A stretch of 64,000 bases of DNA from Collimonas sp. OK412 (GTDB lineage Bacteria > Pseudomonadota > Gammaproteobacteria > Burkholderiales > Burkholderiaceae_D). A model generated the notes under the pieces. That model saw only the letters and a list, made by a program, of their open reading frames with translations, was not told the origin of the DNA and did not search any database. A program made the position numbers and the translations under genes. Shown here one piece after another: positions 1-64,000 of the stretch (position 1 is its first letter; each line of letters starts with the position of its first letter). The stretch is taken from assembly GCF_900112135.1 (NCBI RefSeq), contig NZ_FOLC01000001.1, positions 186,001-250,000 on the forward strand, written 5' to 3'.

Positions 1-3000
1 CATGGGTAGTGCCGTCTGCAGCGACGAAAGAAAACCGTTTTTCAGCCGCAGGCGGAGCGACGGGTGCAGCGTCGGCGACAGACCCCGCGCTGTCGCCGGC
101 CGGATGTTCTTCCGGAAGGCATGCCTGCACGTTTTCTTCGCGTGCGGTAGAGGCTTCGGGATCGACGCAGGATTGTGTTTCCGGGTCGCATTCGAGGCCG
201 GTCGGATCCGTGTAGGCAATTGGATTGTTGCGGGCATACGCATACAAATTGGTGCCGTCAGTTATTCCTTGCGGATCGGGACTCAGCCAGCGCGCCAGCC
301 AGGAGGCGCAGTAACGTGCACCGTGGTAATACAGGCCGTTTTCCTCGTCGCGCTCCTTGCCGGTGTAGCGATAACGCTTAGGCGTCTCGCTGCGGCTGCG
401 CAGCGCCTGGTAAGTGGTGCTGCCGTAGGGGCTGTATTCTTCGTACGAAATGATTCTGGCGTGCGGGTCCAGCTCGATGCTCGACGAGCCGAGATGGTTG
501 TTGAACTGGTAGCGAATCAGTTGCAGAGGAGAATCGTCGTCGCCTTTGCTGCGCGTTTCCACCATGGCTATCCGCTGCTTGTCGTCCATGATGTGCAGCG
601 TCTCGCGTTCCAGGCTGACGGCAGCCGCCTCGCCATGCCCGGCGTATTCGCGGTATATTTCACAGCCGTCCAGGTACAGGCGTTCTTTCCATGGCGCCGG
701 CGCTGCGCCTGCTTCGGCCGTGCCGCAGAGTTCGGTCACCTTGCGTATGCGCTGGCCGCTGGCGTCATACACATACCAGGTGCGGCCGGCCGCGCCGTCG
801 CGGACTACCTGTTGCGCCGACATTTGCAGCTGGTCGCGATAGTCCCATTGCATCAGTGGCAGATGCGGCATCGCCGTGATGTTGCCGTGGCGGCCGGCTA
901 TGTCGCCATAGCTGTAGCGCTGCGTGCTGTCGCCAAGTTGCGTGCTGCTCAGACGATTATTCAGTTTTCCAGGCTCCAGCGGGCTGGATTCCTGGTATGC
1001 ATAGCTGCGATGCCATCCGGCCTGCGCCGGCTCGGCGCCGCGGTGCCGCATGTCCAGCAGGTTGCCGGCGGCATCGTAGTCGTATTGTTCTACATACCTG
1101 GCCATGGCGTTGCCGTCGCCGGGCTGCAGCAGGGCTGCTTGCGGCGAAGCGTCGCTGGAGTATGGCGTTGCAGGGCCGCCGATCTGACCGAGGTGTTCGC
1201 GGCCACGGCCTTCGATCAGCCGGTACAGCGCATCGTAGGTATAGTCGTTGCTCGGATCGACGCGCCGGTTACGGAAATAGACAGTCTGTTGGGCATCGTC
1301 CTGGATGTGCGTGATATTGCCTGCGGCATCGTAGCTGTAGTGCAAGCTTTGAATCCGGCAACCGGGCCAGCCGATTGGCGGCGTTGCCGGACAGTCGCCG
1401 GGAAAGGCGGCTGCCTGCCGCCGGCTGTGCAGATGGACCAGGCGGAAGGTCTGTGCATCGTATTCATAGCGCGTGCTGACGCCGTTGCCATAGGTGATGC
1501 TGCTGCGCTGGCCCTTGGCGTCATAATCGATATGCGTGATAAACGGTGTCGTTGCGGCAGATCCGCGCAGCCGTGCCGCTACCTCTTGCAGCTGACTCCT
1601 GCGGTTGTAGCGGGGATAGATGATGCTGCGGTCTGCCTTGCCAATTTCTATCGGGCGGTTGAGCGCATCGTAGCGATTGTAACTGTCGTAGGCGGCAGGT
1701 TCCAGCCCGGCCTGGGCGGACCAGTCCAGGATCGTTTTATAGTCGCAGGCGATCTGGCGCCTGCTACGCAGCAAATTGCCTTTGAAATCGTATTCTTCAC
1801 TTGATACCAGTCCGGCCTGGTCGAACACCTGTATCGCTTTACCGCGCAGATTGGCGGTCACTGCATCTGCACGTGTCTCGCCGTAGATAGTGCGCCCGAC
1901 CATCAATTCCTTCCCCTGGTCCTGGCGCAGGAACGCTGCGTCGGGGCGCCGTAAAGCGTCGTAGCTGGCGCGGAATTGTTGTCCGCGGCTATCCCAGGCA
2001 CGAATCGATTTCCCGCTCACGTCATTGAGCATCCAGCGCTCGCCGGCATCCATGCTGGCCTGGTGCAGGCGCTTGCCGAGCTGGTCATAATCGCAGCGCA
2101 TGACAAGGCGCTGCCTGGCGTCAAACACCTCGCGCTGATTGCCTTCGATGTCAAAGCGCACTCGGCTCAGGTAGAACTCTTCTTTTATCGGGGGCGCGCC
2201 GGGATTGCCCTCGCGCGCAAAGCGATTGTGGGCGATGTTCAGGAACATGCGGCCCAGCGAGTCGAAACAGGCAATGCCTGGCGTGCCGGCGTGCAATGCC
2301 GACTTGCGCGCTGCCTGCTGGCGCCACTCGCCTTGCTTGCCGTCGCAGCTAGATTGATACCAGCTAGGCAGGTAGCTGGCATCAGGCAAGCGGCGGAAAA
2401 AGTCGCCGACATCCGGATCGGCCTTCGGGTCCGCCACCAGCACGGTGTCGCTGGCATCCCAGTTTTCCTGTCGCCACGGGTCGTAGACTATTTTTTGCCA
2501 GCTATGGTCGGGATTGACAGTCGCCAGCGCGCGGCCGACCGCATCGTAGATCAAGATGGGGCTGACGCCTGCTTGATTGCCGAACCTGAACACATGGCTG
2601 TCGTCGAAAAAGGCTTCATATTGCCGGACTGCTTTGCCCTTGTTGTTGAATATGGTCCAGCCGCTGGCAAGCCAGCGCGTATCGAGCGGCGTTTCGATAC
2701 CGGCTACGGGGCCTGGGTCTGCCTGTGTTTTTTTCTGGATCTCGCGGCCGAAACCGTCGGAATAGCTGAAACCGACCTGGATCCGGGTGGCCTGGCCCGC
2801 GGTCAGGTCGCTTACGTGGGTTTCGCGCGCCAGCGTTGCGGAAAAGGCTGGCTGCTCTTGCCGATGCCTGTCGGAAGCGTTGTTTTCGCTTTGATAAAAA
2901 CGATCGGCGTCGTAGACGATACGCACCGATGCCTGGCCGAGCAGGGCGTACGCCGGGGCGCCGCCTGGGTCAGCATAGAACTGGGCAATTTCCGATCGGG

Positions 3001-6000
3001 TCAGGTCGCTGCGGAACTGATGCAGAGAATCGCCCAGGTTCTGCGTAACCTTGCCCATCAGCGCCGAACCGGCCACCAGTCCGAGCGCATCGAATGCAAC
3101 CGCCGAGCGATTGCCGTTCGGGTCGGTCAACAGGCGGGGCTGCAGCGTCCGGTAGTCGTTTTCGGCGTGAACGGTATTGCCGAGTGCGTCTATCGTCCGT
3201 ATGGATAGCATGTCGTAAATGTCGAAATCGACGACACCGCTTTGCCCGAAGGGATCTTCATAGCGGCGCGGCAGCAGGAAGTGTCTGAGCGCCTGCGCCA
3301 GTTCAAGCGCGGCATCGGCCTCAAGGCCGGGATGAAAATAGACGCGATTCCCGCATACCCACCAGCGGCCGTCGCCATCCAGGTCTACGTAACCGCCACC
3401 ATCCTCTTGCCGGCTGCTTAATACCTGTGCCGGTTCAGGCAGCAACACTGTCGCTGCCTGAGGAGTGTCGTGGCGCACATAGGTTTTTTGCAGCAAAGTC
3501 GAACTGAATGCTAGCGCATAGCTGTTTCCCGGCAAAGCCAGCGATTCAAGCTTGCCTAGAGGAAGCAATCGGTCGAGGCGGTTGCTGCGGTAAAAATTGC
3601 GGTTTTGCTTTAGCAGGCGTCGATACGGATGGCGTTCAATCGCGCCTTCCGCCCACGTATCCTCGAACGGCAAATCATGCTTGCCATCGCCGGCGCGCCG
3701 CACCTGCAGCGCCAGTTCATCGAAGCTTAACAGATTGGTTATCGCGGTGATGCGGCGTTCCGGATGGAAACCAAGCAGCTGATAGTGCCGCGTTTCAGCA
3801 ATCAGCGGAGTGCGATAGGCGGTTTTTTCCTGCAATGCATTGGTGTAGCTGTTCTCGCTCAGGGTCAGCAGGATCTGCGTTTGCTGCTCGTGATCGGCAC
3901 TGCTCAGCATGGGGGACGGATCCGCGAACCTGCGGCCATAGGTGATCGCCACGGATTGCAGTACATTGCCGAAATCGTCCACCGCCAGCGTGACGCCATG
4001 CGACACGCGCGGATCGGCGCGCTTGCAGCCATCGACATGATATAGCTTGCGCTCGTAGTTAAAGCTGAGCGCCTCACGCGCATGCGTGAAAAACACGGCG
4101 TGCCGGTTGCCGTGCCGTCGCTGTATGGTGCGGATAGTGTAGTTGTTTTCAATCACGGTATAAGGACGGTCCGACTCATCCTTGCCGTCCAGGGCATATA
4201 TTTCCTGGCGCAAGGTAGCTCCCTTGAGCGAGCGGCAGGCTTCGCGCGCTTCGCCAGGCGTTAGATTTTCGGGGAGGATAGTATCGGTCAGCTGCATTGC
4301 ATGGATTTGCGCGGCGGACAGCCTCGCTTCGCCTTTTTTTCCTGTACCTTCGCAGTAGTATTCATGCGCCAGGTGCCGGGCAACGGCAGCCCCGTTCGCA
4401 TAGACGCCGGTATGGGTCCAGGTCTTGGTCAGGACCGGCGGCACATGCGAGCTTTGGTCCAGGTTGAGCGCTTGCGGGAAATGTCCGCTGGCCGATAGCG
4501 TTGCGAATTCCTCGGTGTCAAGCCGGTCGACCCGGCCGAAGCCGCGAAACTCTCTCTCGACGCCGTCGTAAAAACCGTGGTGATAGCTGTAACGGCTCAC
4601 GAAGCGATTGCGGCTCACATAGTCGTAGGTTTCCACCCGGCTCACTACGTGGACCGGGAATGGAAGCTTGCTGATCCAGGGATGGCAGTGAGCTTTGTCG
4701 TCCAGGTAGAACTCCGTCGAAGAGGCGTATTCGATGCGGGTTTCGGCGCCTAGATGGTTGGTAGCGCTTGCCAGCAGATGCGGCTTCTGGCCGCACATCA
4801 GGTCTATATAGCGCAACTGGCGCCGGTTCTCGCGTAGCAACGGCGAGGACCAGAGCAGGCAGGCCGTGCCGCGCCCAAGGAAGTCTGTGACCGCGACCGA
4901 CGCCAGGTTGTCGATGGCGGGAAAGCACGGCAGATGGCGTGCATCGCTCCAGCTGTTGCCGGCCTGGTTCAGGAAAATCCGCACGCCGTCCTTGGCCAGA
5001 TAGATGATATCCGAGGTGCCGGAACCGTCGGTGTCGGCCAGGCGGATGCGGCTTTGCTCGAACAGATCCGGCATGTCGAAGCGTGGTGCGTTGTCCATGG
5101 TGATCTTGGCGCCGAAGCGGCCGTAGCCGAGATTGGGCCAGTAACAGACCTGGCTATTGCGGATGCGCAGGATGTCGGACAAGCCGTCGCCGGACATGTC
5201 GGCCAGGTAGATGGTTTGCGCAGGATCGGAAAATACGACGCGCGGCCCCAATTCTTCATCTAGCGGCAAACGCACCCGTATTCCCGGACCAAAACCATCC
5301 TTGAGCAGGGATGGGTGCCAGGTCATGGCGTCGTTTTCGGTGACCAGTACGTCGGCGACGCCATCGCCGGTCAGGTCGACGAAACGCAGGTTAGGATCGC
5401 TCCAATCCCTGAGCGGGAGCGAGAGAAAGGCCCGAAAGCCAATCCAGCCGGAATCGGCTGAGCGTTCATGAAAGCCAGCAGTCGGCGATCCCAGGTCGAC
5501 CAGGTCGAGATTGCCGTCACCGGCAACATCCATCAGCATTTGCGCGCCGCCACCGAGCGCGCCGAGCGACGGTTGCGACTTGAGCATTTCGACGGCGCCG
5601 AAGCGGCCCTTGCCGTTGTTCGGTTGGTAGAACCAGGCGTCATCCTGTTCGCTTAGAACGCCTGGGATTCCCTCCGCATCGAGATCCAGCCAGTGATAGT
5701 CGTTGCCGTCGACGCCCTGCGGCAAGTTGGCCAGGCTGTCCGCAGTCACTGTTTCAAGCTGGAAGCCGTCAAAACCGCCATCTTCAAGCGGACTTACCGT
5801 ATATGAAAACTCCAAGGGCGGCCATGAGCGTGTCAGGTATCGCAGGTCTTCCTCAAGCTTGTGCCCCGCTTGCCTGATGCTGGCTATGAAAGTGCCGCTG
5901 CCGGCTTCGCGGTATGCGAATGTGGTCGAGCGCACCAGGCAAGCGTCGACGCCCAGTTCGTCGCGGAAATGATGAAACATCAGCACTCGCCGGCAGAGGC

Positions 6001-7018
6001 GGCAGGTGCGTATCTCGAAACCTGAGCGATAACTGGAGAACGGGTCCTTGCGTACCGGCCAGGTGCAGACGGCGCCCGGGCTTGCGTGCGCCAGGATGCG
6101 CTGCTCCTGGTCGGCGGCATCCTCGCGGTAATGGCCTTGGTCGTAATCGAATACAACCTCAAACAGCCATGGCATCGAATCGAGCTCATGCCAGGCGGGC
6201 AGGCAAGCACTACGGAAGCCGGGATTTTCGGGGGCCAGCAGCAGAGGCAGCCGGTTGCCGTAGCGGATCCGCTTGGGATAGCGGTTCGCCGACCTTATGC
6301 GGTTGCGTTCATTGGACAGGTTGCAGGCTATGCCGTCGTCGTTTTCGGCAGCATAGTCGTAGATGATGGCGTTGCCTTTATCGTCATAGCTCTGACAGGC
6401 GAGCCAGCTGAATACATGTTTCGGGTCGGCCGGATCGGAGATGCGCGAGGCGCTATCGATGCCGTAGACAGTGAACGTGTTGTTCCTGGAGATGCTGCGC
6501 CAGTGCGTATCGCCATCGGTCAGCCTAGTCCAGCGTTCGATGCGGGCAAAGCCGCCTTCGATGCGCGGGCGATAGCGTTTGATGCGGTAACCGTCGTACT
6601 GGTGTTCATCGTGGATCCAGCGGCCCGCAGCGTCAGGTACCAGTATCGGCACCAGGTCTTCTGCCGAAGACAGAACGAAAATATCGCTTTCCTCGCAGTC
6701 CAGGTAACGTGGAATGCCTTTGTCGGTACGGCGCGTGATCGCCATCAGGGATAAGCCCCAGCCGATGCCGAAAACGCCATTGCCGCCGCCCGAATCGTAC
6801 GTCAGGGTGAGTTGCGGAGTAAAACCGGAACGGCCGGGACTGACGGCAATTGCCACCGCCAGGGAGCCGGTCCCGGTAACCGGATTGGCGGCGAATTTCT
6901 CGTCGATGCCGCGGATCGCGCCACCGCCCTTGGGCAGGTTCAGCTGCGGCGCCGTTGGACCGAGCTGGGCCTGTGCCGGATCCGTAGCGTCCACGTCAGA
7001 TGCAGTGCCAGCTGCCAT
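1..7018 (-). CDS. Tc-toxin BC-type fusion protein (SpvB/TcdB plus Rhs/TccC), 3' end outside window
   Basis: At least 2339 residues, open to the left edge. Residues about 26-330 are an SpvB/TcaC N-terminal domain, with LPKGGGAIRGIDEKF, TYDSGGGNGVFGIGWGLS and ITRRTDKGIPRY. Residues about 440-680 carry FG-GAP/VCBS-like repeats (DLTGDGVADVL, DMSGDGLSDIL, DTDGSGTSDII). The TcdB middle region and its YDPWRQENWDASDTV and ASMDAGERWMLNDVSGKSIR segments follow. Rhs/YD repeats (YDALRRP, EEYDFKGNLLRS) then lead into the Rhs core end at about 2226-2271, with WLSPDPQGITDGTNLYAYA and DPTG. About 70 Pro/Ala/Glu-rich residues of a variable C-terminal domain remain in view. In the family, B and C form a cocoon that holds and auto-cleaves the C-terminal toxin, which a TcA channel injects. 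Photorhabdus TcdB and TccC are separate genes; here they are one chain. The start at 7018 is chosen because GGAGAG lies just upstream; nearby ATGs are out of frame. Confidence 0.93.
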   Translation of the reverse strand, partial: MAAGTASDVDATDPAQAQLGPTAPQLNLPKGGGAIRGIDEKFAANPVTGTGSLAVAIAVSPGRSGFTPQLTLTYDSGGGNGVFGIGWGLSLMAITRRTDKGIPRYLDCEESDIFVLSSAEDLVPILVPDAAGRWIHDEHQYDGYRIKRYRPRIEGGFARIERWTRLTDGDTHWRSISRNNTFTVYGIDSASRISDPADPKHVFSWLACQSYDDKGNAIIYDYAAENDDGIACNLSNERNRIRSANRYPKRIRYGNRLPLLLAPENPGFRSACLPAWHELDSMPWLFEVVFDYDQGHYREDAADQEQRILAHASPGAVCTWPVRKDPFSSYRSGFEIRTCRLCRRVLMFHHFRDELGVDACLVRSTTFAYREAGSGTFIASIRQAGHKLEEDLRYLTRSWPPLEFSYTVSPLEDGGFDGFQLETVTADSLANLPQGVDGNDYHWLDLDAEGIPGVLSEQDDAWFYQPNNGKGRFGAVEMLKSQPSLGALGGGAQMLMDVAGDGNLDLVDLGSPTAGFHERSADSGWIGFRAFLSLPLRDWSDPNLRFVDLTGDGVADVLVTENDAMTWHPSLLKDGFGPGIRVRLPLDEELGPRVVFSDPAQTIYLADMSGDGLSDILRIRNSQVCYWPNLGYGRFGAKITMDNAPRFDMPDLFEQSRIRLADTDGSGTSDIIYLAKDGVRIFLNQAGNSWSDARHLPCFPAIDNLASVAVTDFLGRGTACLLWSSPLLRENRRQLRYIDLMCGQKPHLLASATNHLGAETRIEYASSTEFYLDDKAHCHPWISKLPFPVHVVSRVETYDYVSRNRFVSRYSYHHGFYDGVEREFRGFGRVDRLDTEEFATLSASGHFPQALNLDQSSHVPPVLTKTWTHTGVYANGAAVARHLAHEYYCEGTGKKGEARLSAAQIHAMQLTDTILPENLTPGEAREACRSLKGATLRQEIYALDGKDESDRPYTVIENNYTIRTIQRRHGNRHAVFFTHAREALSFNYERKLYHVDGCKRADPRVSHGVTLAVDDFGNVLQSVAITYGRRFADPSPMLSSADHEQQTQILLTLSENSYTNALQEKTAYRTPLIAETRHYQLLGFHPERRITAITNLLSFDELALQVRRAGDGKHDLPFEDTWAEGAIERHPYRRLLKQNRNFYRSNRLDRLLPLGKLESLALPGNSYALAFSSTLLQKTYVRHDTPQAATVLLPEPAQVLSSRQEDGGGYVDLDGDGRWWVCGNRVYFHPGLEADAALELAQALRHFLLPRRYEDPFGQSGVVDFDIYDMLSIRTIDALGNTVHAENDYRTLQPRLLTDPNGNRSAVAFDALGLVAGSALMGKVTQNLGDSLHQFRSDLTRSEIAQFYADPGGAPAYALLGQASVRIVYDADRFYQSENNASDRHRQEQPAFSATLARETHVSDLTAGQATRIQVGFSYSDGFGREIQKKTQADPGPVAGIETPLDTRWLASGWTIFNNKGKAVRQYEAFFDDSHVFRFGNQAGVSPILIYDAVGRALATVNPDHSWQKIVYDPWRQENWDASDTVLVADPKADPDVGDFFRRLPDASYLPSWYQSSCDGKQGEWRQQAARKSALHAGTPGIACFDSLGRMFLNIAHNRFAREGNPGAPPIKEEFYLSRVRFDIEGNQREVFDARQRLVMRCDYDQLGKRLHQASMDAGERWMLNDVSGKSIRAWDSRGQQFRASYDALRRPDAAFLRQDQGKELMVGRTIYGETRADAVTANLRGKAIQVFDQAGLVSSEEYDFKGNLLRSRRQIACDYKTILDWSAQAGLEPAAYDSYNRYDALNRPIEIGKADRSIIYPRYNRRSQLQEVAARLRGSAATTPFITHIDYDAKGQRSSITYGNGVSTRYEYDAQTFRLVHLHSRRQAAAFPGDCPATPPIGWPGCRIQSLHYSYDAAGNITHIQDDAQQTVYFRNRRVDPSNDYTYDALYRLIEGRGREHLGQIGGPATPYSSDASPQAALLQPGDGNAMARYVEQYDYDAAGNLLDMRHRGAEPAQAGWHRSYAYQESSPLEPGKLNNRLSSTQLGDSTQRYSYGDIAGRHGNITAMPHLPLMQWDYRDQLQMSAQQVVRDGAAGRTWYVYDASGQRIRKVTELCGTAEAGAAPAPWKERLYLDGCEIYREYAGHGEAAAVSLERETLHIMDDKQRIAMVETRSKGDDDSPLQLIRYQFNNHLGSSSIELDPHARIISYEEYSPYGSTTYQALRSRSETPKRYRYTGKERDEENGLYYHGARYCASWLARWLSPDPQGITDGTNLYAYARNNPIAYTDPTGLECDPETQSCVDPEASTAREENVQACLPEEHPAGDSAGSVADAAPVAPPAAEKRFSFVAADGTTH

Positions 7019-7399
7019 TGGCTCTCCATTGAATCATGTCCAATCACAGTCCTGACACGTCGCCGACGTTGGTCAAGATGTTTTGTTCGATCCGGTCACG
7101 ATGCGGTTGTGGTGACCTCCGTAAAAATATAGGTCGAGTATTGCCCTTTTGCAAGATAAGAAAAAAAGATAATTTGTACTTGGAAATCCGGGGAAGGCTG
7201 ATGTCGGCGCGGTACATGCCGGCCGCTATTTCTACCGTTTTTTTTTGCACTGGCGCGGCCCGAAACCAGTCAAGCGCACTCGCCGGAAGGGGGTGAGATT
7301 TTCCGGCATTCCCGACGCGCGGCCGCCGGTCCAAGCCGGTGGCATGGTATGTTCACGATCTGTGCCCGGACTGCCGTTTTTATCGACAAGAGAGAATCC
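7019..7399. other. Divergent intergenic region between the toxin gene and the gamma-glutamyltransferase
   Basis: About 380 bases that must hold both outward promoters. The half next to the toxin gene is more AT-rich than its surroundings. I see no open frame with a ribosome-binding site and no clear inverted repeat. Confidence 0.5.
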
Positions 7400-9010
7400 A
7401 TGTTCGCCTTCGATCCCAATCATTATCCTTACGCTTCCCGCCGCAGCGCGGTCTACGCCAGGCGCGGCATGGTCGCCACCTCGCAGCCGCTGGCGGCGCA
7501 GGCCGGGCTGGCGGTGCTGCAGGCCGGCGGCAACGCGATCGATGCGGCAGTCGCTGCCGCCGCAGCGCTGACCGTGGTCGAGCCGACCGCCAACGGCATC
7601 GGCGGCGACGCCTTTGCGCTGATCTGGCACCAGGGCCAGCTGCACGGCCTGAACGCTAGCGGCGCGGCGCCGCAGGCGGCTACGCTAGCCAAGCTGCACG
7701 CCGCCGGCCACCGGAGCATGCCGAAATACGGCGGCTTGCCGGTCACCGTGCCCGGCGCGCCGGGCGCATGGGCCAGCATGGCCGAGCGCTTCGGCAAGCT
7801 GCCGCTGCAGCATTCCATGGCGGGCGCCATCGCGCTGGCGCAAGACGGTTATCCGGTATCGCCGATGGTGGCGTTCGCCTGGCAGCAGGCTTACAAATTA
7901 TTCCGGGAAGAGCTGAAGGATGGCCATTTCCAATCCTGGTTCGATACCTTCAGCATCGATGGCCGCGCGCCGCATGCCGGCGAAACATGGCGTGCGCCGG
8001 ACCATGCCGGTACGCTGCGCGCGATTGCCGCCGACAACTGCGCCAGTTTCTATCGCGGCGCCCTGGCGGAACGGACCGCCGCCTGCGTGCAAGCCGCCGG
8101 CGGCTACCTCGACAGCGCCGACCTGGCGGCGTACCGGCCGCAATGGGTGACGCCGATCAGCAGCAGCTACCGCGGCTACCAGGTCTGGGAAATCCCGCCC
8201 AACGGCCACGGCCTGGTGGCTTTGCTGGCCTTGAATATCCTGAAAGGTTTTGATTTCAGCGAACGCGATACCTTGCTGACCTATCACCGCCAGATCGAAG
8301 CCATCAAGCTGGCCTATGCCGACGGCCTGGCGCACATCGCCGACAGCGGCTACATGCGGGTGGCGGTCGAGGATTTGCTGTCGGATGCTTATGCCGACGA
8401 GCGGCGCAAGCTGATAGGGGCGCGCGCGGTGCTGCCGCAGGCGGGCCAGCCGGCGCGCGGCGGCACGGTGTACCTGAGCACCGCCGACGATGAAGGCAAC
8501 ATGGTGTCCTTCATCCAGAGCAATTACATGGGTTTCGGTTCCGGGCTGGTGGTGCCGGGGACCGGCATCGCCCTGCATAACCGCGGCAACAATTTCACGC
8601 TCGACGCCGCCCATCCGAATTGCCTGGCGCCGGGCAAGCGGCCTTACCACACCATCATTCCCGGATTCCTGAGCAAAGACGGCCGGGCGGTCGGCCCGTT
8701 CGGCGTTATGGGCGCGTTCATGCAGCCGCAGGGACATGTGCAGATGGTCATGAATACGGTGGATTTCGCGCTCAATCCACAATCCTCGCTGGACGCTCCG
8801 CGCTGGGAATGGGAGAGCGGCAACAACGTCAGCATCGAGCATACCAATCCCGAACACCTGTTCCGCGGCTTGCGCGGCCTCGGGCACGAAGCATCGTGGT
8901 CGGCCAACCAGCTCGGTTTCGGCCGCGGCCAGATCATCTGGCGCGACCGCCACGGCGTCCTGTGCGGCGGCACCGAGCCGCGCACCGATGGTTGCGTGGC
9001 GGCCTGGTGA
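7400..9010 (+). CDS. Gamma-glutamyltransferase family protein (YwrD-like)
   Basis: An Ntn-hydrolase of 536 residues. The family makes a single precursor that cleaves itself before a Thr, which becomes the nucleophile for gamma-glutamyl hydrolysis or transfer. The cleavage site is the Gly-Gly-Thr of RGGTVYLST, giving Thr356. Other family blocks are GGNAIDAAVAAAAALTVVEP, NGIGGDAFALIW, NPQSSLDAPRW and the SNYMGFGSGLVVPGTG loop after the nucleophile, which resembles YwrD-type more than classical periplasmic Ggt. No signal peptide is seen, so it is probably cytoplasmic. An in-frame ATG 51 bases upstream exists, but AGAGAG precedes position 7400. It converges on the lipoprotein gene, with only 9 bases between the stops. 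The substrate is unknown. Confidence 0.9.
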   Translation: MFAFDPNHYPYASRRSAVYARRGMVATSQPLAAQAGLAVLQAGGNAIDAAVAAAAALTVVEPTANGIGGDAFALIWHQGQLHGLNASGAAPQAATLAKLHAAGHRSMPKYGGLPVTVPGAPGAWASMAERFGKLPLQHSMAGAIALAQDGYPVSPMVAFAWQQAYKLFREELKDGHFQSWFDTFSIDGRAPHAGETWRAPDHAGTLRAIAADNCASFYRGALAERTAACVQAAGGYLDSADLAAYRPQWVTPISSSYRGYQVWEIPPNGHGLVALLALNILKGFDFSERDTLLTYHRQIEAIKLAYADGLAHIADSGYMRVAVEDLLSDAYADERRKLIGARAVLPQAGQPARGGTVYLSTADDEGNMVSFIQSNYMGFGSGLVVPGTGIALHNRGNNFTLDAAHPNCLAPGKRPYHTIIPGFLSKDGRAVGPFGVMGAFMQPQGHVQMVMNTVDFALNPQSSLDAPRWEWESGNNVSIEHTNPEHLFRGLRGLGHEASWSANQLGFGRGQIIWRDRHGVLCGGTEPRTDGCVAAW

Positions 9011-9019
9011 ACCTCGGGG

Positions 9020-10516
9020 TTACAGCTGGACGTTGGTGGTGGCGTTGAACTTGGTGTTCAGGCTGGTTTCCAGGTTGCCGATGGCCCCTTCCAGGACGGT
9101 GAAGATTTGCGCGCGGTTGGCGGCGTTGCTCAAGTCCAGCGTCGCGCCGGCAGCGACTCCGGCCGTGGCCAGCGCGCTGTTGAACGCAGCCTGCGCCTGC
9201 GCCGCCGAAATATAGGCCGACTGGCCGGCGCTGTTCACATACGCCAGGGTCTGGAACACATTGGAGAACACGGTTCCCAGCGCCGGGATGGCGAAGGCGA
9301 CGTGGTTGGCCGGCGTCGCGAAGGCGGTGGCGCTGGTGGTCGGGATCGGGTTGTCATACAGCTGGTCCAGGTAATAGCGCACCTGATACGGATACTGCTT
9401 GTAGGTGTCGGTCGCGCCCCATACCGAACTGTAGGCGTTGACGCTGGCCACCGTCGCCGCCGTGGCGGTTGCCGCCAGCTTGCTGTAGCTGGTCATCAGC
9501 GTGCCGTAGAAACCTTGGTTGTAGGCGACGTTCAGCAGCACGTCCAGGAAATTGTCCGGCAGCTTGGTGAAATTGACCAGCGCATTGTCGTAATCCGGCT
9601 GCCATGGCGTGGTCCAGCCGCCGGTGCCTTTGCCGGTAACGATCAGGGCGACAAAATCGTTGTAGTGGAAATACGCGGTCAGCATCGGCCCGTAGTACTT
9701 GTTGTTGAACGACGGCGGCGTCGGCTTGCTGTACTGCTGGGCCGCGTTGGCCATGGTGTAACCGATGTTTTTCTGGAGCGCGACGTAGTTGATCAGCGAA
9801 TGGCCGGCGGGCGCGTAGGAACCGGACACCATGTCGGCAGCGTAATTGTTGATCTGGTACGGACCGCCCTGGCCGGTGCCCATCACGGCCTGCTGGTCGG
9901 GGGACGGATCGATCAGGTTGCCGCTGCTGACGTACAGGCCGGTCGCTATGTTTTCCTGCAGCAGCTGGCCCAGGATCGAGCCGTACAGGTAGTCTTTCTG
10001 GAACTGCATGCCGGGATAATATTGCTTCAGCAGATGGCCATACATGACGCCGGCGATGATGTTCGACATGATCAGGTCATTGTAGTTGCCGCCGTCCAGC
10101 AGCAGCTGGTCCTGCGCCGAGCCGGCGCCCAGCAGCAGGTGGAAATTGATGGTTCCGGTGGTGGCGCCTGGAGGAGGCGGCGTGACAGGCGGCGGCGTCA
10201 CCGGCGGCACCGAGTCGCCGCAGGCGCCGGCCGAAGTCCAGGGTTTTCCGCTGCCGGCCGGGCCGCTGTCGGTGGACGGGTTATTCCCCTGTGTCCACCA
10301 GTTGGCGGTGTAATTGACGTTGCCGTAGCTGGCGCTGTTGCCGCCGGTGTAGATGGCGCTGGCGACCCACGCGGCGGCGCAGGCCGGGGCGCTGGCCTTG
10401 GCTGAAACCTGCTGCAGGCTTGCGCTGGCAACGCCGGGCGAACCGCCGTCGCTGCAGGCGGCCAGCATGGCGCCGGCCAGGCTCAGCAGCAAGGTGTTGG
10501 ATAGCGTTGTTCTCAT
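9020..10516 (-). CDS. Lipoprotein with chitin-binding (CBM5/12-like) module and possible lysozyme-like hydrolase domain
   Basis: 498 residues. The N-terminus is a lipoprotein signal with lipobox LAAC and lipidated Cys21. Residues about 44-99 look like a CBM5/12 chitin-binding module (AAAWVASAIYTGG, YTANWWTQGNNP, GKPWTSAGAC). A Pro/Thr linker (about 100-121) leads to a domain of about 375 residues that I cannot assign firmly. Its segments LLQENIATGLYV and GQGGPYQINNYAADM recall the Glu and GPxQI-like strand of lysozyme/GH23-type folds, so a chitinase or peptidoglycan-hydrolase activity is inferred. GAGGAGAGA sits just before the ATG at 10516, which fixes the start; the frame stays open 138 bases further upstream without a good site. 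Confidence 0.72.
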   Translation of the reverse strand: MRTTLSNTLLLSLAGAMLAACSDGGSPGVASASLQQVSAKASAPACAAAWVASAIYTGGNSASYGNVNYTANWWTQGNNPSTDSGPAGSGKPWTSAGACGDSVPPVTPPPVTPPPPGATTGTINFHLLLGAGSAQDQLLLDGGNYNDLIMSNIIAGVMYGHLLKQYYPGMQFQKDYLYGSILGQLLQENIATGLYVSSGNLIDPSPDQQAVMGTGQGGPYQINNYAADMVSGSYAPAGHSLINYVALQKNIGYTMANAAQQYSKPTPPSFNNKYYGPMLTAYFHYNDFVALIVTGKGTGGWTTPWQPDYDNALVNFTKLPDNFLDVLLNVAYNQGFYGTLMTSYSKLAATATAATVASVNAYSSVWGATDTYKQYPYQVRYYLDQLYDNPIPTTSATAFATPANHVAFAIPALGTVFSNVFQTLAYVNSAGQSAYISAAQAQAAFNSALATAGVAAGATLDLSNAANRAQIFTVLEGAIGNLETSLNTKFNATTNVQL

Positions 10517-10992
10517 GTCTCTCTCCTCGATCAATGGATGATGCAAGAGGAGCGAGCCAAAGTTCAGCGTCCGCGCACTCCCTAAGCTGTGGCTGAGGAT
10601 GCGGCTGCGAAAAATGAGCGTCAAGTGGTTTAAAAATTCTCGTTGCGGCACCATACCACTTCAAGATCTGTGCGATTCCAGCCGGGCAAGCGCTTTGGTT
10701 TCACATCGCTGGCAAAATCTCCTTGCATCCATATATTTCCATGAGGAAACAATATTCGGGAAAAATGGGCCGGAGCCAAACGGCGGCATTCGCGGCCTGT
10801 CCGGCCCGGGCGCAGTACAGACGGGGACATACCACTTGCGCTGACGGCATCATGTGGTCTTAGCCGGCATGACGGTTCTTTCATCTTTTTTGCCGGCCCG
10901 GCCGCGGGCAGGCAAAGCAATGATCGACGCCGGAATGTGGCAATATCGCGGATATTTATCCGTGACGTGATCAATTACTGAAAGCCACAGCC
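10517..10992. other. Divergent intergenic region with CCACTT repeats
   Basis: About 475 bases with no convincing gene. The decamer CATACCACTT occurs at 10652-10661 and 10828-10837 as a direct repeat. An opposite copy, AAGTGGT, at 10623-10629 could pair with the first. No transcription signal is certain. Confidence 0.35.
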
Positions 10993-12240
10993 ATGCGACC
11001 ATTACCTTTCCTGCGCAAGGTGTCTTGCGCGGTGTTCATGCTTGTGTGCGGGACCGTTAGCGGGACCGCAAGCGGGAGCACTTCCGCACAAAGCACTTAC
11101 CAGGCCTCGGGCGACTGCGCCGGTCTCCCGCGCCTCGACCTCAAGGTCGCCAAGGGCATGTGCATGGGGCTGGTTGCCGAACACCTTGGTTTCGTGCGCG
11201 GCGTGGCTGCCATCGGCCAGGATATCTATGTGCTGGACATGGGCGGCTGGGCCAGCAACCGCGGCCGCCTGCTGCGCCTGAACCTGAAGCAGGGCGGCAA
11301 GCCGGAAGTGTTGCTGAGCAAGCTCAACATGCCCAACGCGATCATCGCGACGCCGGACAAACGGCTGCTGGTCAGCATGCTCGGCCGCATCGTGCGCATC
11401 GATCCCGCGGCCAAGGATATTGCCGCCAGCATGCAAGATGTCGTGACCAACCTGCCTGGCACCGGCCGCCATCCGCTGACAGCGATGGTGCTGGGCGCCG
11501 ACGGTTCGCTGTATATCAATGTCGGCTCGGCTACCGACAATTGCGAGATCAAGCCAGACCAGCCCGGCAAGGCGGCTTTCCCTTGTCCCGAGATAGGCGA
11601 GACGCCGCCGCGCGCCAGCGTGCTGCACGCCAGGCTGCCTGCGACCGGGGCGGCGCTCGACGCCCGCACCATACCGGTCCATGCGCGCGGCTTGCGCAAC
11701 AGCGTGGCGCTGGCGCTCAGCCCGGACGGCACGCTGATCGCCGCCACCAATTCGCGCGACAACATCACCGTCGCCGATGCCAGCTTGCCTGACGCCGAAC
11801 TGCCGCACGACACCTTGAGCTGGCTGGCCGCAGGCGCCGATTACGGTTGGCCGTATTGCTTCGACCAGCTCAGGGCCAGCCCCGAATATCCGAAGTTCGA
11901 CTGCAGCAAGAAGACCGCCCCCAGCCGCCTGTTGCCGCCGCATGCGGCGCCGCTCGGCATGCTGGTCTACAGCGGCAAGACCATGCCGGCGCTGGCCGGC
12001 CGCCTGGTCATCGGCTATCACGGCTATCGCGCCGCCGGCCACAGGCTGGTCAGCCTGGCTCTGGATTCATCATATAAGCCGGTGGGTGAGCCGAAGGAGC
12101 TGGTGTCGGGCTGGAATTTCCTGGCCGGTAAACATCCGATGGGCGCGCCGGTGGGACTGGCGACGCTGGATGACGGCAGCGTGGTGATTACGGAAGACAG
12201 GAACGGCACGCTGGTGCGGCTGGCTGCCGATACACGCTAG
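10993..12240 (+). CDS. Secreted PQQ-dependent sugar dehydrogenase-like beta-propeller protein
   Basis: 415 residues with an N-terminal signal peptide (hydrophobic VSCAVFMLVCGTVSG). The mature part resembles the soluble glucose/sorbosone dehydrogenase six-bladed propeller, with FVRGVAAIGQDIYVLDMGGW, LYINVGSATDNC, HARGLRNSVALALSPDG, GADYGWPYCFD and a closing DDGSVVITEDRNGTLVRL. Family members oxidise sugars in the periplasm with PQQ; the substrate here is unknown. Paired cysteines (for example in the YCFD and FDCSKK region) suggest disulfides. No strong ribosome-binding site precedes the ATG, and no PQQ synthesis gene is nearby. It could be a propeller that has lost enzymatic activity. Confidence 0.72.
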   Translation: MRPLPFLRKVSCAVFMLVCGTVSGTASGSTSAQSTYQASGDCAGLPRLDLKVAKGMCMGLVAEHLGFVRGVAAIGQDIYVLDMGGWASNRGRLLRLNLKQGGKPEVLLSKLNMPNAIIATPDKRLLVSMLGRIVRIDPAAKDIAASMQDVVTNLPGTGRHPLTAMVLGADGSLYINVGSATDNCEIKPDQPGKAAFPCPEIGETPPRASVLHARLPATGAALDARTIPVHARGLRNSVALALSPDGTLIAATNSRDNITVADASLPDAELPHDTLSWLAAGADYGWPYCFDQLRASPEYPKFDCSKKTAPSRLLPPHAAPLGMLVYSGKTMPALAGRLVIGYHGYRAAGHRLVSLALDSSYKPVGEPKELVSGWNFLAGKHPMGAPVGLATLDDGSVVITEDRNGTLVRLAADTR

Positions 12241-12651
12241 CCTGTGCAGGCGGCGGCGTGGTTCTGATCCGGCTGAGGCCGCCGGCTTAATTTGTCGTGC
12301 TGGGTTTACCGATATGTGAGGAGATTCTAGCCATCCCATGCTATCTGCATGGTGACAAAGCTATTGACGAATCTACTCACATATCGATACAGCCGCATGT
12401 GAGGCTGGAACAGAGCTTAACGGAACAATATGACAGGCGTTTGACATTGGATGCGGTTCCTCGCATGCCGGGCGCCGAGACCCGGGAACTGCCCTGAGAA
12501 TGATGTTGCCACAGTGCAAAGTCATGATAATATTTCAATGAGCGAGCCGGCCGTTTTTCAATAACGTATCCGATTCTCGTGAATCTTATCGACAGGGTGG
12601 ACTGACAGGCGCCGCTATCAGAGCGCTACGTCCGCAAAACAAGGGGAGCGG
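12241..12651. other. Intergenic region with an 11-bp inverted repeat
   Basis: About 410 bases without a supported gene. CGATATGTGAG at 12310-12320 is matched exactly in reverse by CTCACATATCG at 12376-12386, with 55 bases between. A related ATGTGAGG lies near 12396. The 66-codon frame across it has no family features. Confidence 0.45.
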
Positions 12652-15600
12652 ATGGAAAACATATATCCGGCAGGTCCGGCGAGCGTGCCGGGCGATCTTG
12701 CCAAACCAACCAAGGCATACAAGAATCGGGCATGGCTAGCGGTCGGCTGCCTTGCGTTGTTCATTGCGCTGTATTTTTTCCTCGCCGGCTGGTTCGGGCT
12801 TACCGCCTACCGGCTTATCGGAAATGCGGTGACGAATGGCAGGAATGCGTTCTGGAGTTTCGTCGCCGGGGCATGCGCTGCGTTCCTCGCCATCTTCATG
12901 CTCAAGGCGCTTTTCTTTACCAGGCAGATCGTCAAGACTGACGATCCCGAAGTCACGCCTGAACAGCAGCCTCGCCTGTTCGAGTTCCTCTACCGGCTTG
13001 CCGACGAAGCAGGCGCGCCGCGTCCGCACCGGGTGTTCTTGTCGGCGCGGGTGAACGCCGCTGTCTTCTACGACTTGTCCATCCTCAACCTGATCTTTCC
13101 CTCGAAGAAAAACCTCGAAATCGGGCTGGCGCTGGTGAATGTGCTGTCGCTGGGCGAACTCAAGGCGGTATGCGCCCACGAATTCGGCCACTTTGCCCAG
13201 CGCTCGATGGCGGTGGGGCGATGGGTATACACGGCACAGCAGATCGCCGCGCACATCGTTGCCAGGCGCGACGCCCTCGACAGTTTCCTGGCAGGTTTGT
13301 CGCGCGTCGATTTCCGCATTGCGTGGATCGGCTGGGTGCTGGGAGTGATCGTGTGGTCGATCCGCTCGGTGATCGACGTCGGATTTCGCGGCGTGGTCCT
13401 GGCGCAGCGCGCGCTCGCGCGTGAAATGGAAATGCAAGCCGACCTGGTGGCGGTTTCACTGACCGGCAGCGACACCCTGATACATGCCCTGCATCGCCTG
13501 GGAGCGGCCGACGACGCCTGGGACCGGGCCGTCCGGTTCGCGCATTCCGAGGCGGCCGGCAAGCGCGTCGTCAAGGATGTGTTTGCGATCCAGTCGAACA
13601 TCATCGAACAGTTCGCCCGAGTGCTGGACGATCCGTTTTATGGAAAATATCCACCGCTGCCGGCCGATAACGCGCCGGCGCATCGCGTGTTCAAGGCCGA
13701 CTTCGCGCTGCCTCCAAGCATGTGGGCGACCCATCCGCTGAACTACGAGCGGGAAGAAAATGCCAAGCGCAATTATGTGCCGGCCGCGTCCGATGACCGC
13801 AGTGCGTGGACCATCTTCGAGGATGCGCAATCCTTGCGCGAACAAGCCTCGGCGCGTATGGCAGGTGCGCAAGAGGATGAGCCCGCGCCGATCGAGGCAT
13901 CCCTGGCCAGGTTGGGCGAGCAGTATTCCCGCGAATATTTCAACCGCGCTTACCGCGGCGTCTACCTAGGCCGCTCGGTGACGCGCGAGGCCAGGCACGC
14001 GAGCGATCTGTTCGATTTGCAGCGTGAGGCCGATGCGAGCGAGCTGCAATCGCTCTATCCTGAATCGCTGGGGCAAGACCTGGAGCAGTTGCGCAACCTT
14101 GAAAAGGAAGTGCTGCTGCTGGAATCTTTGCAAAGCAAGGCGTTCGTGCCGGCCGACGGCGTGATTCGTTACCGCGGACGGCAACTGCGCCGCAGCGAGC
14201 TGCCGCAAGCCATAGAAGAATCGCGGCGGGAAGCGACCCAGGCGCGGGACAAGATCTGCGCCCATGACCGCCTGTGCCGCACCCTGCACCTTGCCGCAGC
14301 CCGCAAACTCGGGCACGGCTGGGAGGAGTACCTCACAGGATTGATCACCTTGCTGCACTACGCAGACCACACCGATGCCTGCCTGCGCGACGCCCAGGCG
14401 GCATTGCGGCAAGTCATCTCGGTCGAGACCTCAGGCGGCGTCCGCCAGGTGGGCAACGATGGCGCCGACCGCATCGTGCGGGTGGCGAGCGAACTGTACC
14501 AGCTCGTCGCGCGAGTATATGAAGATGCGGCTGCCGTCGTGTTCGACGCCTCGTTCGCGCCGCGCCTTGGCGCAGAATCGTTTGCAGGCGCGCTTGGCGA
14601 ACTCGGGCTGAGGCCGCCGCATCGGGAGAATATCAATGACTGGCTGCGGGTCGTAGACGGCTGGCTGAACCAGACGCTGGGGGCGTTGGTTGCCTTGTCC
14701 TCGTGCACGCTGGAGAGGCTGCTGCAGAGCGAAGCGGCGGTTGCCGGATGGGCGCGGACAAATGCCGAGCCTGAGGAAGCGCCGGCGCCTGCCCAGGCGC
14801 CCAAGGATTGCGCCACGCTGATTCCCGGCAATGAACGGGCGCGGACAATCAAGGCCGGATGGTGGCAGCGTTTTCAATCGGCGCAGGGGTGGGGGCATGG
14901 GCTGGCGCGCTTTGCCGTTGCCGGAGGGATCATCGGCGCCGTGCTGCTGACGGGCTCATCGCTGACCTTGCCCGACATTGCGATCTACAACGGGCTCGGG
15001 CGTTCCGTGCGAGTCAGCATCGGCGGCCACTCTGTCAGCGTTCCTGCTTTTGCATCGAGCAAGATAGAGGCTTCCCATGCCCGCAGCTACCATGTTGAAG
15101 CACACGATGAGCAGGGCCGCCTGGTCGAGAGTTTCGAGGGCGATATTAACGATGGCCAGGCTGGCACGTTCTACAATATTGCGGCGGCCAGCCCGCTGAT
15201 CCAGTGGACTGCGGCGTACGGCGCCTTTCAAGCGCCGCCGCCAGAGAGCATAGGGGTCACGCGCTGGGGACATTCGACGGCAGACGTATTGTTCGAAGAG
15301 CCGCCGAGTTCGATCAAGAGCACGGGCGGCGGCATGCGCACCGTGCTGAGCGGCGCCGGCGACATGGCGCCGGCGCAAACCCTGAGCTGGGTGCCGCGCG
15401 CAGATATTCCAAAAACAATCGCAACCCGCGCGCGCTGGAGCAGTCCTCACGATCCCTATCTCATGCATTGGCTGAGCCTTGCAGCAGAGCAGCCTGGTTT
15501 TGACGGCATCTTGCGGCAGCGCATGGCGGATGATCCTCACGATATCGTTGCCTTGCGCACGCTGCAGGACAGTATCGCACCGGCCGCGCGTGCAAGCTTC

Positions 15601-16470
15601 TGCGCGCAGCAGGCCTCGCTCTCCGCCGCTGCGCCTGACAACCCGGACCTGCGTTACATCGCCCTGCGGTGCATGCCGGATTCCGACGCCAAGAACGCTG
15701 GATTCGACGAAGGCCATCGGCGCTGGCCCGGCCATGGCTGGTTCGCCTACGCAGTGGGCTATACCGCCGAGGAGAAAGGCAACTGGGCGGACGCCAGCAA
15801 GGCAAAGATGCTGGCGGCAAAAAACGAGCCGGCGCTGAGAGACGTCATCAGCGTTGATATTGCACGCCTGAGGCGCATGCAATCGGGCAATCCGCGGGCC
15901 GATATAGCCGACCTGGCGCGCAGTTCGACGAGCGTGCGCACCATGCTGGCGCTGGAAACCGGCGAGGGCATCAGCGGCAATGTGATGGCTGCGTATCACG
16001 AACTGGCGCTTGGGCACATGGAAAGCGCGGTATCGAAAGCCAAGGGCAGCGAACATGAAGCACGCGTGCTGCGTCTTGCTGCCGCCAGCAGCGGCGCGCC
16101 TCGAGCGTTGGTGGCGCAGGCGCTTGCCTTGCCTCTGCTCGATTCGGATACCGATGAGGCCAGCATATTCACGGCGATGGCGCTGGCAATCCGTGCAGGG
16201 AAAGATGTCAGCCAATATCACGGAGCGCTCAGCCGCCTGGAGCAGAGCCGCAAGAATGCCGGCCTTGAGGAGCGCATGCTGCGTTTTGCGGATGCGCTGC
16301 GCGACGCCAATGTCGCACAAGCCCAAGGGCAGCTGGACGGCTTGCCGATGGAACTGCGCGCGACGGCTTATGCCATGGGCGTCACGGTCCTCGGAGAGCG
16401 CGCCCCCGCTGACTGGAAGCTGGGAGCGCGCTGCATGCTGTTTGCCTCCGAGCGTCCTTATTTCGGATGA
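12652..16470 (+). CDS. Large membrane-anchored M48-family zinc metalloprotease
   Basis: 1272 residues. Two hydrophobic segments at about 28-50 and 60-88 precede an M48 peptidase domain with the zinc motif HEFGH (His176, Glu177, His180) in VCAHEFGHFAQRSMAVGRW. A further membrane segment lies near 220-245, and EMEMQADLVAV may supply the third zinc ligand. The middle is helical and Arg/Glu-rich. Another membrane span at about 749-772 precedes a region (LTLPDIAIYNGLGRSVRVSIGG) that may be a beta domain. The last 350 residues are Ala-rich helical and TPR-like. M48 enzymes such as HtpX and Ste24 cleave membrane or misfolded proteins; the role of this much longer form is unknown. AAGGGGAGCGG before the ATG supports the start. 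It appears to be monocistronic. Confidence 0.85.
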   Translation: MENIYPAGPASVPGDLAKPTKAYKNRAWLAVGCLALFIALYFFLAGWFGLTAYRLIGNAVTNGRNAFWSFVAGACAAFLAIFMLKALFFTRQIVKTDDPEVTPEQQPRLFEFLYRLADEAGAPRPHRVFLSARVNAAVFYDLSILNLIFPSKKNLEIGLALVNVLSLGELKAVCAHEFGHFAQRSMAVGRWVYTAQQIAAHIVARRDALDSFLAGLSRVDFRIAWIGWVLGVIVWSIRSVIDVGFRGVVLAQRALAREMEMQADLVAVSLTGSDTLIHALHRLGAADDAWDRAVRFAHSEAAGKRVVKDVFAIQSNIIEQFARVLDDPFYGKYPPLPADNAPAHRVFKADFALPPSMWATHPLNYEREENAKRNYVPAASDDRSAWTIFEDAQSLREQASARMAGAQEDEPAPIEASLARLGEQYSREYFNRAYRGVYLGRSVTREARHASDLFDLQREADASELQSLYPESLGQDLEQLRNLEKEVLLLESLQSKAFVPADGVIRYRGRQLRRSELPQAIEESRREATQARDKICAHDRLCRTLHLAAARKLGHGWEEYLTGLITLLHYADHTDACLRDAQAALRQVISVETSGGVRQVGNDGADRIVRVASELYQLVARVYEDAAAVVFDASFAPRLGAESFAGALGELGLRPPHRENINDWLRVVDGWLNQTLGALVALSSCTLERLLQSEAAVAGWARTNAEPEEAPAPAQAPKDCATLIPGNERARTIKAGWWQRFQSAQGWGHGLARFAVAGGIIGAVLLTGSSLTLPDIAIYNGLGRSVRVSIGGHSVSVPAFASSKIEASHARSYHVEAHDEQGRLVESFEGDINDGQAGTFYNIAAASPLIQWTAAYGAFQAPPPESIGVTRWGHSTADVLFEEPPSSIKSTGGGMRTVLSGAGDMAPAQTLSWVPRADIPKTIATRARWSSPHDPYLMHWLSLAAEQPGFDGILRQRMADDPHDIVALRTLQDSIAPAARASFCAQQASLSAAAPDNPDLRYIALRCMPDSDAKNAGFDEGHRRWPGHGWFAYAVGYTAEEKGNWADASKAKMLAAKNEPALRDVISVDIARLRRMQSGNPRADIADLARSSTSVRTMLALETGEGISGNVMAAYHELALGHMESAVSKAKGSEHEARVLRLAAASSGAPRALVAQALALPLLDSDTDEASIFTAMALAIRAGKDVSQYHGALSRLEQSRKNAGLEERMLRFADALRDANVAQAQGQLDGLPMELRATAYAMGVTVLGERAPADWKLGARCMLFASERPYFG

Positions 16471-16494
16471 AGGCAATACGCTAGCCGAAGATTT

Positions 16495-16529
16495 GCCGGA
16501 GCCGGCAAAATGAACTTGCCGGCTCCGGC
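16495..16529. terminator. Perfect 14-bp hairpin after the M48 gene
   Basis: GCCGGAGCCGGCAA at 16495-16508 is the exact reverse complement of 16516-16529, with a 7-base loop. No T-run follows, so termination is possible but not certain. It lies between convergent genes and could serve both. Confidence 0.55.
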
Positions 16530-16560
16530 TCCCGCTCCCGCTCCCGCTCCCGCTCCCGCT
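16521..16560. repeat. Hexanucleotide tandem repeat (CGCTCC)n
   Basis: About six and a half 6-base units: two GGCTCC units followed by four CGCTCC units and a partial one. The tract overlaps the right arm of the preceding hairpin. It is non-coding, between the M48 gene and the end of the pirin gene. Confidence 0.85.
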
Positions 16561-16575
16561 ACGGCTGCCTGGCTT

Positions 16576-17409
16576 TTAACCCTGCCTGGCGCGGATTTCC
16601 TCTATATACGCCTCGCCGTTGTTTAGCGCGGCTGGCGTCGTATGCACCGAGTAGTAGCCGAGGACAAGATCGTGCCGGTGCGGCGCCGCCGAGCCGACGA
16701 CGAATTCGGTATCGGTCAGGGCCTCGAACTCCACCGCTTGATCCGACGTTTCGAATGCTGCGAAATCGCCATGCCGCAGTTCGTCGGGAACCGCTACGGC
16801 GCCCGCTGCGACAGCGCTCCACAGGACCGTGTGGCCGGCCGGCGGCTGGTAGCGCCAGCGTTCGCCGGCTTTCAGGCGCACCGCCAGGTAGTTGATCGGC
16901 GACGGCGCGGGAATCGCGCTCGATGCGGCGCCATGGCTGCCGAGCAGCACGCGCGCAGGGCCATGCGCCGGCACGTCTTCGGCTGCCTGGTAGATGCTTA
17001 TGGTGGGCCCCAGTTCAAGCTCCGGCGGCAACGCTATCCACAGCTGGAAGCCGCGCGTCCGGCCCGGCTTGTCGAGCCCGCCGCCGTGCCACATGCCGCG
17101 CCCGGCCTGCATCCATTCGACGCCGCCGGCGGCCAGCACGCCGCTGGAGCCGTTCGGGTCTATATAACTGACGGCGCCTTCCGCGATGTAAGTCAGGGTG
17201 GCGATGCCGGAATGGGGATGCAAGCCGAGCTTGAAAGGCTGGCCTTCGTAGTCGAACAAGTCGAGGAACACGAATGGCTTGATGAGCTGGCCCAGGTCGG
17301 ATGGGCTGACCAGGCGCGTGATGGGGCCGTGCGCCCGTCCCCGGGTACGTTTTGCAATCTGGCGCACGGCGACAGGTGCGATTTCGGGGTAAGTAGCAGA
17401 GAGAGACAT
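16576..17409 (-). CDS. Pirin family protein
   Basis: 277 residues of the bicupin pirin family, which binds a metal and in some bacteria acts as quercetin dioxygenase. The N-terminal cupin carries the metal-ligand block LGLHPHSGIATLTYI and EWMQAGRGMWHGGG. The C-terminal cupin is weaker in its ligands, as usual. GAGGATAG precedes the ATG. It lies 22 bases after the FMN-reductase gene on the same strand, so the two are probably co-transcribed from the promoter facing the HxlR gene. Pirins are often induced with electrophile or oxidative stress enzymes; that role here is inference. Confidence 0.9.
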   Translation of the reverse strand: MSLSATYPEIAPVAVRQIAKRTRGRAHGPITRLVSPSDLGQLIKPFVFLDLFDYEGQPFKLGLHPHSGIATLTYIAEGAVSYIDPNGSSGVLAAGGVEWMQAGRGMWHGGGLDKPGRTRGFQLWIALPPELELGPTISIYQAAEDVPAHGPARVLLGSHGAASSAIPAPSPINYLAVRLKAGERWRYQPPAGHTVLWSAVAAGAVAVPDELRHGDFAAFETSDQAVEFEALTDTEFVVGSAAPHRHDLVLGYYSVHTTPAALNNGEAYIEEIRARQG

Positions 17410-17431
17410 TTTCTATCCTCGCAATTGTGGG

Positions 17432-18013
17432 TTATGTGCTTGCGCGCGCAGTCTTCAGGGCGGCAGTCCACCACAGCAGGTCGTCGATCATTTTGCCGGC
17501 GGGTTCCGCCAGTCCGGCCAGTCCGGCGTTGACATCGCCGCCCTGGAAATGCGCCCACAGGGTGGCGGCAGGGATGTGCACCGAAGTGCGGACCGGAGCC
17601 AGCTGCAGTTCAACCGCGGTCTCGCGCAGCTGCTGGACGCTGCGTATGCCGGCAGTGCCGCCGTAGCTCACGAAAGCCGCGGCCTTGCGGTTCCACTCCG
17701 GATAAACCCAGTCGATGGCGTTCTTGAGCACGGCTGAAGTGCCGTAGTTGTATTCAGGCGTGACGAACACGAAACCGTCCGAATGCGCAATGGCGGCGGT
17801 CCATTTCTGGACCACTGCGTCAGGGTACGGCGCGCGGCCCGGCATGGCCGGCGGCACCGGCTGGTCGAAGAAAGGCATCGGGAAGTCGCGCAGGTCCAGC
17901 AGCCGCGCTTCGACGCCGTCGCGCTGCCTGAGCTGATCTGCGATCCAGTGTGCAGGCTTTTCGGAAAAGCGGCCTTCGCGGGTGCTGCCGATGATGACGG
18001 AAATGATGGTCAT
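17432..18013 (-). CDS. NADPH-dependent FMN reductase / quinone reductase-like flavoprotein
   Basis: 193 residues of the flavodoxin-like NADPH-dependent FMN reductase family. The phosphate loop is IGSTREGRFSEKPA. VTPEYNYGTSAVLKNAIDWV is the family signature around the flavin, and SYGGTAGIRSVQQLRE follows. Members reduce FMN, quinones, azo dyes or chromate using NAD(P)H. The frame is open upstream, but AAGGAGCATCAC directly before 18013 fixes the start there. It is the first gene of a two-gene unit with the pirin gene and is divergent from an HxlR regulator 188 bases away, which probably controls it. Confidence 0.9.
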   Translation of the reverse strand: MTIISVIIGSTREGRFSEKPAHWIADQLRQRDGVEARLLDLRDFPMPFFDQPVPPAMPGRAPYPDAVVQKWTAAIAHSDGFVFVTPEYNYGTSAVLKNAIDWVYPEWNRKAAAFVSYGGTAGIRSVQQLRETAVELQLAPVRTSVHIPAATLWAHFQGGDVNAGLAGLAEPAGKMIDDLLWWTAALKTARAST

Positions 18014-18101
18014 GTGATGCTCCTTGCTGATAGTTGGGAAAAACGGCCTGCTTGCGCCACCAGGCGCTGGAGCGGGGCTGTTCCTAGTCCATTGCCTCAT
18101 G

Positions 18102-18144
18102 CTTGGTAAAGAAGCTAGACTTGGTATAAAACTGTTACCTGGAC
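18102..18144. promoter_or_regulatory. Candidate HxlR operator between the regulator and FMN-reductase genes
   Basis: CTTGGTA is repeated directly at 18102-18108 and 18120-18126. The second copy also forms an imperfect inverted repeat, GGTA-N9-TACC. Position between divergent regulator and target genes is the main support. Confidence 0.35.
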
Positions 18145-18201
18145 TATTGTAGGTACTGGTGATACGCTTCACAAGAAGGCACATGACTGATACCGGAGCA
18201 C

Positions 18202-18588
18202 ATGCAAGTGACTGTCAAACTACCCGATCACAAGAGCGAAGATTGCCGCGCCATCAGTTCCGTACTGGCGCGCGTAGGCGATAAATGGAGCGTGCTGATC
18301 ATCGTCCTGCTCGGCGACGGGCCAAAACGTTTCAATGAAATCAAGCGTGCCGTGGGCGGCATTTCGCAAAGAATGCTCACGCTTACGCTACGCGGACTGG
18401 AGCGGGACGGACTGGTGACGCGGACGCAGTTCCCGACAATCCCGCCGCGCGTCGACTATGAACTGACCGACCTCGGGCGTTCCTTATGGAGCGCTGTCGA
18501 ACCGCTTGGCGTGTGGGCGCGAGGACATGTGGGGCACATCACCAAGGCGCGTGCCGGGTTTGATGAAAAGGCCGATTTGCAAGAATAG
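18202..18588 (+). CDS. HxlR-family winged-helix transcriptional regulator
   Basis: 128 residues, the usual HxlR size. The fold is recognisable in VGDKWSVLIIVLLGDGPKRFNEIKRAVGGISQRMLTLTLR cut across the recognition helix, then ERDGLVTRTQFPTIPPRVDY as the wing and LTDLGRSLW. Cys15 near the N-terminus (EDCRAISS) sits where HypR/QorR-type members carry a redox- or electrophile-sensing Cys. With a divergent flavin/quinone reductase, a quinone- or disulfide-stress response is a reasonable inference. It is convergent with the downstream hydrolase. Confidence 0.9.
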   Translation: MQVTVKLPDHKSEDCRAISSVLARVGDKWSVLIIVLLGDGPKRFNEIKRAVGGISQRMLTLTLRGLERDGLVTRTQFPTIPPRVDYELTDLGRSLWSAVEPLGVWARGHVGHITKARAGFDEKADLQE

Positions 18589-18720
18589 CGTGAGGCAGGC
18601 CGGGCCGCCTGCCGCAGGCCCATGCTCGCAAATATATGCCCGTACAAACGCAAAAGCGCAAACAAGGACTGCGGCCGCCAGCGCCGCAGTGAACCAGCCC
18701 AGCCAGTCTATGCCAGGAGA

Positions 18721-19644
18721 TCAGCCGGTTTGCCGGAGGAACTGCAGGATAAGTGCGGCAATCTCGTCCGGCGCATCCTCCAGGCAATAATGGCCGACGC
18801 CGGCCAGTAGATGGATTGGCGCCGTCGGGAACAGCTCGCTGAATAACGGCAGGAAATGCTCCGCATGGAGCGTGCGGTCCGACGTTCCCCAGATGGCGAG
18901 CGCCGGCTTGGCGCGGATGGCAAGTTCGGCAGCTGCGCCTGGCGTCTCGAAGCGGTGCATGCCGGTGGCGAAACCCTTGGCCCAGCCGATTACGCCGAGG
19001 CAGTCGGCCGAATTGGCGAAGCGCGATCCGTAGGCGGAGAGCCAGGTGTCGGTGATCAGGGCGTGGTCCTCGAAGCCGTTCAGCTTCAGCGTGCTCAAGA
19101 TGTTGAAGCCGAGCTGCCCCAACACCGGTTCCAGGCTGCCATCCTGCTCGGCTTTTGCGATCCACTGGAACCACGGCGAGGCGCCGGCATTCGCGGTCAG
19201 CCGCTCGAAAAGATCCGCCTGGCCGAACGGGACCGGGCCATTGGCCGAGACCACGCGCAGGATGCGTCCCGGATGCCTGGCAGCCAGGCCCATGCCGACC
19301 GGGCCGCCGAAATCATGCATTACGAGGGTGATATTGCGCAGGTCGAGCGCGAGGACCAAGCGTTCCAGGTTGTCGATGTGATCCTGCAGCCAGTAGCTGC
19401 GGTGCTGCGGCGTCGCGCTCTTGCCGAAACCCATGTGGTCGGGGACGATCACCCGGTGGGCGCTGCTCAGCACTGGAACCAGGTGGCGGAACAGGTAACC
19501 CCAGGTCGGTTCGCCGTGAAGGCAAAGCACCACGTCAGCCTCGCGCGGGCCCTCGTCGACATAGTGCATCTGGAAACCGGGGGCATCGGTGAAGTGTGGT
19601 GCGAACGGGAAGCTGCCGTTGAAAGTGTCGTCGGGATGGGTCAT
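18721..19644 (-). CDS. Alpha/beta hydrolase, haloalkane dehalogenase-like
   Basis: 307 residues. HGEPTWGYLFRH gives the oxyanion and halide-binding block typical of haloalkane dehalogenases. LVMHDFGGPVG supplies an Asp nucleophile in place of the Ser of most hydrolases. Asp in WGTSDRTLH and His in GVGHYCLEDAP complete a triad. In the family this hydrolyses carbon-halogen bonds to alcohol and halide in the cytoplasm, but many relatives have unknown natural substrates. It is divergent from a second HxlR gene, with an inverted repeat between them. The ribosome-binding site (GAAAG) is weak. Confidence 0.82.
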   Translation of the reverse strand: MTHPDDTFNGSFPFAPHFTDAPGFQMHYVDEGPREADVVLCLHGEPTWGYLFRHLVPVLSSAHRVIVPDHMGFGKSATPQHRSYWLQDHIDNLERLVLALDLRNITLVMHDFGGPVGMGLAARHPGRILRVVSANGPVPFGQADLFERLTANAGASPWFQWIAKAEQDGSLEPVLGQLGFNILSTLKLNGFEDHALITDTWLSAYGSRFANSADCLGVIGWAKGFATGMHRFETPGAAAELAIRAKPALAIWGTSDRTLHAEHFLPLFSELFPTAPIHLLAGVGHYCLEDAPDEIAALILQFLRQTG

Positions 19645-19733
19645 GGGGAATTTCTTTCAAAGTCGTTGGCGAGAGGAGTTCAACAGGCTGTCTCAAATGA
19701 GGCGTGCTGCGGCATCGGAATCTCCGCACACAT

Positions 19734-19752
19734 TGGTTTCATATTGAAACCA
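19734..19752. promoter_or_regulatory. Perfect inverted repeat, candidate HxlR operator
   Basis: TGGTTTCA-TAT-TGAAACCA, an exact 8-bp dyad. It lies 90 bases from the hydrolase start and 89 bases before the HxlR start, in the AT-rich divergent region. Its size suits a dimeric winged-helix regulator. Confidence 0.55.
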
Positions 19753-19840
19753 GTTGATTTATATCAGACATGGTTTTATTATGCAACCATAAAATTCGCA
19801 CATGTTTATGCGTCACTGTCTAGGAAGAGAGAGATACACA

Positions 19841-20284
19841 ATGGTCAAGCGAACCAGCCACAAAGAGGCTAGCTGCCCGGTCGCAAGGCCGCTGGACGCG
19901 ATCGGCGACTGGTGGTCGCTGCTCATCGTCCGCGATGCTTTCGACGGCTTGCGGCGCTTTGGCGAATTCCAGAAAAACCTGGGCCTGGCAAAGAACATCT
20001 TGTCTGCCCGGCTGCGTAACCTGGTGGAGCACGGCATCCTGGAAACCGTGCCGGCGTCAGACGGCAGCGCTTACCAGGAGTACGTGCTGACCGAGAAGGG
20101 GCGAGGACTTTTTCCGCTGCTGGTGGCCTTGCGGCAATGGGGCGAAGATTATTTCTTCGATCCTGACGAAGCCCATGTGAGCCTGGTCGATGTCAAGCGC
20201 GGGCAGCCGGTCCGCAGGCTGGAACTGCGGTCTCACGATGGACGCCTGCTGGGGCCGGAAGATACGGTGGTGAAGTTTTCATGA
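19841..20284 (+). CDS. HxlR-family winged-helix transcriptional regulator
   Basis: 147 residues from the chosen ATG. CPVARPLDAIGDWWSLLIVR is the HxlR signature with its N-terminal Cys, and FQKNLGLAKNILSARLRNLV is the recognition helix. EYVLTEKGRGLFPLL follows, and the longer C-terminal tail is rich in charged residues (SLVDVKRGQPVRRLELRSHD). An ATG 39 bases upstream is in frame, but AAGAGAGAG precedes 19841. It probably represses or activates the divergent dehalogenase-like hydrolase. It is convergent with the tRNA gene. Confidence 0.9.
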   Translation: MVKRTSHKEASCPVARPLDAIGDWWSLLIVRDAFDGLRRFGEFQKNLGLAKNILSARLRNLVEHGILETVPASDGSAYQEYVLTEKGRGLFPLLVALRQWGEDYFFDPDEAHVSLVDVKRGQPVRRLELRSHDGRLLGPEDTVVKFS

Positions 20285-20324
20285 TCGGGGACATGGGCAG
20301 GCAGGTCATGGACTGTCCGCCGAA

Positions 20325-20361
20325 ATAAAAATGCCGTGTACATCAGGATGTACACGGCATT
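20325..20361 (-). terminator. Intrinsic terminator of the tRNA-Pro gene
   Basis: AATGCCGTGTACATC at 20330-20344 pairs exactly with 20347-20361. Read on the minus strand, the hairpin is followed by TTTTTATTT. It may also stop the convergent HxlR transcript. Confidence 0.85.
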
Positions 20362-20403
20362 CTAAGCGGCTCGCGGATACTCACGCTAACTCATTGATTT
20401 TAT

Positions 20404-20480
<77 letters not shown>

Positions 20481-20485
20481 ACAAG

Positions 20486-20502
20486 CCTGATATTATATCA
20501 GG
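20486..20502 (-). promoter_or_regulatory. Promoter -10 box of tRNA-Pro inside a palindrome
   Basis: On the minus strand TATAAT occupies 20492-20497, 11 bases before the tRNA 5' end. It sits within CCTGATAT-T-ATATCAGG (plus-strand reading), a perfect 8-bp dyad. I see no good -35 hexamer. Confidence 0.55.
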
Positions 20503-20650
20503 GCTAGTTGCTTTGTTACTCACCGAGAACAGAGAAATTTTATAAAATTTTCCCACCGATTGTCAGGCGGATTGCGCAGCTCCTTGCCGAAACTTGCGTT
20601 TCCGGCGGGCGCTGTGCTGGTCCGGGCGGCGATCCTCACCAAAAAATCCT

Positions 20651-21772
20651 ATGCCGATAAAAATCAGCCAGCAGTTTGACGCCGCCGCCATTGAAGTGGT
20701 GCGCGCGGATAGTCCTCAGCAAATCGAATTGAAAATCCGCAAGGATTCGCACGCGGATTTCACCCAATGGTTCTATTTCCGCCTGCAGGGCGCGCGCGAT
20801 GAAGACTGCACCATCCGCTTCCTCAACGCCGGCGCCACGACCTATCCCAAGGGCTGGGAAAATTACCAGGCGGTGGCCAGCTACGACCGTGAAAACTGGT
20901 TCCGCGTGCCGACCAGCTTCGACGGCCAGGTCATGACCATCAGCCATACGCCGGACTACGACAGCGTCTATTACGCCTACTTTGAACCGTACTCCTGGGA
21001 GCGCCACCTGGCGCTGCTGGGGCAGGCCGAGCAGTCGCCGCTGGCGCGCGTGCTGGATATCGGCAGCACGGTCGACGGCCGCGACATGAATGTGCTGGTG
21101 ATCGGCAATCCTGACGCTGCCAAGAAAGTCTGGGTCATCGCTCGCCAGCATCCGGGCGAGACCATGGCGGAATGGTTTGTCGAAGGCATGGTCGACGCCT
21201 TGCTGGACAGCGCCAATCCGCTGGCGACCAAGGTATTGCAGCATGCGGTGTTCTACATCGTGCCGAACATGAACCCGGACGGCTCGGTGCGCGGCAACCT
21301 GCGCACCAACGCTGCCGGCGCCAACCTGAACCGCGAGTGGATGACGCCGTCGCTGGAGCGCAGCCCTGAGGTCTATGCGGTCAAGAACAAGATCCATGAA
21401 ACCGGCTGCGACCTGTTCCTCGACGTGCACGGCGACGAGGCGTTGCCGTACGTGTTTGTGGCGGGATCGGAAATGCTGGAAGACTTCAGTCCGCAGCAGG
21501 GCGCGGAGCAGCAGAAATTCATCGATGATTTCCTGCGCGCCAGCCCGGATTTCCAGGCTGAATACGGTTATGCGGCGAGCAAGTACAGCAGCGACGTGCT
21601 GACCCTGGCGTCCAAATATATCGGCCACACCTTCAAGTGCGTGTCGCTGACCCTGGAGCTGCCGTTCAAGGACAACGTCAACCTGCCGGATGCGCAGGTC
21701 GGCTGGGATGGCGCGCGCAGCGCCCGCCTGGGCGAGGTGGTGCTGCAGCCGATCTTGCGGGCGTTTGAATAA
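20651..21772 (+). CDS. M14-family zinc carboxypeptidase (cytosolic carboxypeptidase-like)
   Basis: 373 residues. An N-terminal beta domain (about 1-110, with HADFTQWFYFRLQGARDEDC) precedes the peptidase, as in eukaryotic-type cytosolic carboxypeptidases of the M14 family. The zinc ligands are His and Glu of RQHPGETMAEWF and His of LDVHGDEALPY. NPDGSVRGNLRTNAAGANLN and REW give substrate binding, and Glu of LTLELPFKD is catalytic. There is no signal peptide, so it is cytoplasmic. These enzymes trim C-terminal residues or amide-linked amino acids; the bacterial substrate is unknown. The frame extends 57 bases upstream, but the homologous N-terminus begins at MPIKISQQFD. Confidence 0.88.
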   Translation: MPIKISQQFDAAAIEVVRADSPQQIELKIRKDSHADFTQWFYFRLQGARDEDCTIRFLNAGATTYPKGWENYQAVASYDRENWFRVPTSFDGQVMTISHTPDYDSVYYAYFEPYSWERHLALLGQAEQSPLARVLDIGSTVDGRDMNVLVIGNPDAAKKVWVIARQHPGETMAEWFVEGMVDALLDSANPLATKVLQHAVFYIVPNMNPDGSVRGNLRTNAAGANLNREWMTPSLERSPEVYAVKNKIHETGCDLFLDVHGDEALPYVFVAGSEMLEDFSPQQGAEQQKFIDDFLRASPDFQAEYGYAASKYSSDVLTLASKYIGHTFKCVSLTLELPFKDNVNLPDAQVGWDGARSARLGEVVLQPILRAFE

Positions 21773-21800
21773 CTCGCAATCTTGTTTTCCGTTGTAAAGA

Positions 21801-21832
21801 AGCCGGGCATGTCAGACATGCCCGGCTTTTTT
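21801..21832 (+). terminator. Intrinsic terminator after the M14 carboxypeptidase gene
   Basis: AGCCGGGCATGTC at 21801-21813 pairs with 21815-21827 and is followed by a run of six T. It separates the convergent carboxypeptidase and pirin genes. Confidence 0.9.
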
Positions 21833-21849
21833 CATGCAACGGCCGGCTG

Positions 21850-22722
21850 TCAGGCCGGTTCAGCTATCCGCGCAAAGCGCCCGCTATTGAAGTCGGCGAT
21901 CGCCTGGGCGATTTCTTCCTGGCTGTTCATGACGAACGGGCCATGGCCGACGATCGCTTCATCGATCGGCTCGCCGCTCAGCACCAGCACCACGGCGTCG
22001 TTGTTGGCTTCGATATCGACGCTGTTGCCATCGTTGTCGAGCAACACCATTTGCGCTTCACGCGCCACGGTTTCGCCGTTGACCAGCACGGTTCCGCGCA
22101 GCACCACCAGGGCCGAATGCCAGCCGGCGGGCAGCGACAGCCTGGTGCTGCCGCCCTGGTTCAGGCGCATGTCCCACACGTTCATCGGCGTGAAGGTATG
22201 GGCCGGACCTGCCTGGCCGTCGAACTCGCCGGCGATCACGCGCACGCTGCCGGCGCCGCCGGGCAGGGCCACGGCCGGGATGTCGCGGTCGGCGATGGCT
22301 TGGTAGCCGGGCGCCGTCATCTTGTCCTTGGCCGGCAGGTTCACCCACAGCTGCACCATTTCCAGCGTGCCGCCGGAGCGGGTGAAGGCTTCCGAGTGGA
22401 ACTCCTGGTGCAGGATGCCGCTGCCGGCGGTCATCCATTGCACGTCGCCGGGACCGATCACGCCGCCGCGGCCGGTCGAGTCGCGGTGCTCCACTTCGCC
22501 CTTGTAGACGATCGTCACGGTTTCGAAGCCGCGATGCGGATGCGAACCGACGCCGCGTGGGCGAGTGGCCGGGCGGAACTCGGCAGGGCCGGCGTAATCG
22601 AGCAGCAGGAACGGGCTCAGCTGCTTGCCGTGGCTGGTGTAAGAGAACATCGAGCGAGCAGGAAAACCGTCGCCGACCCAATGTTGGCGAGGTGCGCTGT
22701 AGACGCCGAGGACTTTTTTCAT
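21850..22722 (-). CDS. Pirin family protein (YhhW/quercetinase-like)
   Basis: 290 residues, the second pirin in the window. SHPHRGFETVTIVYKGEVEH, VQWMTAGSGILHQEFHSE and PAGWHSALVVLRGTVLVNGE mark the two cupin halves. The His/His/His/Glu metal set of active quercetin 2,3-dioxygenases appears intact in the first half. It differs clearly from the pirin at 16576-17409. AAGGAGTCGTTC precedes the ATG. It is divergent from a LysR regulator, with an inverted repeat in its leader, the arrangement of a LysR-controlled single-gene target. Confidence 0.92.
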   Translation of the reverse strand: MKKVLGVYSAPRQHWVGDGFPARSMFSYTSHGKQLSPFLLLDYAGPAEFRPATRPRGVGSHPHRGFETVTIVYKGEVEHRDSTGRGGVIGPGDVQWMTAGSGILHQEFHSEAFTRSGGTLEMVQLWVNLPAKDKMTAPGYQAIADRDIPAVALPGGAGSVRVIAGEFDGQAGPAHTFTPMNVWDMRLNQGGSTRLSLPAGWHSALVVLRGTVLVNGETVAREAQMVLLDNDGNSVDIEANNDAVVLVLSGEPIDEAIVGHGPFVMNSQEEIAQAIADFNSGRFARIAEPA

Positions 22723-22740
22723 GAACGACTCCTTGTGTAG

Positions 22741-22757
22741 GCAACAAAATTTGTTGC
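22741..22757. promoter_or_regulatory. Perfect inverted repeat, candidate LysR/pirin operator
   Basis: GCAACAAA-A-TTTGTTGC is an exact 8-bp dyad about 18 bases upstream of the pirin start and 100 bases upstream of the divergent LysR start. Confidence 0.55.
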
Positions 22758-22857
22758 TGGTAGTAGATTAATACAGGGACAATGCGAGCGGTAGTATGTA
22801 AAATCGGTCATCAGCGTCCTATTTGGTGAACGATGAGGTATTTATGCAAGGCTTGCC

Positions 22858-23763
22858 ATGCAGGATTTGAACGATCTCTATTATTACGTCCAGGTGGTCG
22901 ACCACGGCGGTTTTGCACCGGCAGGGCGGGCCCTGGGCATGCCGAAATCCAAGCTGAGCCGGCGCCTGCTGCTGCTCGAGGAGCGGCTGGGCGTGCGGCT
23001 GGTCCAGCGCACCACCCGGCAGTTTTCCGTGACTGAAGTCGGGCAGTCTTATTACGAACATTGCAAGGCGATGCTGGTGGAAGCCGACGCCGCGCAGGAC
23101 GCCATCGAGCTGACCCGCGGCGAGCCGCGCGGCGTCGTTCGGCTGACTTGCCCGGTGGCGTTGCTGCATGCGCATGTGGATGTGATGCTGGCCGATTTCA
23201 TGACAGCCAATCCGCGCGTGACGGTATTGCTGGAAGCGACCAACCGCCGGGTCGATGTCGTTGCTGAAGCGGTGGATATCGCGATCCGGGTGCGGCCGCC
23301 GCCGATTCCCGACAGCGACCTGGTGCTGCGGGTGCTGGCTGACCGCAGCCAGTGCCTGGTCGCCAGCCCGCTATTGCTGAAGAGCCGGCAGCTGCCGATG
23401 TCGCCTGCCGACCTGAGCAGCTGGCCGAGCCTGGGCCTGGGGACGGCGCAGCAAAACCATGTCTGGACCCTGTACGGGCCGGACGGCGCCCAGGCCGCGA
23501 TCCATCACACGCCGCGTTTTGTCACCGGCGACATGGTGGCCTTGCTGCGGGCGGCGGTGGCCGGCGTCGGCATCGTGCAGCTGCCGACCATGATGATCCG
23601 CGAACAGGTGGCGCAAGGCACGCTGCTGCATGTGCTGGACGACTGGCGGCCGCGGCCTGAGATCATCCATGTGGTGTTCCCGTCGCGGCGCGGCCTGCTG
23701 CCGCTGGTGCGGACTTTGATCGATTACCTGGTGCAGCGTTTCCAGGCTTTGAAAGAAGACTAA
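22858..23763 (+). CDS. LysR-family transcriptional regulator
   Basis: 301 residues. The N-terminal winged helix-turn-helix is LNDLYYYVQVVDHGGFAPAG followed by PKSKLSRRLLLLEERLGVRL and QRTTRQFSVTEVG. The C-terminal half is a substrate-binding-type effector domain (VDIAIRVRPPPIPDSDLVLR, AAVAGVGIVQLP). It is divergent from the pirin gene, its probable target. The leaderless-looking region before the ATG shows little Shine-Dalgarno similarity, so the start is supported by family alignment rather than by the site. Confidence 0.93.
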   Translation: MQDLNDLYYYVQVVDHGGFAPAGRALGMPKSKLSRRLLLLEERLGVRLVQRTTRQFSVTEVGQSYYEHCKAMLVEADAAQDAIELTRGEPRGVVRLTCPVALLHAHVDVMLADFMTANPRVTVLLEATNRRVDVVAEAVDIAIRVRPPPIPDSDLVLRVLADRSQCLVASPLLLKSRQLPMSPADLSSWPSLGLGTAQQNHVWTLYGPDGAQAAIHHTPRFVTGDMVALLRAAVAGVGIVQLPTMMIREQVAQGTLLHVLDDWRPRPEIIHVVFPSRRGLLPLVRTLIDYLVQRFQALKED

Positions 23764-23798
23764 GCCGGCCTGGACGAGCGTTGCGGATTGCTTCCGGT

Positions 23799-25055
23799 TT
23801 AGTGGAAGTGCGCCGAGCCGCCGGGCGGCGTGTCGTCAGGCATTTCCGGATGCACCAGGTCGCCTTCGCGGTCCGGGTAGAGCGGAGTGCCGCAATCATC
23901 GCAAAATTCCATCGCAAACAGTTCTGCATGGCGCTGGATGTCATCGATGCCGCATTCGCGCAGCAGGCTCAGGATCTGTTCCAGCGGCGTTTCCGGCTCG
24001 GCGCTGGCGGCGTCGCTGTCGCTGGCGCGGCTGACGATTTCTTCGTTGGCTTCTTCCGGGCCGTACAGCGGCCACACTACACCGTAGATCACTTCGTTGG
24101 TCTGGCCCAGCGAGAAGCCGATGCGGTACTCGTCAACCCGGCCGCTTTCCGGCTGTTCGCTGAAACGGCCGATGCTGGCGTGCAGGTCTTTGGAGGCGAT
24201 GTCGAGCGTATGCGACAGGTAGTAGCTGGCGGCGCGCAGGGAAGCGGGGCGGATCTGCAGGTCGGCTTCGCGGCAGGCGGCGAAATACGCTTCCGGCAGC
24301 AACAGCTGGATGCCGCAGCCCGGCAGCAGGCGCGTCATGTTGGGCGTGACCTGGTTGCGCCATTGTTCCAGCGCCTGCTCCTTGTCGGCGGCGATGTGGC
24401 CGACCTGGCCATGCATCATTTGCCAGCGGAACAGCGGCATGCCGCTGGGCGCCACCAGTGCTGCCAGCAGGTAGCGGGTGTCTGCCAGGAACGGCGCGGT
24501 CTGCGGCTGGTCGGCGGGACTGCGCACCGGCGCCGCGGTCAGCGCCGCGTGCGACAGCTGCTGCAGCAGGGCGAAGGTTTCGCTGTGGCTGCGCGGCAGC
24601 TGGTCGATCGCATACAGCGTCGGCACGATGGCGGTCATGACTTCCGGCGCCAGGATATGGGCGTGCAGATGGGCGCCGAGGGTCAGCATGACGTCGCTTG
24701 GAATCGGTCCTGAACCGATCGAAAAGCGGGTCCATGCCAGCAGCGGGATGCCGACCAGCAGGCAGTCGTACTGCTGGCCCTGGTAGTCGATGGTGCTCGA
24801 TTCGCTGCAGGCTTCGACCACGTCCATCAAGGCATCGTAGGCGTCGGGCTGGGCCGGGAACAGCTGTTCCAGCGCACCGTCGATGGGTTCCTGGTGGCGC
24901 GCCTTGAAATGCTTGTTGAGCAAGGCTTCAATCTCGCGTTCCCATGCGCGCTCCTCAAGACGGCTGGAGGCTTGTATCAATGCTTGCGCCAGCTCGGCCA
25001 GGCGATGGCTGTCGGCGGAAGATTTACGGGAAGGTTTTTTTGACGGACGGCGCAT
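23799..25055 (-). CDS. DUF2863 family protein
   Basis: 418 residues, resembling the DUF2863 proteins of Burkholderiales, whose function is unknown. The N-terminus is basic (MRRPSKKPSRKSS). The body is rich in helices, with LTLGAHLHAHILAPEVMTAI and YYLSHTLDIASKDLHASIG. Near the C-terminus MEFCDDCGTPLYPDREGD contains a CxxC pair that could bind zinc, and the protein ends in SAHFH. The frame continues upstream to a GTG at 25082, but the ATG at 25055 gives the conserved basic start. No membrane segment or signal peptide is visible. Confidence 0.82.
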   Translation of the reverse strand: MRRPSKKPSRKSSADSHRLAELAQALIQASSRLEERAWEREIEALLNKHFKARHQEPIDGALEQLFPAQPDAYDALMDVVEACSESSTIDYQGQQYDCLLVGIPLLAWTRFSIGSGPIPSDVMLTLGAHLHAHILAPEVMTAIVPTLYAIDQLPRSHSETFALLQQLSHAALTAAPVRSPADQPQTAPFLADTRYLLAALVAPSGMPLFRWQMMHGQVGHIAADKEQALEQWRNQVTPNMTRLLPGCGIQLLLPEAYFAACREADLQIRPASLRAASYYLSHTLDIASKDLHASIGRFSEQPESGRVDEYRIGFSLGQTNEVIYGVVWPLYGPEEANEEIVSRASDSDAASAEPETPLEQILSLLRECGIDDIQRHAELFAMEFCDDCGTPLYPDREGDLVHPEMPDDTPPGGSAHFH

Positions 25056-25405
25056 AGTGGATAGAGTAAGGGCTGACAACACAAAGTCAATGTCTTACTG
25101 CGCGACCGTAGCGGATGCTCGCATCCAATGCCCGGCAACCGAGATGCTCACATATCCTCGCTGGATATGCTCCGCTGTTCTGCGCTGCCTTCTGGCCTAC
25201 GACCGCTTGCTGTGAGTTTTTCTGGGACTCAAAGGCAGGAAGACTGCTAGCTTCTATTGTAGTGGATTTAACGCCATGTGGAATAACTACCTTGGATAAC
25301 CGTGCATCCGTCCAGAAATGAAAAAACGCCGGTCTGGCCGGCGTTTTGAGGTACTTCCGACTGCCTGTCCGCCGCCGGTACAGATGGCGGCGGGCAGGGC
25401 GGTTG
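25056..25405. other. Intergenic region between the DUF2863 gene and acnA
   Basis: About 350 bases. Apart from the acnA terminator at 25321-25347 and whatever promoter the DUF2863 gene uses, I see no gene or repeat here. Confidence 0.5.
25321..25347 (-). terminator. Intrinsic terminator of acnA
   Basis: On the minus strand AAAACGCCGG, loop CCAGA, CCGGCGTTTT with a further T-run. The arms are 25323-25332 and 25338-25347. Confidence 0.88.
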
Positions 25406-28129
<2,724 letters not shown>

Positions 28130-28154
28130 GATTTCTCCTGGGTTTTCAGTTTAA

Positions 28155-28640
28155 TTACAAGCTATGTGCCGGATCAACAGGTGCGGCAGCCGGCATGGAT
28201 TCTTGCGCTGCCGATTTGCATTCGTTCGCCAGTTGATGTCCTGTTTTTGAATCAAGCAAAATGCCCTTGGCCGGGATGCCGATCCAGAGCAGGCCGTATT
28301 TGCGGTTTTCAAAGCGGTTGGCGCCGGTGGTGGTCGGCACGCGCGACAGGCGGTGCAGGGTTTTGCCCCAGCGTAGTGCGATGTGCTTGTCGTCTTCAGC
28401 GTTGGTGAAAATTGTCAGGCTGTTGCCGAGCTCGCATTTGTAATCGACCGAAACTGCAGTCTTGACGTCCGGCGTGCCTTCATCTTCGCCGTCGTCGGCT
28501 TCTGCCGGCGCTGCTTTTGCCGCCGGCTTCTTGGCGGATTTCTTGACGGTTTTCTTGGCGCTGGTCTGGGCTTGCACCTGCGGTGCTGCAACTGCCAGGC
28601 TGGCGCACAGCAAAACTAAAATAGACAGACTCTTTTTCAT
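28155..28640 (-). CDS. Secreted protein with MliC-like (C-type lysozyme inhibitor) domain
   Basis: 161 residues. A signal peptide (MKKSLSILVLLCASLAVAA, likely cut after VQAQ) is followed by a Lys/Ala-rich stretch with acidic DDGEDEG. A domain of about 75 residues matches the MliC pattern: VDYKCELGNSLTIFT, LHRLSRVPTTTGANRFEN, GLLWIGIPAKGILLD and NECKSA, with two Cys that probably form the family disulfide. MliC proteins protect peptidoglycan from host or environmental lysozymes. The Trp and spacing fit, but the strand after LLW is divergent, so inhibition is an inference. An ATG six bases upstream is also possible; GGAG is better spaced for 28640. Confidence 0.68.
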   Translation of the reverse strand: MKKSLSILVLLCASLAVAAPQVQAQTSAKKTVKKSAKKPAAKAAPAEADDGEDEGTPDVKTAVSVDYKCELGNSLTIFTNAEDDKHIALRWGKTLHRLSRVPTTTGANRFENRKYGLLWIGIPAKGILLDSKTGHQLANECKSAAQESMPAAAPVDPAHSL

Positions 28641-28689
28641 TTCCATTGCTCCATGATGCATCCCGCTGTCTTGGCAACGCGGGGCGCGG

Positions 28690-29661
28690 TTATAACAAAG
28701 TTATTGCATTTTCAGGTAGTGCGACGCCGTTGTTTTTTGCCCGCTGCAGAACACCCCAGTAATAACGGTAACTGGCGCGGTCGTGCAGCGTGCCCTCGTG
28801 TTGTATCGGTCCCCAGTCCGCCTGCCGGGCGGCAAGCAGGATCTGTGCCGCGGCGGCTATTTCCGACTGCGGCGGGGTGAATGCGTTCAAGATCGGCCTG
28901 ATCTGCTGCGGATGGATGCTCCACATGCGGGTATAGCCGAATTCGCCGGCGGCGCGGCCGGCATCGGCAGCGGCGCTGGCGCTGTCCTTGATGTCTGTGG
29001 TGACGTTATGTGAAGGCACCTTGCCGTGCGCATGGCAGGCCGCGGCGATTTCCAGCTTGGCGCGGGTGACCAGCGGATGGCTGAACTGCGCCGGCGAGCG
29101 CATCGCTGCGCTGGGAATGGCGCCGTAATGCGCCGAAACGAAATCCATGATGCCGAACGACAGCGACTGCACCTGGGGCAGGGCGGCGATGGCGAACACG
29201 TCGGCCAGGGCGCCGTGGGTTTCAATCAAGACATGGACCGGCAACGCCTGCCGTCCGGCCTGGCTGCTGTGGTGCTCTATCAGGGCGATGGCGGCGCTGA
29301 CTTCGGCCAGGCTCTCGGCCTTGGGCAGCATCAGGTAAGCCAGCCGGCGCGCTGCGCCCTTGCAGATGATCTCTACGTCTTGTTCGAAAAAAGCGCTGCC
29401 GCTGTCGTGCACGCGCGCGCCGATGCGCTCAAAGCGGTTGTCGGCGCCGGCGATGACGGCAGCGACCAGTTGTGCGTGTGCTGCTTCGTTGCCGGCGCTG
29501 GCGCCGTCTTCGCAGTCGAGTGTGATGTCGAATACCGGACCCAGCTCCTGCTGCAGGGCGACCGACTTACGCATGAGCTTTTCAGCGCCGGCGTAATGAT
29601 CGCAGACCGGTAGCGAGACCGGCTGCTGCTTGCCTAGGAATAAGACCTGGGTAGGATGCAT
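28690..29661 (-). CDS. HpcH/HpaI aldolase / citrate lyase beta-subunit (CitE)-like protein
   Basis: 323 residues from the chosen start. LPVCDHYAGAEKLMRKS, PVFDITLDCEDGASAGNE (Mg-binding acidic pair), ARVHDSGSAFFEQD, LPKAESLAEV, VLIETHGALADVFAI and MWSIHPQQI are CitE/malyl-CoA-lyase-type blocks. The family cleaves or condenses short CoA esters such as citramalyl-CoA or malyl-CoA. No citrate lyase alpha or gamma gene accompanies it, so it is a stand-alone CitE-like enzyme. It follows mdh by about 110 bases on the same strand. The frame continues to 29721, and neither start has a clear ribosome-binding site. The exact substrate is unknown. Confidence 0.82.
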   Translation of the reverse strand: MHPTQVLFLGKQQPVSLPVCDHYAGAEKLMRKSVALQQELGPVFDITLDCEDGASAGNEAAHAQLVAAVIAGADNRFERIGARVHDSGSAFFEQDVEIICKGAARRLAYLMLPKAESLAEVSAAIALIEHHSSQAGRQALPVHVLIETHGALADVFAIAALPQVQSLSFGIMDFVSAHYGAIPSAAMRSPAQFSHPLVTRAKLEIAAACHAHGKVPSHNVTTDIKDSASAAADAGRAAGEFGYTRMWSIHPQQIRPILNAFTPPQSEIAAAAQILLAARQADWGPIQHEGTLHDRASYRYYWGVLQRAKNNGVALPENAITLL

Positions 29662-29773
29662 TGCGACTTTTTGTTGGGTGTGGCGGTAAAGAATTCTAAA
29701 TTCTGTATTCAAGCGCTGCATGGCAATGGCAGTGTTGCCATGCAGGTGCTGCGGGTGTGCGTGCCTGAGGGGA

Positions 29774-30763
29774 TTAGCCGACCAGGTGTTTCACGCCGTC
29801 ACGCTCTTCTTGCAGTTCTTTCAGCGTGATGTTGATGCGCTCTTGCGAGAAGGCGTCGATTTCCAGGCCCTGGACGATTTTGTATTCGCCGTTTTCGGTG
29901 GTGACTGGGAAACCGAACATGGTGCCTTCAGGAATTCCGTAGGAACCGTCCGACGGCACGCCCATGGTAGTCCACTTGCCGTTGGTGCCGAGCACCCAGT
30001 CGCGGACGTGGTCGATCGCAGCGTTGGCGGCCGATGCTGCCGACGACAGGCCGCGCGCTTCGATGATCGCCGCGCCGCGCTTGCCGACGGTCGGCAGGAA
30101 CACGTCCTTGTTCCAGACCTGGTCGTTGATCAGGTCCTTGACCGATGCGCCGTCGGCTGTCGCGTAGCGGTAGTCGGCGTACATGGTTGGCGAGTGGTTG
30201 CCCCAGACGAACAGCTTTTCGATGCTGGCGACCGGCTTGCCGATCTTGGCCGCAACTTGCGACAGGGCGCGGTTGTGGTCCAGGCGCAGCATCGCGGTGA
30301 AGTTCTTGGCCGGCAGGTTAGGCGCCGATTTCATGGCGATGTAGGCATTGGTGTTGGCCGGATTGCCGACCACCAGCACCTTGACGTTGCGCGAAGCAAC
30401 GGCGTCCAGCGCCTTGCCTTGCACCGTGAAGATCTGGGCGTTGGCTTCCAGCAGGTCCTTGCGTTCCATGCCTGGGCCGCGCGGGCGGGCGCCGACCAGC
30501 AGGGCGACGTCGACATCCTTGAATGCGGTCAGCGGATCGCTGTGGGCAGTGATGCCGGCAAGCAGCGGGAAAGCGCAATCGTCGACTTCCATGATCACGC
30601 CCTTCAGCGCTTTTTGTGCTTTTTCGTCAGGGATTTCCAGCAGTTGCAGGATGACCGGCTGGTCTTTGCCAAGCAGGTCGCCGTTGGCGATGCGGAACAG
30701 CAGGGAATAACCGATTTGACCAGCGGCGCCGGTAACGGCAACGCGCAGAGGGGACTTAGCCAT
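29774..30763 (-). CDS. mdh: Malate dehydrogenase
   Basis: 329 residues, the proteobacterial NAD-dependent enzyme that interconverts malate and oxaloacetate in the TCA cycle. [19 protein letters not shown] is the nucleotide-binding loop. [15 protein letters not shown] holds the substrate Arg residues, and [10 protein letters not shown] follows. [10 protein letters not shown] and [13 protein letters not shown] give the catalytic Asp and His. GGAG lies eight bases before the ATG. It is transcribed away from the GntR gene and carries a structured leader at 30798-30870. Confidence 0.98.
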
Positions 30764-30797
30764 GTTGAATCTCCAGAGAGAGTTAAAAATATTTGCG

Positions 30798-30870
30798 GGA
30801 CAGAGCCGCCCGGGTAGGGTTTAGGAGCCACCGCAGCGTGGCGAATCACACTACTCGTGCAGCTCTGTCC
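30798..30870 (-). promoter_or_regulatory. Structured leader upstream of mdh
   Basis: Three nested helices: 30798-30806 with 30862-30870 (GGACAGAGC type, 9 bp), 30812-30817 with 30851-30856 (one wobble) and 30827-30831 with 30838-30842. In the mdh direction the inner core reads CGCCACGCTGCGGTGGC, nearly identical to the core in front of sdhB. The element ends 34 bases before the mdh ATG. Confidence 0.55.
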
Positions 30871-31117
30871 TCAACCGTTCAAATAGAAGGGTTAAATAAC
30901 AAAAATCCTTGCAAACGGAAAGCGGAGACTTAGCAACGCAGCCTCTAATGATACCGGCGAAAGCCGCGTGCGTCAGTTTGTTTCGCTTTGAGCAGGGAGC
31001 CGGAATTTGCGGCTTGCATCTCTTGCATGAAACGCGATTTGAGCGCGGCGATAGCCGTCAGTCAGTGCTTATGCCCGCGAGTTTAGGCCTGGCAACATGG
31101 TATGTCAATCAATATCT

Positions 31118-31137
31118 TATGTCTTATATAAGACATA
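31118..31137. promoter_or_regulatory. 20-bp perfect palindrome, probable GntR operator
   Basis: The centre is GTCTTATATAAGAC, extended by three further paired bases on each side. It fits the GT-N-TATA-N-AC style of HutC/FadR-type GntR sites. It lies 39 bases before the chosen GntR start in an AT-rich promoter region, so autoregulation is likely. Confidence 0.72.
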
Positions 31138-31175
31138 TCATTGCGTATTTTTTGCTGGACGACAATGGGTGTTTT

Positions 31176-31988
31176 ATGGTGAAATCTGAGCTTATGAGTT
31201 CCATCCCGCCCAATGTGAGCAGTGACCCCGCCAGCCAGAGCGCTGCTGTTCCCGCATCTCCCTCAGCATCGTCCCCGACCTTCAGTCCCCTCTACCAGCA
31301 GATCAAGGCGCTGATCATGCAGCGCCTGCAATCCGGCGAGTGGAAGCCGGGCGAACTGATCCCTAGCGAAGTAGAGCTCGGCAACCGTTTCAAGGTCAGC
31401 CAGGGCACGGTGCGCAAGGCGATCGACGAGCTGGCCGCGGAAAACCTGCTGGTGCGGCGCCAGGGCAAGGGCACGTTTGTCGCCACGCATCACGAAGCGC
31501 GCTCGCAGTTCCGTTTCCTGCGCCTGATGCCGGACAGCGACCAGCCGCAAGTTACCGATAAAAAAGTCATCGAGCTGAAGCGCCTGCGCGCACCGGCGGA
31601 AATCGCGCGCCTGCTCGGCATGAAGTCGGGCGACTCGGTGGTGTATGTCAAGCGCGTCATGGCGTTCGACGGCGTGCCGACCATACTCGAAGAGCTGTGG
31701 CTGCCGGGCGCGCTGTTCAAGGCCCTGACGCTGGAGCGCCTGGTGGAATACAAGGGGCCGATGTACGGCCTGTTTGAAACCGAATTCGGCACGCGCATGA
31801 TCCGCGCCACCGAGCAGATCCGCGCCGCCAGCGCCGACGCCGACGCGGCGCAGTTGCTGGCGGTGGAAAAGTCATCGCCTTTGTTGTGCGTGGAGCGTGT
31901 GTCTTTCACTTATGGCGACAAGCCGGTGGAAGTGCGGCGCGGCTTGTATGTAACCAATCGTCATCACTACCAGAACGAGCTGAGCTGA
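31176..31988 (+). CDS. GntR-family (HutC subfamily) transcriptional regulator
   Basis: 270 residues. After a Ser/Pro/Ala-rich N-terminal tail of about 35 residues comes the GntR winged helix (LYQQIKALIMQRLQSGEWKP, PSEVELGNRFKVSQGTVRKA, RRQGKGTFVA). A UTRA effector domain follows (FLRLMPDSD, GDSVVYVKRVMAFDGVPTIL, ESPLLCV-type KSSPLLCVERVSFTYGDKP, RGLYVTNRHHYQNELS). It stands between mdh and sdhC, so control of TCA genes is likely; the effector is unknown. An internal ATG at 31194 is an alternative start. No ribosome-binding site decides between them. Confidence 0.9.
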   Translation: MVKSELMSSIPPNVSSDPASQSAAVPASPSASSPTFSPLYQQIKALIMQRLQSGEWKPGELIPSEVELGNRFKVSQGTVRKAIDELAAENLLVRRQGKGTFVATHHEARSQFRFLRLMPDSDQPQVTDKKVIELKRLRAPAEIARLLGMKSGDSVVYVKRVMAFDGVPTILEELWLPGALFKALTLERLVEYKGPMYGLFETEFGTRMIRATEQIRAASADADAAQLLAVEKSSPLLCVERVSFTYGDKPVEVRRGLYVTNRHHYQNELS

Positions 31989-32066
31989 GCAGCGGTGGCG
32001 CGCCGGCTCCCTGTCGATACCGACGACTGGTGGCAAAATGGCAAAGCATCAGGATGAGCGCCGGTG

Positions 32067-32088
32067 ATTATTCGCAATATTGAATAAT
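32067..32088. promoter_or_regulatory. AT-rich inverted repeat upstream of sdhC
   Basis: ATTATTC at 32067-32073 pairs with GAATAAT at 32082-32088 around GCAATATT. It is 85 bases before sdhC, in the presumed operon promoter region. The sequence differs from the GntR palindrome. Confidence 0.4.
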
Positions 32089-32173
32089 AACTATTGGTGT
32101 GCTGCACAAAAATCGGCGAAAATTGCGGGATTGCGCTTTTGTCGCAAATTTTTAAACTGAGGAGAACCCTGTC

Positions 32174-32584
32174 ATGTCTGAAGCCGCGAAACCCAATCGG
32201 CCACAGTTTCGTAATATAAACATTACTCAAATTGTCGGTTACCGCTTGCCGCTGGCAGGCATTATTTCGATTTTGCATCGCATTAGTGGCTTGTTGATGT
32301 TTTTGCTCTTGCCTTTTATCTTGTTCATGCTGGATAAAAGCCTGGTATCTGAAAGTTCTTTCGAATACTTCAAAGGCTTTACGTCGAACTGGTTCGTAAA
32401 GCTTGTCATCCTGGCCCTGTCCTGGGCTTACCTGCATCACTTCTGCGCTGGCATCCGCCATCTCGTCATGGATAACCACATCGGCCTGGACAAGGACAGC
32501 GCACGCAAGTCGGCTGCCGGTGTCCTGATCGTCAGCGTGCCGCTGGCGCTGATCGTTGCATTGAAACTGTTTGGAGCATTCTGA
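32174..32584 (+). CDS. sdhC: Succinate dehydrogenase cytochrome b556 subunit
   Basis: 136 residues with three membrane helices (about 28-50, 72-92 and 112-134). RPQFRNINITQIVGYRLPLA and SILHRISGLLMFLLLPF form the SdhC signature. His of YLHHFCAGIRHLVMD is a probable haem ligand region. With SdhD it anchors complex II and reduces quinone. GAGGAGAACCC precedes the ATG. It is the first gene of the sdhCDAB operon and overlaps sdhD by one base. Confidence 0.97.
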   Translation: MSEAAKPNRPQFRNINITQIVGYRLPLAGIISILHRISGLLMFLLLPFILFMLDKSLVSESSFEYFKGFTSNWFVKLVILALSWAYLHHFCAGIRHLVMDNHIGLDKDSARKSAAGVLIVSVPLALIVALKLFGAF

Positions 32585-32949
32585 TGGCTGATAACAATAT
32601 TGGCGGCAAGCGCCTGGTAGTAGGCGCGCATTACGGTTTGCGCGACTGGCTGGCTCAGCGCGTCACCGCCATCGTCATGGCGGTTTATACCGTCATCCTG
32701 CTGATTTCTTTCCTGACCGCCAGCAACTTCAGCTATGAAGGCTGGGCGGGCCTGTTTTCGCACCAGTGGTTCAAGCTCGCTACCTTCGTGACGCTGATGG
32801 CGCTGTTTTTCCATGCATGGATCGGCGTGCGTGATGTCTGGATGGATTACGTCAAGCCGGTCGCCGTGCGCCTGGTCTTGCAAGTTGCCACAATCCTGTG
32901 GTTGGTCGGTTGTGCCGGATGGGCGGCGCAGATTTTGTGGAGAGTGTAA
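32584..32949 (+). CDS. sdhD: Succinate dehydrogenase hydrophobic membrane anchor subunit
   Basis: 121 residues with three predicted membrane helices. GAHYGLRDWLAQRVTAIVMA is the conserved N-terminal quinone-site region. HAWIGVRDVWMDYVKPVAVR carries the haem-ligand His environment. The start codon shares its first base with the sdhC stop (TGATG), which indicates translational coupling. It is followed after two bases by the GTG of sdhA. Confidence 0.96.
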   Translation: MADNNIGGKRLVVGAHYGLRDWLAQRVTAIVMAVYTVILLISFLTASNFSYEGWAGLFSHQWFKLATFVTLMALFFHAWIGVRDVWMDYVKPVAVRLVLQVATILWLVGCAGWAAQILWRV

Positions 32950-32951
32950 TC

Positions 32952-34730
32952 GTGGCAGCTATTAAATCCACAATTCCTACACGCCGCTTTGATGCGGTAA
33001 TCGTTGGGGCCGGTGGTTCCGGTATGCGTGCTTCGCTGCAGTTGGCGGAAGCTGGTTTGAATGTTGCAGTCTTGTCGAAAGTATTTCCTACCCGTTCGCA
33101 CACGGTTGCGGCGCAGGGCGGCATCGGCGCCTCGCTCGGCAACATGTCCGAGGACAGCTGGTACTGGCACATGTTTGACACCGTCAAGGGCTCCGATTAC
33201 CTGGGCGACCAGGATGCGATCGAGTTCATGTGCCGTGAAGCGCCAAAGGCCGTGTATGAGCTGGAGCATTTCGGCATGCCGTTCGATCGCAACGCCGACG
33301 GCACCATTTACCAGCGTCCGTTCGGCGGCCACTCGGCCAACTTCGGCGAAAAACCGGTAGCGCGCGCCTGCGCCGCTGCCGACCGCACCGGCCATGCGTT
33401 GCTGCACACGCTGTACCAGCGCAATGTGCGCGCCAAGACCCACTTCTTCGTTGAGTGGATGGCGATCGACCTGGTGCGCGATGCGGAAGGCGACGTCATC
33501 GGCGTCGTGGCGCTTGAAATGGAAACCGGCGATGTCATGATCCTGGAAGCCAAGACCACTGTCATGGCTACCGGCGGTGCAGGGCGCATCTGGGCCGCTT
33601 CCACCAATGCCTTCATCAATACCGGCGACGGCATGGGCATGGCTGCACGGGCCGGCCTGCCACTGGAAGACATGGAGTTCTGGCAGTTCCACCCGACCGG
33701 CGTGGCCGGCGCGGGTGTGCTGATCACTGAAGGCGTGCGCGGCGAAGGCGGTATCCTGATCAACGCCAACGGCGAGCGTTTCATGGAGCGTTATGCGCCA
33801 ACCCTGAAAGACCTGGCGCCGCGCGACTTCGTGTCGCGTTCGATGGACCAGGAAATCAAGGAAGGCCGCGGCTGCGGTCCGCACAAGGATCACGTGATGC
33901 TGGACCTGCGCCACATCGGCGCCGAAACCATCATGAAGCGCCTGCCGTCGATCCTGGAGATCGGCCACAAGTTCGCCAACGTCGATGCCTTGAAAGAACC
34001 GATCCCGGTCGTGCCTACCATCCACTATCAAATGGGCGGTATCCCGACCAATGTGTATGGCCAGGTAGTGGTGCCGAAGAACGGCATCCCGAACGCGGTA
34101 GTCAACGGCTTGTACGCCATCGGCGAGTGCGCCTGCGTCTCGGTGCACGGCGCCAACCGCCTGGGCACCAACTCGCTGCTGGACCTGGTGGTGTTCGGCC
34201 GCGCGGCGGGCAATCACATTGTCGACAGCAAGCTCAAGGAACGCAGCAACAAGCCGTTGCCGGCGGATGCAGCCGACGTCGCCCTGGCGCGCCTGGCCAA
34301 GCTGGAAACCAGCACCGGTTCCGAGCGCGTGCAAGACGTGGCCGGCGATATCCGCAAGACCATGCAGCACTATTGCGGCGTGTTCCGTACGGATGAACTG
34401 CTGCAGCAGGGCTACAAGGAAATCATGGTGCTCGACGAGCGGCGCAAGCATGTTTCGTTCAAGGACAAGTCCAAGGTCTTCAACACCGCGCGTGTCGAAG
34501 CGCTGGAACTGGACAACCTGATCGAAACCGCCAAGGCCACCATTACTTCCGCTGCAGCCCGCAAGGAATCGCGCGGCGCTCACGCGCATCGCGATTATGA
34601 AAAGCGTGATGACGAAAACTGGATGAAGCATACCTTGTGGTATTCCGAAGGTAATCGTCTCGACTACAAGCCAGTGATCACCAAACCGCTGACAGTTGAT
34701 ACGTTCAAGCCAAAGCCACGCACATTCTGA
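32952..34730 (+). CDS. sdhA: Succinate dehydrogenase flavoprotein subunit
   Basis: 592 residues. DAVIVGAGGSGMRASLQLAE is the FAD Rossmann motif. His50 in FPTRSHTVAAQGGIGA is the covalent FAD site, and HPTGVAGAGVLITEGVRGEG and CACVSVHGANRLGTNSLLDL are catalytic and FAD blocks. It oxidises succinate to fumarate on the inner face of the membrane. The start is GTG at 32952, with GGAGAG upstream and only two bases after sdhD; the longer in-frame extension would overlap sdhD and is not homologous. Confidence 0.97.
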   Translation: MAAIKSTIPTRRFDAVIVGAGGSGMRASLQLAEAGLNVAVLSKVFPTRSHTVAAQGGIGASLGNMSEDSWYWHMFDTVKGSDYLGDQDAIEFMCREAPKAVYELEHFGMPFDRNADGTIYQRPFGGHSANFGEKPVARACAAADRTGHALLHTLYQRNVRAKTHFFVEWMAIDLVRDAEGDVIGVVALEMETGDVMILEAKTTVMATGGAGRIWAASTNAFINTGDGMGMAARAGLPLEDMEFWQFHPTGVAGAGVLITEGVRGEGGILINANGERFMERYAPTLKDLAPRDFVSRSMDQEIKEGRGCGPHKDHVMLDLRHIGAETIMKRLPSILEIGHKFANVDALKEPIPVVPTIHYQMGGIPTNVYGQVVVPKNGIPNAVVNGLYAIGECACVSVHGANRLGTNSLLDLVVFGRAAGNHIVDSKLKERSNKPLPADAADVALARLAKLETSTGSERVQDVAGDIRKTMQHYCGVFRTDELLQQGYKEIMVLDERRKHVSFKDKSKVFNTARVEALELDNLIETAKATITSAAARKESRGAHAHRDYEKRDDENWMKHTLWYSEGNRLDYKPVITKPLTVDTFKPKPRTF

Positions 34731-34736
34731 TTTGTC

Positions 34737-34782
34737 GCGGCAGGGCGGTGCGCCACCTCGCGGTGGCCCGCAACTCTGCCGC
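34737..34782 (+). promoter_or_regulatory. Nested hairpin in the sdhA-sdhB spacer
   Basis: GCGGCAG (34737-34743) pairs with CTGCCGC (34776-34782), GCGG (34745-34748) with CCGC (34768-34771), and GCCACC (34752-34757) with GGTGGC (34762-34767). The core CGCCACCTCGCGGTGGC matches the mdh leader core outside three loop bases. It ends 23 bases before the sdhB ATG and has no T-run. Confidence 0.65.
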
Positions 34783-34805
34783 ACAATTAATAAAAAGGTA
34801 TAGCC

Positions 34806-35519
34806 ATGTCATCACGTACTTTGAAATTTAAAATCTACCGTTACGATCCTGATAAGGACGCCAAGCCTTACATGCAGGACCTGACGGTAGAGCTGCTGCC
34901 AACCGACAAGATGCTGCTGGATGCTTTGCAGCGCATCAAGGCCGACGTCGACGATTCGCTGGCGCTGCGCCGCTCCTGCCGCGAAGGCGTGTGCGGTTCC
35001 GACGCCATGAACATCAACGGCAAGAACGGCCTGGCCTGCACCACCAACCTGAACGAACTGACCGAGCCCATCATCCTCAAGCCGCTGCCGGGCCTGCCGG
35101 TGATCCGCGACCTGATCGTCGACATGACGCAGTTCTTCAAGCAATACGAATCGATCAAGCCGTTCCTGATCAACGACAACATCCCGCCGGAAAAAGAGCG
35201 CCTGCAATCACCGGAACAGCGCGAAGAGCTGGATGGCCTGTACGAGTGCATCCTGTGCGCATGCTGTTCGACTTCCTGCCCGTCGTTCTGGTGGAACCCG
35301 GACAAGTTCGTCGGCCCGGCCGGCTTGCTGCAAGCTTACCGCTTCATCGCCGACAGCCGCGACGAAGCCACCGGCGCGCGCCTGGACAACCTGGAAGATC
35401 CGTATCGCCTGTTCCGCTGCCGTTCGATCATGAACTGCGTGGATGTCTGTCCGAAGGGCTTGAACCCTAACGCAGCGATCGGCAAGATCAAGGAACTGAT
35501 GGTCCGCCGAGCAGTGTAG
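34806..35519 (+). CDS. sdhB: Succinate dehydrogenase iron-sulfur subunit
   Basis: 237 residues. RRSCREGVCGSDAMNINGKN and CTTN carry the [2Fe-2S] cysteines. CILCACCSTSCPSFWWNP and FRCRSIMNCVDVCPKGLNP carry those of the [4Fe-4S] and [3Fe-4S] centres. It passes electrons from SdhA to the membrane quinone. The spacer from sdhA is 75 bases and contains the nested hairpin, so its translation or mRNA stability may be controlled separately. AAAAAGGTATAGCC precedes the ATG. Confidence 0.97.
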   Translation: MSSRTLKFKIYRYDPDKDAKPYMQDLTVELLPTDKMLLDALQRIKADVDDSLALRRSCREGVCGSDAMNINGKNGLACTTNLNELTEPIILKPLPGLPVIRDLIVDMTQFFKQYESIKPFLINDNIPPEKERLQSPEQREELDGLYECILCACCSTSCPSFWWNPDKFVGPAGLLQAYRFIADSRDEATGARLDNLEDPYRLFRCRSIMNCVDVCPKGLNPNAAIGKIKELMVRRAV

Positions 35520-35530
35520 AAGAGAGTAAG

Positions 35531-35564
35531 CAGGGCGGCGAGACTTCCGAGTCTTCCCGCCCTT
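35531..35564 (+). promoter_or_regulatory. Nested hairpin in the sdhB-sdhE spacer
   Basis: AGGGCGG (35532-35538) pairs with CCGCCCT (35557-35563), enclosing AGACT (35541-35545) paired with AGTCT (35550-35554). The 9-mer GCAGGGCGG at 35530-35538 also occurs in the sdhA-sdhB spacer at 34740-34748. There is no T-run. Confidence 0.6.
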
Positions 35565-35636
35565 GTCGTTGCGGCAGTTTTAGAACTGTCCGTCGAAAGC
35601 GCCGAATGGCGATATCAAATAGAATAAGTGGGTTCC

Positions 35637-35906
35637 ATGTCTATCATCCATCAAGCCGATCCTGCCAACCGAGCCCGCCTGCGCTGGCGTGCGCGACGCG
35701 GCCTGCTTGAAAACGACCTGATACTCACGCGTTTCCTGGATGCAAACGAAGCCAGCATGACGGACGACGATGTCGACGCTTTTTCGCGTTTGATGGAGCT
35801 GTCCGACAATGAACTAATGGATTTGCTGCTGGTCCGTAAAGAACCGGACGGCTTGCTGGATTTGCCGCAAGTGCATGCCCTGTTAGCCAGAATACGCACT
35901 GCTTAA
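35637..35906 (+). CDS. sdhE: FAD assembly factor SdhE
   Basis: 89 residues, the size of the SdhE/DUF339 family that promotes covalent FAD attachment to SdhA. RLRWRARRGLLENDLILTRF carries the RGxxE-type motif (RRGLLEND). LSDNELMDLLLVRKEPD and the following helices complete the five-helix domain. GTGGG lies shortly before the ATG; an in-frame GTG nine bases earlier is less likely. It lies between sdhB and gltA, the usual place in this order. Confidence 0.93.
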   Translation: MSIIHQADPANRARLRWRARRGLLENDLILTRFLDANEASMTDDDVDAFSRLMELSDNELMDLLLVRKEPDGLLDLPQVHALLARIRTA

Positions 35907-36012
35907 GCCTGTATCTTCGCTGGCGGCGACGGCCGCGGAAGAGGTTGTCCAGCTTGCAGGCGCGTCTTTTGTTTTTTTGATTTAGAGTCACCTTTTGATT
36001 GAGGGAAGAGCC

Positions 36013-37317
36013 ATGACCACCGCTGATACAAAAGCCACGCTATCGTTTTCCGATGGCAGTCCATCCGTAGAATTTCCTATTTACAAGGGCACCGTCGGCC
36101 CCGAAGTCATCGATATCCGCAAGCTGTACGGCGCTACCGGCAAATTCACCTACGACCCGGGTTTCATGTCGACCGCGGCGTGCAATTCATCGATCACCTA
36201 CATCGACGGCGACAAGGGCGAGCTGCTGTACCGCGGTTACCCGATCGAGCAGCTGGCGGTCAATTGCGACTTCCTGGAAACCTGCTACCTGCTGCTGAAC
36301 GGCGAATTGCCGACTGCAGCTGAAAAGGCGAAATTCGACGCCACCGTGACCCAGCACACCATGGTGCACGAGCAGATGCAATTCTTCTTCCGCGGTTTCC
36401 GCCGCGATGCGCATCCGATGGCCGTGCTGGTCGGCACCGTCGGCGCCTTGTCGTCGTTCTACCATGACTCGCTGGACATCACCGATCCGCGCCACCGCGA
36501 AGTGTCGGCCATCCGCCTGATCGCCAAGCTGCCGACCCTGGTCGCCATGGCCTACAAGTACAACGTCGGCCAGCCTTTCGTCTACCCGCGCAACGAACTG
36601 TCGTACAGTGCCAACTTCATGCACATGATGTTCTCGACTCCGTGCGAAGAATACAAGGTCAACGACGTGCTGGTGCGCGCGCTGGACCGTATCCTGACCT
36701 TGCACGCCGACCACGAGCAGAATGCATCGACCTCGACCGTGCGCCTGGCCGGTTCCAGCGGCGCCAATCCGTTCGCCTGTATCGCTGCCGGCATCGCTTG
36801 CCTGTGGGGTCCTGCCCACGGCGGCGCCAATGAAGCAGCGCTCAACATGCTGAAGGAAATCGGGTCGGTCGACAAGATTCCTGAATTCATCGCCAAGGTG
36901 AAAGACAAGAATTCCGGCGTCAAGCTGATGGGTTTCGGTCACCGCGTCTACAAGAATTTCGACCCGCGCGCCAAGCTGATGCGTGAAACCTGCTACGAAG
37001 TGCTGAACGAACTTGGCCTGCATGACGACCCGCTGTTCAAGCTGGCGATGGCTTTGGAAAAAGTCGCGCTGGAAGACGAATACTTCGTTTCCCGCAAGCT
37101 GTATCCGAACGTCGACTTCTACTCCGGCATCGTGCAGTCGGCGCTGGGCATCCCGACCTCGCTGTTCACCGGTATCTTCGCCATGGCGCGCACCGTAGGC
37201 TGGATCGCGCAATGGAATGAAATGATTTCCGATCCGGAACAGAAAATCGGCCGTCCGCGCCAGCTGTTCGTCGGTTCGCAGACCCGTGACGTGCCGCCAA
37301 TCGAAAAACGCGGCTAA
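36013..37317 (+). CDS. gltA: Citrate synthase (type II)
   Basis: 434 residues, the length of the hexameric Gram-negative enzyme that is often inhibited by NADH. It condenses acetyl-CoA with oxaloacetate. [40 protein letters not shown] (catalytic His region), ACIAAGI-type [20 protein letters not shown] and [16 protein letters not shown] are the conserved blocks. GAGGGAAGAGCC precedes the ATG at 36013; an ATT/ATG extension of six codons is possible but less well placed. A terminator follows, so sucA probably has additional leader control. Confidence 0.98.
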
Positions 37318-37345
37318 GCCGGGCGTGAACGGGCAATAGCAACAC

Positions 37346-37380
37346 AAAAACAGCGAATCCCCGGATTCGCTGTTTGCGTT
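37346..37380 (+). terminator. Terminator after gltA
   Basis: AAACAGCGAATCC (37348-37360), loop CC, GGATTCGCTGTTT (37363-37375), followed by GCGTTTG. A 13-bp stem with a modest T-run. Confidence 0.75.
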
Positions 37381-37485
37381 TGTGCAGGTTATGCTATGCT
37401 CTTGTTCTGTGCCGTGTCATGCGGCCGGAAGCAGTGAGAAATGGTGGTAGAAACGGTGGTAGAAACGGGTAGTAAAAGGTAGCAA

Positions 37486-37508
37486 AAAACACGTGGTAAA
37501 CGTGTTTT
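37486..37508 (+). terminator. Second hairpin with T-run in the gltA-sucA spacer
   Basis: AAAACACGT (37486-37494), loop GGTAA, ACGTGTTTT (37500-37508). It looks like an intrinsic terminator or attenuator 168 bases before sucA. Confidence 0.6.
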
Positions 37509-37599
37509 GAAGGGCAGGCAGCACCCGAATTTAGAAAAAAGCAGTTGGCAGCAAAGAACACAGCAATAGAGCCCTTCCCCACAACTTGATGTGCAATCC

Positions 37600-37675
37600 G
37601 CTAACCGGTCAGGCCGTGTCGCGGAAGGTTATGTTAACCCGCTAATCTCGCGAAACGCGAAGAAAGGTGAGCAAG
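37600..37675 (+). ncRNA. Candidate sucA RNA motif (cis-regulatory leader)
   Basis: A conserved RNA structure called the sucA motif is known upstream of sucA in Burkholderiales and overlaps the Shine-Dalgarno. Here two small hairpins, GGTTA-TGT-TAACC (37627-37639) and TCGCG-AAA-CGCGA (37648-37660), lie directly before the ribosome-binding sequence AAAGGTGA (37663-37670) of sucA. Placement and compact structure fit; the 5' boundary is approximate, and I could not score a covariance model. Confidence 0.55.
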
Positions 37676-40531
37676 ATGATGCAACAATACCGCTCTAATT
37701 CTTATCTCTTCGGAGGTAATGCACCGTACATTGAAGAGCTGTACGAGTCATACCTCGACAATCCCGGTTCAGTTGCCGACAACTGGCGTGCTTATTTCGA
37801 CGCCATGCAGCACGTGCCAGCCGTCGACGGCACCGACAAACCTGACGTAGGCCACGCTTCCGTCATCGCCTCGTTTGCCGAGCGCGCCAAACACGGTCCT
37901 ATCCGCACCATCTCCGCTTCAGCCGACGCTGAAATGGGCCGCAAGCGTGTTGCTGCAACCCAATTGATCGCCGCCTACCGCTACCTCGGTTCACGCTGGG
38001 CCAACCTGGATCCGCTGCAACGCCAGGAACGCTCCGTGCTGCCTGAACTGGAGCCAAGTTTCTACGGTTTCACCGATGCTGACATGGACATCGTGTTCAA
38101 CATCAGCAACACCTACTTCGGCACTGAAACCGCTACGCTGCGCGACCTGCTCAATTCGCTGCGCGACACGTACTGCCGTTCGATCGGTACCGAATACATG
38201 TACATCAGCGATCCGACTGAAAAGCGCTGGATGCAAGAGCGCCTGGAGTCGACCCGTTCGGCGCCGGTATTCACCGCCGAGAAGAAAAAGCACATCCTCG
38301 ATCGCCTGACCGCGGCCGAAGGCCTGGAGCGCTACCTGCACACCCGTTATGTCGGCCAGAAGCGTTTCTCGCTGGAGGGCGGCGAAAGCTTCATCGTGTC
38401 GCTGGATGAAACCATCCAGCGCGCCGGCGAAAAGGGTATCCAGGAAATCGTGATCGGCATGGCCCACCGCGGCCGCCTGAACGTGCTGGTCAACACCCTG
38501 GGCAAGATGCCGCAGGAACTGTTCGCCGAATTCGAAGGCAAGCACGCCGACGACCTGCCGGCCGGCGACGTCAAGTATCACCAAGGTTTCTCGTCCGACA
38601 TCACCAGCCCAGGCGGCCCGGTGCATCTGTCGCTGGCGTTCAACCCGTCGCATCTGGAAATCGTCAACCCGGTGGTTGAAGGTTCGGTCAAGGCCCGCAT
38701 GGAACGCCGCGGCGATGCCGACGGTTCGCAAGTGCTGCCGATCCTGGTGCACGGCGACGCCGCATTTGCCGGCCAGGGCGTCGTGATGGAAACCCTGAAC
38801 CTGGCGCAGACACGCGGCTACGGCACGGGCGGCACGGTGCATATCGTGATCAACAACCAGATCGGCTTCACGACTTCCGATCCGCGCGATTCGCGTTCTA
38901 CGCTGTACTGCTCGGACGTGGTCAAGATGATCGAAGCGCCGGTGCTGCACGTCAACGGCGACGATCCTGAAGCGGTGGTGTACGCGACCCAGATCGCGCT
39001 CGACTACCGTATCGAGTTCAAGAAAGATATCGTGGTCGATATCATCTGCTTCCGCAAACTGGGCCACAACGAGCAAGATACGCCGGCGCTGACCCAGCCG
39101 CTGATGTACAAGAAGATCGGCCAGCATCCAGGCACCCGCAAGCTGTATGCGGACAAGCTGGTGGCGCAAGGCACGATTGGCGCCGACGACGGCGACGCCA
39201 TGGTCAAGGCATTCCGCGATGCAATGGACGCCGGCAAGCACACCATCGATCCGGTCATCACCAACTTCAAGAGCAAATACGCGGTCGACTGGCTGCCGTT
39301 CCTGAACCGCAAGTGGACCGACGCCGCCGACACTTCGGTGCCGGTGACCGAACTGAAGCGCCTGGCTGCGCGCATCACTACCGTGCCGGAAAACTTCAAG
39401 GTCCACGCGCTGGTCGAAAAAGTACTGAACGACCGCGCCGCCATGGGCCGCGGCGAACTCAACCTCGACTGGGGCATGGGCGAGCACCTGGCCTACGCAT
39501 CGCTGGTGTCGTCGGGTTATGCGATCCGCCTGACCGGCCAGGACGCCGGCCGCGGCACGTTTGTCCACCGCCACGCCGTGCTGCATGACCAGAACCGCGA
39601 ACGCTGGGATGCCGGCAGCTATATTCCGCTGCAAAACATCTCCGACCAGCAGGCGCCGTTCAAGGTGATCGACTCGGTCCTGTCGGAAGAAGCGGTGCTC
39701 GGTTTCGAATACGGTTATTCCACCGCGGAGCCAAACACGCTGACGATCTGGGAAGCGCAGTTCGGCGACTTCGCCAACGGCGCGCAAGTCGTGATCGACC
39801 AGTTCATCAGCTCCGGCGAAGTGAAGTGGGGCCGTGCTTCGGGCCTGGTCATGATGCTGCCGCACGGTTACGAAGGCCAGGGTCCGGAACACTCGTCGGC
39901 ACGCCTGGAACGTTACCTGCAGCTGTGCGCTGACAACAACATGCAAGTGGTGCAGCCGACTACCGCCGCGCAGATTTTCCACCTGCTGCGCCGCCAGATG
40001 ATCCGCCTGTTCCGCAAGCCGCTGGTGATCATGACGCCGAAGTCGCTGTTGCGTAACAAGGATGCCGGTTCGCCGTTGTCCGACTTCACCAAGGGCAGTT
40101 TCCAGACCGTGATCGGCGAAGTCGACGACAAGATCGATCCTAAAAAGGTCAAGCGCGTCATCGCCTGTTCCGGCAAGGTGTATTACGACCTGGTCAACGC
40201 ACGCAAGGAACGCGGCCAGACCGACGTCGCAATCATCCGCCTGGAACAGCTGTATCCATTCCCGCACAAGGCGTTTGCCGCCGAGTTGAAGCAGTTCCCG
40301 AACTTCAACGAGCTGGTATGGACCCAGGACGAGCCGCAGAACCAAGGCGCATGGCTGCAGATCCAACACAATATTTTTGAAAACCTGGACGAAGGCCAGA
40401 AACTTGCCTATGCAGGCCGTCCAGCCAGCGCATCGCCAGCGGTCGGTTACTACGACAAGCACTATGCGCAGCAAAAAGCGTTGCTGGACACAGCATTTTC
40501 CAAGCTCAAAGGCTTTGTTCTTACAAAATAA
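37676..40531 (+). CDS. sucA: 2-oxoglutarate dehydrogenase E1 component
   Basis: 951 residues, full length for the thiamine-diphosphate E1 that decarboxylates 2-oxoglutarate and loads the succinyl group onto E2 lipoyl. The N-terminal YLFGGNAPYIEELYESYLDN is the E2/E3-binding helix region. IGMAHRGRLNVLVNTLGK and GDVKYHQGFSSD, then HGDAAFAGQGVVMETLN and INNQIGFTTSDPRDSRST, are ThDP-site blocks. The C-terminal half carries GFEYGYSTAEPNTLTIWEAQ and LPHGYEGQGPEHSSARLERY. Two adjacent ATGs (37676, 37679) follow AAAGGTGA; the first is used here. Confidence 0.98.
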   Translation: MMQQYRSNSYLFGGNAPYIEELYESYLDNPGSVADNWRAYFDAMQHVPAVDGTDKPDVGHASVIASFAERAKHGPIRTISASADAEMGRKRVAATQLIAAYRYLGSRWANLDPLQRQERSVLPELEPSFYGFTDADMDIVFNISNTYFGTETATLRDLLNSLRDTYCRSIGTEYMYISDPTEKRWMQERLESTRSAPVFTAEKKKHILDRLTAAEGLERYLHTRYVGQKRFSLEGGESFIVSLDETIQRAGEKGIQEIVIGMAHRGRLNVLVNTLGKMPQELFAEFEGKHADDLPAGDVKYHQGFSSDITSPGGPVHLSLAFNPSHLEIVNPVVEGSVKARMERRGDADGSQVLPILVHGDAAFAGQGVVMETLNLAQTRGYGTGGTVHIVINNQIGFTTSDPRDSRSTLYCSDVVKMIEAPVLHVNGDDPEAVVYATQIALDYRIEFKKDIVVDIICFRKLGHNEQDTPALTQPLMYKKIGQHPGTRKLYADKLVAQGTIGADDGDAMVKAFRDAMDAGKHTIDPVITNFKSKYAVDWLPFLNRKWTDAADTSVPVTELKRLAARITTVPENFKVHALVEKVLNDRAAMGRGELNLDWGMGEHLAYASLVSSGYAIRLTGQDAGRGTFVHRHAVLHDQNRERWDAGSYIPLQNISDQQAPFKVIDSVLSEEAVLGFEYGYSTAEPNTLTIWEAQFGDFANGAQVVIDQFISSGEVKWGRASGLVMMLPHGYEGQGPEHSSARLERYLQLCADNNMQVVQPTTAAQIFHLLRRQMIRLFRKPLVIMTPKSLLRNKDAGSPLSDFTKGSFQTVIGEVDDKIDPKKVKRVIACSGKVYYDLVNARKERGQTDVAIIRLEQLYPFPHKAFAAELKQFPNFNELVWTQDEPQNQGAWLQIQHNIFENLDEGQKLAYAGRPASASPAVGYYDKHYAQQKALLDTAFSKLKGFVLTK

Positions 40532-40540
40532 TCGATGACT

Positions 40541-40564
40541 GGGCACGCCATGCATGGCGTGCCC
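40541..40564 (+). promoter_or_regulatory. 24-bp perfect palindrome in the sucA-sucB spacer
   Basis: GGGCACGCCA, central TGCA, TGGCGTGCCC. As RNA it is a 10-bp hairpin with a four-base loop, 28 bases before the sucB ATG and without a T-run. Confidence 0.65.
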
Positions 40565-40592
40565 GACGCACACCCCAATATCGGAGAATTAA

Positions 40593-41852
40593 ATGGCTCT
40601 TCTAGAAGTAAAAGTTCCGCAGCTGTCGGAATCGGTCGCTGAAGCGACTTTGTTGACATGGCATAAAAAAATCGGCGACGCTGTCAAGCGCGACGAAAAC
40701 CTGATCGATATCGAGACCGACAAGGTTGTACTGGAACTGCCGGCTCCAGCCGACGGCGTGATCGTCCAGCTGATCAAGGGCGACGGCAGCACCGTGGTTG
40801 CGGATGAAATCATCGCCGTGATCGACACCGACGCTTCGGCCAAGGTCAGCCCGATGGAAGTGGCAGCCGTGCCTGTGCCGCAAAGCGGCAACGCGCCGAC
40901 GCCAGTCGCAGCGCCTGAACTGCAATCGAAATCGGCAGCCGGCATCGCCATGCCTGCGGCAGCCAAGCTGCTGGCTGAAAACAACCTGTCGGCGGCGCAA
41001 GTCGACGGCAGCGGCAAGGACGGCCGTGTCACCAAGGGCGACGCCCTGGGCGCCATCGCCAACAAGCCGGCAGCACCAGCACCGCTGGCAGCCGCTCCAG
41101 CCAAGCCGGCCCTGCAGCAAGTCGCCGCGCCAACCAAGGCCAACCTGGACGATCGTCCAGAAGAGCGCGTGCCGATGAGCCGCCTGCGCGCACGTATCGC
41201 CGAGCGCCTGGTGCAATCGCAATCGACCAACGCCATCCTGACGACATTCAATGAAGTCAACATGCAGCCGGTCATGGACCTGCGCACCAAGTACAAGGAC
41301 AAGTTCGAAAAGGAACACGGCGTCAAGCTGGGTTTCATGTCGTTCTTCGTCAAGGCTGCGGTTGCGGCGCTGAAGAAATACCCGATCGTCAATGCATCGG
41401 TGGACGGCAACGACATCGTCTACCACGGCTATTTCGATATCGGCATCGCAGTCGGTTCGCCGCGCGGCCTGGTGGTGCCGGTGTTGCGTGACGCCGACCA
41501 GATGTCGATCGCCGACATCGAAAAGAAAATCGGCGAATTCGGCGCCAAGGCCAAGGACGGCAAGCTGACGCTGGACGACCTGACCGGCGGCACTTTCTCG
41601 ATCTCGAACGGCGGCACTTTCGGTTCGATGCTGTCGACGCCGATCATCAACCCGCCGCAATCGGCAATCCTGGGCGTGCATGCGACCAAGGACCGCGCGG
41701 TGGTTGAAAACGGCCAGATCGTGATCCGTCCGATGAACTACCTGGCAATGTCTTATGATCACCGTATCATCGATGGTCGTGAAGCTGTGCTGGCCCTGGT
41801 CGCGATGAAGGAAGCGCTGGAAGATCCAGCCCGCCTGTTGCTGGACCTGTAA
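40593..41852 (+). CDS. sucB: Dihydrolipoyl succinyltransferase (2-oxoglutarate dehydrogenase E2)
   Basis: 419 residues. The lipoyl domain occupies about 1-77, with the lipoylated Lys in [17 protein letters not shown]. An Ala/Pro linker follows, then the E1/E3-binding domain at about 108-145 ([20 protein letters not shown] and [11 protein letters not shown]). The catalytic domain runs from about 185 on, with [20 protein letters not shown] and the His/Asp motif [14 protein letters not shown]. It forms the complex core and transfers succinyl to CoA. CGGAGAA precedes the ATG. Confidence 0.98.
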
Positions 41853-41859
41853 GCGTCAA

Positions 41860-41918
41860 GTCTCGCCAGGCGAGAGCGCCCTGACTCTTGTTTCCCGAGG
41901 GGAAAATGGAGCAGGGCG
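41860..41918 (+). promoter_or_regulatory. Two hairpins in the sucB-lpdA spacer
   Basis: TCTCGCC-A-GGCGAGA at 41860-41874, then GCGCCCTG (41875-41882) paired with CAGGGCGC (41911-41918), enclosing TTTCCC-GAG-GGGAAA (41890-41904). No T-run follows. The spacer to lpdA is 195 bases. Confidence 0.6.
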
Positions 41919-42047
41919 CATCGTTTAGGCGGCTTAGTAAATGATGAGCGCCTTGCCACTGTGATTTTTACCCGAGCCGCAAACCGGCTGCCTGAGTTGA
42001 CGGCATATGGGGCATGAGTTGGCAAGGCAATAATTCGAAGGATGGAA

Positions 42048-43475
42048 ATGAGCAAACAATTTGATGTCGTTGTGATCGGTGGCGGTCCCGGCGGCTATAT
42101 CGCAGCAATCCGCGCCGCGCAGCTGGGCTTCAATACTGCCTGTATCGATGAATGGAAAAACGCCAAGAACGGCCCTGCGCCGGGCGGCACCTGCACCAAC
42201 GTAGGCTGCATTCCATCCAAGGCATTGCTGCAATCGTCCGAACACTACGAACACGCCGGCCATGCGTTCGCCGACCATGGTATTGAAGTCAAGGGCCTGG
42301 GACTGAACCTGGGGCAGATGCTGGCGCGCAAGGATAGCGTCGTCAAGCAGAACAACGAAGGCATCTTGTACCTGTTCAAGAAGAACAAGGTCACCTTTTT
42401 CCATGGCCGCGGCTCTTTCGTCAAGGGCGATGCCAGCGCTTACGAAATCAAGGTCGCCGGCGCTGCCGAAGAAACCATTACCGCCAAGCACATCATCCTG
42501 GCTACCGGCTCCAATCCGCGCGCCTTGCCAGGCACGCCGTTTGACGAAAAACTGATCCTGTCCAATACCGGTGCACTGGCAATTGACGCGGTTCCGGCTA
42601 AACTGGGTGTTATCGGCGCCGGTGTGATCGGCCTCGAAATGGGTAGCGTCTGGCGTCGTCTCGGCTCGGATGTCAGCGTGCTGGAAGCATTGCCGACTTT
42701 CCTCGGCGCGGTCGACGAGCAGATCGCCAAGGAAGCCGGCAAGCTGTTCACCAAGCAAGGCTTGAAGGTCAGCCTGGGCGTCAAGATCGGCGCCATCACG
42801 GCCGGCAAGAATGATGTCACAGTGGAATATGTCGACGCCACCGGCGCAGCGCAAAAAGCGGTGTACGACAAGCTGATCGTATCGATCGGCCGTATCCCTA
42901 ACACCATCGGCCTGAACGCCGAAGGCGTTGGCCTGCAGCTAGACGAACGCGGTTTCATCGCCGTCGACGGCGATTGCAAGACCAACCTGCCGAACGTCTG
43001 GGCGGTGGGCGATGTGGTGCGCGGCCCGATGCTGGCGCACAAGGCCGAGGAAGAAGGCGTGGCGGTTGCCGAGCGTATTGCCGGACAGCACGGTCATGTG
43101 AACTTCAATACAATTCCTTGGGTGATCTACACTTCGCCGGAAATTGCATGGGTCGGCAAGACAGAACAACAACTGAAGGCAGATGGAGTAGCATACAAGG
43201 CGGGTACTTTCCCGTTCCTGGCCAATGGCCGGGCACGCGCCTTGGGTGATACCTCGGGCATGGTCAAGTTCCTGGCGGACGCCAAGACTGACGAAATCCT
43301 GGGCGTCCACATTGTTGGTCCAATGGCATCGGAATTGATTTCAGAAGCCGTGGTGGCGATGGAATTCCGCGCATCTGCGGAAGACATCGCCCGTATCTGC
43401 CACGCGCACCCGTCCTTGTCGGAAGCGACCAAGGAAGCGGCGCTGGCGGTCGACAAACGGTCCCTGAATTTCTAA
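42048..43475 (+). CDS. lpdA: Dihydrolipoyl dehydrogenase (E3)
   Basis: 475 residues. [20 protein letters not shown] binds FAD, and [16 protein letters not shown] carries the redox-active disulfide. [20 protein letters not shown] binds NAD, and [17 protein letters not shown] gives the catalytic His-Glu pair of the dimer interface. It reoxidises the lipoyl groups of E2. An ATG six bases upstream is in frame, but AAGGA is correctly spaced only for 42048. It is the last enzyme gene of the operon; a lipoprotein gene follows after 11 bases. Confidence 0.97.
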
Positions 43476-43486
43476 GGGAGAAGTGC

Positions 43487-43903
43487 ATGCGTTATCTGAT
43501 ACTGTCGTTAGGCGTTGCATTGTCCGGCTGCGCGACTACAGCGTCGGATAACGGCCGCGTGCAGATTGAGGCCACATCCGACAGCCAGCAGCTGGCTGGC
43601 GCGCGCTGCGTGGTGAAAACCGACAGCAGCCGCTGGAATGTGGTCACACCTGGCAATGTCCTGATTGTCGAAGCCGACGGCGACCTGCATGTGGTCTGCA
43701 ACAAGCCCGGCTACCGTACTTCTGAAGTGGTGTATCGCGCTCCGCCCGGGCTGAATTCGCCGAGCATCGGCATCGGCGCCACCGGCGGCAGCGGCGGCAT
43801 AGGTGCGGTCGGCCTTGGCTTGGGGGCAAACCTGCCGCTCAGTTTCGGCGGCAAGGAAAAAGCCTACCCTAGCCGGGTACTGGTAGAGATGGGGCGGTCA
43901 TAG
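43487..43903 (+). CDS. Small lipoprotein of unknown function
   Basis: 138 residues. MRYLILSLGVALSGCATTAS is a lipoprotein signal with lipidated Cys15. The mature part has a short beta-rich domain (GARCVVKTDSSRWNVVTPGN, LHVVCNKPGYRTSEVVYRAP) that resembles carboxypeptidase-regulatory or PEGA-like sandwiches. A Gly-rich segment (IGATGGSGGIGAVGLGLGAN) follows, perhaps membrane-interacting. AAGGGAGAAGTGC precedes the ATG. It sits 11 bases after lpdA and is probably co-transcribed, ahead of the operon terminator. Confidence 0.8.
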   Translation: MRYLILSLGVALSGCATTASDNGRVQIEATSDSQQLAGARCVVKTDSSRWNVVTPGNVLIVEADGDLHVVCNKPGYRTSEVVYRAPPGLNSPSIGIGATGGSGGIGAVGLGLGANLPLSFGGKEKAYPSRVLVEMGRS

Positions 43904-43930
43904 TTGCTGGATGTACTGCCTGGTTTGATG

Positions 43931-43962
43931 TGGGTGAGCGAAAGCTCGCCCATTTTTATTTT
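43931..43962 (+). terminator. Terminator of the TCA operon
   Basis: TGGGTGAGC, loop GAAA, GCTCGCCCA (one wobble), then TTTTTATTTTT. A strong intrinsic terminator after the lipoprotein gene. Confidence 0.92.
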
Positions 43963-44050
43963 TAGCGGCTTGAAAAAACATGGTTGGTTTTTTGCCAATC
44001 CGTGAAGCCGGCAAACCGGTTTTGGTTTTTCGTCAAGAATTGAAAACACA

Positions 44051-45148
44051 ATGAACGTCTTAGAGTTTTACGAACAGGCACTGACGCAACGAGGTTTCCA
44101 GGCGGACGATGCGCAACGGCGCGCGGTCGATCGCCTGCAGCAGGCTTACGATGAATGGGTCGAGTACAAGGCGCAGCGTTCCAATTCCTTCAAGCGCCTG
44201 ATCCTGCGGCCGGATGTGCCGCGCGGCGTGTACATGTGGGGCGGGGTGGGGCGCGGCAAGTCGTTCCTGATGGACAGCTTTTATTCGGTGGTGCCGGTGG
44301 TGCGCAAGACGCGCCTGCATTTCCATGAATTCATGCGCGCCGTGCACCGCCAGCTGGACGAGCTCAAGGGCGTCGCCGATCCGCTCGATGAAGTGGCGAA
44401 ACGGGTCGCCAGGAAATACCGGTTGATCTGTTTTGACGAATTCCACGTGTCCGACATCGCCGACGCAATGATTCTCTACAACCTGCTGAAAGCCTTGTTC
44501 GACAACGGCGTGTCATTCGTGATGACCTCGAACTACGAGCCGAGCACGCTGTATCCCGACGGCTTGCACCGCGATCGCATGCTGCCCACCATCAAGCTGT
44601 TGCAAGACAACCTGGACGTGATGAATATCGATGCAGGCATCGATTACCGCAAGCGCGCCCTGGAACAGGTCGAGAGCTACCATGCGCCGCTCAACGCCGA
44701 TACCGACCGCGCCTTGCGCCATGCGTTTGCCGGCGTTGCCGATACTGCCGACGAAGATCCGATAGTCGATATCGAAGCGCGTAAAATCAAGGCCCTGCGT
44801 CGGGCCGGCGGCGTCATCTGGTTCGATTTCAGCACCTTGTGCGGCGGCCCGCGTTCGCAAAACGATTACCTCGAAATTGCCAGCCGCTTCCATACGGTGA
44901 TATTGTCCGGTATTCCGCAGATGTCGGCGGCGATGTCGTCCGAGGCGCGCCGGTTTACCTGGCTGATCGATGTGTTCTATGATCACAAGATCAAGTTGAT
45001 CATGTCGGCCGCGGTAGAGCCGGACCAGCTGTACACGCAAGGCATGCTGGCCAACGAGTTCCACCGCACCGTGTCGCGTATCATGGAGATGCAATCGCGC
45101 GAGTACATGGATAGCGAGCGGCGTTCCGAGGCCGACTCTATTGTATAA
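44051..45148 (+). CDS. zapE: Cell division protein ZapE (AFG1-like ATPase)
   Basis: 365 residues. MWGGVGRGKSFLMDSFYSVV is the Walker A region, LICFDEFHVSDIADAMIL the Walker B region, and VMTSNYEPSTLYPDGLHRDR the sensor region. TRKHFHEFM-type RLHFHEFMRAVHRQL follows the P-loop as in AFG1/ZapE proteins. ZapE is a peripheral ATPase that modulates Z-ring stability in late division, especially under low oxygen. No good ribosome-binding site is seen at the ATG. It stands alone after the TCA operon terminator. Confidence 0.94.
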   Translation: MNVLEFYEQALTQRGFQADDAQRRAVDRLQQAYDEWVEYKAQRSNSFKRLILRPDVPRGVYMWGGVGRGKSFLMDSFYSVVPVVRKTRLHFHEFMRAVHRQLDELKGVADPLDEVAKRVARKYRLICFDEFHVSDIADAMILYNLLKALFDNGVSFVMTSNYEPSTLYPDGLHRDRMLPTIKLLQDNLDVMNIDAGIDYRKRALEQVESYHAPLNADTDRALRHAFAGVADTADEDPIVDIEARKIKALRRAGGVIWFDFSTLCGGPRSQNDYLEIASRFHTVILSGIPQMSAAMSSEARRFTWLIDVFYDHKIKLIMSAAVEPDQLYTQGMLANEFHRTVSRIMEMQSREYMDSERRSEADSIV

Positions 45149-45158
45149 GTCGTGTAAG

Positions 45159-45206
45159 TAAGGCTGTAAATAAGGCTGTAAATAAGGCTGTAAATACGGC
45201 TGTAAA
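45159..45206. repeat. 12-bp tandem repeat, four copies
   Basis: TAAGGCTGTAAA at 45159-45170, 45171-45182 and 45183-45194, with a fourth copy (one change) at 45195-45206. It lies just after the zapE stop and before the next start. Read on the minus strand it would give repeats of LQPY. Confidence 0.92.
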
Positions 45207-45237
45207 GAAAATAACGTATAGAAATGGATAGGTTTAC

Positions 45238-46065
45238 GTGGAATTTGCCTCTTTGATCCTGGCCCCTTTGTCATCGCCGCTGACGCCCGCGCGTCGCCGG
45301 CGCCCGCTCTTGCCGGGCATGGCTGCGCTGCTGCTGGCGCTGTGCGCCGGCCCTGCTGCCCTGGCCGCCGACATCGAACTCAAGCCGGTAGACCAGCCGG
45401 CCGCCGAGCTGAGTGCGCGCTACCCGCTGGAAACGCTGACTTCGGTGGAGACCGCGAACCGGGCGCTGGCCGATGTCGCCGACGCCAAGGCTGAAGTCGA
45501 GGCGCGCGACCTGGAACAGCGCCGGGCCTGCTATCAGAAATTCTTCGTCAACCACTGCCTCGACATCGCCAAGGAACAGCGGCGCCTGGCGATGAAGACC
45601 ATCCGTCCGATCGACATTACCGCCAACGCTTTCTTGCGCAAGGACCGGGCCGACGAGCGCGACAAGGCGCTGGAAGTGCACGATGCCGGGCAACCGGCCG
45701 AAGCAGCGCAGAAAGCCCAGGATCAGCAGGCGAAAGAGGTGAGCAACGCGGAAAAGGTCAAGCAAGGCGCGGCAAAGGATAAGGAAGTCGCCGCCAATAC
45801 CCGCAAGCACATGGGTGAGGCCGACAAGCGGGTGGCCGAGCATAACGCCAAACTGCAAAAAGCGCGGCAGGATGAGGCCGCGAAGGCATCGGAGCGGGCA
45901 GCGAATGCCGCCGCTTTCGAGAAAAAGGCAAAGGACTCGGCAGCACGCCAGAAGGAAGTTGCCGACAACAAGGCCGCCAAGGCCAAGGACCTGGCCGCGA
46001 AGAAGGCTGCCGCCGCACCAGCGGCGCCGGCAGCAGCAACGCCGCCGCCGGCTTCCGCTCCGTAG
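45238..46065 (+). CDS. Secreted Ala/Lys-rich coiled-coil protein of unknown function
   Basis: 275 residues from a GTG start preceded by GGATAGG. A basic then hydrophobic N-terminus (RRRRPLLPGMAALLLALCAG) ending in ALAAD looks like a signal peptide. Residues about 45-120 contain two Cys (RRACYQKFFVNHCLD) and are conserved-looking. The remainder is a long helical, heptad-like, Ala/Lys/Glu-rich coiled coil ending in an Ala/Pro tail (AAATPPPASAP). It is convergent with a PP2C phosphatase gene. I do not recognise a named family; an envelope structural role is a guess. An internal ATG at 45319 would remove the basic part of the signal. Confidence 0.65.
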   Translation: MEFASLILAPLSSPLTPARRRRPLLPGMAALLLALCAGPAALAADIELKPVDQPAAELSARYPLETLTSVETANRALADVADAKAEVEARDLEQRRACYQKFFVNHCLDIAKEQRRLAMKTIRPIDITANAFLRKDRADERDKALEVHDAGQPAEAAQKAQDQQAKEVSNAEKVKQGAAKDKEVAANTRKHMGEADKRVAEHNAKLQKARQDEAAKASERAANAAAFEKKAKDSAARQKEVADNKAAKAKDLAAKKAAAAPAAPAAATPPPASAP

Positions 46066-46084
46066 CCCGGGCCAGCCGTGCGGC

Positions 46085-46891
46085 TTACACCGCGCGGCGC
46101 ATTTTCTTGACGGTGTAGTTCTGCGCTTCCTTGGGCAGCGCCACCAGCTTGACGATCGCAAAAGTGCAATTGTCGGCAGCGTGGCCTTCGGCGCGCTTGC
46201 GGGTCTTGGTGATCAGCATTTCAGCCGCATCGCGCGGCTTGTTCATGGCGATGGCCGCACCCAGTTCATCTTCCGTAAAGTAATGCCATAGCCCGTCCGA
46301 GCACAGCAGGAAAGCATCGCCAGCCTTGAGGCCGGTGTAGCGGCTGATGCTGACCGTGGGCGTATCGGTGCTCGACCCCAGCGCGTTGAGCAGGATGTTG
46401 GAGAGGTTGTGCGATTTCGCCTCGCTGCGCGACAGCTTGCCTTCGCTCACCAGTTTCTCGACGTAGGAATGATCGATGGTGTGCTCGGCGAAATTGGGGC
46501 CCTCGAAGCGGTACAGGCGTGAATCGCCGACATGGCCCCAGGTAGCCGTGCCGTCCGGCGACAGCACCAGGATCACCATGGTGGTGTGCGGATCCTTGTC
46601 GTTGGAGAAGCCGCTCAGCTTGATGACGGTGTGCGTCTCCAGCGCGATGTTCTGCAGCATGGTTTCGACATTGTCGATCAGCGGCGAGAAACCTTCGAAG
46701 ATCTGCTTGGCGGTGCAGATCACCTGCTCGGCAGCCAGCGCGCCGCCGCTGCGGCCGCCCATGCCGTCGGCGAGTACTGCCATCATGTAACCCGGTGCTT
46801 TTGGGGCAGTGAATAATGCGGTCCGGTCCTGTTGTTCCTGGCGGTCACCGATGTGTTGGCCGGTGCCGGCTTCGATCTTGTATTGGCTCAT
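46085..46891 (-). CDS. PP2C-family protein serine/threonine phosphatase
   Basis: 268 residues from the second ATG (46891); an ATG at 46915 is also in frame. The PPM metal-binding aspartates are in GDRQEQQDRTALF, VLADGMGGRSGGALAAE, WGHVGDSRLYRF, LLCSDGLWHYF and AADNCTFAIVK. These enzymes remove phosphate from Ser/Thr of proteins using two Mg or Mn ions. No partner kinase gene is adjacent. The catalytic set is complete, so it should be active; the substrate is unknown. Confidence 0.92.
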   Translation of the reverse strand: MSQYKIEAGTGQHIGDRQEQQDRTALFTAPKAPGYMMAVLADGMGGRSGGALAAEQVICTAKQIFEGFSPLIDNVETMLQNIALETHTVIKLSGFSNDKDPHTTMVILVLSPDGTATWGHVGDSRLYRFEGPNFAEHTIDHSYVEKLVSEGKLSRSEAKSHNLSNILLNALGSSTDTPTVSISRYTGLKAGDAFLLCSDGLWHYFTEDELGAAIAMNKPRDAAEMLITKTRKRAEGHAADNCTFAIVKLVALPKEAQNYTVKKMRRAV

Positions 46892-47053
46892 TCGTCTGGG
46901 TAGATTAAACTGCATCCTGTTCTAGGTAATTCTGGATCCGGCGTCAAATCGCCATTCATTCACAGTAATACAGTATGAAGTTGATGGGAAATATTATACG
47001 CAGGAATGATTTTCAACGTGTTTCCATATGTTAACATTTTCCAACGCTAGAAT

Positions 47054-47260
47054 ATGACCATGATCGATCGAGAAGAAATCCTGCGCCGCATTATAGAACT
47101 TGAAGTCGAACATCGCGACCTGGATGCGGCCATTCATACCATGACAAATCAGGTCTTGCACGAAGAATTGCAATTGCGCCGCCTGAAAAAGCGCAAATTG
47201 CAACTGAAAGACCAGATCACGCTGTTAAGAATGCAATTAATTCCCGACATCCCTGCCTGA
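47054..47260 (+). CDS. DUF465/YdcH family small protein
   Basis: 68 residues. A single helical hairpin: ELEVEHRDLDAAIHTMTNQV and the diagnostic LQLRRLKKRKLQLKDQIT. DUF465 proteins are short and abundant in proteobacteria, with no agreed function. A second ATG six bases downstream is possible. The AT-rich stretch before it, near 46985-47045, probably holds the promoter, back to back with that of the phosphatase gene. Confidence 0.85.
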   Translation: MTMIDREEILRRIIELEVEHRDLDAAIHTMTNQVLHEELQLRRLKKRKLQLKDQITLLRMQLIPDIPA

Positions 47261-47317
47261 TAGCCCACCCCGTGGCTGGTAGGATAACCATCCAGCCTCA
47301 GCTTTAAGTAAGTTACC

Positions 47318-49384
47318 TTGACCGAAGATACATCCCCCCTTGCCGCCGAAAGCGTCGCCGCTGTAGCCGCCGCCGCGCCAGCCGGCACGCACGACGCCGA
47401 CATCGATCGCCTGTTCGCCAGCACCGGCCCGCTTGGACAGGCGGTCGGCGGCTTCCGGCCGCGCCAGGCGCAGACCGAAATGGCGAAAGCCATCGCCGAC
47501 GCCATCGCCCAGCAGCGCACGCTGATCGCCGAGGCCGGCACCGGCACCGGCAAGACCTTCGCCTACCTGGTGCCGGCCTTGCTGTGGGGCGGCAAGGTGA
47601 TTGTCTCGACCGGCACCAAGAACTTGCAGGACCAGCTGTTCTTGCGCGACATCCCGACCGTGCGCAGGGCGCTCAGCGCGCCTGTCTCGGTGGCGCTGCT
47701 GAAAGGGCGCGCCAACTACGTCTGCCATTTCCACCTGGAGCGCACGCTGCAGAACGGCCGCATGACGTCGCGCGAGGATGTCGGCTACCTGCGCGAAATT
47801 TCCCGTTTCATGAAAACCACTTCGTCCGGCGACAAGGCGGAGTTGTCCAATGTGCCGGAAACCGCGCCGATCTGGAACCTGGTGACCTCGACCCGCGATA
47901 CCTGCATGGGCGCCGAGTGCCAGTATTACCAGGATTGCTTCGTGATGAAGGCGCGCAAGGAAGCGCAGCAGGCTGACGTGGTGGTGGTCAACCACCACCT
48001 GTTCTTTGCCGACGTCGCCCTGAAGGATACCGGCGTCGCCGAGCTGCTGCCGTCGGCCAACACCATCATCTTCGATGAAGCGCACCAGCTGCCCGAGGTC
48101 GCCACTTTATTTTTCGGCAATACCGTCTCCACTTCGCAGATCCTGGAACTGTGCCGCGACGTGCTGGCGGAAGGCTTGTCGCATGCGCGCGACGGCGCCG
48201 ACTGGGGGCAAGTGGTGCTGCCGGTGGAAAAGGCCGCGCGCGACCTGCGCCTGGCTTTTCCGCAGGACGTGGTGCGGCTGGCGGTCAACCAGATTGCTGC
48301 CTCGAGCATATTTTTCCCGGCGCTGGAAACCATGCGGGCACAGCTGCACGGCATGATCGCCGTCCTGGAAAAACAGGCGGAGCGGGCCGAAACCATCGAG
48401 CAGTGCCGCACCCGCGCGGTCGAGCTGGGCTACAAGCTGGACGGCTGGAACAGCGCGCCTGCCGCGGCTGGCGGCAAGCCGCAGAAGAAAGCCAAGGCCG
48501 CCGACGCAGAGGACGACGAAGGCAGCGTGCTGTGGGTGGAAGCCTTTTCTTCTTCCCTGCAGCTGCACCAGACGCCCTTGTCGATAGCGCCGATTTTCAA
48601 CAAGCAGCGCGAAGGCGTGGCGCGTTCCTGGATCTTCACTTCGGCCACGCTGGCGGTGAAGAACGATTTCCAGCACTACGCCTCGCAAATGGGCCTGTGG
48701 GACGAGCCGGCGCAGTCCTGGCCCAGTCCCTTCGACTATGGCGAACAAGGCTTGCTATACGTGCCGCAGAACCTGCCGCAGCCCAATTCGCCGGACTATA
48801 CCGACGCCGTCATCGACGCTGCGCTGCCGGTGATCGAAGCCTCCGGCGGCCGCGCATTCCTGCTGTGCACCACAATACGCGCAGTGAACCGTGCGGCCGA
48901 GCGGCTGCGGGCCGAATTCGAAGCGCGCCACCTGGATTTTCCCTTGATGGTGCAGGGCGAGGCCGGGCGCACCGAGCTGCTGGACCGCTTCCGCGCCGCC
49001 GGCAACGCCGTGCTGGTCGGCAGCCAGAGCTTCTGGGAGGGCGTCGACGTGCGCGGCGAGGCGCTGTCGCTGGTGATCATCGACAAGCTGCCGTTCTCGC
49101 CGCCGGACGATCCGGTGCTGGCGGCGCGCATAGACGCGCTGGAATCGAAGGGCATGAACGGTTTCATGCATCACCAGTTGCCGGCGGCCATCATTAACCT
49201 GAAGCAGGGCGCCGGCCGCCTGATCCGCGACGAAACCGACCGCGGCGTCCTGATGATCTGCGATCCGCGCCTGATTTCCAAGGGCTACGGCCGCCGCATC
49301 TGGCAGAGCCTGCCGCCGTTCAGGCGGACCCGGGAACTGAGCGCGGTGCAGGCATTCTGGAGCGGCGAGAAGGTCGGCAGCTAA
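47318..49384 (+). CDS. ATP-dependent DNA helicase, DinG/YoaA type (XPD-like)
   Basis: 688 residues. GFRPRQAQTEMAKAIADAIA resembles the Q-motif region, and LIAEAGTGTGKTFAYLVPAL is Walker A. Four Cys (ANYVCHFHLE, DTCMGAECQYYQDC) form the likely Fe-S cluster. IIFDEAHQLPE is the DEAH box. The C-terminal domain carries RAFLLCTTIRAVNRAAERLR and INLKQGAGRLIRDETDRGVL. These superfamily 2 enzymes unwind 5'-to-3' and act in replication-fork repair. The start is TTG, since no ATG or GTG occurs before the Q-motif; translation may be weak. It could be named DinG or YoaA. Confidence 0.93.
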   Translation: MTEDTSPLAAESVAAVAAAAPAGTHDADIDRLFASTGPLGQAVGGFRPRQAQTEMAKAIADAIAQQRTLIAEAGTGTGKTFAYLVPALLWGGKVIVSTGTKNLQDQLFLRDIPTVRRALSAPVSVALLKGRANYVCHFHLERTLQNGRMTSREDVGYLREISRFMKTTSSGDKAELSNVPETAPIWNLVTSTRDTCMGAECQYYQDCFVMKARKEAQQADVVVVNHHLFFADVALKDTGVAELLPSANTIIFDEAHQLPEVATLFFGNTVSTSQILELCRDVLAEGLSHARDGADWGQVVLPVEKAARDLRLAFPQDVVRLAVNQIAASSIFFPALETMRAQLHGMIAVLEKQAERAETIEQCRTRAVELGYKLDGWNSAPAAAGGKPQKKAKAADAEDDEGSVLWVEAFSSSLQLHQTPLSIAPIFNKQREGVARSWIFTSATLAVKNDFQHYASQMGLWDEPAQSWPSPFDYGEQGLLYVPQNLPQPNSPDYTDAVIDAALPVIEASGGRAFLLCTTIRAVNRAAERLRAEFEARHLDFPLMVQGEAGRTELLDRFRAAGNAVLVGSQSFWEGVDVRGEALSLVIIDKLPFSPPDDPVLAARIDALESKGMNGFMHHQLPAAIINLKQGAGRLIRDETDRGVLMICDPRLISKGYGRRIWQSLPPFRRTRELSAVQAFWSGEKVGS

Positions 49385-49594
49385 CTGTCCGCGCTTGTGA
49401 GAGGATGTGGTCTGCCGCATCGCCGCCGCGCTGTCGTTTTGGCCTGGTGCGATCGGTTGCGATCGGCTAAGCTGCGCTGACGGTTTGTCATCAGCATGTA
49501 ATAATCCGGCTCTATTGTCGCAGTTCGTCACAGTGTCTAATCCCGGCCGGCCAGGCCGGTTTTTCTCGAACGCTCGTTTGGATAAAGGTAAGCA

Positions 49595-51049
49595 ATGTTT
49601 GCAGCAGTGGATTTGGGGTCGAACAGTTTCCGTTTGCATATAGGCAAATACAATGGTGATGCGATCCGCGTCATCAAGAGTGCGCGCGACCCGATCCGAC
49701 TGGCTGCCGGCCTTGACGCCAAAGGTTACCTGACCGAACAGGCGATGCAGGTTGCGCTGGATTCGCTGTCGCGCTTCCGTAGCATCCTGGCCGACTACCA
49801 GCTGGAAGCGGTGCGGGTGGTGGCCACCAACACCTTGCGCGTGGCCAAGAATGCGGCGGAATTCCTGCCAATCGCCGAACAGGTCATCGGCTATCCGATT
49901 GAAATCATTTCGGGCGAAGAGGAAGGCCGGCTGATCTATATGGGCGTCGCCAGCATGCTGCGCCTGCCGAATGAAAAAAGGCTGGTGCTGGATATCGGCG
50001 GCGGCTCCACCGAGCTGATCCTGGGACGCGGCCAGCAGATCGAACGGGTCGAATCGTTCGGCATCGGCACGGTCAACCAGAGCCTGGCGTTTTTCGCCGA
50101 CGGCCAGATCACGGCCGAGGCTTACGACGCGGCGGTGCTGTCCGCCCGCAGCCATTTCGAAGACGCGGCGCCGCCGTACCGGCCGCAAAACTGGAGCCAT
50201 GCGTATGGCTCTTCCGGCACGATCCGGGCGATTGCCGAGACTATCGAGAAAAACGGCCTGGGCGACCATCGCCTGTCGTACACCAGCCTGGAGGCCCTGC
50301 GCGGGTGTTTCGTCGAGTTCGGCCACGTCAGCCGGATCGACCTGCTGGGCATGAAGCCGGAGCGCGCCGCGGTCATGGTCGGCGGCCTGGCGGTGCTGAT
50401 CGGCCTGATGCAGGAACTTGGCATCGAAGCGATCCAGCCGATCGAGGCAGGCCTGCGCATGGGTGTGATGTGGGACCTGCAGTTGCGCGGCACGCGGCTG
50501 GACCGACGCGACCAGTCGGTGCACGATTTTTCCCAGCGTTTCCATGTAGACCAGCTGCGCGCCAGCCGGGTCGCCGAAACCGCAACCTCGCTGTTTGAAA
50601 TGCTCAAGCCCAGCAGCGACGGCCTCAGCCAGTACCTGCACTGGAGCGCCTTGCTGCATGAAGTCGGGCTGGTGGTGTCGCAGAGCGGTTATCACAAGCA
50701 TGCTGCCTACCTGATCGAGAACGCTGACCTGTCCGGTTTCACTACCCGCGAACAGCGCGCCATGAGCATGCTGATCCTTGGCCAGAAGGGCAACCTGCGC
50801 AAGATCAGCGATGCGCTGCTGGATCCGGATTTTTCCAAGGCGGTGCTGGCTTTGCGCCTGGCGGTGATGTTCCTGCATTCGCGGATCGAGATCGACCTCG
50901 ACGAATTGCGCCTGAAGATGAAGAGCAAGATCGAACTCGACATCAAGCGCGACTGGATTGAAGACCATCCCACCGCGACTTACTGGATGACCAAGGAACA
51001 GGACTGGTGGCGCGAGATCGGCGTCGATTTTGCCATCCGCCGGACCTGA
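49595..51049 (+). CDS. ppx: Exopolyphosphatase (Ppx/GppA family)
   Basis: 484 residues. FAAVDLGSNSFRLHIGKYNG is the phosphate-1 motif of the actin-like fold. VVATNTLRVAKNAAEFLPIA, ISGEEEGRLIYMGV, LVLDIGGGSTELILG and AYGSSGTIRAIAETI follow. The C-terminal third is an HD-like helical domain (WSALLHEVGLVVSQSGYHKH). It releases phosphate from polyphosphate ends or hydrolyses pppGpp; the family cannot be split safely by eye. AAAGGTAAGCA precedes the ATG. A terminator follows. Its nearness to the phosphate-related operon at 53133 may be meaningful or chance. Confidence 0.93.
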   Translation: MFAAVDLGSNSFRLHIGKYNGDAIRVIKSARDPIRLAAGLDAKGYLTEQAMQVALDSLSRFRSILADYQLEAVRVVATNTLRVAKNAAEFLPIAEQVIGYPIEIISGEEEGRLIYMGVASMLRLPNEKRLVLDIGGGSTELILGRGQQIERVESFGIGTVNQSLAFFADGQITAEAYDAAVLSARSHFEDAAPPYRPQNWSHAYGSSGTIRAIAETIEKNGLGDHRLSYTSLEALRGCFVEFGHVSRIDLLGMKPERAAVMVGGLAVLIGLMQELGIEAIQPIEAGLRMGVMWDLQLRGTRLDRRDQSVHDFSQRFHVDQLRASRVAETATSLFEMLKPSSDGLSQYLHWSALLHEVGLVVSQSGYHKHAAYLIENADLSGFTTREQRAMSMLILGQKGNLRKISDALLDPDFSKAVLALRLAVMFLHSRIEIDLDELRLKMKSKIELDIKRDWIEDHPTATYWMTKEQDWWREIGVDFAIRRT

Positions 51050-51062
51050 TTGCCTGCAGCAG

Positions 51063-51092
51063 CCGGCGCGGCATCAAGCCGGCCGGTTTTTT
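51063..51092 (+). terminator. Terminator of ppx
   Basis: CCGGC(G)CGGC at 51063-51072, loop ATCAA, GCCGGCCGG at 51078-51086 (one bulged G), then six T. Confidence 0.82.
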
Positions 51093-51143
51093 GATTTGCT
51101 CCCTGATTTGCCATGTTTGCCGCTGAAGTGCGGCTGGGCTGCT

Positions 51144-52268
51144 TCAGTAAGTCAGTCCGCTGGATTTGTTGAACAGCGCCATGTCGACATAGCTGGAGAG
51201 GTGGTTGCTGTCGGCGACGTCGCCCACCATGTAACCGCCAATGTCGAAACCGCCGCCGGGAATGGCGTATTCGGCCTGGCCGGCGGCGCGTTTGCCGGCC
51301 GGCAGCAGGCGCAGCCATGATTTTGCCGCGGTAAACCCTTCCAGCGTCAATGCCGATACCGGCTCGTCGCGATACTTCCGCATCATGTTCAAATGTTCCA
51401 GCTGTATCGACGAGCTGCCGATGTTGGGGTTCGGGACGACTTGCGAGAACACCGTCCACTCCACGGCCTTGCCGCCCGCCAGCTGGCGCAGCGTGGTCAG
51501 GTTGGTGAGGGACGAACCGGCGACGAAGGTTTGCGGCGCCAGCTTGCGGAATTCTTTCAGGAATACCCCGGCATTCACGGTATCGGCGATCATGATCACG
51601 AACCCCGGTTTGGCGCTGGCCAGCTGCGCCGTTTCGCTGCGCATCCTGGCGAGATCGTTGCCGAGGTGGACCGTACCGCTGAGCCTGATGCCGCTTTCCT
51701 TCATCTGTTCGGCCAGGCGCCGGTAAGCGTCGGCGGTGGCGGCCGATTCCTGGTACACCACGCCGACGTCCTTGATGCCGAGCTTGTCGAAATGGGAAAA
51801 TATATGGCGGATTTCCTGCTGGTAGCTGGGCCGCCAGAACAGGATTTTGGCATCTTTCCGGTAATCGGCGCCGGCCAGCGGCGCGTACAGCGTCAGGCCG
51901 CTGCGCTTGAATTCGGCGGAATCCAGCACGGCCCGGGTGACATCGTCGCCGACGCCGCCGAACAGGTAAGAGACGTGGGCCTGGGTGATCAGTTCGGCGA
52001 CCGCTTTCACCGCCTGGTCGGCCTGGCCGCGGTCGTCGCGCACCAGGTACTGGATGCGGCGGCCGTTGATCCCGCCTTTGGCGTTGAGCACGTCGAAATA
52101 GGTCTTGATGCCCGCTACATAATCGCGTCCGAGGTCGGCGTTGGGGCCGGACAGGTCGATGGCCTGGCCGACCACGATGGCGTCGGCCGCCGCATTCGCC
52201 AGCAGCGGCAGGCACAGCGCAAGGCCGGCCAGATACTTGCACAAAAAGCGTTTCAAGTTTAAGTTCAT
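51144..52268 (-). CDS. Periplasmic substrate-binding protein (branched-chain amino acid type)
   Basis: 374 residues. A signal peptide (FLCKYLAGLALCLPLLANAA) precedes a type I periplasmic-binding fold: VVGQAIDLSGPNADLGRDYV, VLNAKGGINGRRIQYLVRDD, YLFGGVGDDVTRAVLD, DVGVVYQESAATADAYRRLA and YDEP-like RDEPVSALTLEGFTAAKSWL. The family binds amino acids, amides or aromatic acids for ABC import or sensing. No permease or ATPase gene is nearby, so it is an orphan and may work with distant ABC parts or a sensor. It is convergent with ppx. Confidence 0.9.
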   Translation of the reverse strand: MNLNLKRFLCKYLAGLALCLPLLANAAADAIVVGQAIDLSGPNADLGRDYVAGIKTYFDVLNAKGGINGRRIQYLVRDDRGQADQAVKAVAELITQAHVSYLFGGVGDDVTRAVLDSAEFKRSGLTLYAPLAGADYRKDAKILFWRPSYQQEIRHIFSHFDKLGIKDVGVVYQESAATADAYRRLAEQMKESGIRLSGTVHLGNDLARMRSETAQLASAKPGFVIMIADTVNAGVFLKEFRKLAPQTFVAGSSLTNLTTLRQLAGGKAVEWTVFSQVVPNPNIGSSSIQLEHLNMMRKYRDEPVSALTLEGFTAAKSWLRLLPAGKRAAGQAEYAIPGGGFDIGGYMVGDVADSNHLSSYVDMALFNKSSGLTY

Positions 52269-52359
52269 CGGAAAGTCGAAATATGGCGGAGGAGGAGTCG
52301 CGATTCTGGTTGTAAATTGTGACGGCTTGATGAATTTGTTGTGTTTGTTGAAGCTGTTC

Positions 52360-52388
52360 TTGCCGACGATGGAATAATTGTATATATT
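52360..52388 (+). promoter_or_regulatory. Candidate sigma-70 promoter of the AKP-rich protein gene
   Basis: TTGCCG (52360-52365), 17 bases, TATATT (52383-52388), in a strongly AT-rich stretch 29 bases before the ATG. Confidence 0.5.
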
Positions 52389-52417
52389 ATTTATACGATT
52401 TAATTTTGGAGAGTTGA

Positions 52418-52879
52418 ATGGTTACCAGTAAAATTGTGAAACGTGTCGTCAAAAAGCCGGTTGCAGCGCCAAAAACCGTTGCCAAGGCCAAGCCTGTTGC
52501 GCGTCCAGCTGCCAAGCCGGCGGCAAAACCTGCTGCCAAGCCAGTAGTGAAGGCCGCCGCAAAGCCTTTGCCTAAGGCCTTGCTGGCTACCAAGCCGGTT
52601 GCAGCCAAGCCTGCGCCAAGCATCAAGTCGCTGCCGGATTTGAAGGGCAAGGTAAAGAAAGCCAAGCTGGTGCGCGACAGCTTCACCATGCCGGCCGATG
52701 AATACCAGGTGCTGGGCGACGTCAAGAAAACATTCTTGAAAGCCGGCCTCGAAGTGAAGAAGAGCGAGCTGCTGCGGGTCGGCGTTGCCTTGATCCGCGA
52801 ACTGGGCCTGGCCAACCTGAAACTGGCCGTGGCCAGCCTGCCGCCGGTGAAGGCGGGCCGTCCGAAGAAGGAAAAATAA
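52418..52879 (+). CDS. Histone H1-like Ala/Lys/Pro-rich protein with possible ribbon-helix-helix C-terminus
   Basis: 153 residues. The first 75 are almost only Lys, Ala, Pro and Val, with AAKPAAKPAAKP-type repeats like bacterial H1-like and AlgP-type DNA-binding tails. The C-terminal half (VRDSFTMPADEYQVLGDVKK, KKSELLRVGVALIREL) has a strand followed by two helices that resembles a ribbon-helix-helix domain. It then ends in a basic GRPKKEK tail. It probably binds DNA without strong sequence preference; a role in nucleoid structure is inference. TTGGAGAGTTGA precedes the ATG, and a TTGCCG/TATATT promoter lies upstream. Confidence 0.78.
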   Translation: MVTSKIVKRVVKKPVAAPKTVAKAKPVARPAAKPAAKPAAKPVVKAAAKPLPKALLATKPVAAKPAPSIKSLPDLKGKVKKAKLVRDSFTMPADEYQVLGDVKKTFLKAGLEVKKSELLRVGVALIRELGLANLKLAVASLPPVKAGRPKKEK

Positions 52880-52912
52880 GACAGCCCGGCCGTACCGCGC
52901 GGTGCGCTGAAC

Positions 52913-52962
52913 GGGGTCCGGATTTGTGCGATGGCGAAAGCCGGCGTGCAAATCCGGATCCC
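52913..52962 (+). terminator. Long hairpin after the AKP-rich protein gene
   Basis: TCCGGATTTG (52917-52926) pairs with CAAATCCGGA (52949-52958), extended outward by three G-C pairs and one wobble. The loop is 22 bases and there is no T-run. Confidence 0.45.
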
Positions 52963-53046
52963 GTTTGCCTATGGGCGGCATGTGCGCGGCCTATCGAAAA
53001 ACGGCGGCATCCAGATCGTTTCGATTGCATTTTCGACACTGTTGCT

Positions 53047-53108
53047 ATGTCATAAAACCGAAATAAACCTGTCATTTTCTTGAAGTAATCCGTGGTTAGG
53101 CTTGTCAT
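53047..53108 (+). promoter_or_regulatory. PhoB-box-like half-sites in 11-bp phase before olsB
   Basis: ATGTCAT (53047-53053), CTGTCAT (53069-53075) and TTGTCAT (53102-53108) match the PhoB half-site CTGTCAT. Their spacings are 22 and 33 bases, exact multiples of the 11-base PhoB period. A weaker half-site, CCGAAAT, is in phase at 53058-53064. AGTAAT at 53084-53089 could be the -10 box, eight bases after the second strong half-site as in Pho promoters. Confidence 0.6.
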
Positions 53109-53132
53109 CGTCACAATCAGAAAGGACGATGA

Positions 53133-53900
53133 ATGCAACTACTAACGAATCCTGGCGAAGCAAGTACGAGTGTTTCCAAGTTGACGGTTAGTCTTGCCAG
53201 TACGCCGGAAGAAGTACGCGAAGTGCAGCGTCTGCGCTATAAGGTTTTTATCGAGACGATGGGCTTGTCCGCGCTGGCCAATGCGGATGGCCTGGACAGC
53301 GATGAATTCGACTCTTATTGCGATCACCTGATCGTGCGCGACACCAACACCTTGCGCGTGGTTGGCACCTATCGCGTCATGAGCCCGCATGCGGCAAGAA
53401 GCATGGGGCGTTATTACTCGGAACAGGAATTCGACCTCGGCCGCCTCGACAACCTGCGCAGCAGCATTGCCGAAGCCGGGCGCGCCTGCATCGATCCCGA
53501 ATACCGCAGCGGCAGCGTCATCATGCTGCTGTGGGCCGGCCTGGCGGCCTTCATGCGGCGCGAACGCTGCGACTACCTGATGGGCTGCGCCAGCGTCAGC
53601 CTGGCCGACGGCGGGCACAACGCCGCGGCCTTGTACCACAGCCTGGAGCCGGGCAATTTCGCTCCGGCCGAATACCGGGTCACGCCGCATGTGCCGTTTC
53701 CGGTCCATGAGCGTGAAGCCGGCCATGTGGCGCAGATGCCGCCGCTGCTGAAAGGCTATCTGCGCAGCGGCGCCTGGGTCTGCGGCGACCCGGCCTGGGA
53801 TCCCGATTTCCACTCCGCCGATTTTTTCCTGCTGCTGCCCTTGTCCAAGCTGGACCAGCGCTATGCGCGCCACTATCTTAAAGAAACGAGGGCGACATGA
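53133..53900 (+). CDS. olsB: OlsB-type L-ornithine N-alpha-acyltransferase (GNAT fold)
   Basis: 255 residues of the hemolysin/OlsB branch of GNAT acyltransferases. VQRLRYKVFIETMGLSALAN, DEFDSYCDHLIVRDTNTLRV, VGTYRVMSP, EAGRACIDPEYRSGSVIMLL and YLMGCASVSL are the family blocks. OlsB joins a 3-hydroxyacyl chain from ACP to ornithine, the first step of ornithine lipid synthesis at the inner membrane. The partner OlsA is not in the window. AAAGGA precedes the ATG. It overlaps the next gene by four bases (ATGA), and phased Pho-box-like sites lie upstream, so induction by phosphate limitation is proposed. A related acyl-homoserine-type or other acceptor cannot be excluded. Confidence 0.8.
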   Translation: MQLLTNPGEASTSVSKLTVSLASTPEEVREVQRLRYKVFIETMGLSALANADGLDSDEFDSYCDHLIVRDTNTLRVVGTYRVMSPHAARSMGRYYSEQEFDLGRLDNLRSSIAEAGRACIDPEYRSGSVIMLLWAGLAAFMRRERCDYLMGCASVSLADGGHNAAALYHSLEPGNFAPAEYRVTPHVPFPVHEREAGHVAQMPPLLKGYLRSGAWVCGDPAWDPDFHSADFFLLLPLSKLDQRYARHYLKETRAT

Positions 53901-54781
53901 AACCAGGCGAACAGTTTCTGGAAGCTGCGTTGTTTGGCGCAAATTCCGGCGCCGGCGTTAGCGCCGGCGCCGGCGCCAAGCGAGATCCGATCCGCTTTCG
54001 CACCATCTGGATTTCCGATGTCCACCTGGGAACCACCGGCTGCCAGGCTGCTCGCCTGCTGGAGTTTTTACGCGCGACCGAGTCGGACACCCTGTACCTG
54101 GTCGGCGACATCATCGACGGCTGGCAGCTGAAGCGCCGCTGGTACTGGGACCAGGTCCACAACAACGTAGTGCAAACGGTGCTGAAAAAAGCGCGCAAGG
54201 GAACCGAGGTGATTTTTGTGCCCGGCAACCATGACGAGGCTGTGCGCCAATTCATCGATCTGGACTTCGGCGGTATCCGGATTCGCGATGAATTGGTGCA
54301 TACCACCGCGCAGGGGAAACGCATGCTGGTGCTGCACGGCGACCGTTTCGACGGCGTGATCGCCTGCGCCAAATGGCTGGCGTACGTGGGCGACAGCCTG
54401 TACACCGTGATCCTGAAATTCAACCAATGGTTCAACGGCTGGCGCGCACGCGCCGGCCTGCCTTACTGGTCGCTCTCGCAATACCTGAAGCTGAAGGTGA
54501 AAAACGCCGTGAACTACATTTCTTCATTTGAAGATGCCTTGGCGGCGGAAGCGCAGAAGAAGGGCCTGGACGGCGTCATTTGCGGCCATATCCACAAGCC
54601 GGAAATCCGCGACATCAACGGCATCACCTATTGCAACGACGGCGACTGGGTGGAAAGCCTGTCGGCGCTGGTGGAAGAAGCCAGCGGCGAATTGCGCCTG
54701 GTGACCTGGCAGGAAATCATGCAGCAAAAGAATCCAGTGTCCGGCAAGAAGGTTAAAGAATTATGCGAATTGCCATCGTAA
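53897..54781 (+). CDS. Calcineurin-like metallophosphoesterase, LpxH/PlcP-like
   Basis: 294 residues. The five metallophosphoesterase motifs are present: WISDVHLGTTG, YLVGDIIDGWQL, VPGNHDEAVRQF, VLHGDRFDGV and VICGHIHKPEIRD. Database names for such proteins usually say UDP-2,3-diacylglucosamine diphosphatase. The phospholipase C PlcP of Sinorhizobium, which strips phosphate headgroups during phosphate starvation, belongs to the same superfamily. Between an OlsB gene and a GT4 gene, the PlcP role (phospholipid to diacylglycerol) is the better guess. The first 30 residues include a Gly/Ala run (SGAGVSAGAGAK) of low complexity. It overlaps olsB by four bases and the glycosyltransferase gene by 19. 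Confidence 0.82.
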   Translation: MKPGEQFLEAALFGANSGAGVSAGAGAKRDPIRFRTIWISDVHLGTTGCQAARLLEFLRATESDTLYLVGDIIDGWQLKRRWYWDQVHNNVVQTVLKKARKGTEVIFVPGNHDEAVRQFIDLDFGGIRIRDELVHTTAQGKRMLVLHGDRFDGVIACAKWLAYVGDSLYTVILKFNQWFNGWRARAGLPYWSLSQYLKLKVKNAVNYISSFEDALAAEAQKKGLDGVICGHIHKPEIRDINGITYCNDGDWVESLSALVEEASGELRLVTWQEIMQQKNPVSGKKVKELCELPS

Positions 54782-55821
54782 CGGACGCCGGGCAATCGCA
54801 GATCAACGGGGTAGTCAATACTTTGCGCGCCACCAGCGCATGCTTGCGCCATAACGGCCACGAAGTGCTGCTGCTGAGTCCCGACGATTTCCCGACTTTC
54901 GCCTGTCCCACCTATCCGGAAATCCGCCTGGCGCACAAGCCTTATGCCAGGATCGCGGCCAGCCTGAAGGCGTTTGGGCCCGACTGCATCCATATCTCGA
55001 CCGAAGGGCCGATGGGCCTGGCCGCCAGGCGTTTCTGCCTGCGCCAGGGAATAGGCTTTACGACCGCCTACCATACCCGTTTCCCCGAGTACCTGAGCGC
55101 GCGTTCGATCCTGCCCAAGGCGCTGACCTACCGCTGGCTGCGCTGGTTCCACGGTCCTTCGAAAGCGGTGATGGTGCCGACGCCGCATGTGCTCAAGGAG
55201 CTGGAGCAGCGCGGCTTCCGCCATCTGGTGTTGTGGGGCCGAGGGGTGGATACCGAGCGTTTCAAGCCGGTCGACGAGGACCACGCTTGCATCGTCCGCC
55301 CTTTGTACCTGTACGTCGGCAGGGTGGCGGTGGAAAAGAACATCGAGTCGTTCCTGCAGGTTGACCTGCCGGGCAGCAAATGGGTGATCGGCGACGGCCC
55401 GCTGCGCGAAGAGCTGCAGCAGCGCTATCCGGATGTGCAGTTCCTGGGCGCCAAGCCGCACCACGAACTCACCTCGTATTACAACTGCGCCGACGTGATG
55501 GTGTTTCCCAGCCATACCGATACCTTCGGGCTGGTCATGGTCGAAGCCATGGCATGCGGGGTGCCGGTCGCCGCTTATCCGGTCGCCGGTCCGCTCGATG
55601 TGGTGGCGCACGGGCGCTCCGGGATACTGGACGAGGACTTGACCTCGGCTTGCCAGCGGGCTCTGGCGCTGGACCGGCGCGAGGTGCGGGAACATGCGCT
55701 GGAATATTCCTGGGAGTACGCCACGCAGCAGTTCCAGCAGCATCTGTTTCAGATCCATGGGGTGAAAGCGCGCCCCAATAATCTGCTGGCCGGCAGGTCA
55801 CGGCCCGCTTCCGGCCTTTGA
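54763..55821 (+). CDS. GT4-family glycosyltransferase (Agt/MgtA-like)
   Basis: 352 residues of the GT-B fold. The N-terminal domain begins RIAIVTDAGQSQINGVVNTL. The C-terminal nucleotide-sugar domain has LYLYVGRVAVEKNIESFLQV, WVIGDGPLREELQQRYPDV and the EX7E-type block HTDTFGLVMVEAMACGVPVA. Members transfer hexose or glucuronic acid from a nucleotide sugar. Agt-type enzymes glycosylate diacylglycerol to make phosphorus-free glycolipids with PlcP; MgtA-type mannosyltransferases are close relatives. The 19-base overlap with the phosphoesterase gene shows tight coupling. The acceptor is inferred from context only. Confidence 0.85.
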   Translation: MRIAIVTDAGQSQINGVVNTLRATSACLRHNGHEVLLLSPDDFPTFACPTYPEIRLAHKPYARIAASLKAFGPDCIHISTEGPMGLAARRFCLRQGIGFTTAYHTRFPEYLSARSILPKALTYRWLRWFHGPSKAVMVPTPHVLKELEQRGFRHLVLWGRGVDTERFKPVDEDHACIVRPLYLYVGRVAVEKNIESFLQVDLPGSKWVIGDGPLREELQQRYPDVQFLGAKPHHELTSYYNCADVMVFPSHTDTFGLVMVEAMACGVPVAAYPVAGPLDVVAHGRSGILDEDLTSACQRALALDRREVREHALEYSWEYATQQFQQHLFQIHGVKARPNNLLAGRSRPASGL

Positions 55822-55884
55822 CAAGCCAAGCCGTTCAGGCAAGCAAGACTACTGGCTGGCGCGTGGCGACAAGCATCGCCTCAA

Positions 55885-55922
55885 AATAAAATGCCCCGTT
55901 TGGAAGAACGGGGCATTTTTAT
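55885..55922. terminator. Bidirectional terminator between the glycosyltransferase gene and bamD
   Basis: AAATGCCCCGTT (55889-55900), loop TGGAAG, AACGGGGCATTT (55907-55918). T-rich on the plus side and A-rich on the other, so it can serve both convergent genes. Confidence 0.92.
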
Positions 55923-55940
55923 TTAGTGCGAGCCTGCCTG

Positions 55941-56753
55941 TTACCAGAATTTCCACCAAGGCGCTTTTACTACCTTGGTGCTGTCGGTGCCGGTACCGCC
56001 GACATACTTGCTGTTCGGGTAGGTTTTCTTCAGCACGCGCTCAGCGTCGTCATGCAATTGCGTCAGGCCCAGGGCTTCGTAAGACTGCACCATGATATGC
56101 AGCGCTTCTTCCACCGCCGGCGCATCGCGATATTGCTGGATGGCGCTTTGCGCGCGGTCGGCAGCCGCCACATACGCGCCGCGGCGGTAGTAGTAGCTGG
56201 CGACGTGGACGTCATACTGCGCCAGCGCATTCACCAGGTATTTCATGCGCGCCAGCGAATCGGGGGCGTAGGTGCTCTCGGGGAAGCGGACCACCACCTG
56301 CTTGAAGGCGTCGAATGCATCGCGCGCCGCTTTCGGATCGCGCTCGGTGGCGTCCTCGCTCGACAGGAAGTCAAAAATGCTGATCTTGTCGTTGAAGTTG
56401 ACCAGGCCGCGCAGGTAGTACATGTAGTCTACGTTAGGGTGGTTCGGATGCAGCTTGATGAAGCGGTCAATTGCCGCCAGCGCCTCAGGCTGTTCGCCTT
56501 GCCGGTAGTGGGCATAGGCGATATCCATCTGCGCCTGTTGCGCGTAGGTGCCGAACGGATAACGCGATTCCAGCTTTTCAAAGTACTTAATTGCCTTATC
56601 GTAGCCGCCGCTGTTCATTTCATCCTTGGCCTCCGAGTATAATCGGGGGGCGGACCAGTTTGCGGTTTCATCGACTTTGTCTGGCAATAAGCCACACGCA
56701 GATAAGGATAGAGCGAATGCGACAGCAGCTAGTTTTAAGAGTCTTTTTTGCAT
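55941..56753 (-). CDS. bamD: Outer membrane assembly lipoprotein BamD
   Basis: 270 residues. MQKRLLKLAAVAFALSLSAC is the lipoprotein signal, with Cys20 lipidated. Five TPR-like repeats follow, starting with APRLYSEAKDEMNSGGYDKA and YFEKLESRYPFGTYAQQAQM, then AYAHYRQGEQPEALAAIDRF and FPESTYAPDSLARMKYLVN. BamD is an essential part of the BAM complex that inserts beta-barrel proteins. The ATG at 56753 gives a normal signal; a TTG four codons upstream is unlikely. It is divergent from rluD with a 56-base gap, a common arrangement in this order. Confidence 0.96.
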   Translation of the reverse strand: MQKRLLKLAAVAFALSLSACGLLPDKVDETANWSAPRLYSEAKDEMNSGGYDKAIKYFEKLESRYPFGTYAQQAQMDIAYAHYRQGEQPEALAAIDRFIKLHPNHPNVDYMYYLRGLVNFNDKISIFDFLSSEDATERDPKAARDAFDAFKQVVVRFPESTYAPDSLARMKYLVNALAQYDVHVASYYYRRGAYVAAADRAQSAIQQYRDAPAVEEALHIMVQSYEALGLTQLHDDAERVLKKTYPNSKYVGGTGTDSTKVVKAPWWKFW

Positions 56754-56809
56754 AGTGGTTTGCAAGATTGCGCGTATTTACGTGTATTAACAACGATTGA
56801 TTATAGCTG

Positions 56810-57850
56810 ATGGGACTTCAAGTGATGTCATTTACCAAGCCAAATTTGGCTGAAAGTCTGCCTGACGCTGATTTAGAGGCCGATATCGACTATGTCGACG
56901 ACGGCGACGCGGCTACTGCCAGCGCGCCGATAGTACTGCAATTGACACCGGATGTGTGCGGCACGCGCCTGGATAAAGTAGTTTCAACCCTGGTGCCGCA
57001 ATATTCGCGCAGCCGCATCCAGCAATGGATCGAAGCCGGGCACGTTACCGTCGACGGCAAGCCGGGCACCACCAAGATGACCACCTACGGCGATGAAACC
57101 GTGGTGGTGCTGCCGCAGCCGGCGCCCGACGAAAAGGCGTTCACGCCGGAAGACATGGCGCTGGATGTGGTTTACGAAGATGCGGCAATCATTGTCATCA
57201 ACAAGCCGGCCGGCCTGGTGGTGCATCCCGCCGCCGGCAACTGGTCAGGAACCTTGCTCAACGGCCTGCTGTTCCGCTGGCCGGCATTGGCAGGAGTGCC
57301 GCGCGCCGGCATCGTGCATCGCCTGGACAAGGACACCAGCGGCCTGATGGTGGTCGCCAAGACGCTGGAAGCGCAGACCGACCTGGTGCGCCAGCTGCAG
57401 GCCCGTACCGTCAAGCGCCAGTACCTGGCGCTGGTGTGGGGCACGCCGCAGCTGAACGGAACCGTGGACAGTCCCATGGCGCGCCATCCGCGCGACCGCA
57501 TCAAGATGGCGGTATCCGACAGCCTGATCGCCAAGCCCGCCATCACCCACTACCAGCGGCTGGCGACCGGCCTGCTGGAGCGGCGTCCGGTCAGTCTCAT
57601 GGGTTGTCGCCTGGAAACTGGGCGTACCCACCAGATCCGCGTCCACATGCAGTCGCTCGGGTTTTCGCTGGTGGGCGACGCCTTGTACGGCAAACAACAC
57701 CTGATGCCGGCTTTCCCGCGCCAGGCCCTGCAGGCGTCGCGCCTGGGCCTGATCCATCCGAGCACGGGCAAGGCTTGCGAGTGGCATGCGCCGCTGCCGG
57801 AGGATTTCGCTGCGCTGCTGGTGCGCGCCGGCATGAGCGTGCCGGAATGA
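56810..57850 (+). CDS. rluD: 23S rRNA pseudouridine synthase RluD
   Basis: 346 residues. An S4 domain (about 45-105: GTRLDKVVSTLVPQYSRSRI, QQWIEAGHVTVDG) precedes the catalytic domain. HRLDKDTSGLMVVAKT holds the catalytic Asp, VHPAAGNWSGTLLNGLLFRW precedes it, and GRTHQIRVHMQSLGFSLVGD is the family C-terminal motif. RluD modifies helix 69 of 23S rRNA (1911, 1915, 1917). An ATG at 56825 (MSFTKPN) is a possible alternative start; neither has a strong ribosome-binding site. pgeF follows after 46 bases. Confidence 0.95.
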   Translation: MGLQVMSFTKPNLAESLPDADLEADIDYVDDGDAATASAPIVLQLTPDVCGTRLDKVVSTLVPQYSRSRIQQWIEAGHVTVDGKPGTTKMTTYGDETVVVLPQPAPDEKAFTPEDMALDVVYEDAAIIVINKPAGLVVHPAAGNWSGTLLNGLLFRWPALAGVPRAGIVHRLDKDTSGLMVVAKTLEAQTDLVRQLQARTVKRQYLALVWGTPQLNGTVDSPMARHPRDRIKMAVSDSLIAKPAITHYQRLATGLLERRPVSLMGCRLETGRTHQIRVHMQSLGFSLVGDALYGKQHLMPAFPRQALQASRLGLIHPSTGKACEWHAPLPEDFAALLVRAGMSVPE

Positions 57851-57896
57851 CGATCGCGGTTTTGTGGACTAGACGGAAAGAAGGAGCCTTCGGCGC

Positions 57897-58664
57897 ATGC
57901 AATTGATCATTCCGGACTGGCCTGGATTGCCGCCGAATATTGGCGCTTTTGCCACCTTGCGCGGCGGCGGCGCCAGCCAGGGGCCGTATGACGACGGCAA
58001 CGGCGGCGGCGGCCTGAACCTTGGAAGCCATGTCGGCGACCTGCTGCCCGCGGTCGAATCCAACCGTGCGCAACTGGATGTCTTGCTGCCGGCGTCGCCG
58101 CTGTGGCTGGCGCAAGTCCACGGCCATCATGTGGTCGACGCCGGCGCTGCCGTCGCCGGCGTCGAAGCGGATGCCGCCATTGCCACCCGGGCCGGCGTAG
58201 TGTGCGCAATACAGACCGCCGATTGCCTGCCGGTCTTGTTTGCCGATATGAACGGCGCCGTGGTCGGCGCCGCGCATGCCGGCTGGCGCGGACTGCAGGG
58301 CGGAGTGCTGCAAAATACCGTGGCGCGCATGCGCGCCGCCGGCGCCGGGCCGATTGCCGCCTGGCTGGGCGCGGCCATCGGCCCCGAACGGTTCGAGGTC
58401 GGCGCCGATGTGCTGGCGGCATTCGCCGACGCGGCGCAGGCTGGCCAGGCAAGGCAGCAGGCCGAAGCCTGTTTTGCGCCGATCGCACAGCGGCCGGGCA
58501 AATACCTGGCCGACATTTATCAGCTGGCGCGGCTTGCGCTGCGCGAGGCAGATGTGCAGAATGTTTACGGTGGCGGATTGTGCACGGTCAGCGACAGGAA
58601 TTTTTATTCCTATCGCCGCGACCATGTGACCGGCCGCATGGCTTCGCTGATCTGGCTGAAATGA
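57897..58664 (+). CDS. pgeF: Peptidoglycan editing factor PgeF (YfiH, multicopper-oxidase-like)
   Basis: 255 residues. LAQVHGHHVV, TADCLPVLFAD and GAAHAGWRGLQGGVLQNTV contribute the zinc-binding His/Cys/His of the YfiH family. DRNFYSYRRDHVTGRMASLI closes the protein. PgeF removes L-Ser wrongly built into muropeptides in place of L-Ala; YfiH relatives also show purine nucleoside phosphorylase activity. It follows rluD as in many Burkholderiales. The N-terminal segment has a Gly-rich GGGASQGPYDDGNGGGG loop. Confidence 0.93.
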   Translation: MQLIIPDWPGLPPNIGAFATLRGGGASQGPYDDGNGGGGLNLGSHVGDLLPAVESNRAQLDVLLPASPLWLAQVHGHHVVDAGAAVAGVEADAAIATRAGVVCAIQTADCLPVLFADMNGAVVGAAHAGWRGLQGGVLQNTVARMRAAGAGPIAAWLGAAIGPERFEVGADVLAAFADAAQAGQARQQAEACFAPIAQRPGKYLADIYQLARLALREADVQNVYGGGLCTVSDRNFYSYRRDHVTGRMASLIWLK

Positions 58665-58674
58665 CCGGCGCCGC

Positions 58675-58941
58675 TTATGGTTTGGCTGATTCAGGTTTTT
58701 CTTGCGAAGCAGGTGTCTCGGCGGTTGCGGCGGCGGCAGCTTTTTGCTGTGCCGCCAGCCTGTTAGAATTTTCAGTGCGCTGACGATTTCTCTTGCGTTT
58801 CGGCGTGCCCATCAGGTATAAAACAATTGTCAAAGGAAAAACACCGTACAGTAAAAAAGTCATCACGCCGGCAACTGGAGTAGCCTCTGTAATTGCCATC
58901 ATGAAGACAACGTAAATCCATGCGATGGCGACGATATGCAT
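58675..58941 (-). CDS. Small two-helix membrane protein of unknown function
   Basis: 88 residues. Two hydrophobic helices (about 2-22 and 25-46: IAWIYVVFMMAITEA, MTFLLYGVFPLTIVLYLMG) are followed by a basic stretch (TPKRKRNRQR) that should lie in the cytoplasm and an Ala/Pro/Glu-rich tail. It is divergent from phaC with a 68-base gap. Similar small proteins occur at this position in related genomes, as far as I recall. No function is assigned. Confidence 0.75.
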   Translation of the reverse strand: MHIVAIAWIYVVFMMAITEATPVAGVMTFLLYGVFPLTIVLYLMGTPKRKRNRQRTENSNRLAAQQKAAAAATAETPASQEKPESAKP

Positions 58942-59009
58942 TTTGGTTCCTGCTCTAGAGTCAATCCGATAAAAGATACACGAAAATAAGCCAAAACAAC
59001 GGTCACCGC

Positions 59010-60788
59010 ATGAATACGCCTAATTTTTCCGTCTTCGATCCTGCCGCATTGTCGCAACTCTCGCAGCAATTCAGTCAAGCCTTCAATCCCCAGTTTCTCC
59101 AGCAGCTCGGTCATATAGCCGACCCCGGCATGTTCCTCGGCTTCAATCCAGCCGCGCAAAACCAGAACGGCGCGGCGGGTTTTGGCGAGCTCGGCATTTC
59201 GCTCGATCCGGCGGTGCTGGAAAAGCTGCAGGCGGAATACACGGAGCAGCTGTCCGCGCTGTGGAAGGACATGCTGGCAGCGCGCATACCGGCCATCGCC
59301 GACCGCCGTTTCAGCGCCGCGGCCTGGCATGACAATCCGCTGCATGCGTTCAATGCGGCGGCCTACCTGCTCAATGCCCACTTCCTGAACGCGATGGTCG
59401 AAGCGCTGGATGCGCCGCCCAAGCTCAAGCGCAAGATCGGCTTTACCGTGCAGCAGATGATCGACGCCATGGCGCCTTCCAATTTCCTGGCGACCAATCC
59501 GGCGGCGCAGCAGAAAATTGTCGAAACCCATGGTGAAAGCCTGACCAAGGGCATCGCCCAGATGATCGCGGACATGCACAAGGGCCGGGTGTCGCAGACC
59601 GACGAATCGGCATTCGAGGTCGGCAAGGACGTGGCCACCACCGAAGGCGCCGTGGTATTTGAAAACGACCTGTTCCAGCTGATCCAGTACACGCCGCTGA
59701 CCGCCAAGGTGTACCAGCGGCCGCTGCTGATTGTGCCGCCTTGCATCAACAAATTCTATATCCTCGACCTGCAGCCGCAGAACTCGCTGGTGCGCTATGC
59801 GGTGGAGCAGGGGCACAGCGTGTTCCTGGTTTCCTGGCGCAACGCCGATGAATCGCTGGCGCATGCGACCTGGGACCAGTACATCGTCGATGGTGCAATC
59901 CGGGCGATCCAGGCAGTGCAGGAGATCAGCGGCCAGGACAAGATCAACACGCTCGGTTTCTGCGTCGGCGGCACGATCCTGTCGACGGCCCTGGCAAAGC
60001 TGGCAGCGGAAAAAAACAATCCGGTCGCCAGCCTGACCTTGCTCACCGCTTTCCTGGATTTCAGCGACACCGGCATCCTCGACGTATACATCGACGACCT
60101 GCAGATCCGCATGCGGGAACAGGCCATCGGCCAGGGCGGCCTGATGCCGGGGCGTGAATTCGGTTCTGCGTTTTCCAGCTTGCGTCCCAACGACCTGCTG
60201 TGGAATTATGTCGAATCGAACTATCTGAAAGGCGAGCAGCCGACGCCTTTCGATCTGCTGTACTGGAACGCCGACAGCACCAATTTGCCGGGGCCGATGT
60301 TTTGCTACTACCTGCGCCACATGTACCTGGACAATTCGCTGAAGGAGGCCGGCACGCTGACGGTAGGCGGACAAAAGATCGACCTCGGCAAGATCGATGC
60401 GCCGGCTTTCATCTATGCCTCGCGCGACGATCATATCGTGCCCTGGACCTCAGCCTATGCCTCGGTTTCCCTGCTCAATCCCGGGAAACCGAAACAGAAC
60501 CGCTTCGTGCTCGGCGCTTCCGGCCACATCGCCGGCGTGATCAATCCGCCGGCAAAGAAGAAGCGAAGTTATTGGACCGGCAACGCCGCCGGCAAGGCAG
60601 GCGCCGTGGATGCCGAAACCTGGATGGCGGCGGCGGTTGAACATCCTGGCAGCTGGTGGACCGAATGGACCGGATTTTTATCCGAACATGCAGGAAAACA
60701 AGTGGCCGCGCCGCGCAAATTGGGAAATACTCAGTACAGCGTCATCGAACCTGCGCCGGGCCGGTATGTCAAAGTCAGGGCAGAATAA
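59010..60788 (+). CDS. phaC: Class I poly(3-hydroxyalkanoate) synthase
   Basis: 592 residues, class I length. The lipase-like box GFCVGGTILSTALAKL holds nucleophile Cys318. Asp in FLDFSDTGILDVYI or SRDDHIVPW, and His in GASGHIAGVINPP, complete the triad. NLPGPMFCYYLRHMYLDNSL and PPCINKFYILDLQPQNSLVR are family blocks. It polymerises 3-hydroxyacyl-CoA into storage granules. It is first in a phaC-phaB-phaR order. No phaA is present in the window. The ribosome-binding site is weak. Confidence 0.97.
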   Translation: MNTPNFSVFDPAALSQLSQQFSQAFNPQFLQQLGHIADPGMFLGFNPAAQNQNGAAGFGELGISLDPAVLEKLQAEYTEQLSALWKDMLAARIPAIADRRFSAAAWHDNPLHAFNAAAYLLNAHFLNAMVEALDAPPKLKRKIGFTVQQMIDAMAPSNFLATNPAAQQKIVETHGESLTKGIAQMIADMHKGRVSQTDESAFEVGKDVATTEGAVVFENDLFQLIQYTPLTAKVYQRPLLIVPPCINKFYILDLQPQNSLVRYAVEQGHSVFLVSWRNADESLAHATWDQYIVDGAIRAIQAVQEISGQDKINTLGFCVGGTILSTALAKLAAEKNNPVASLTLLTAFLDFSDTGILDVYIDDLQIRMREQAIGQGGLMPGREFGSAFSSLRPNDLLWNYVESNYLKGEQPTPFDLLYWNADSTNLPGPMFCYYLRHMYLDNSLKEAGTLTVGGQKIDLGKIDAPAFIYASRDDHIVPWTSAYASVSLLNPGKPKQNRFVLGASGHIAGVINPPAKKKRSYWTGNAAGKAGAVDAETWMAAAVEHPGSWWTEWTGFLSEHAGKQVAAPRKLGNTQYSVIEPAPGRYVKVRAE

Positions 60789-60870
60789 AACACAGCGGGA
60801 AGACTGTCGGGGAAGTTGTAGTCACGAAGCAGATGGATTTTTTGAATCGTTTTTTTGAAGGAGACAAGAG

Positions 60871-61611
60871 ATGGCAAAGCGAATCGTTTATGTGACAGGG
60901 GGAATGGGCGGCATCGGTACCCCAATTTGTACTCGTCTTTGCACAGATGGTTTTACCGTGGTAGCCGGCTGCGGGCCGAATTCCACGCGCAAGGATAAAT
61001 GGCTGGCCGACATGCGCGCCAAGGGTTTCGATATCCATGCTTCGGAAGGCAACGTCTCCAACTGGGAATCGACCAAGGCAGCGTTCGACAAGGTCAAGGC
61101 GGAAGTCGGCGAAGTCGATATCCTGATCAACAACGCCGGCATTACCCGCGACGGCCAGTTCCGCAAGATGTCCAAGGCAGACTGGGATGCGGTCATCGAC
61201 ACCAACCTGAATTCGCTGTTCAACGTCACCAAGCAGGTCATCGACGGCATGGCGGACCGCGGCTGGGGACGGATTGTCAATATTTCGTCGGTCAACGGCC
61301 AGAAGGGCCAGTTCGGCCAGACCAACTACTCGACCGCAAAAGCCGGCATCCACGGCTTTACCATGGCGCTGGCGCAGGAAGTGGCGACCAAGGGCGTTAC
61401 CGTCAATACCGTGTCGCCGGGTTATGTCGGCACCGACATGGTGCGGTCGATCCGCCCGGACGTGCTGGAAAAAATCGTTGCCGGGATCCCGGTAAAACGC
61501 CTGGGCGAACCGGAAGAAATCGCTTCCATCATCTCCTGGATCGTGTCGGAAGAGGGCGGCTACGCCACCGGTTCCGACTTCTCGCTGAACGGCGGCCTGC
61601 ATATGGGCTGA
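60871..61611 (+). CDS. phaB: Acetoacetyl-CoA reductase
   Basis: 246 residues of the short-chain dehydrogenase family. VTGGMGGIGTPICTRL binds NADPH, NNAGITRDGQF follows, and catalytic Ser, Tyr and Lys are in VNISSVNGQKGQFGQTNYST and AKAGIHGFT. VNTVSPGYVGTDMV is typical of PhaB. It reduces acetoacetyl-CoA to (R)-3-hydroxybutyryl-CoA for PhaC. GAAGGAGACAAGAG precedes the ATG, and phaC is 82 bases upstream on the same strand. A hairpin follows. Confidence 0.97.
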   Translation: MAKRIVYVTGGMGGIGTPICTRLCTDGFTVVAGCGPNSTRKDKWLADMRAKGFDIHASEGNVSNWESTKAAFDKVKAEVGEVDILINNAGITRDGQFRKMSKADWDAVIDTNLNSLFNVTKQVIDGMADRGWGRIVNISSVNGQKGQFGQTNYSTAKAGIHGFTMALAQEVATKGVTVNTVSPGYVGTDMVRSIRPDVLEKIVAGIPVKRLGEPEEIASIISWIVSEEGGYATGSDFSLNGGLHMG

Positions 61612-61618
61612 TGCGGTT

Positions 61619-61647
61619 TCCCGCATGGATTGCGAATCCATGCGGGA
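61619..61647 (+). terminator. Hairpin after phaB
   Basis: TCCCGCATGGATT (61619-61631), loop GCG, AATCCATGCGGGA (61635-61647). A 13-bp stem followed by only a weak T-rich tail. Confidence 0.65.
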
Positions 61648-61796
61648 TATTGCACATGCTTGTTTGTACTGCAATGCAATAAAACTCCCTGCACTGTCTT
61701 TGCACATGCATATAATGGAGATGTACTGTAGCAAAACGTCGATTGCTAAAGTAACAAATATAAAATGCGTTATGGGCGCAGCAACCTGGGACTGAA

Positions 61797-62360
61797 ATGA
61801 CTACACCAAAAAAAATGTCTGAACGTTTGATCAAGAAGTATCCGAATCGTCGCCTCTACGATACGCAAACCAGTTCATACATTACCCTGACGGACGTCAA
61901 GCAGCTGGTGCTGGACAACGAAGAGTTCGTTGTGCTGGACGCCAAGACCGAGGACGACCTGACGCGCAGCATCCTGCTGCAGATCATCCTGGAAGAAGAG
62001 TCGAACGGCACGCCCATGTTTTCCAGCGCGGCGCTGTCGCAGATCATCCGCTACTACGGCCACGCCATGCAAGGCATGATGGGTTCTTACCTGGAAAAGA
62101 ACATCCAGGCGTTCATCGATATCCAGAACAAGCTCACCGAGAATTCCAAGGGTTTTTACGAAGGCAAGCCTTTCAGCCCGGAAATGTGGGCGCAGTTCAT
62201 GAATGTCCAGGGGCCGATGATGCAGGGCATGATGAGCAACTACATCGAACAGAGCAAAGGCCTGTTCATCCAGATGCAGGAGCAGATGCAAAACCAGACC
62301 AAGAACATGTTCGGCACTTTCCCGTTTGCGCCGCCGCCGCCGGACAAGACAAAAAAATAA
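61797..62360 (+). CDS. phaR: Polyhydroxyalkanoate synthesis repressor PhaR
   Basis: 187 residues. RLIKKYPNRRLYDTQTSSYI and TLTDVKQLVLDNEEFVVLDA form the N-terminal DNA-binding PHB/PHA accumulation regulator domain. The C-terminal part (MQGMMGSYLEKNIQAFIDIQ and Met/Gln-rich helices) is the phasin- and PHA-binding region. PhaR represses phasin genes and lets go when granules form. It has its own AT-rich upstream region (61680-61790), where it may autoregulate. The ribosome-binding site (TGGGA) is weak. Confidence 0.96.
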   Translation: MTTPKKMSERLIKKYPNRRLYDTQTSSYITLTDVKQLVLDNEEFVVLDAKTEDDLTRSILLQIILEEESNGTPMFSSAALSQIIRYYGHAMQGMMGSYLEKNIQAFIDIQNKLTENSKGFYEGKPFSPEMWAQFMNVQGPMMQGMMSNYIEQSKGLFIQMQEQMQNQTKNMFGTFPFAPPPPDKTKK

Positions 62361-62461
62361 TCATTGAGCAAGCCTCGCGGCAGGTTTTTACGAACCTTGC
62401 AGGGTAACCATGGCGGTGGAAGGGGTACAATAGCGACTTTGCTTTGAGCCCATCTCCCGCC

Positions 62462-63865
62462 ATGTCCAACGTCATCTCCGCCGCGCCAGCAGCATCGGCC
62501 GCCGCACTCCCAGCACTAGCCGCCGCCCCTAAAGTCGGTTTTGTATCCCTTGGTTGTCCCAAGGCGCTGGTCGATTCCGAACAGATCCTGACCCAGCTGC
62601 GCGCGGAAGGTTATGAAACTGCCAAGTCGTACCAAGGCGCCGACCTCGTAATCGTCAATACCTGCGGTTTTATTGATGCCGCAGTGCAAGAGTCGCTGGA
62701 CGCCATCGGCGAAGCGCTGAGCGAAAACGGCAAGGTCATCGTGACCGGCTGCCTGGGCGCCAAGAAGGATGCCGACGGCGACGACATCATCCAGAAGATC
62801 CACCCGAAGGTGCTGGAAGTGACCGGCCCGCATGCGGTCGGCGAAGTCATGTTTGCCGTGCACAAGCACCTGCCCAAGCCGCACGCGCCGTTCTTCGACC
62901 TGTTGCCGCCGCAGGGCGTCAAGCTGACGCCCAAGCATTTCGCTTACCTGAAAATATCGGAAGGCTGTAACCATCGTTGCAGTTTTTGCATCATCCCGTC
63001 GATGCGCGGCGACCTGGTGTCGCGCCCGATCGCCGACGTCATGCTGGAAGCCGAGAACCTGTTCAAGGCCGGCGTCAAGGAACTGCTGGTGATTTCGCAA
63101 GATACCAGCGCCTACGGCGTCGACGTCAAGTTCCGCATGGGTTTCTGGAACGGCAAGCCGGTCAAGACCCACATGACGCAGCTGGTCACGGCGCTGGGCG
63201 AACTGGCGGCCCAGTACGGCGCCTGGGTGCGCCTGCACTACGTTTATCCTTACCCGCACGTCGACCAGATCATCCCGCTGATGGCCGAAGGCAAGGTGCT
63301 GCCGTACCTGGACGTGCCGCTGCAGCATGCCCATCCCGATGTGCTGAAGCGCATGAAACGCCCGGCCAGCGGCGAAAAGAATATCGAGCGGATCCAGGCC
63401 TGGCGCGCGATGTGCCCGGACCTGACCATCCGCTCCACGTTTATCGCCGGTTTTCCCGGCGAAACCGACGCCGAGTTCGAATACCTGCTGGATTTCCTGA
63501 AAGAGGCGGAAATCGACCGCCTCGGCTGCTTCGCCTATTCGCCGGTGGAAGGCGCCACCGCCAACGCCCTGGACAATCCGGTGCAGGAAGAACTGCGCGA
63601 AGAGCGCCGCGGCCGCGTGATGCAGCTGCAGGAGGAAATTTCCAAGAAACGCCTGCAAGCCAAGGTCGGCAAGACCATGCGCGTGCTGATCGATTCGGTC
63701 GACCGCAACGGCGGCGTCGGCCGCTCCAGCGCCGATGCGCCGGAAATCGACGGCGTGGTGTACGTCAAGCCGCCGTATGAACCGCACAAGAAGCTGGTGG
63801 TCGGCGAGTTTGTCGACGTCACCATCACCGCCTCCGATGCGCACGATTTGTGGGCCGCTGCATGA
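62462..63865 (+). CDS. rimO: Ribosomal protein S12 methylthiotransferase RimO
   Basis: 467 residues. An Ala-rich N-terminal lead of about 25 residues precedes the MTTase domain, with its cluster Cys in [32 protein letters not shown] and VTGCLGAK. The radical-SAM motif is [20 protein letters not shown] (CxxxCxxC). A C-terminal TRAM domain follows ([20 protein letters not shown]). It adds a methylthio group to Asp of ribosomal protein S12. A TTG upstream is in frame, but the ATG at 62462 is the natural start. Its stop overlaps the next start (ATGA). Confidence 0.96.
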
Positions 63866-64000
63866 CGGCAGGGAAGGTTGCTGTTGCGCTGACCTTGCTG
63901 GCTGGTTTTGCCGCCGCCCCGGTGCTGGCGGATAATCGAAATACTGCTGGCGCGCCGGCAACCGCGGTTGCGGCGCAAGACCGGTTCGCCACGCCGCTGA
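63862..64000 (+). CDS. Secreted protein, N-terminal part only (cut by window edge)
   Basis: 46 codons to the right edge without a stop. [20 protein letters not shown] is a clear signal peptide with likely cleavage after VLA, followed by [17 protein letters not shown]. It starts in an ATGA overlap with the rimO stop, so it is translationally coupled. The family cannot be told from this much. Confidence 0.6.

Follow-up and report, generated by a model that had tools for sequence, protein, structure and literature searches.

The closest described relatives of the locus analysed here are operons for phosphorus-free membrane lipids. In Pseudomonas aeruginosa, PA3219 is the phospholipase and PA3218 one of two glycosyltransferases in the synthesis of MGDG and GADG, according to the passages of PMC8528852 that deal with these genes. 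Six plcP neighbourhoods have been listed as containing betaine-lipid genes or glycosyltransferases, and an ornithine-lipid gene is not named in the part of that paper considered here (section 13 of PMC4796936). Mutants in agt and olsF of a sulfate reducer have been studied (as stated in part of PMC5193443), and the Pho-dependent PlcP, OlsA and OlsB of Pseudomonas putida were published together (from the relevant part of PMC5082522), so that the view taken in an earlier note on this DNA, i.e., that these genes are usually discussed separately, is only partly right. We found no report of olsB or olsF sharing an operon with plcP in the titles, abstract openings and passages retrieved from the open-licence PMC literature.

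Here we describe a three-gene unit, olsB-plcP-GT4, from a stretch of 64,000 nucleotides of the soil bacterium Collimonas sp. OK412 (contig NZ_FOLC01000001.1, positions 186,001 to 250,000; hereafter the window; genome size 5.46 Mb). Judged from sequence, the unit is very probably a PhoB-controlled lipid-remodelling operon, its reactions, substrates and PhoB binding being predictions.

Structure of the three-gene unit

The earlier note gave overlaps of 4 bases between olsB and plcP (53897-53900) and 19 bases between plcP and the GT4 gene (54763-54781), which are exact by the ORF coordinates (Table 1). Its borders for the unit, 53133..55821, hold for the three genes and leave outside the Pho-box promoter at 53047-53102. 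Three hairpin-type sites were observed in the region (5.1 expected from shuffled sequences), of which the one at 55888-55919 stands directly 3' of the GT4 gene.

Table 1. Features of the olsB-plcP-GT4 unit, numbered along the window; gene coordinates follow the window ORF list.
Feature	Position	Strand	Basis
Tandem PhoB box	53047..53086	+	half-sites ATGTCAT, CCGAAAT, CTGTCAT, TTGAAGT, 11-base period; fourth by eye
Candidate -10 GTTAGGCT, 8 bases past the last half-site	53095..53102	+	spacing by eye, as before same-genome pstS and in relatives
Shine-Dalgarno-like AAAGGA of olsB	53121..53126	+	sequence inspection
OlsB-type ornithine N-acyltransferase, 255 aa	53133..53900	+	PF13444, 119.2 bits; top NCBIfam models OlsB, below cut-off
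PlcP-type intracellular phospholipase C (metallophosphoesterase), 294 aa	53897..54781	+	identity to known PlcP, tree, conserved residues
Agt-type GT4 diacylglycerol glycosyltransferase, 352 aa	54763..55821	+	identity to P. aeruginosa agt1 homologue, GT4 tree
Terminator-like hairpin at operon end	55888..55919	+	14-pair stem, T-rich tail

For the first gene, the top two NCBIfam models are both OlsB, and both curated equivalog cut-offs were missed (156.7 bits for a cut-off of 320, 152.1 bits for a cut-off of 350). The names of these models end in BRUA and RHOCB, and we took them as subgroup models; we therefore call the protein OlsB-type, short of equivalog status, and the amino acid that it loads could thus differ. 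The OlsF model comes next at 61.8 bits, which leaves the OlsB models ahead of the next family by ~90 bits, and the GlsB and FeeM models match weakly. The closest named OlsB relative comes from a Collimonas fungivorans MAG (99% identity), other Collimonas proteins are 91-97% identical, and identity to Sinorhizobium meliloti OlsB is 32.1%; among solved structures, only a weak AHL-synthase match was obtained. The operon lacks olsA, and an OlsA-like acyltransferase gene lies elsewhere in the same genome (contig C21), its product scoring 127.6 bits against the OlsA model (cut-off 300) vs. 99.4 bits against the AGP acyltransferase model. Scoring of the sequence upstream of this gene revealed no Pho box.

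The middle gene encodes a PlcP-type protein

A common fold is to be expected for PlcP and LpxH. The middle gene product is a PF00149 metallophosphoesterase with identities of 55.2% and 46.8% to the PlcP homologues of P. aeruginosa and S. meliloti, respectively, and it fails both LpxH models (47.7 bits vs. 190.35 for TIGR01854, 51.6 vs. 134 for the other). These two homologues likewise fail TIGR01854 (44.5 and 38.9 bits, respectively). When the whole genome was searched, the true LpxH was found on contig C27 with 282.8 bits, and the middle gene reached 45.7 bits (cut-off 190). LpxH exceeded the cut-off in 39 of 41 genomes of the order (202.5-313.9 bits), and these 41 genomes held 15 further LpxH-model matches at 22.2-52.4 bits, which may be PlcP proteins.

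Phylogenetically, 26 LpxH sequences, that of E. coli K-12 included, make up one side of a 71-row tree (support 100/100), and the window protein stands on the opposite side with P. aeruginosa and S. meliloti PlcP, among 45 PlcP rows. These rows derive from 48 PlcP loci, three of which (L046, L079, L103) were dropped for a stop in the frame read, and the tree was flagged for several long branches, which on the PlcP side include L063 and L066, L063 being the PlcP row nearest to LpxH. Across a 23-row PlcP alignment (A1), residues D41, H43, D71, H147, H231 and H233 are invariant and N111 nearly so, and the motifs DxH, GD, GNHD, GD and GHIH occupy invariant or nearly invariant columns; we take the residues to be metal ligands and the motifs to be metal-binding. 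The middle gene, which the earlier note had read as PlcP-like and not LpxH, did not group with LpxH, which forms a clade of its own and is separately encoded in the genome, and we infer that it is a PlcP-type gene with a predicted phospholipase activity.

The same note expected such genes to be annotated as LpxH-like. Of 28 plasmid-collection records that match PlcP, 22 carry an annotation, in every case UDP-2,3-diacylglucosamine diphosphatase, and six carry none, which bears this out and suggests that PlcP is widely misnamed as LpxH. One of the 22 misnamed records overlaps a glycosyltransferase as well.

The glycosyltransferase slot

The third gene carries the GT4 domains PF13439/PF13692, and its product is 51.1% identical, with 92% coverage, to the homologue of P. 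aeruginosa agt1 (PA3218). The P. aeruginosa stretch used for comparison holds plcP, then a glycosyltransferase gene with a 4-base overlap, then an adenylate cyclase gene, and was taken as PA3219-PA3218 because of this gene order, the gene that follows the pair in PAO1 presumably being a cyclase gene. In the GT4 tree (32 of 33 rows used), the window GT4 and the PA3218 homologue share one side, opposite three outside GT4 proteins, with a support of 92/99, which is below the threshold of 95, and with long branches for the outside rows. Identity and tree side both agree with the initial assignment as Agt-type GT4.

Among the 33 olsB-plcP loci of the window's family (see below), plcP is followed by a GT4 in 21, by a GT28 in four and by no recognised glycosyltransferase in eight. 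In one locus (L025), a GT28 begins after the GT4. The GT28 of the slot belongs to PF06925 (MGDG synthase domain), with diglucosyl-DAG synthase as best NCBIfam model (207-219 bits for two proteins, cut-off 500), which fits diacylglycerol (DAG) as the substrate of the slot, and the eight cassettes without a glycosyltransferase indicate that the unit can do without the GT4. Seven of these eight genomes lack an Agt-like GT4 altogether (E ≤ 1e-40), all seven with a GT28 elsewhere, and the eighth (G087) has an Agt-like GT4 in two pieces. GT28 was detected in 13 of 15 chosen genomes and the remaining two (G022 and G087) carry GT4, so that PlcP is accompanied by one or the other in all 15, as fits DAG as the PlcP product. 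In the window genome itself, contig C11 codes for another presumed DAG glycosyltransferase, this one a GT28. A Pho box before the GT28 gene is not a general rule, as it was significant in only two of 12 loci (L120, L122).

A conserved Pho box upstream of olsB

Pho boxes were scored against three tandem copies of CTGTCAT at 63,972 positions on each strand of the window (significance: p < 0.05 vs. shuffles). Positions 53047-53075 (three half-sites), 57 bases upstream of olsB, reached 17/21, the top score of all 127,944 positions, and were the only ones to score ≥16 among the 63,972 positions per strand. No sigma-70 consensus promoter was found in the region of 53095..53102. Genome-wide, a two-copy consensus with up to two mismatches yielded 36 matches vs. 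17 for the reversed control, so that a lone two-copy match proves little and the weight rests on position and conservation.

Such conservation is observed: the box is significant in 28 of the 33 family loci (the misses are L010, L012, L014, L015 and L017). At L046, it passes only just and at another place. In a second, named set of 80 loci, which overlaps in species with the family set and of which one was unscored because its upstream sequence was cut, the box is significant in 70 of 79 olsB loci (24/31 with plcP adjacent, 46/48 without). Five of the seven plcP-adjacent misses are Herbaspirillum, with a best two-copy site of 10-11 out of 14, and both misses among the loci that lack an adjacent plcP come from Pseudomonas. 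In the window genome, pstS, part of a pstSCAB-phoU-phoB-phoR cluster on contig C27 (read from translations; pstS by model), is preceded by a similar box as well (15/21, p 0.005). The link to phosphate that the earlier note had assumed is thus supplied by the Pho box, with PhoB binding predicted, and the operon is apparently Pho-driven.

Distribution and repeated joining of the lipid genes

Within the window's family (f1; f2, f5, f13, f15, f17, f19, f30 and f31 are other families), PlcP was found in 60 of 116 genomes searched, and all 60 loci were examined (L069 is cut at a contig end). In 33 of the 60, olsB is the gene immediately before plcP, with a computed overlap of 4 bases in 26 of these 33, and the adjacency is therefore not due to chance. 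Across 398 Pseudomonadota genomes, PlcP occurs in 149 (E ≤ 1e-30), OlsB in 132 (E ≤ 1e-40) and both in 87, an odds ratio of 6.4 that ignores kinship and is only a hint. Places could be compared in 41 of these 87 genomes, with both genes within 6 kb in 10, so that joined genes are the exception across the phylum; in 43 genomes the genes are on different contigs (broken assemblies may hide nearness), and in three the PlcP place was lacking from the comparison.

Joining has nonetheless taken several forms. Two f2 genomes (L094 and L098) carry olsB-plcP-GT4, their cassette OlsB being nested among f2 OlsB and their PlcP sister to other f2 PlcP (with a Mitsuaria row). A single clade of f1 and f2 cassette OlsB was rejected (AU p 3e-7), and the GT4 proteins of the two families form separate clades; one ancestral cassette followed by many losses is formally still allowed. 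In four f5 genomes of one genus (L088, L089, L090, L093), an OlsA-like gene (a call based on a single-sequence model) diverges from plcP-GT4-dgkA. Further sequence from two of these four genomes (L244, L245) places olsB after dgkA, and the distances in the remaining pair agree with this arrangement; the one DgkA tested (L244) belongs to PF01219.

In other orders of the class, OlsF takes part. Of 24 loci examined with wide flanks, 12 have it no more than 3 kb from PlcP, a non-random fraction since the 24 were chosen from 41 available PlcP genomes and most of the Pseudomonas-type family f15 was left out. These 12 loci, from families f17, f13, f30, f31 and f19, comprise four olsF-plcP, seven plcP-olsF on the same strand and one divergent arrangement, with a 4-base olsF/plcP overlap in L254, and 10 of 11 scanned OlsF exceed the NCBI cut-off of 620 bits (L265 falls short at 599.7). 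The three-copy Pho box is significant (p < 0.05) in none of three olsF-plcP loci (L254 excluded), in three of seven plcP-olsF loci and in the divergent locus L265, as well as in one of two second-family olsB-plcP-GT4 loci (the miss is L260), in four of five f5 plcP-GT4 loci, and before all four f5 plcP-GT4-dgkA-olsB units (p 0.002). Candidate fusions of PlcP with a glycosyltransferase or OlsB turned out on reading to be stop-poor frames, and none was present in the five loci checked (L254-L258). The Pho box, the swapping in the third slot and this wider joining of lipid genes had been overlooked in the earlier note.

Proposed function and alternatives

Gene order, protein families, phylogenies and the Pho box with its conservation are direct observations, from which the following scheme may be drawn. 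At low phosphate, PhoB would bind the tandem box and the three genes would be co-transcribed. PlcP would strip the phosphate head group from phospholipids to leave DAG, to which the GT4 would add a sugar (glucose or glucuronate, as for Agt), and OlsB would N-acylate ornithine, with the unlinked OlsA-like acyltransferase finishing the ornithine lipid. Phosphate would thereby be freed, and glycolipids and ornithine lipids would replace phospholipids under one control. The structure and likely function proposed in the earlier note were in this sense right, the function being deduced from sequence.

Other assignments of the individual enzymes appear less convincing. A reading of the middle gene as another LpxH-like lipid A enzyme, with the GT4 decorating LPS, could be argued from the shared superfamily, from LpxH being the closest solved structures by sequence and from the public naming of its homologues, but the genome's own LpxH beside a score far under the cut-off, the fully supported tree split (long branches and the position of L063 notwithstanding) and the setting of Pho box and aminolipid genes make this highly improbable. 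The GT4 might act on another acceptor, for instance phosphatidylglycerol, an LPS sugar or one linked to bactoprenol, since among NCBIfam models it matches N-acetylglucosaminyl-phosphatidylglycerol synthase best (69.7 bits vs. a cut-off of 480); yet the PA3218 homologue, a published DAG glycosyltransferase half of whose residues it shares, matches the same model equally weakly (59.9 bits), and with an MGDG-synthase-type GT28 filling the slot in some relatives we regard another acceptor as quite unlikely. There is somewhat more room, although still little, for a different aminolipid, with OlsB loading lysine, glutamine or glycine or making a diffusible N-acyl amino acid: its sub-threshold scores and its GlsB and FeeM matches would allow this, and a lysine lipid is also made via olsB/olsA in Acinetobacter baumannii (in part of PMC11828411), but the lead of the two OlsB models over the next family and the OlsA-like partner in the genome argue for ornithine lipid.

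How the two routes relate is a more balanced matter. The genes may be grouped merely by shared PhoB control, with the two lipid routes otherwise uncoupled, as suggested by Pho boxes before nearly all named olsB loci that lack an adjacent plcP, by Pho-dependent PlcP and OlsAB at separately numbered loci in P. putida (as given in part of PMC5082522), and by the genes not being seen near each other in most genomes that have both. This is a serious possibility, although we lean slightly against it: overlaps that stay tight from genus to genus, and the recurrent linkage to OlsB or OlsF, suggest, short of proof, selection beyond co-control. It is tempting to speculate, although as a conjecture that we hold with no more than limited confidence, that in Pseudomonadota the making of aminolipids and the PlcP-driven breakdown of phospholipids constitute a single coupled module, which selection would have brought together at one locus on three or more occasions from differing components (OlsB or OlsF; GT4, GT28 or none; DgkA recycling surplus DAG). 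If so, co-expression would set the ratio of aminolipids to glycolipids, and PlcP would be needed for normal replacement by ornithine lipids, beyond its role for glycolipids. The locus makes such interdependence of PlcP and ornithine-lipid synthesis testable, and, as a single, apparently Pho-driven locus, would allow both known phosphorus-free lipid routes to be switched on, removed or transferred jointly. More broadly, olsB or olsF beside plcP offers a gene-order signature for spotting phosphorus-sparing bacteria in genomes.

Comparison with known systems

LpxH has the calcineurin-like superfamily and its motifs in common with the window PlcP, but forms a separate group and is not orthologous to it. 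Similarly, GT28 enzymes of the UgtP/MGDG-synthase type have DAG as presumed acceptor like the window GT4, but belong to a different glycosyltransferase family. In S. meliloti, the PlcP gene (which we take to be SMc00171) and the OlsB gene are far apart on the replicon, unlike in the window. The nearest counterparts are the plcP-agt operons of P. aeruginosa, SAR11 and Methylosinus, in which PlcP is followed by a GT4 Agt as in the window (in the relevant passages of PMC8528852, PMC4796936 and PMC9239053). The P. aeruginosa operon also has a Pho box, but these operons are without olsB, and P. aeruginosa has a separate olsBA operon (according to part of PMC9804370). Conversely, a Pho box is predicted before olsB in Burkholderia sensu lato and Acinetobacter, as in the window, and the passages concerned do not mention plcP or a glycosyltransferase as members of the unit (PMC7814305, PMC11828411). 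The individual enzymes are all of known kinds, and both the plcP-agt pair and a Pho-boxed olsB have already been published; the three-gene unit and its OlsF versions look like a new combination.

Loci with olsB lacking an adjoining plcP

plcP did not adjoin olsB in 48 of the 80 named olsB loci, the majority of these 48 belonging to Janthinobacterium, Massilia, Duganella, Pseudoduganella and Rugamonas, and a predicted Pho box (p < 0.05 against shuffles) preceded olsB in all but two of them (46/48). These loci hold only the aminolipid half of the cassette. The third gene also varies: it is present in Glaciimonas immobilis (L156) but not in G. soli (L161), which indicates that the glycosyltransferase was gained or lost inside one genus. 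Within the window's own genome, a second PF13444 protein matches this domain more weakly than does the cassette OlsB.

In the OlsB tree, the Oxalobacteraceae clade encloses OlsB from two Pseudomonas genomes, P. fluorescens ISL-62 and P. lactucae. Pho-box scoring of the named olsB loci found no significant box before olsB at either locus, and an ORF of 359 or 378 aa lies 3′ of the gene. A Pfam scan at 1e-3 gave no match for this ORF in P. fluorescens, which on reading we take to resemble an acyl-CoA dehydrogenase. Perhaps olsB and the following ORF form a horizontally moved two-gene unit with a different job.

Features discussed in this section
Feature	Position	Remark
Second PF13444 protein, window's genome	L002 (G000:C16:449952-450197)	30.9 bits; open frame 188 aa
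OlsB + next ORF, P. fluorescens ISL-62	L164:3462-5466	
OlsB + next ORF, P. lactucae	L218:1937-3917	
Histone-H1-like ORF, lysine/alanine-rich	52418-52879	upstream of cassette
Ppx/GppA exopolyphosphatase-family gene	49595-51049	2 kb upstream of cassette
Pho-box-like site of GT28 gene, window's genome, C11	L120:1340-1410	

Other sites and neighboring genes

The Pho-box-like site of the GT28 gene, which encodes the second presumed DAG glycosyltransferase, is common to one congener (L122) and absent from a second (L123). Pfam at 0.01 returned nothing for the histone-H1-like ORF; by eye, similar ORFs lie upstream in some relatives (L018, L026, L031, L032, L039). Ppk-, SixA- or PstS-like ORFs were likewise seen by eye beside the cassette in some relatives, and on a Mitsuaria plasmid plcP adjoins an annotated ppk1 and a Ppx/GppA gene.
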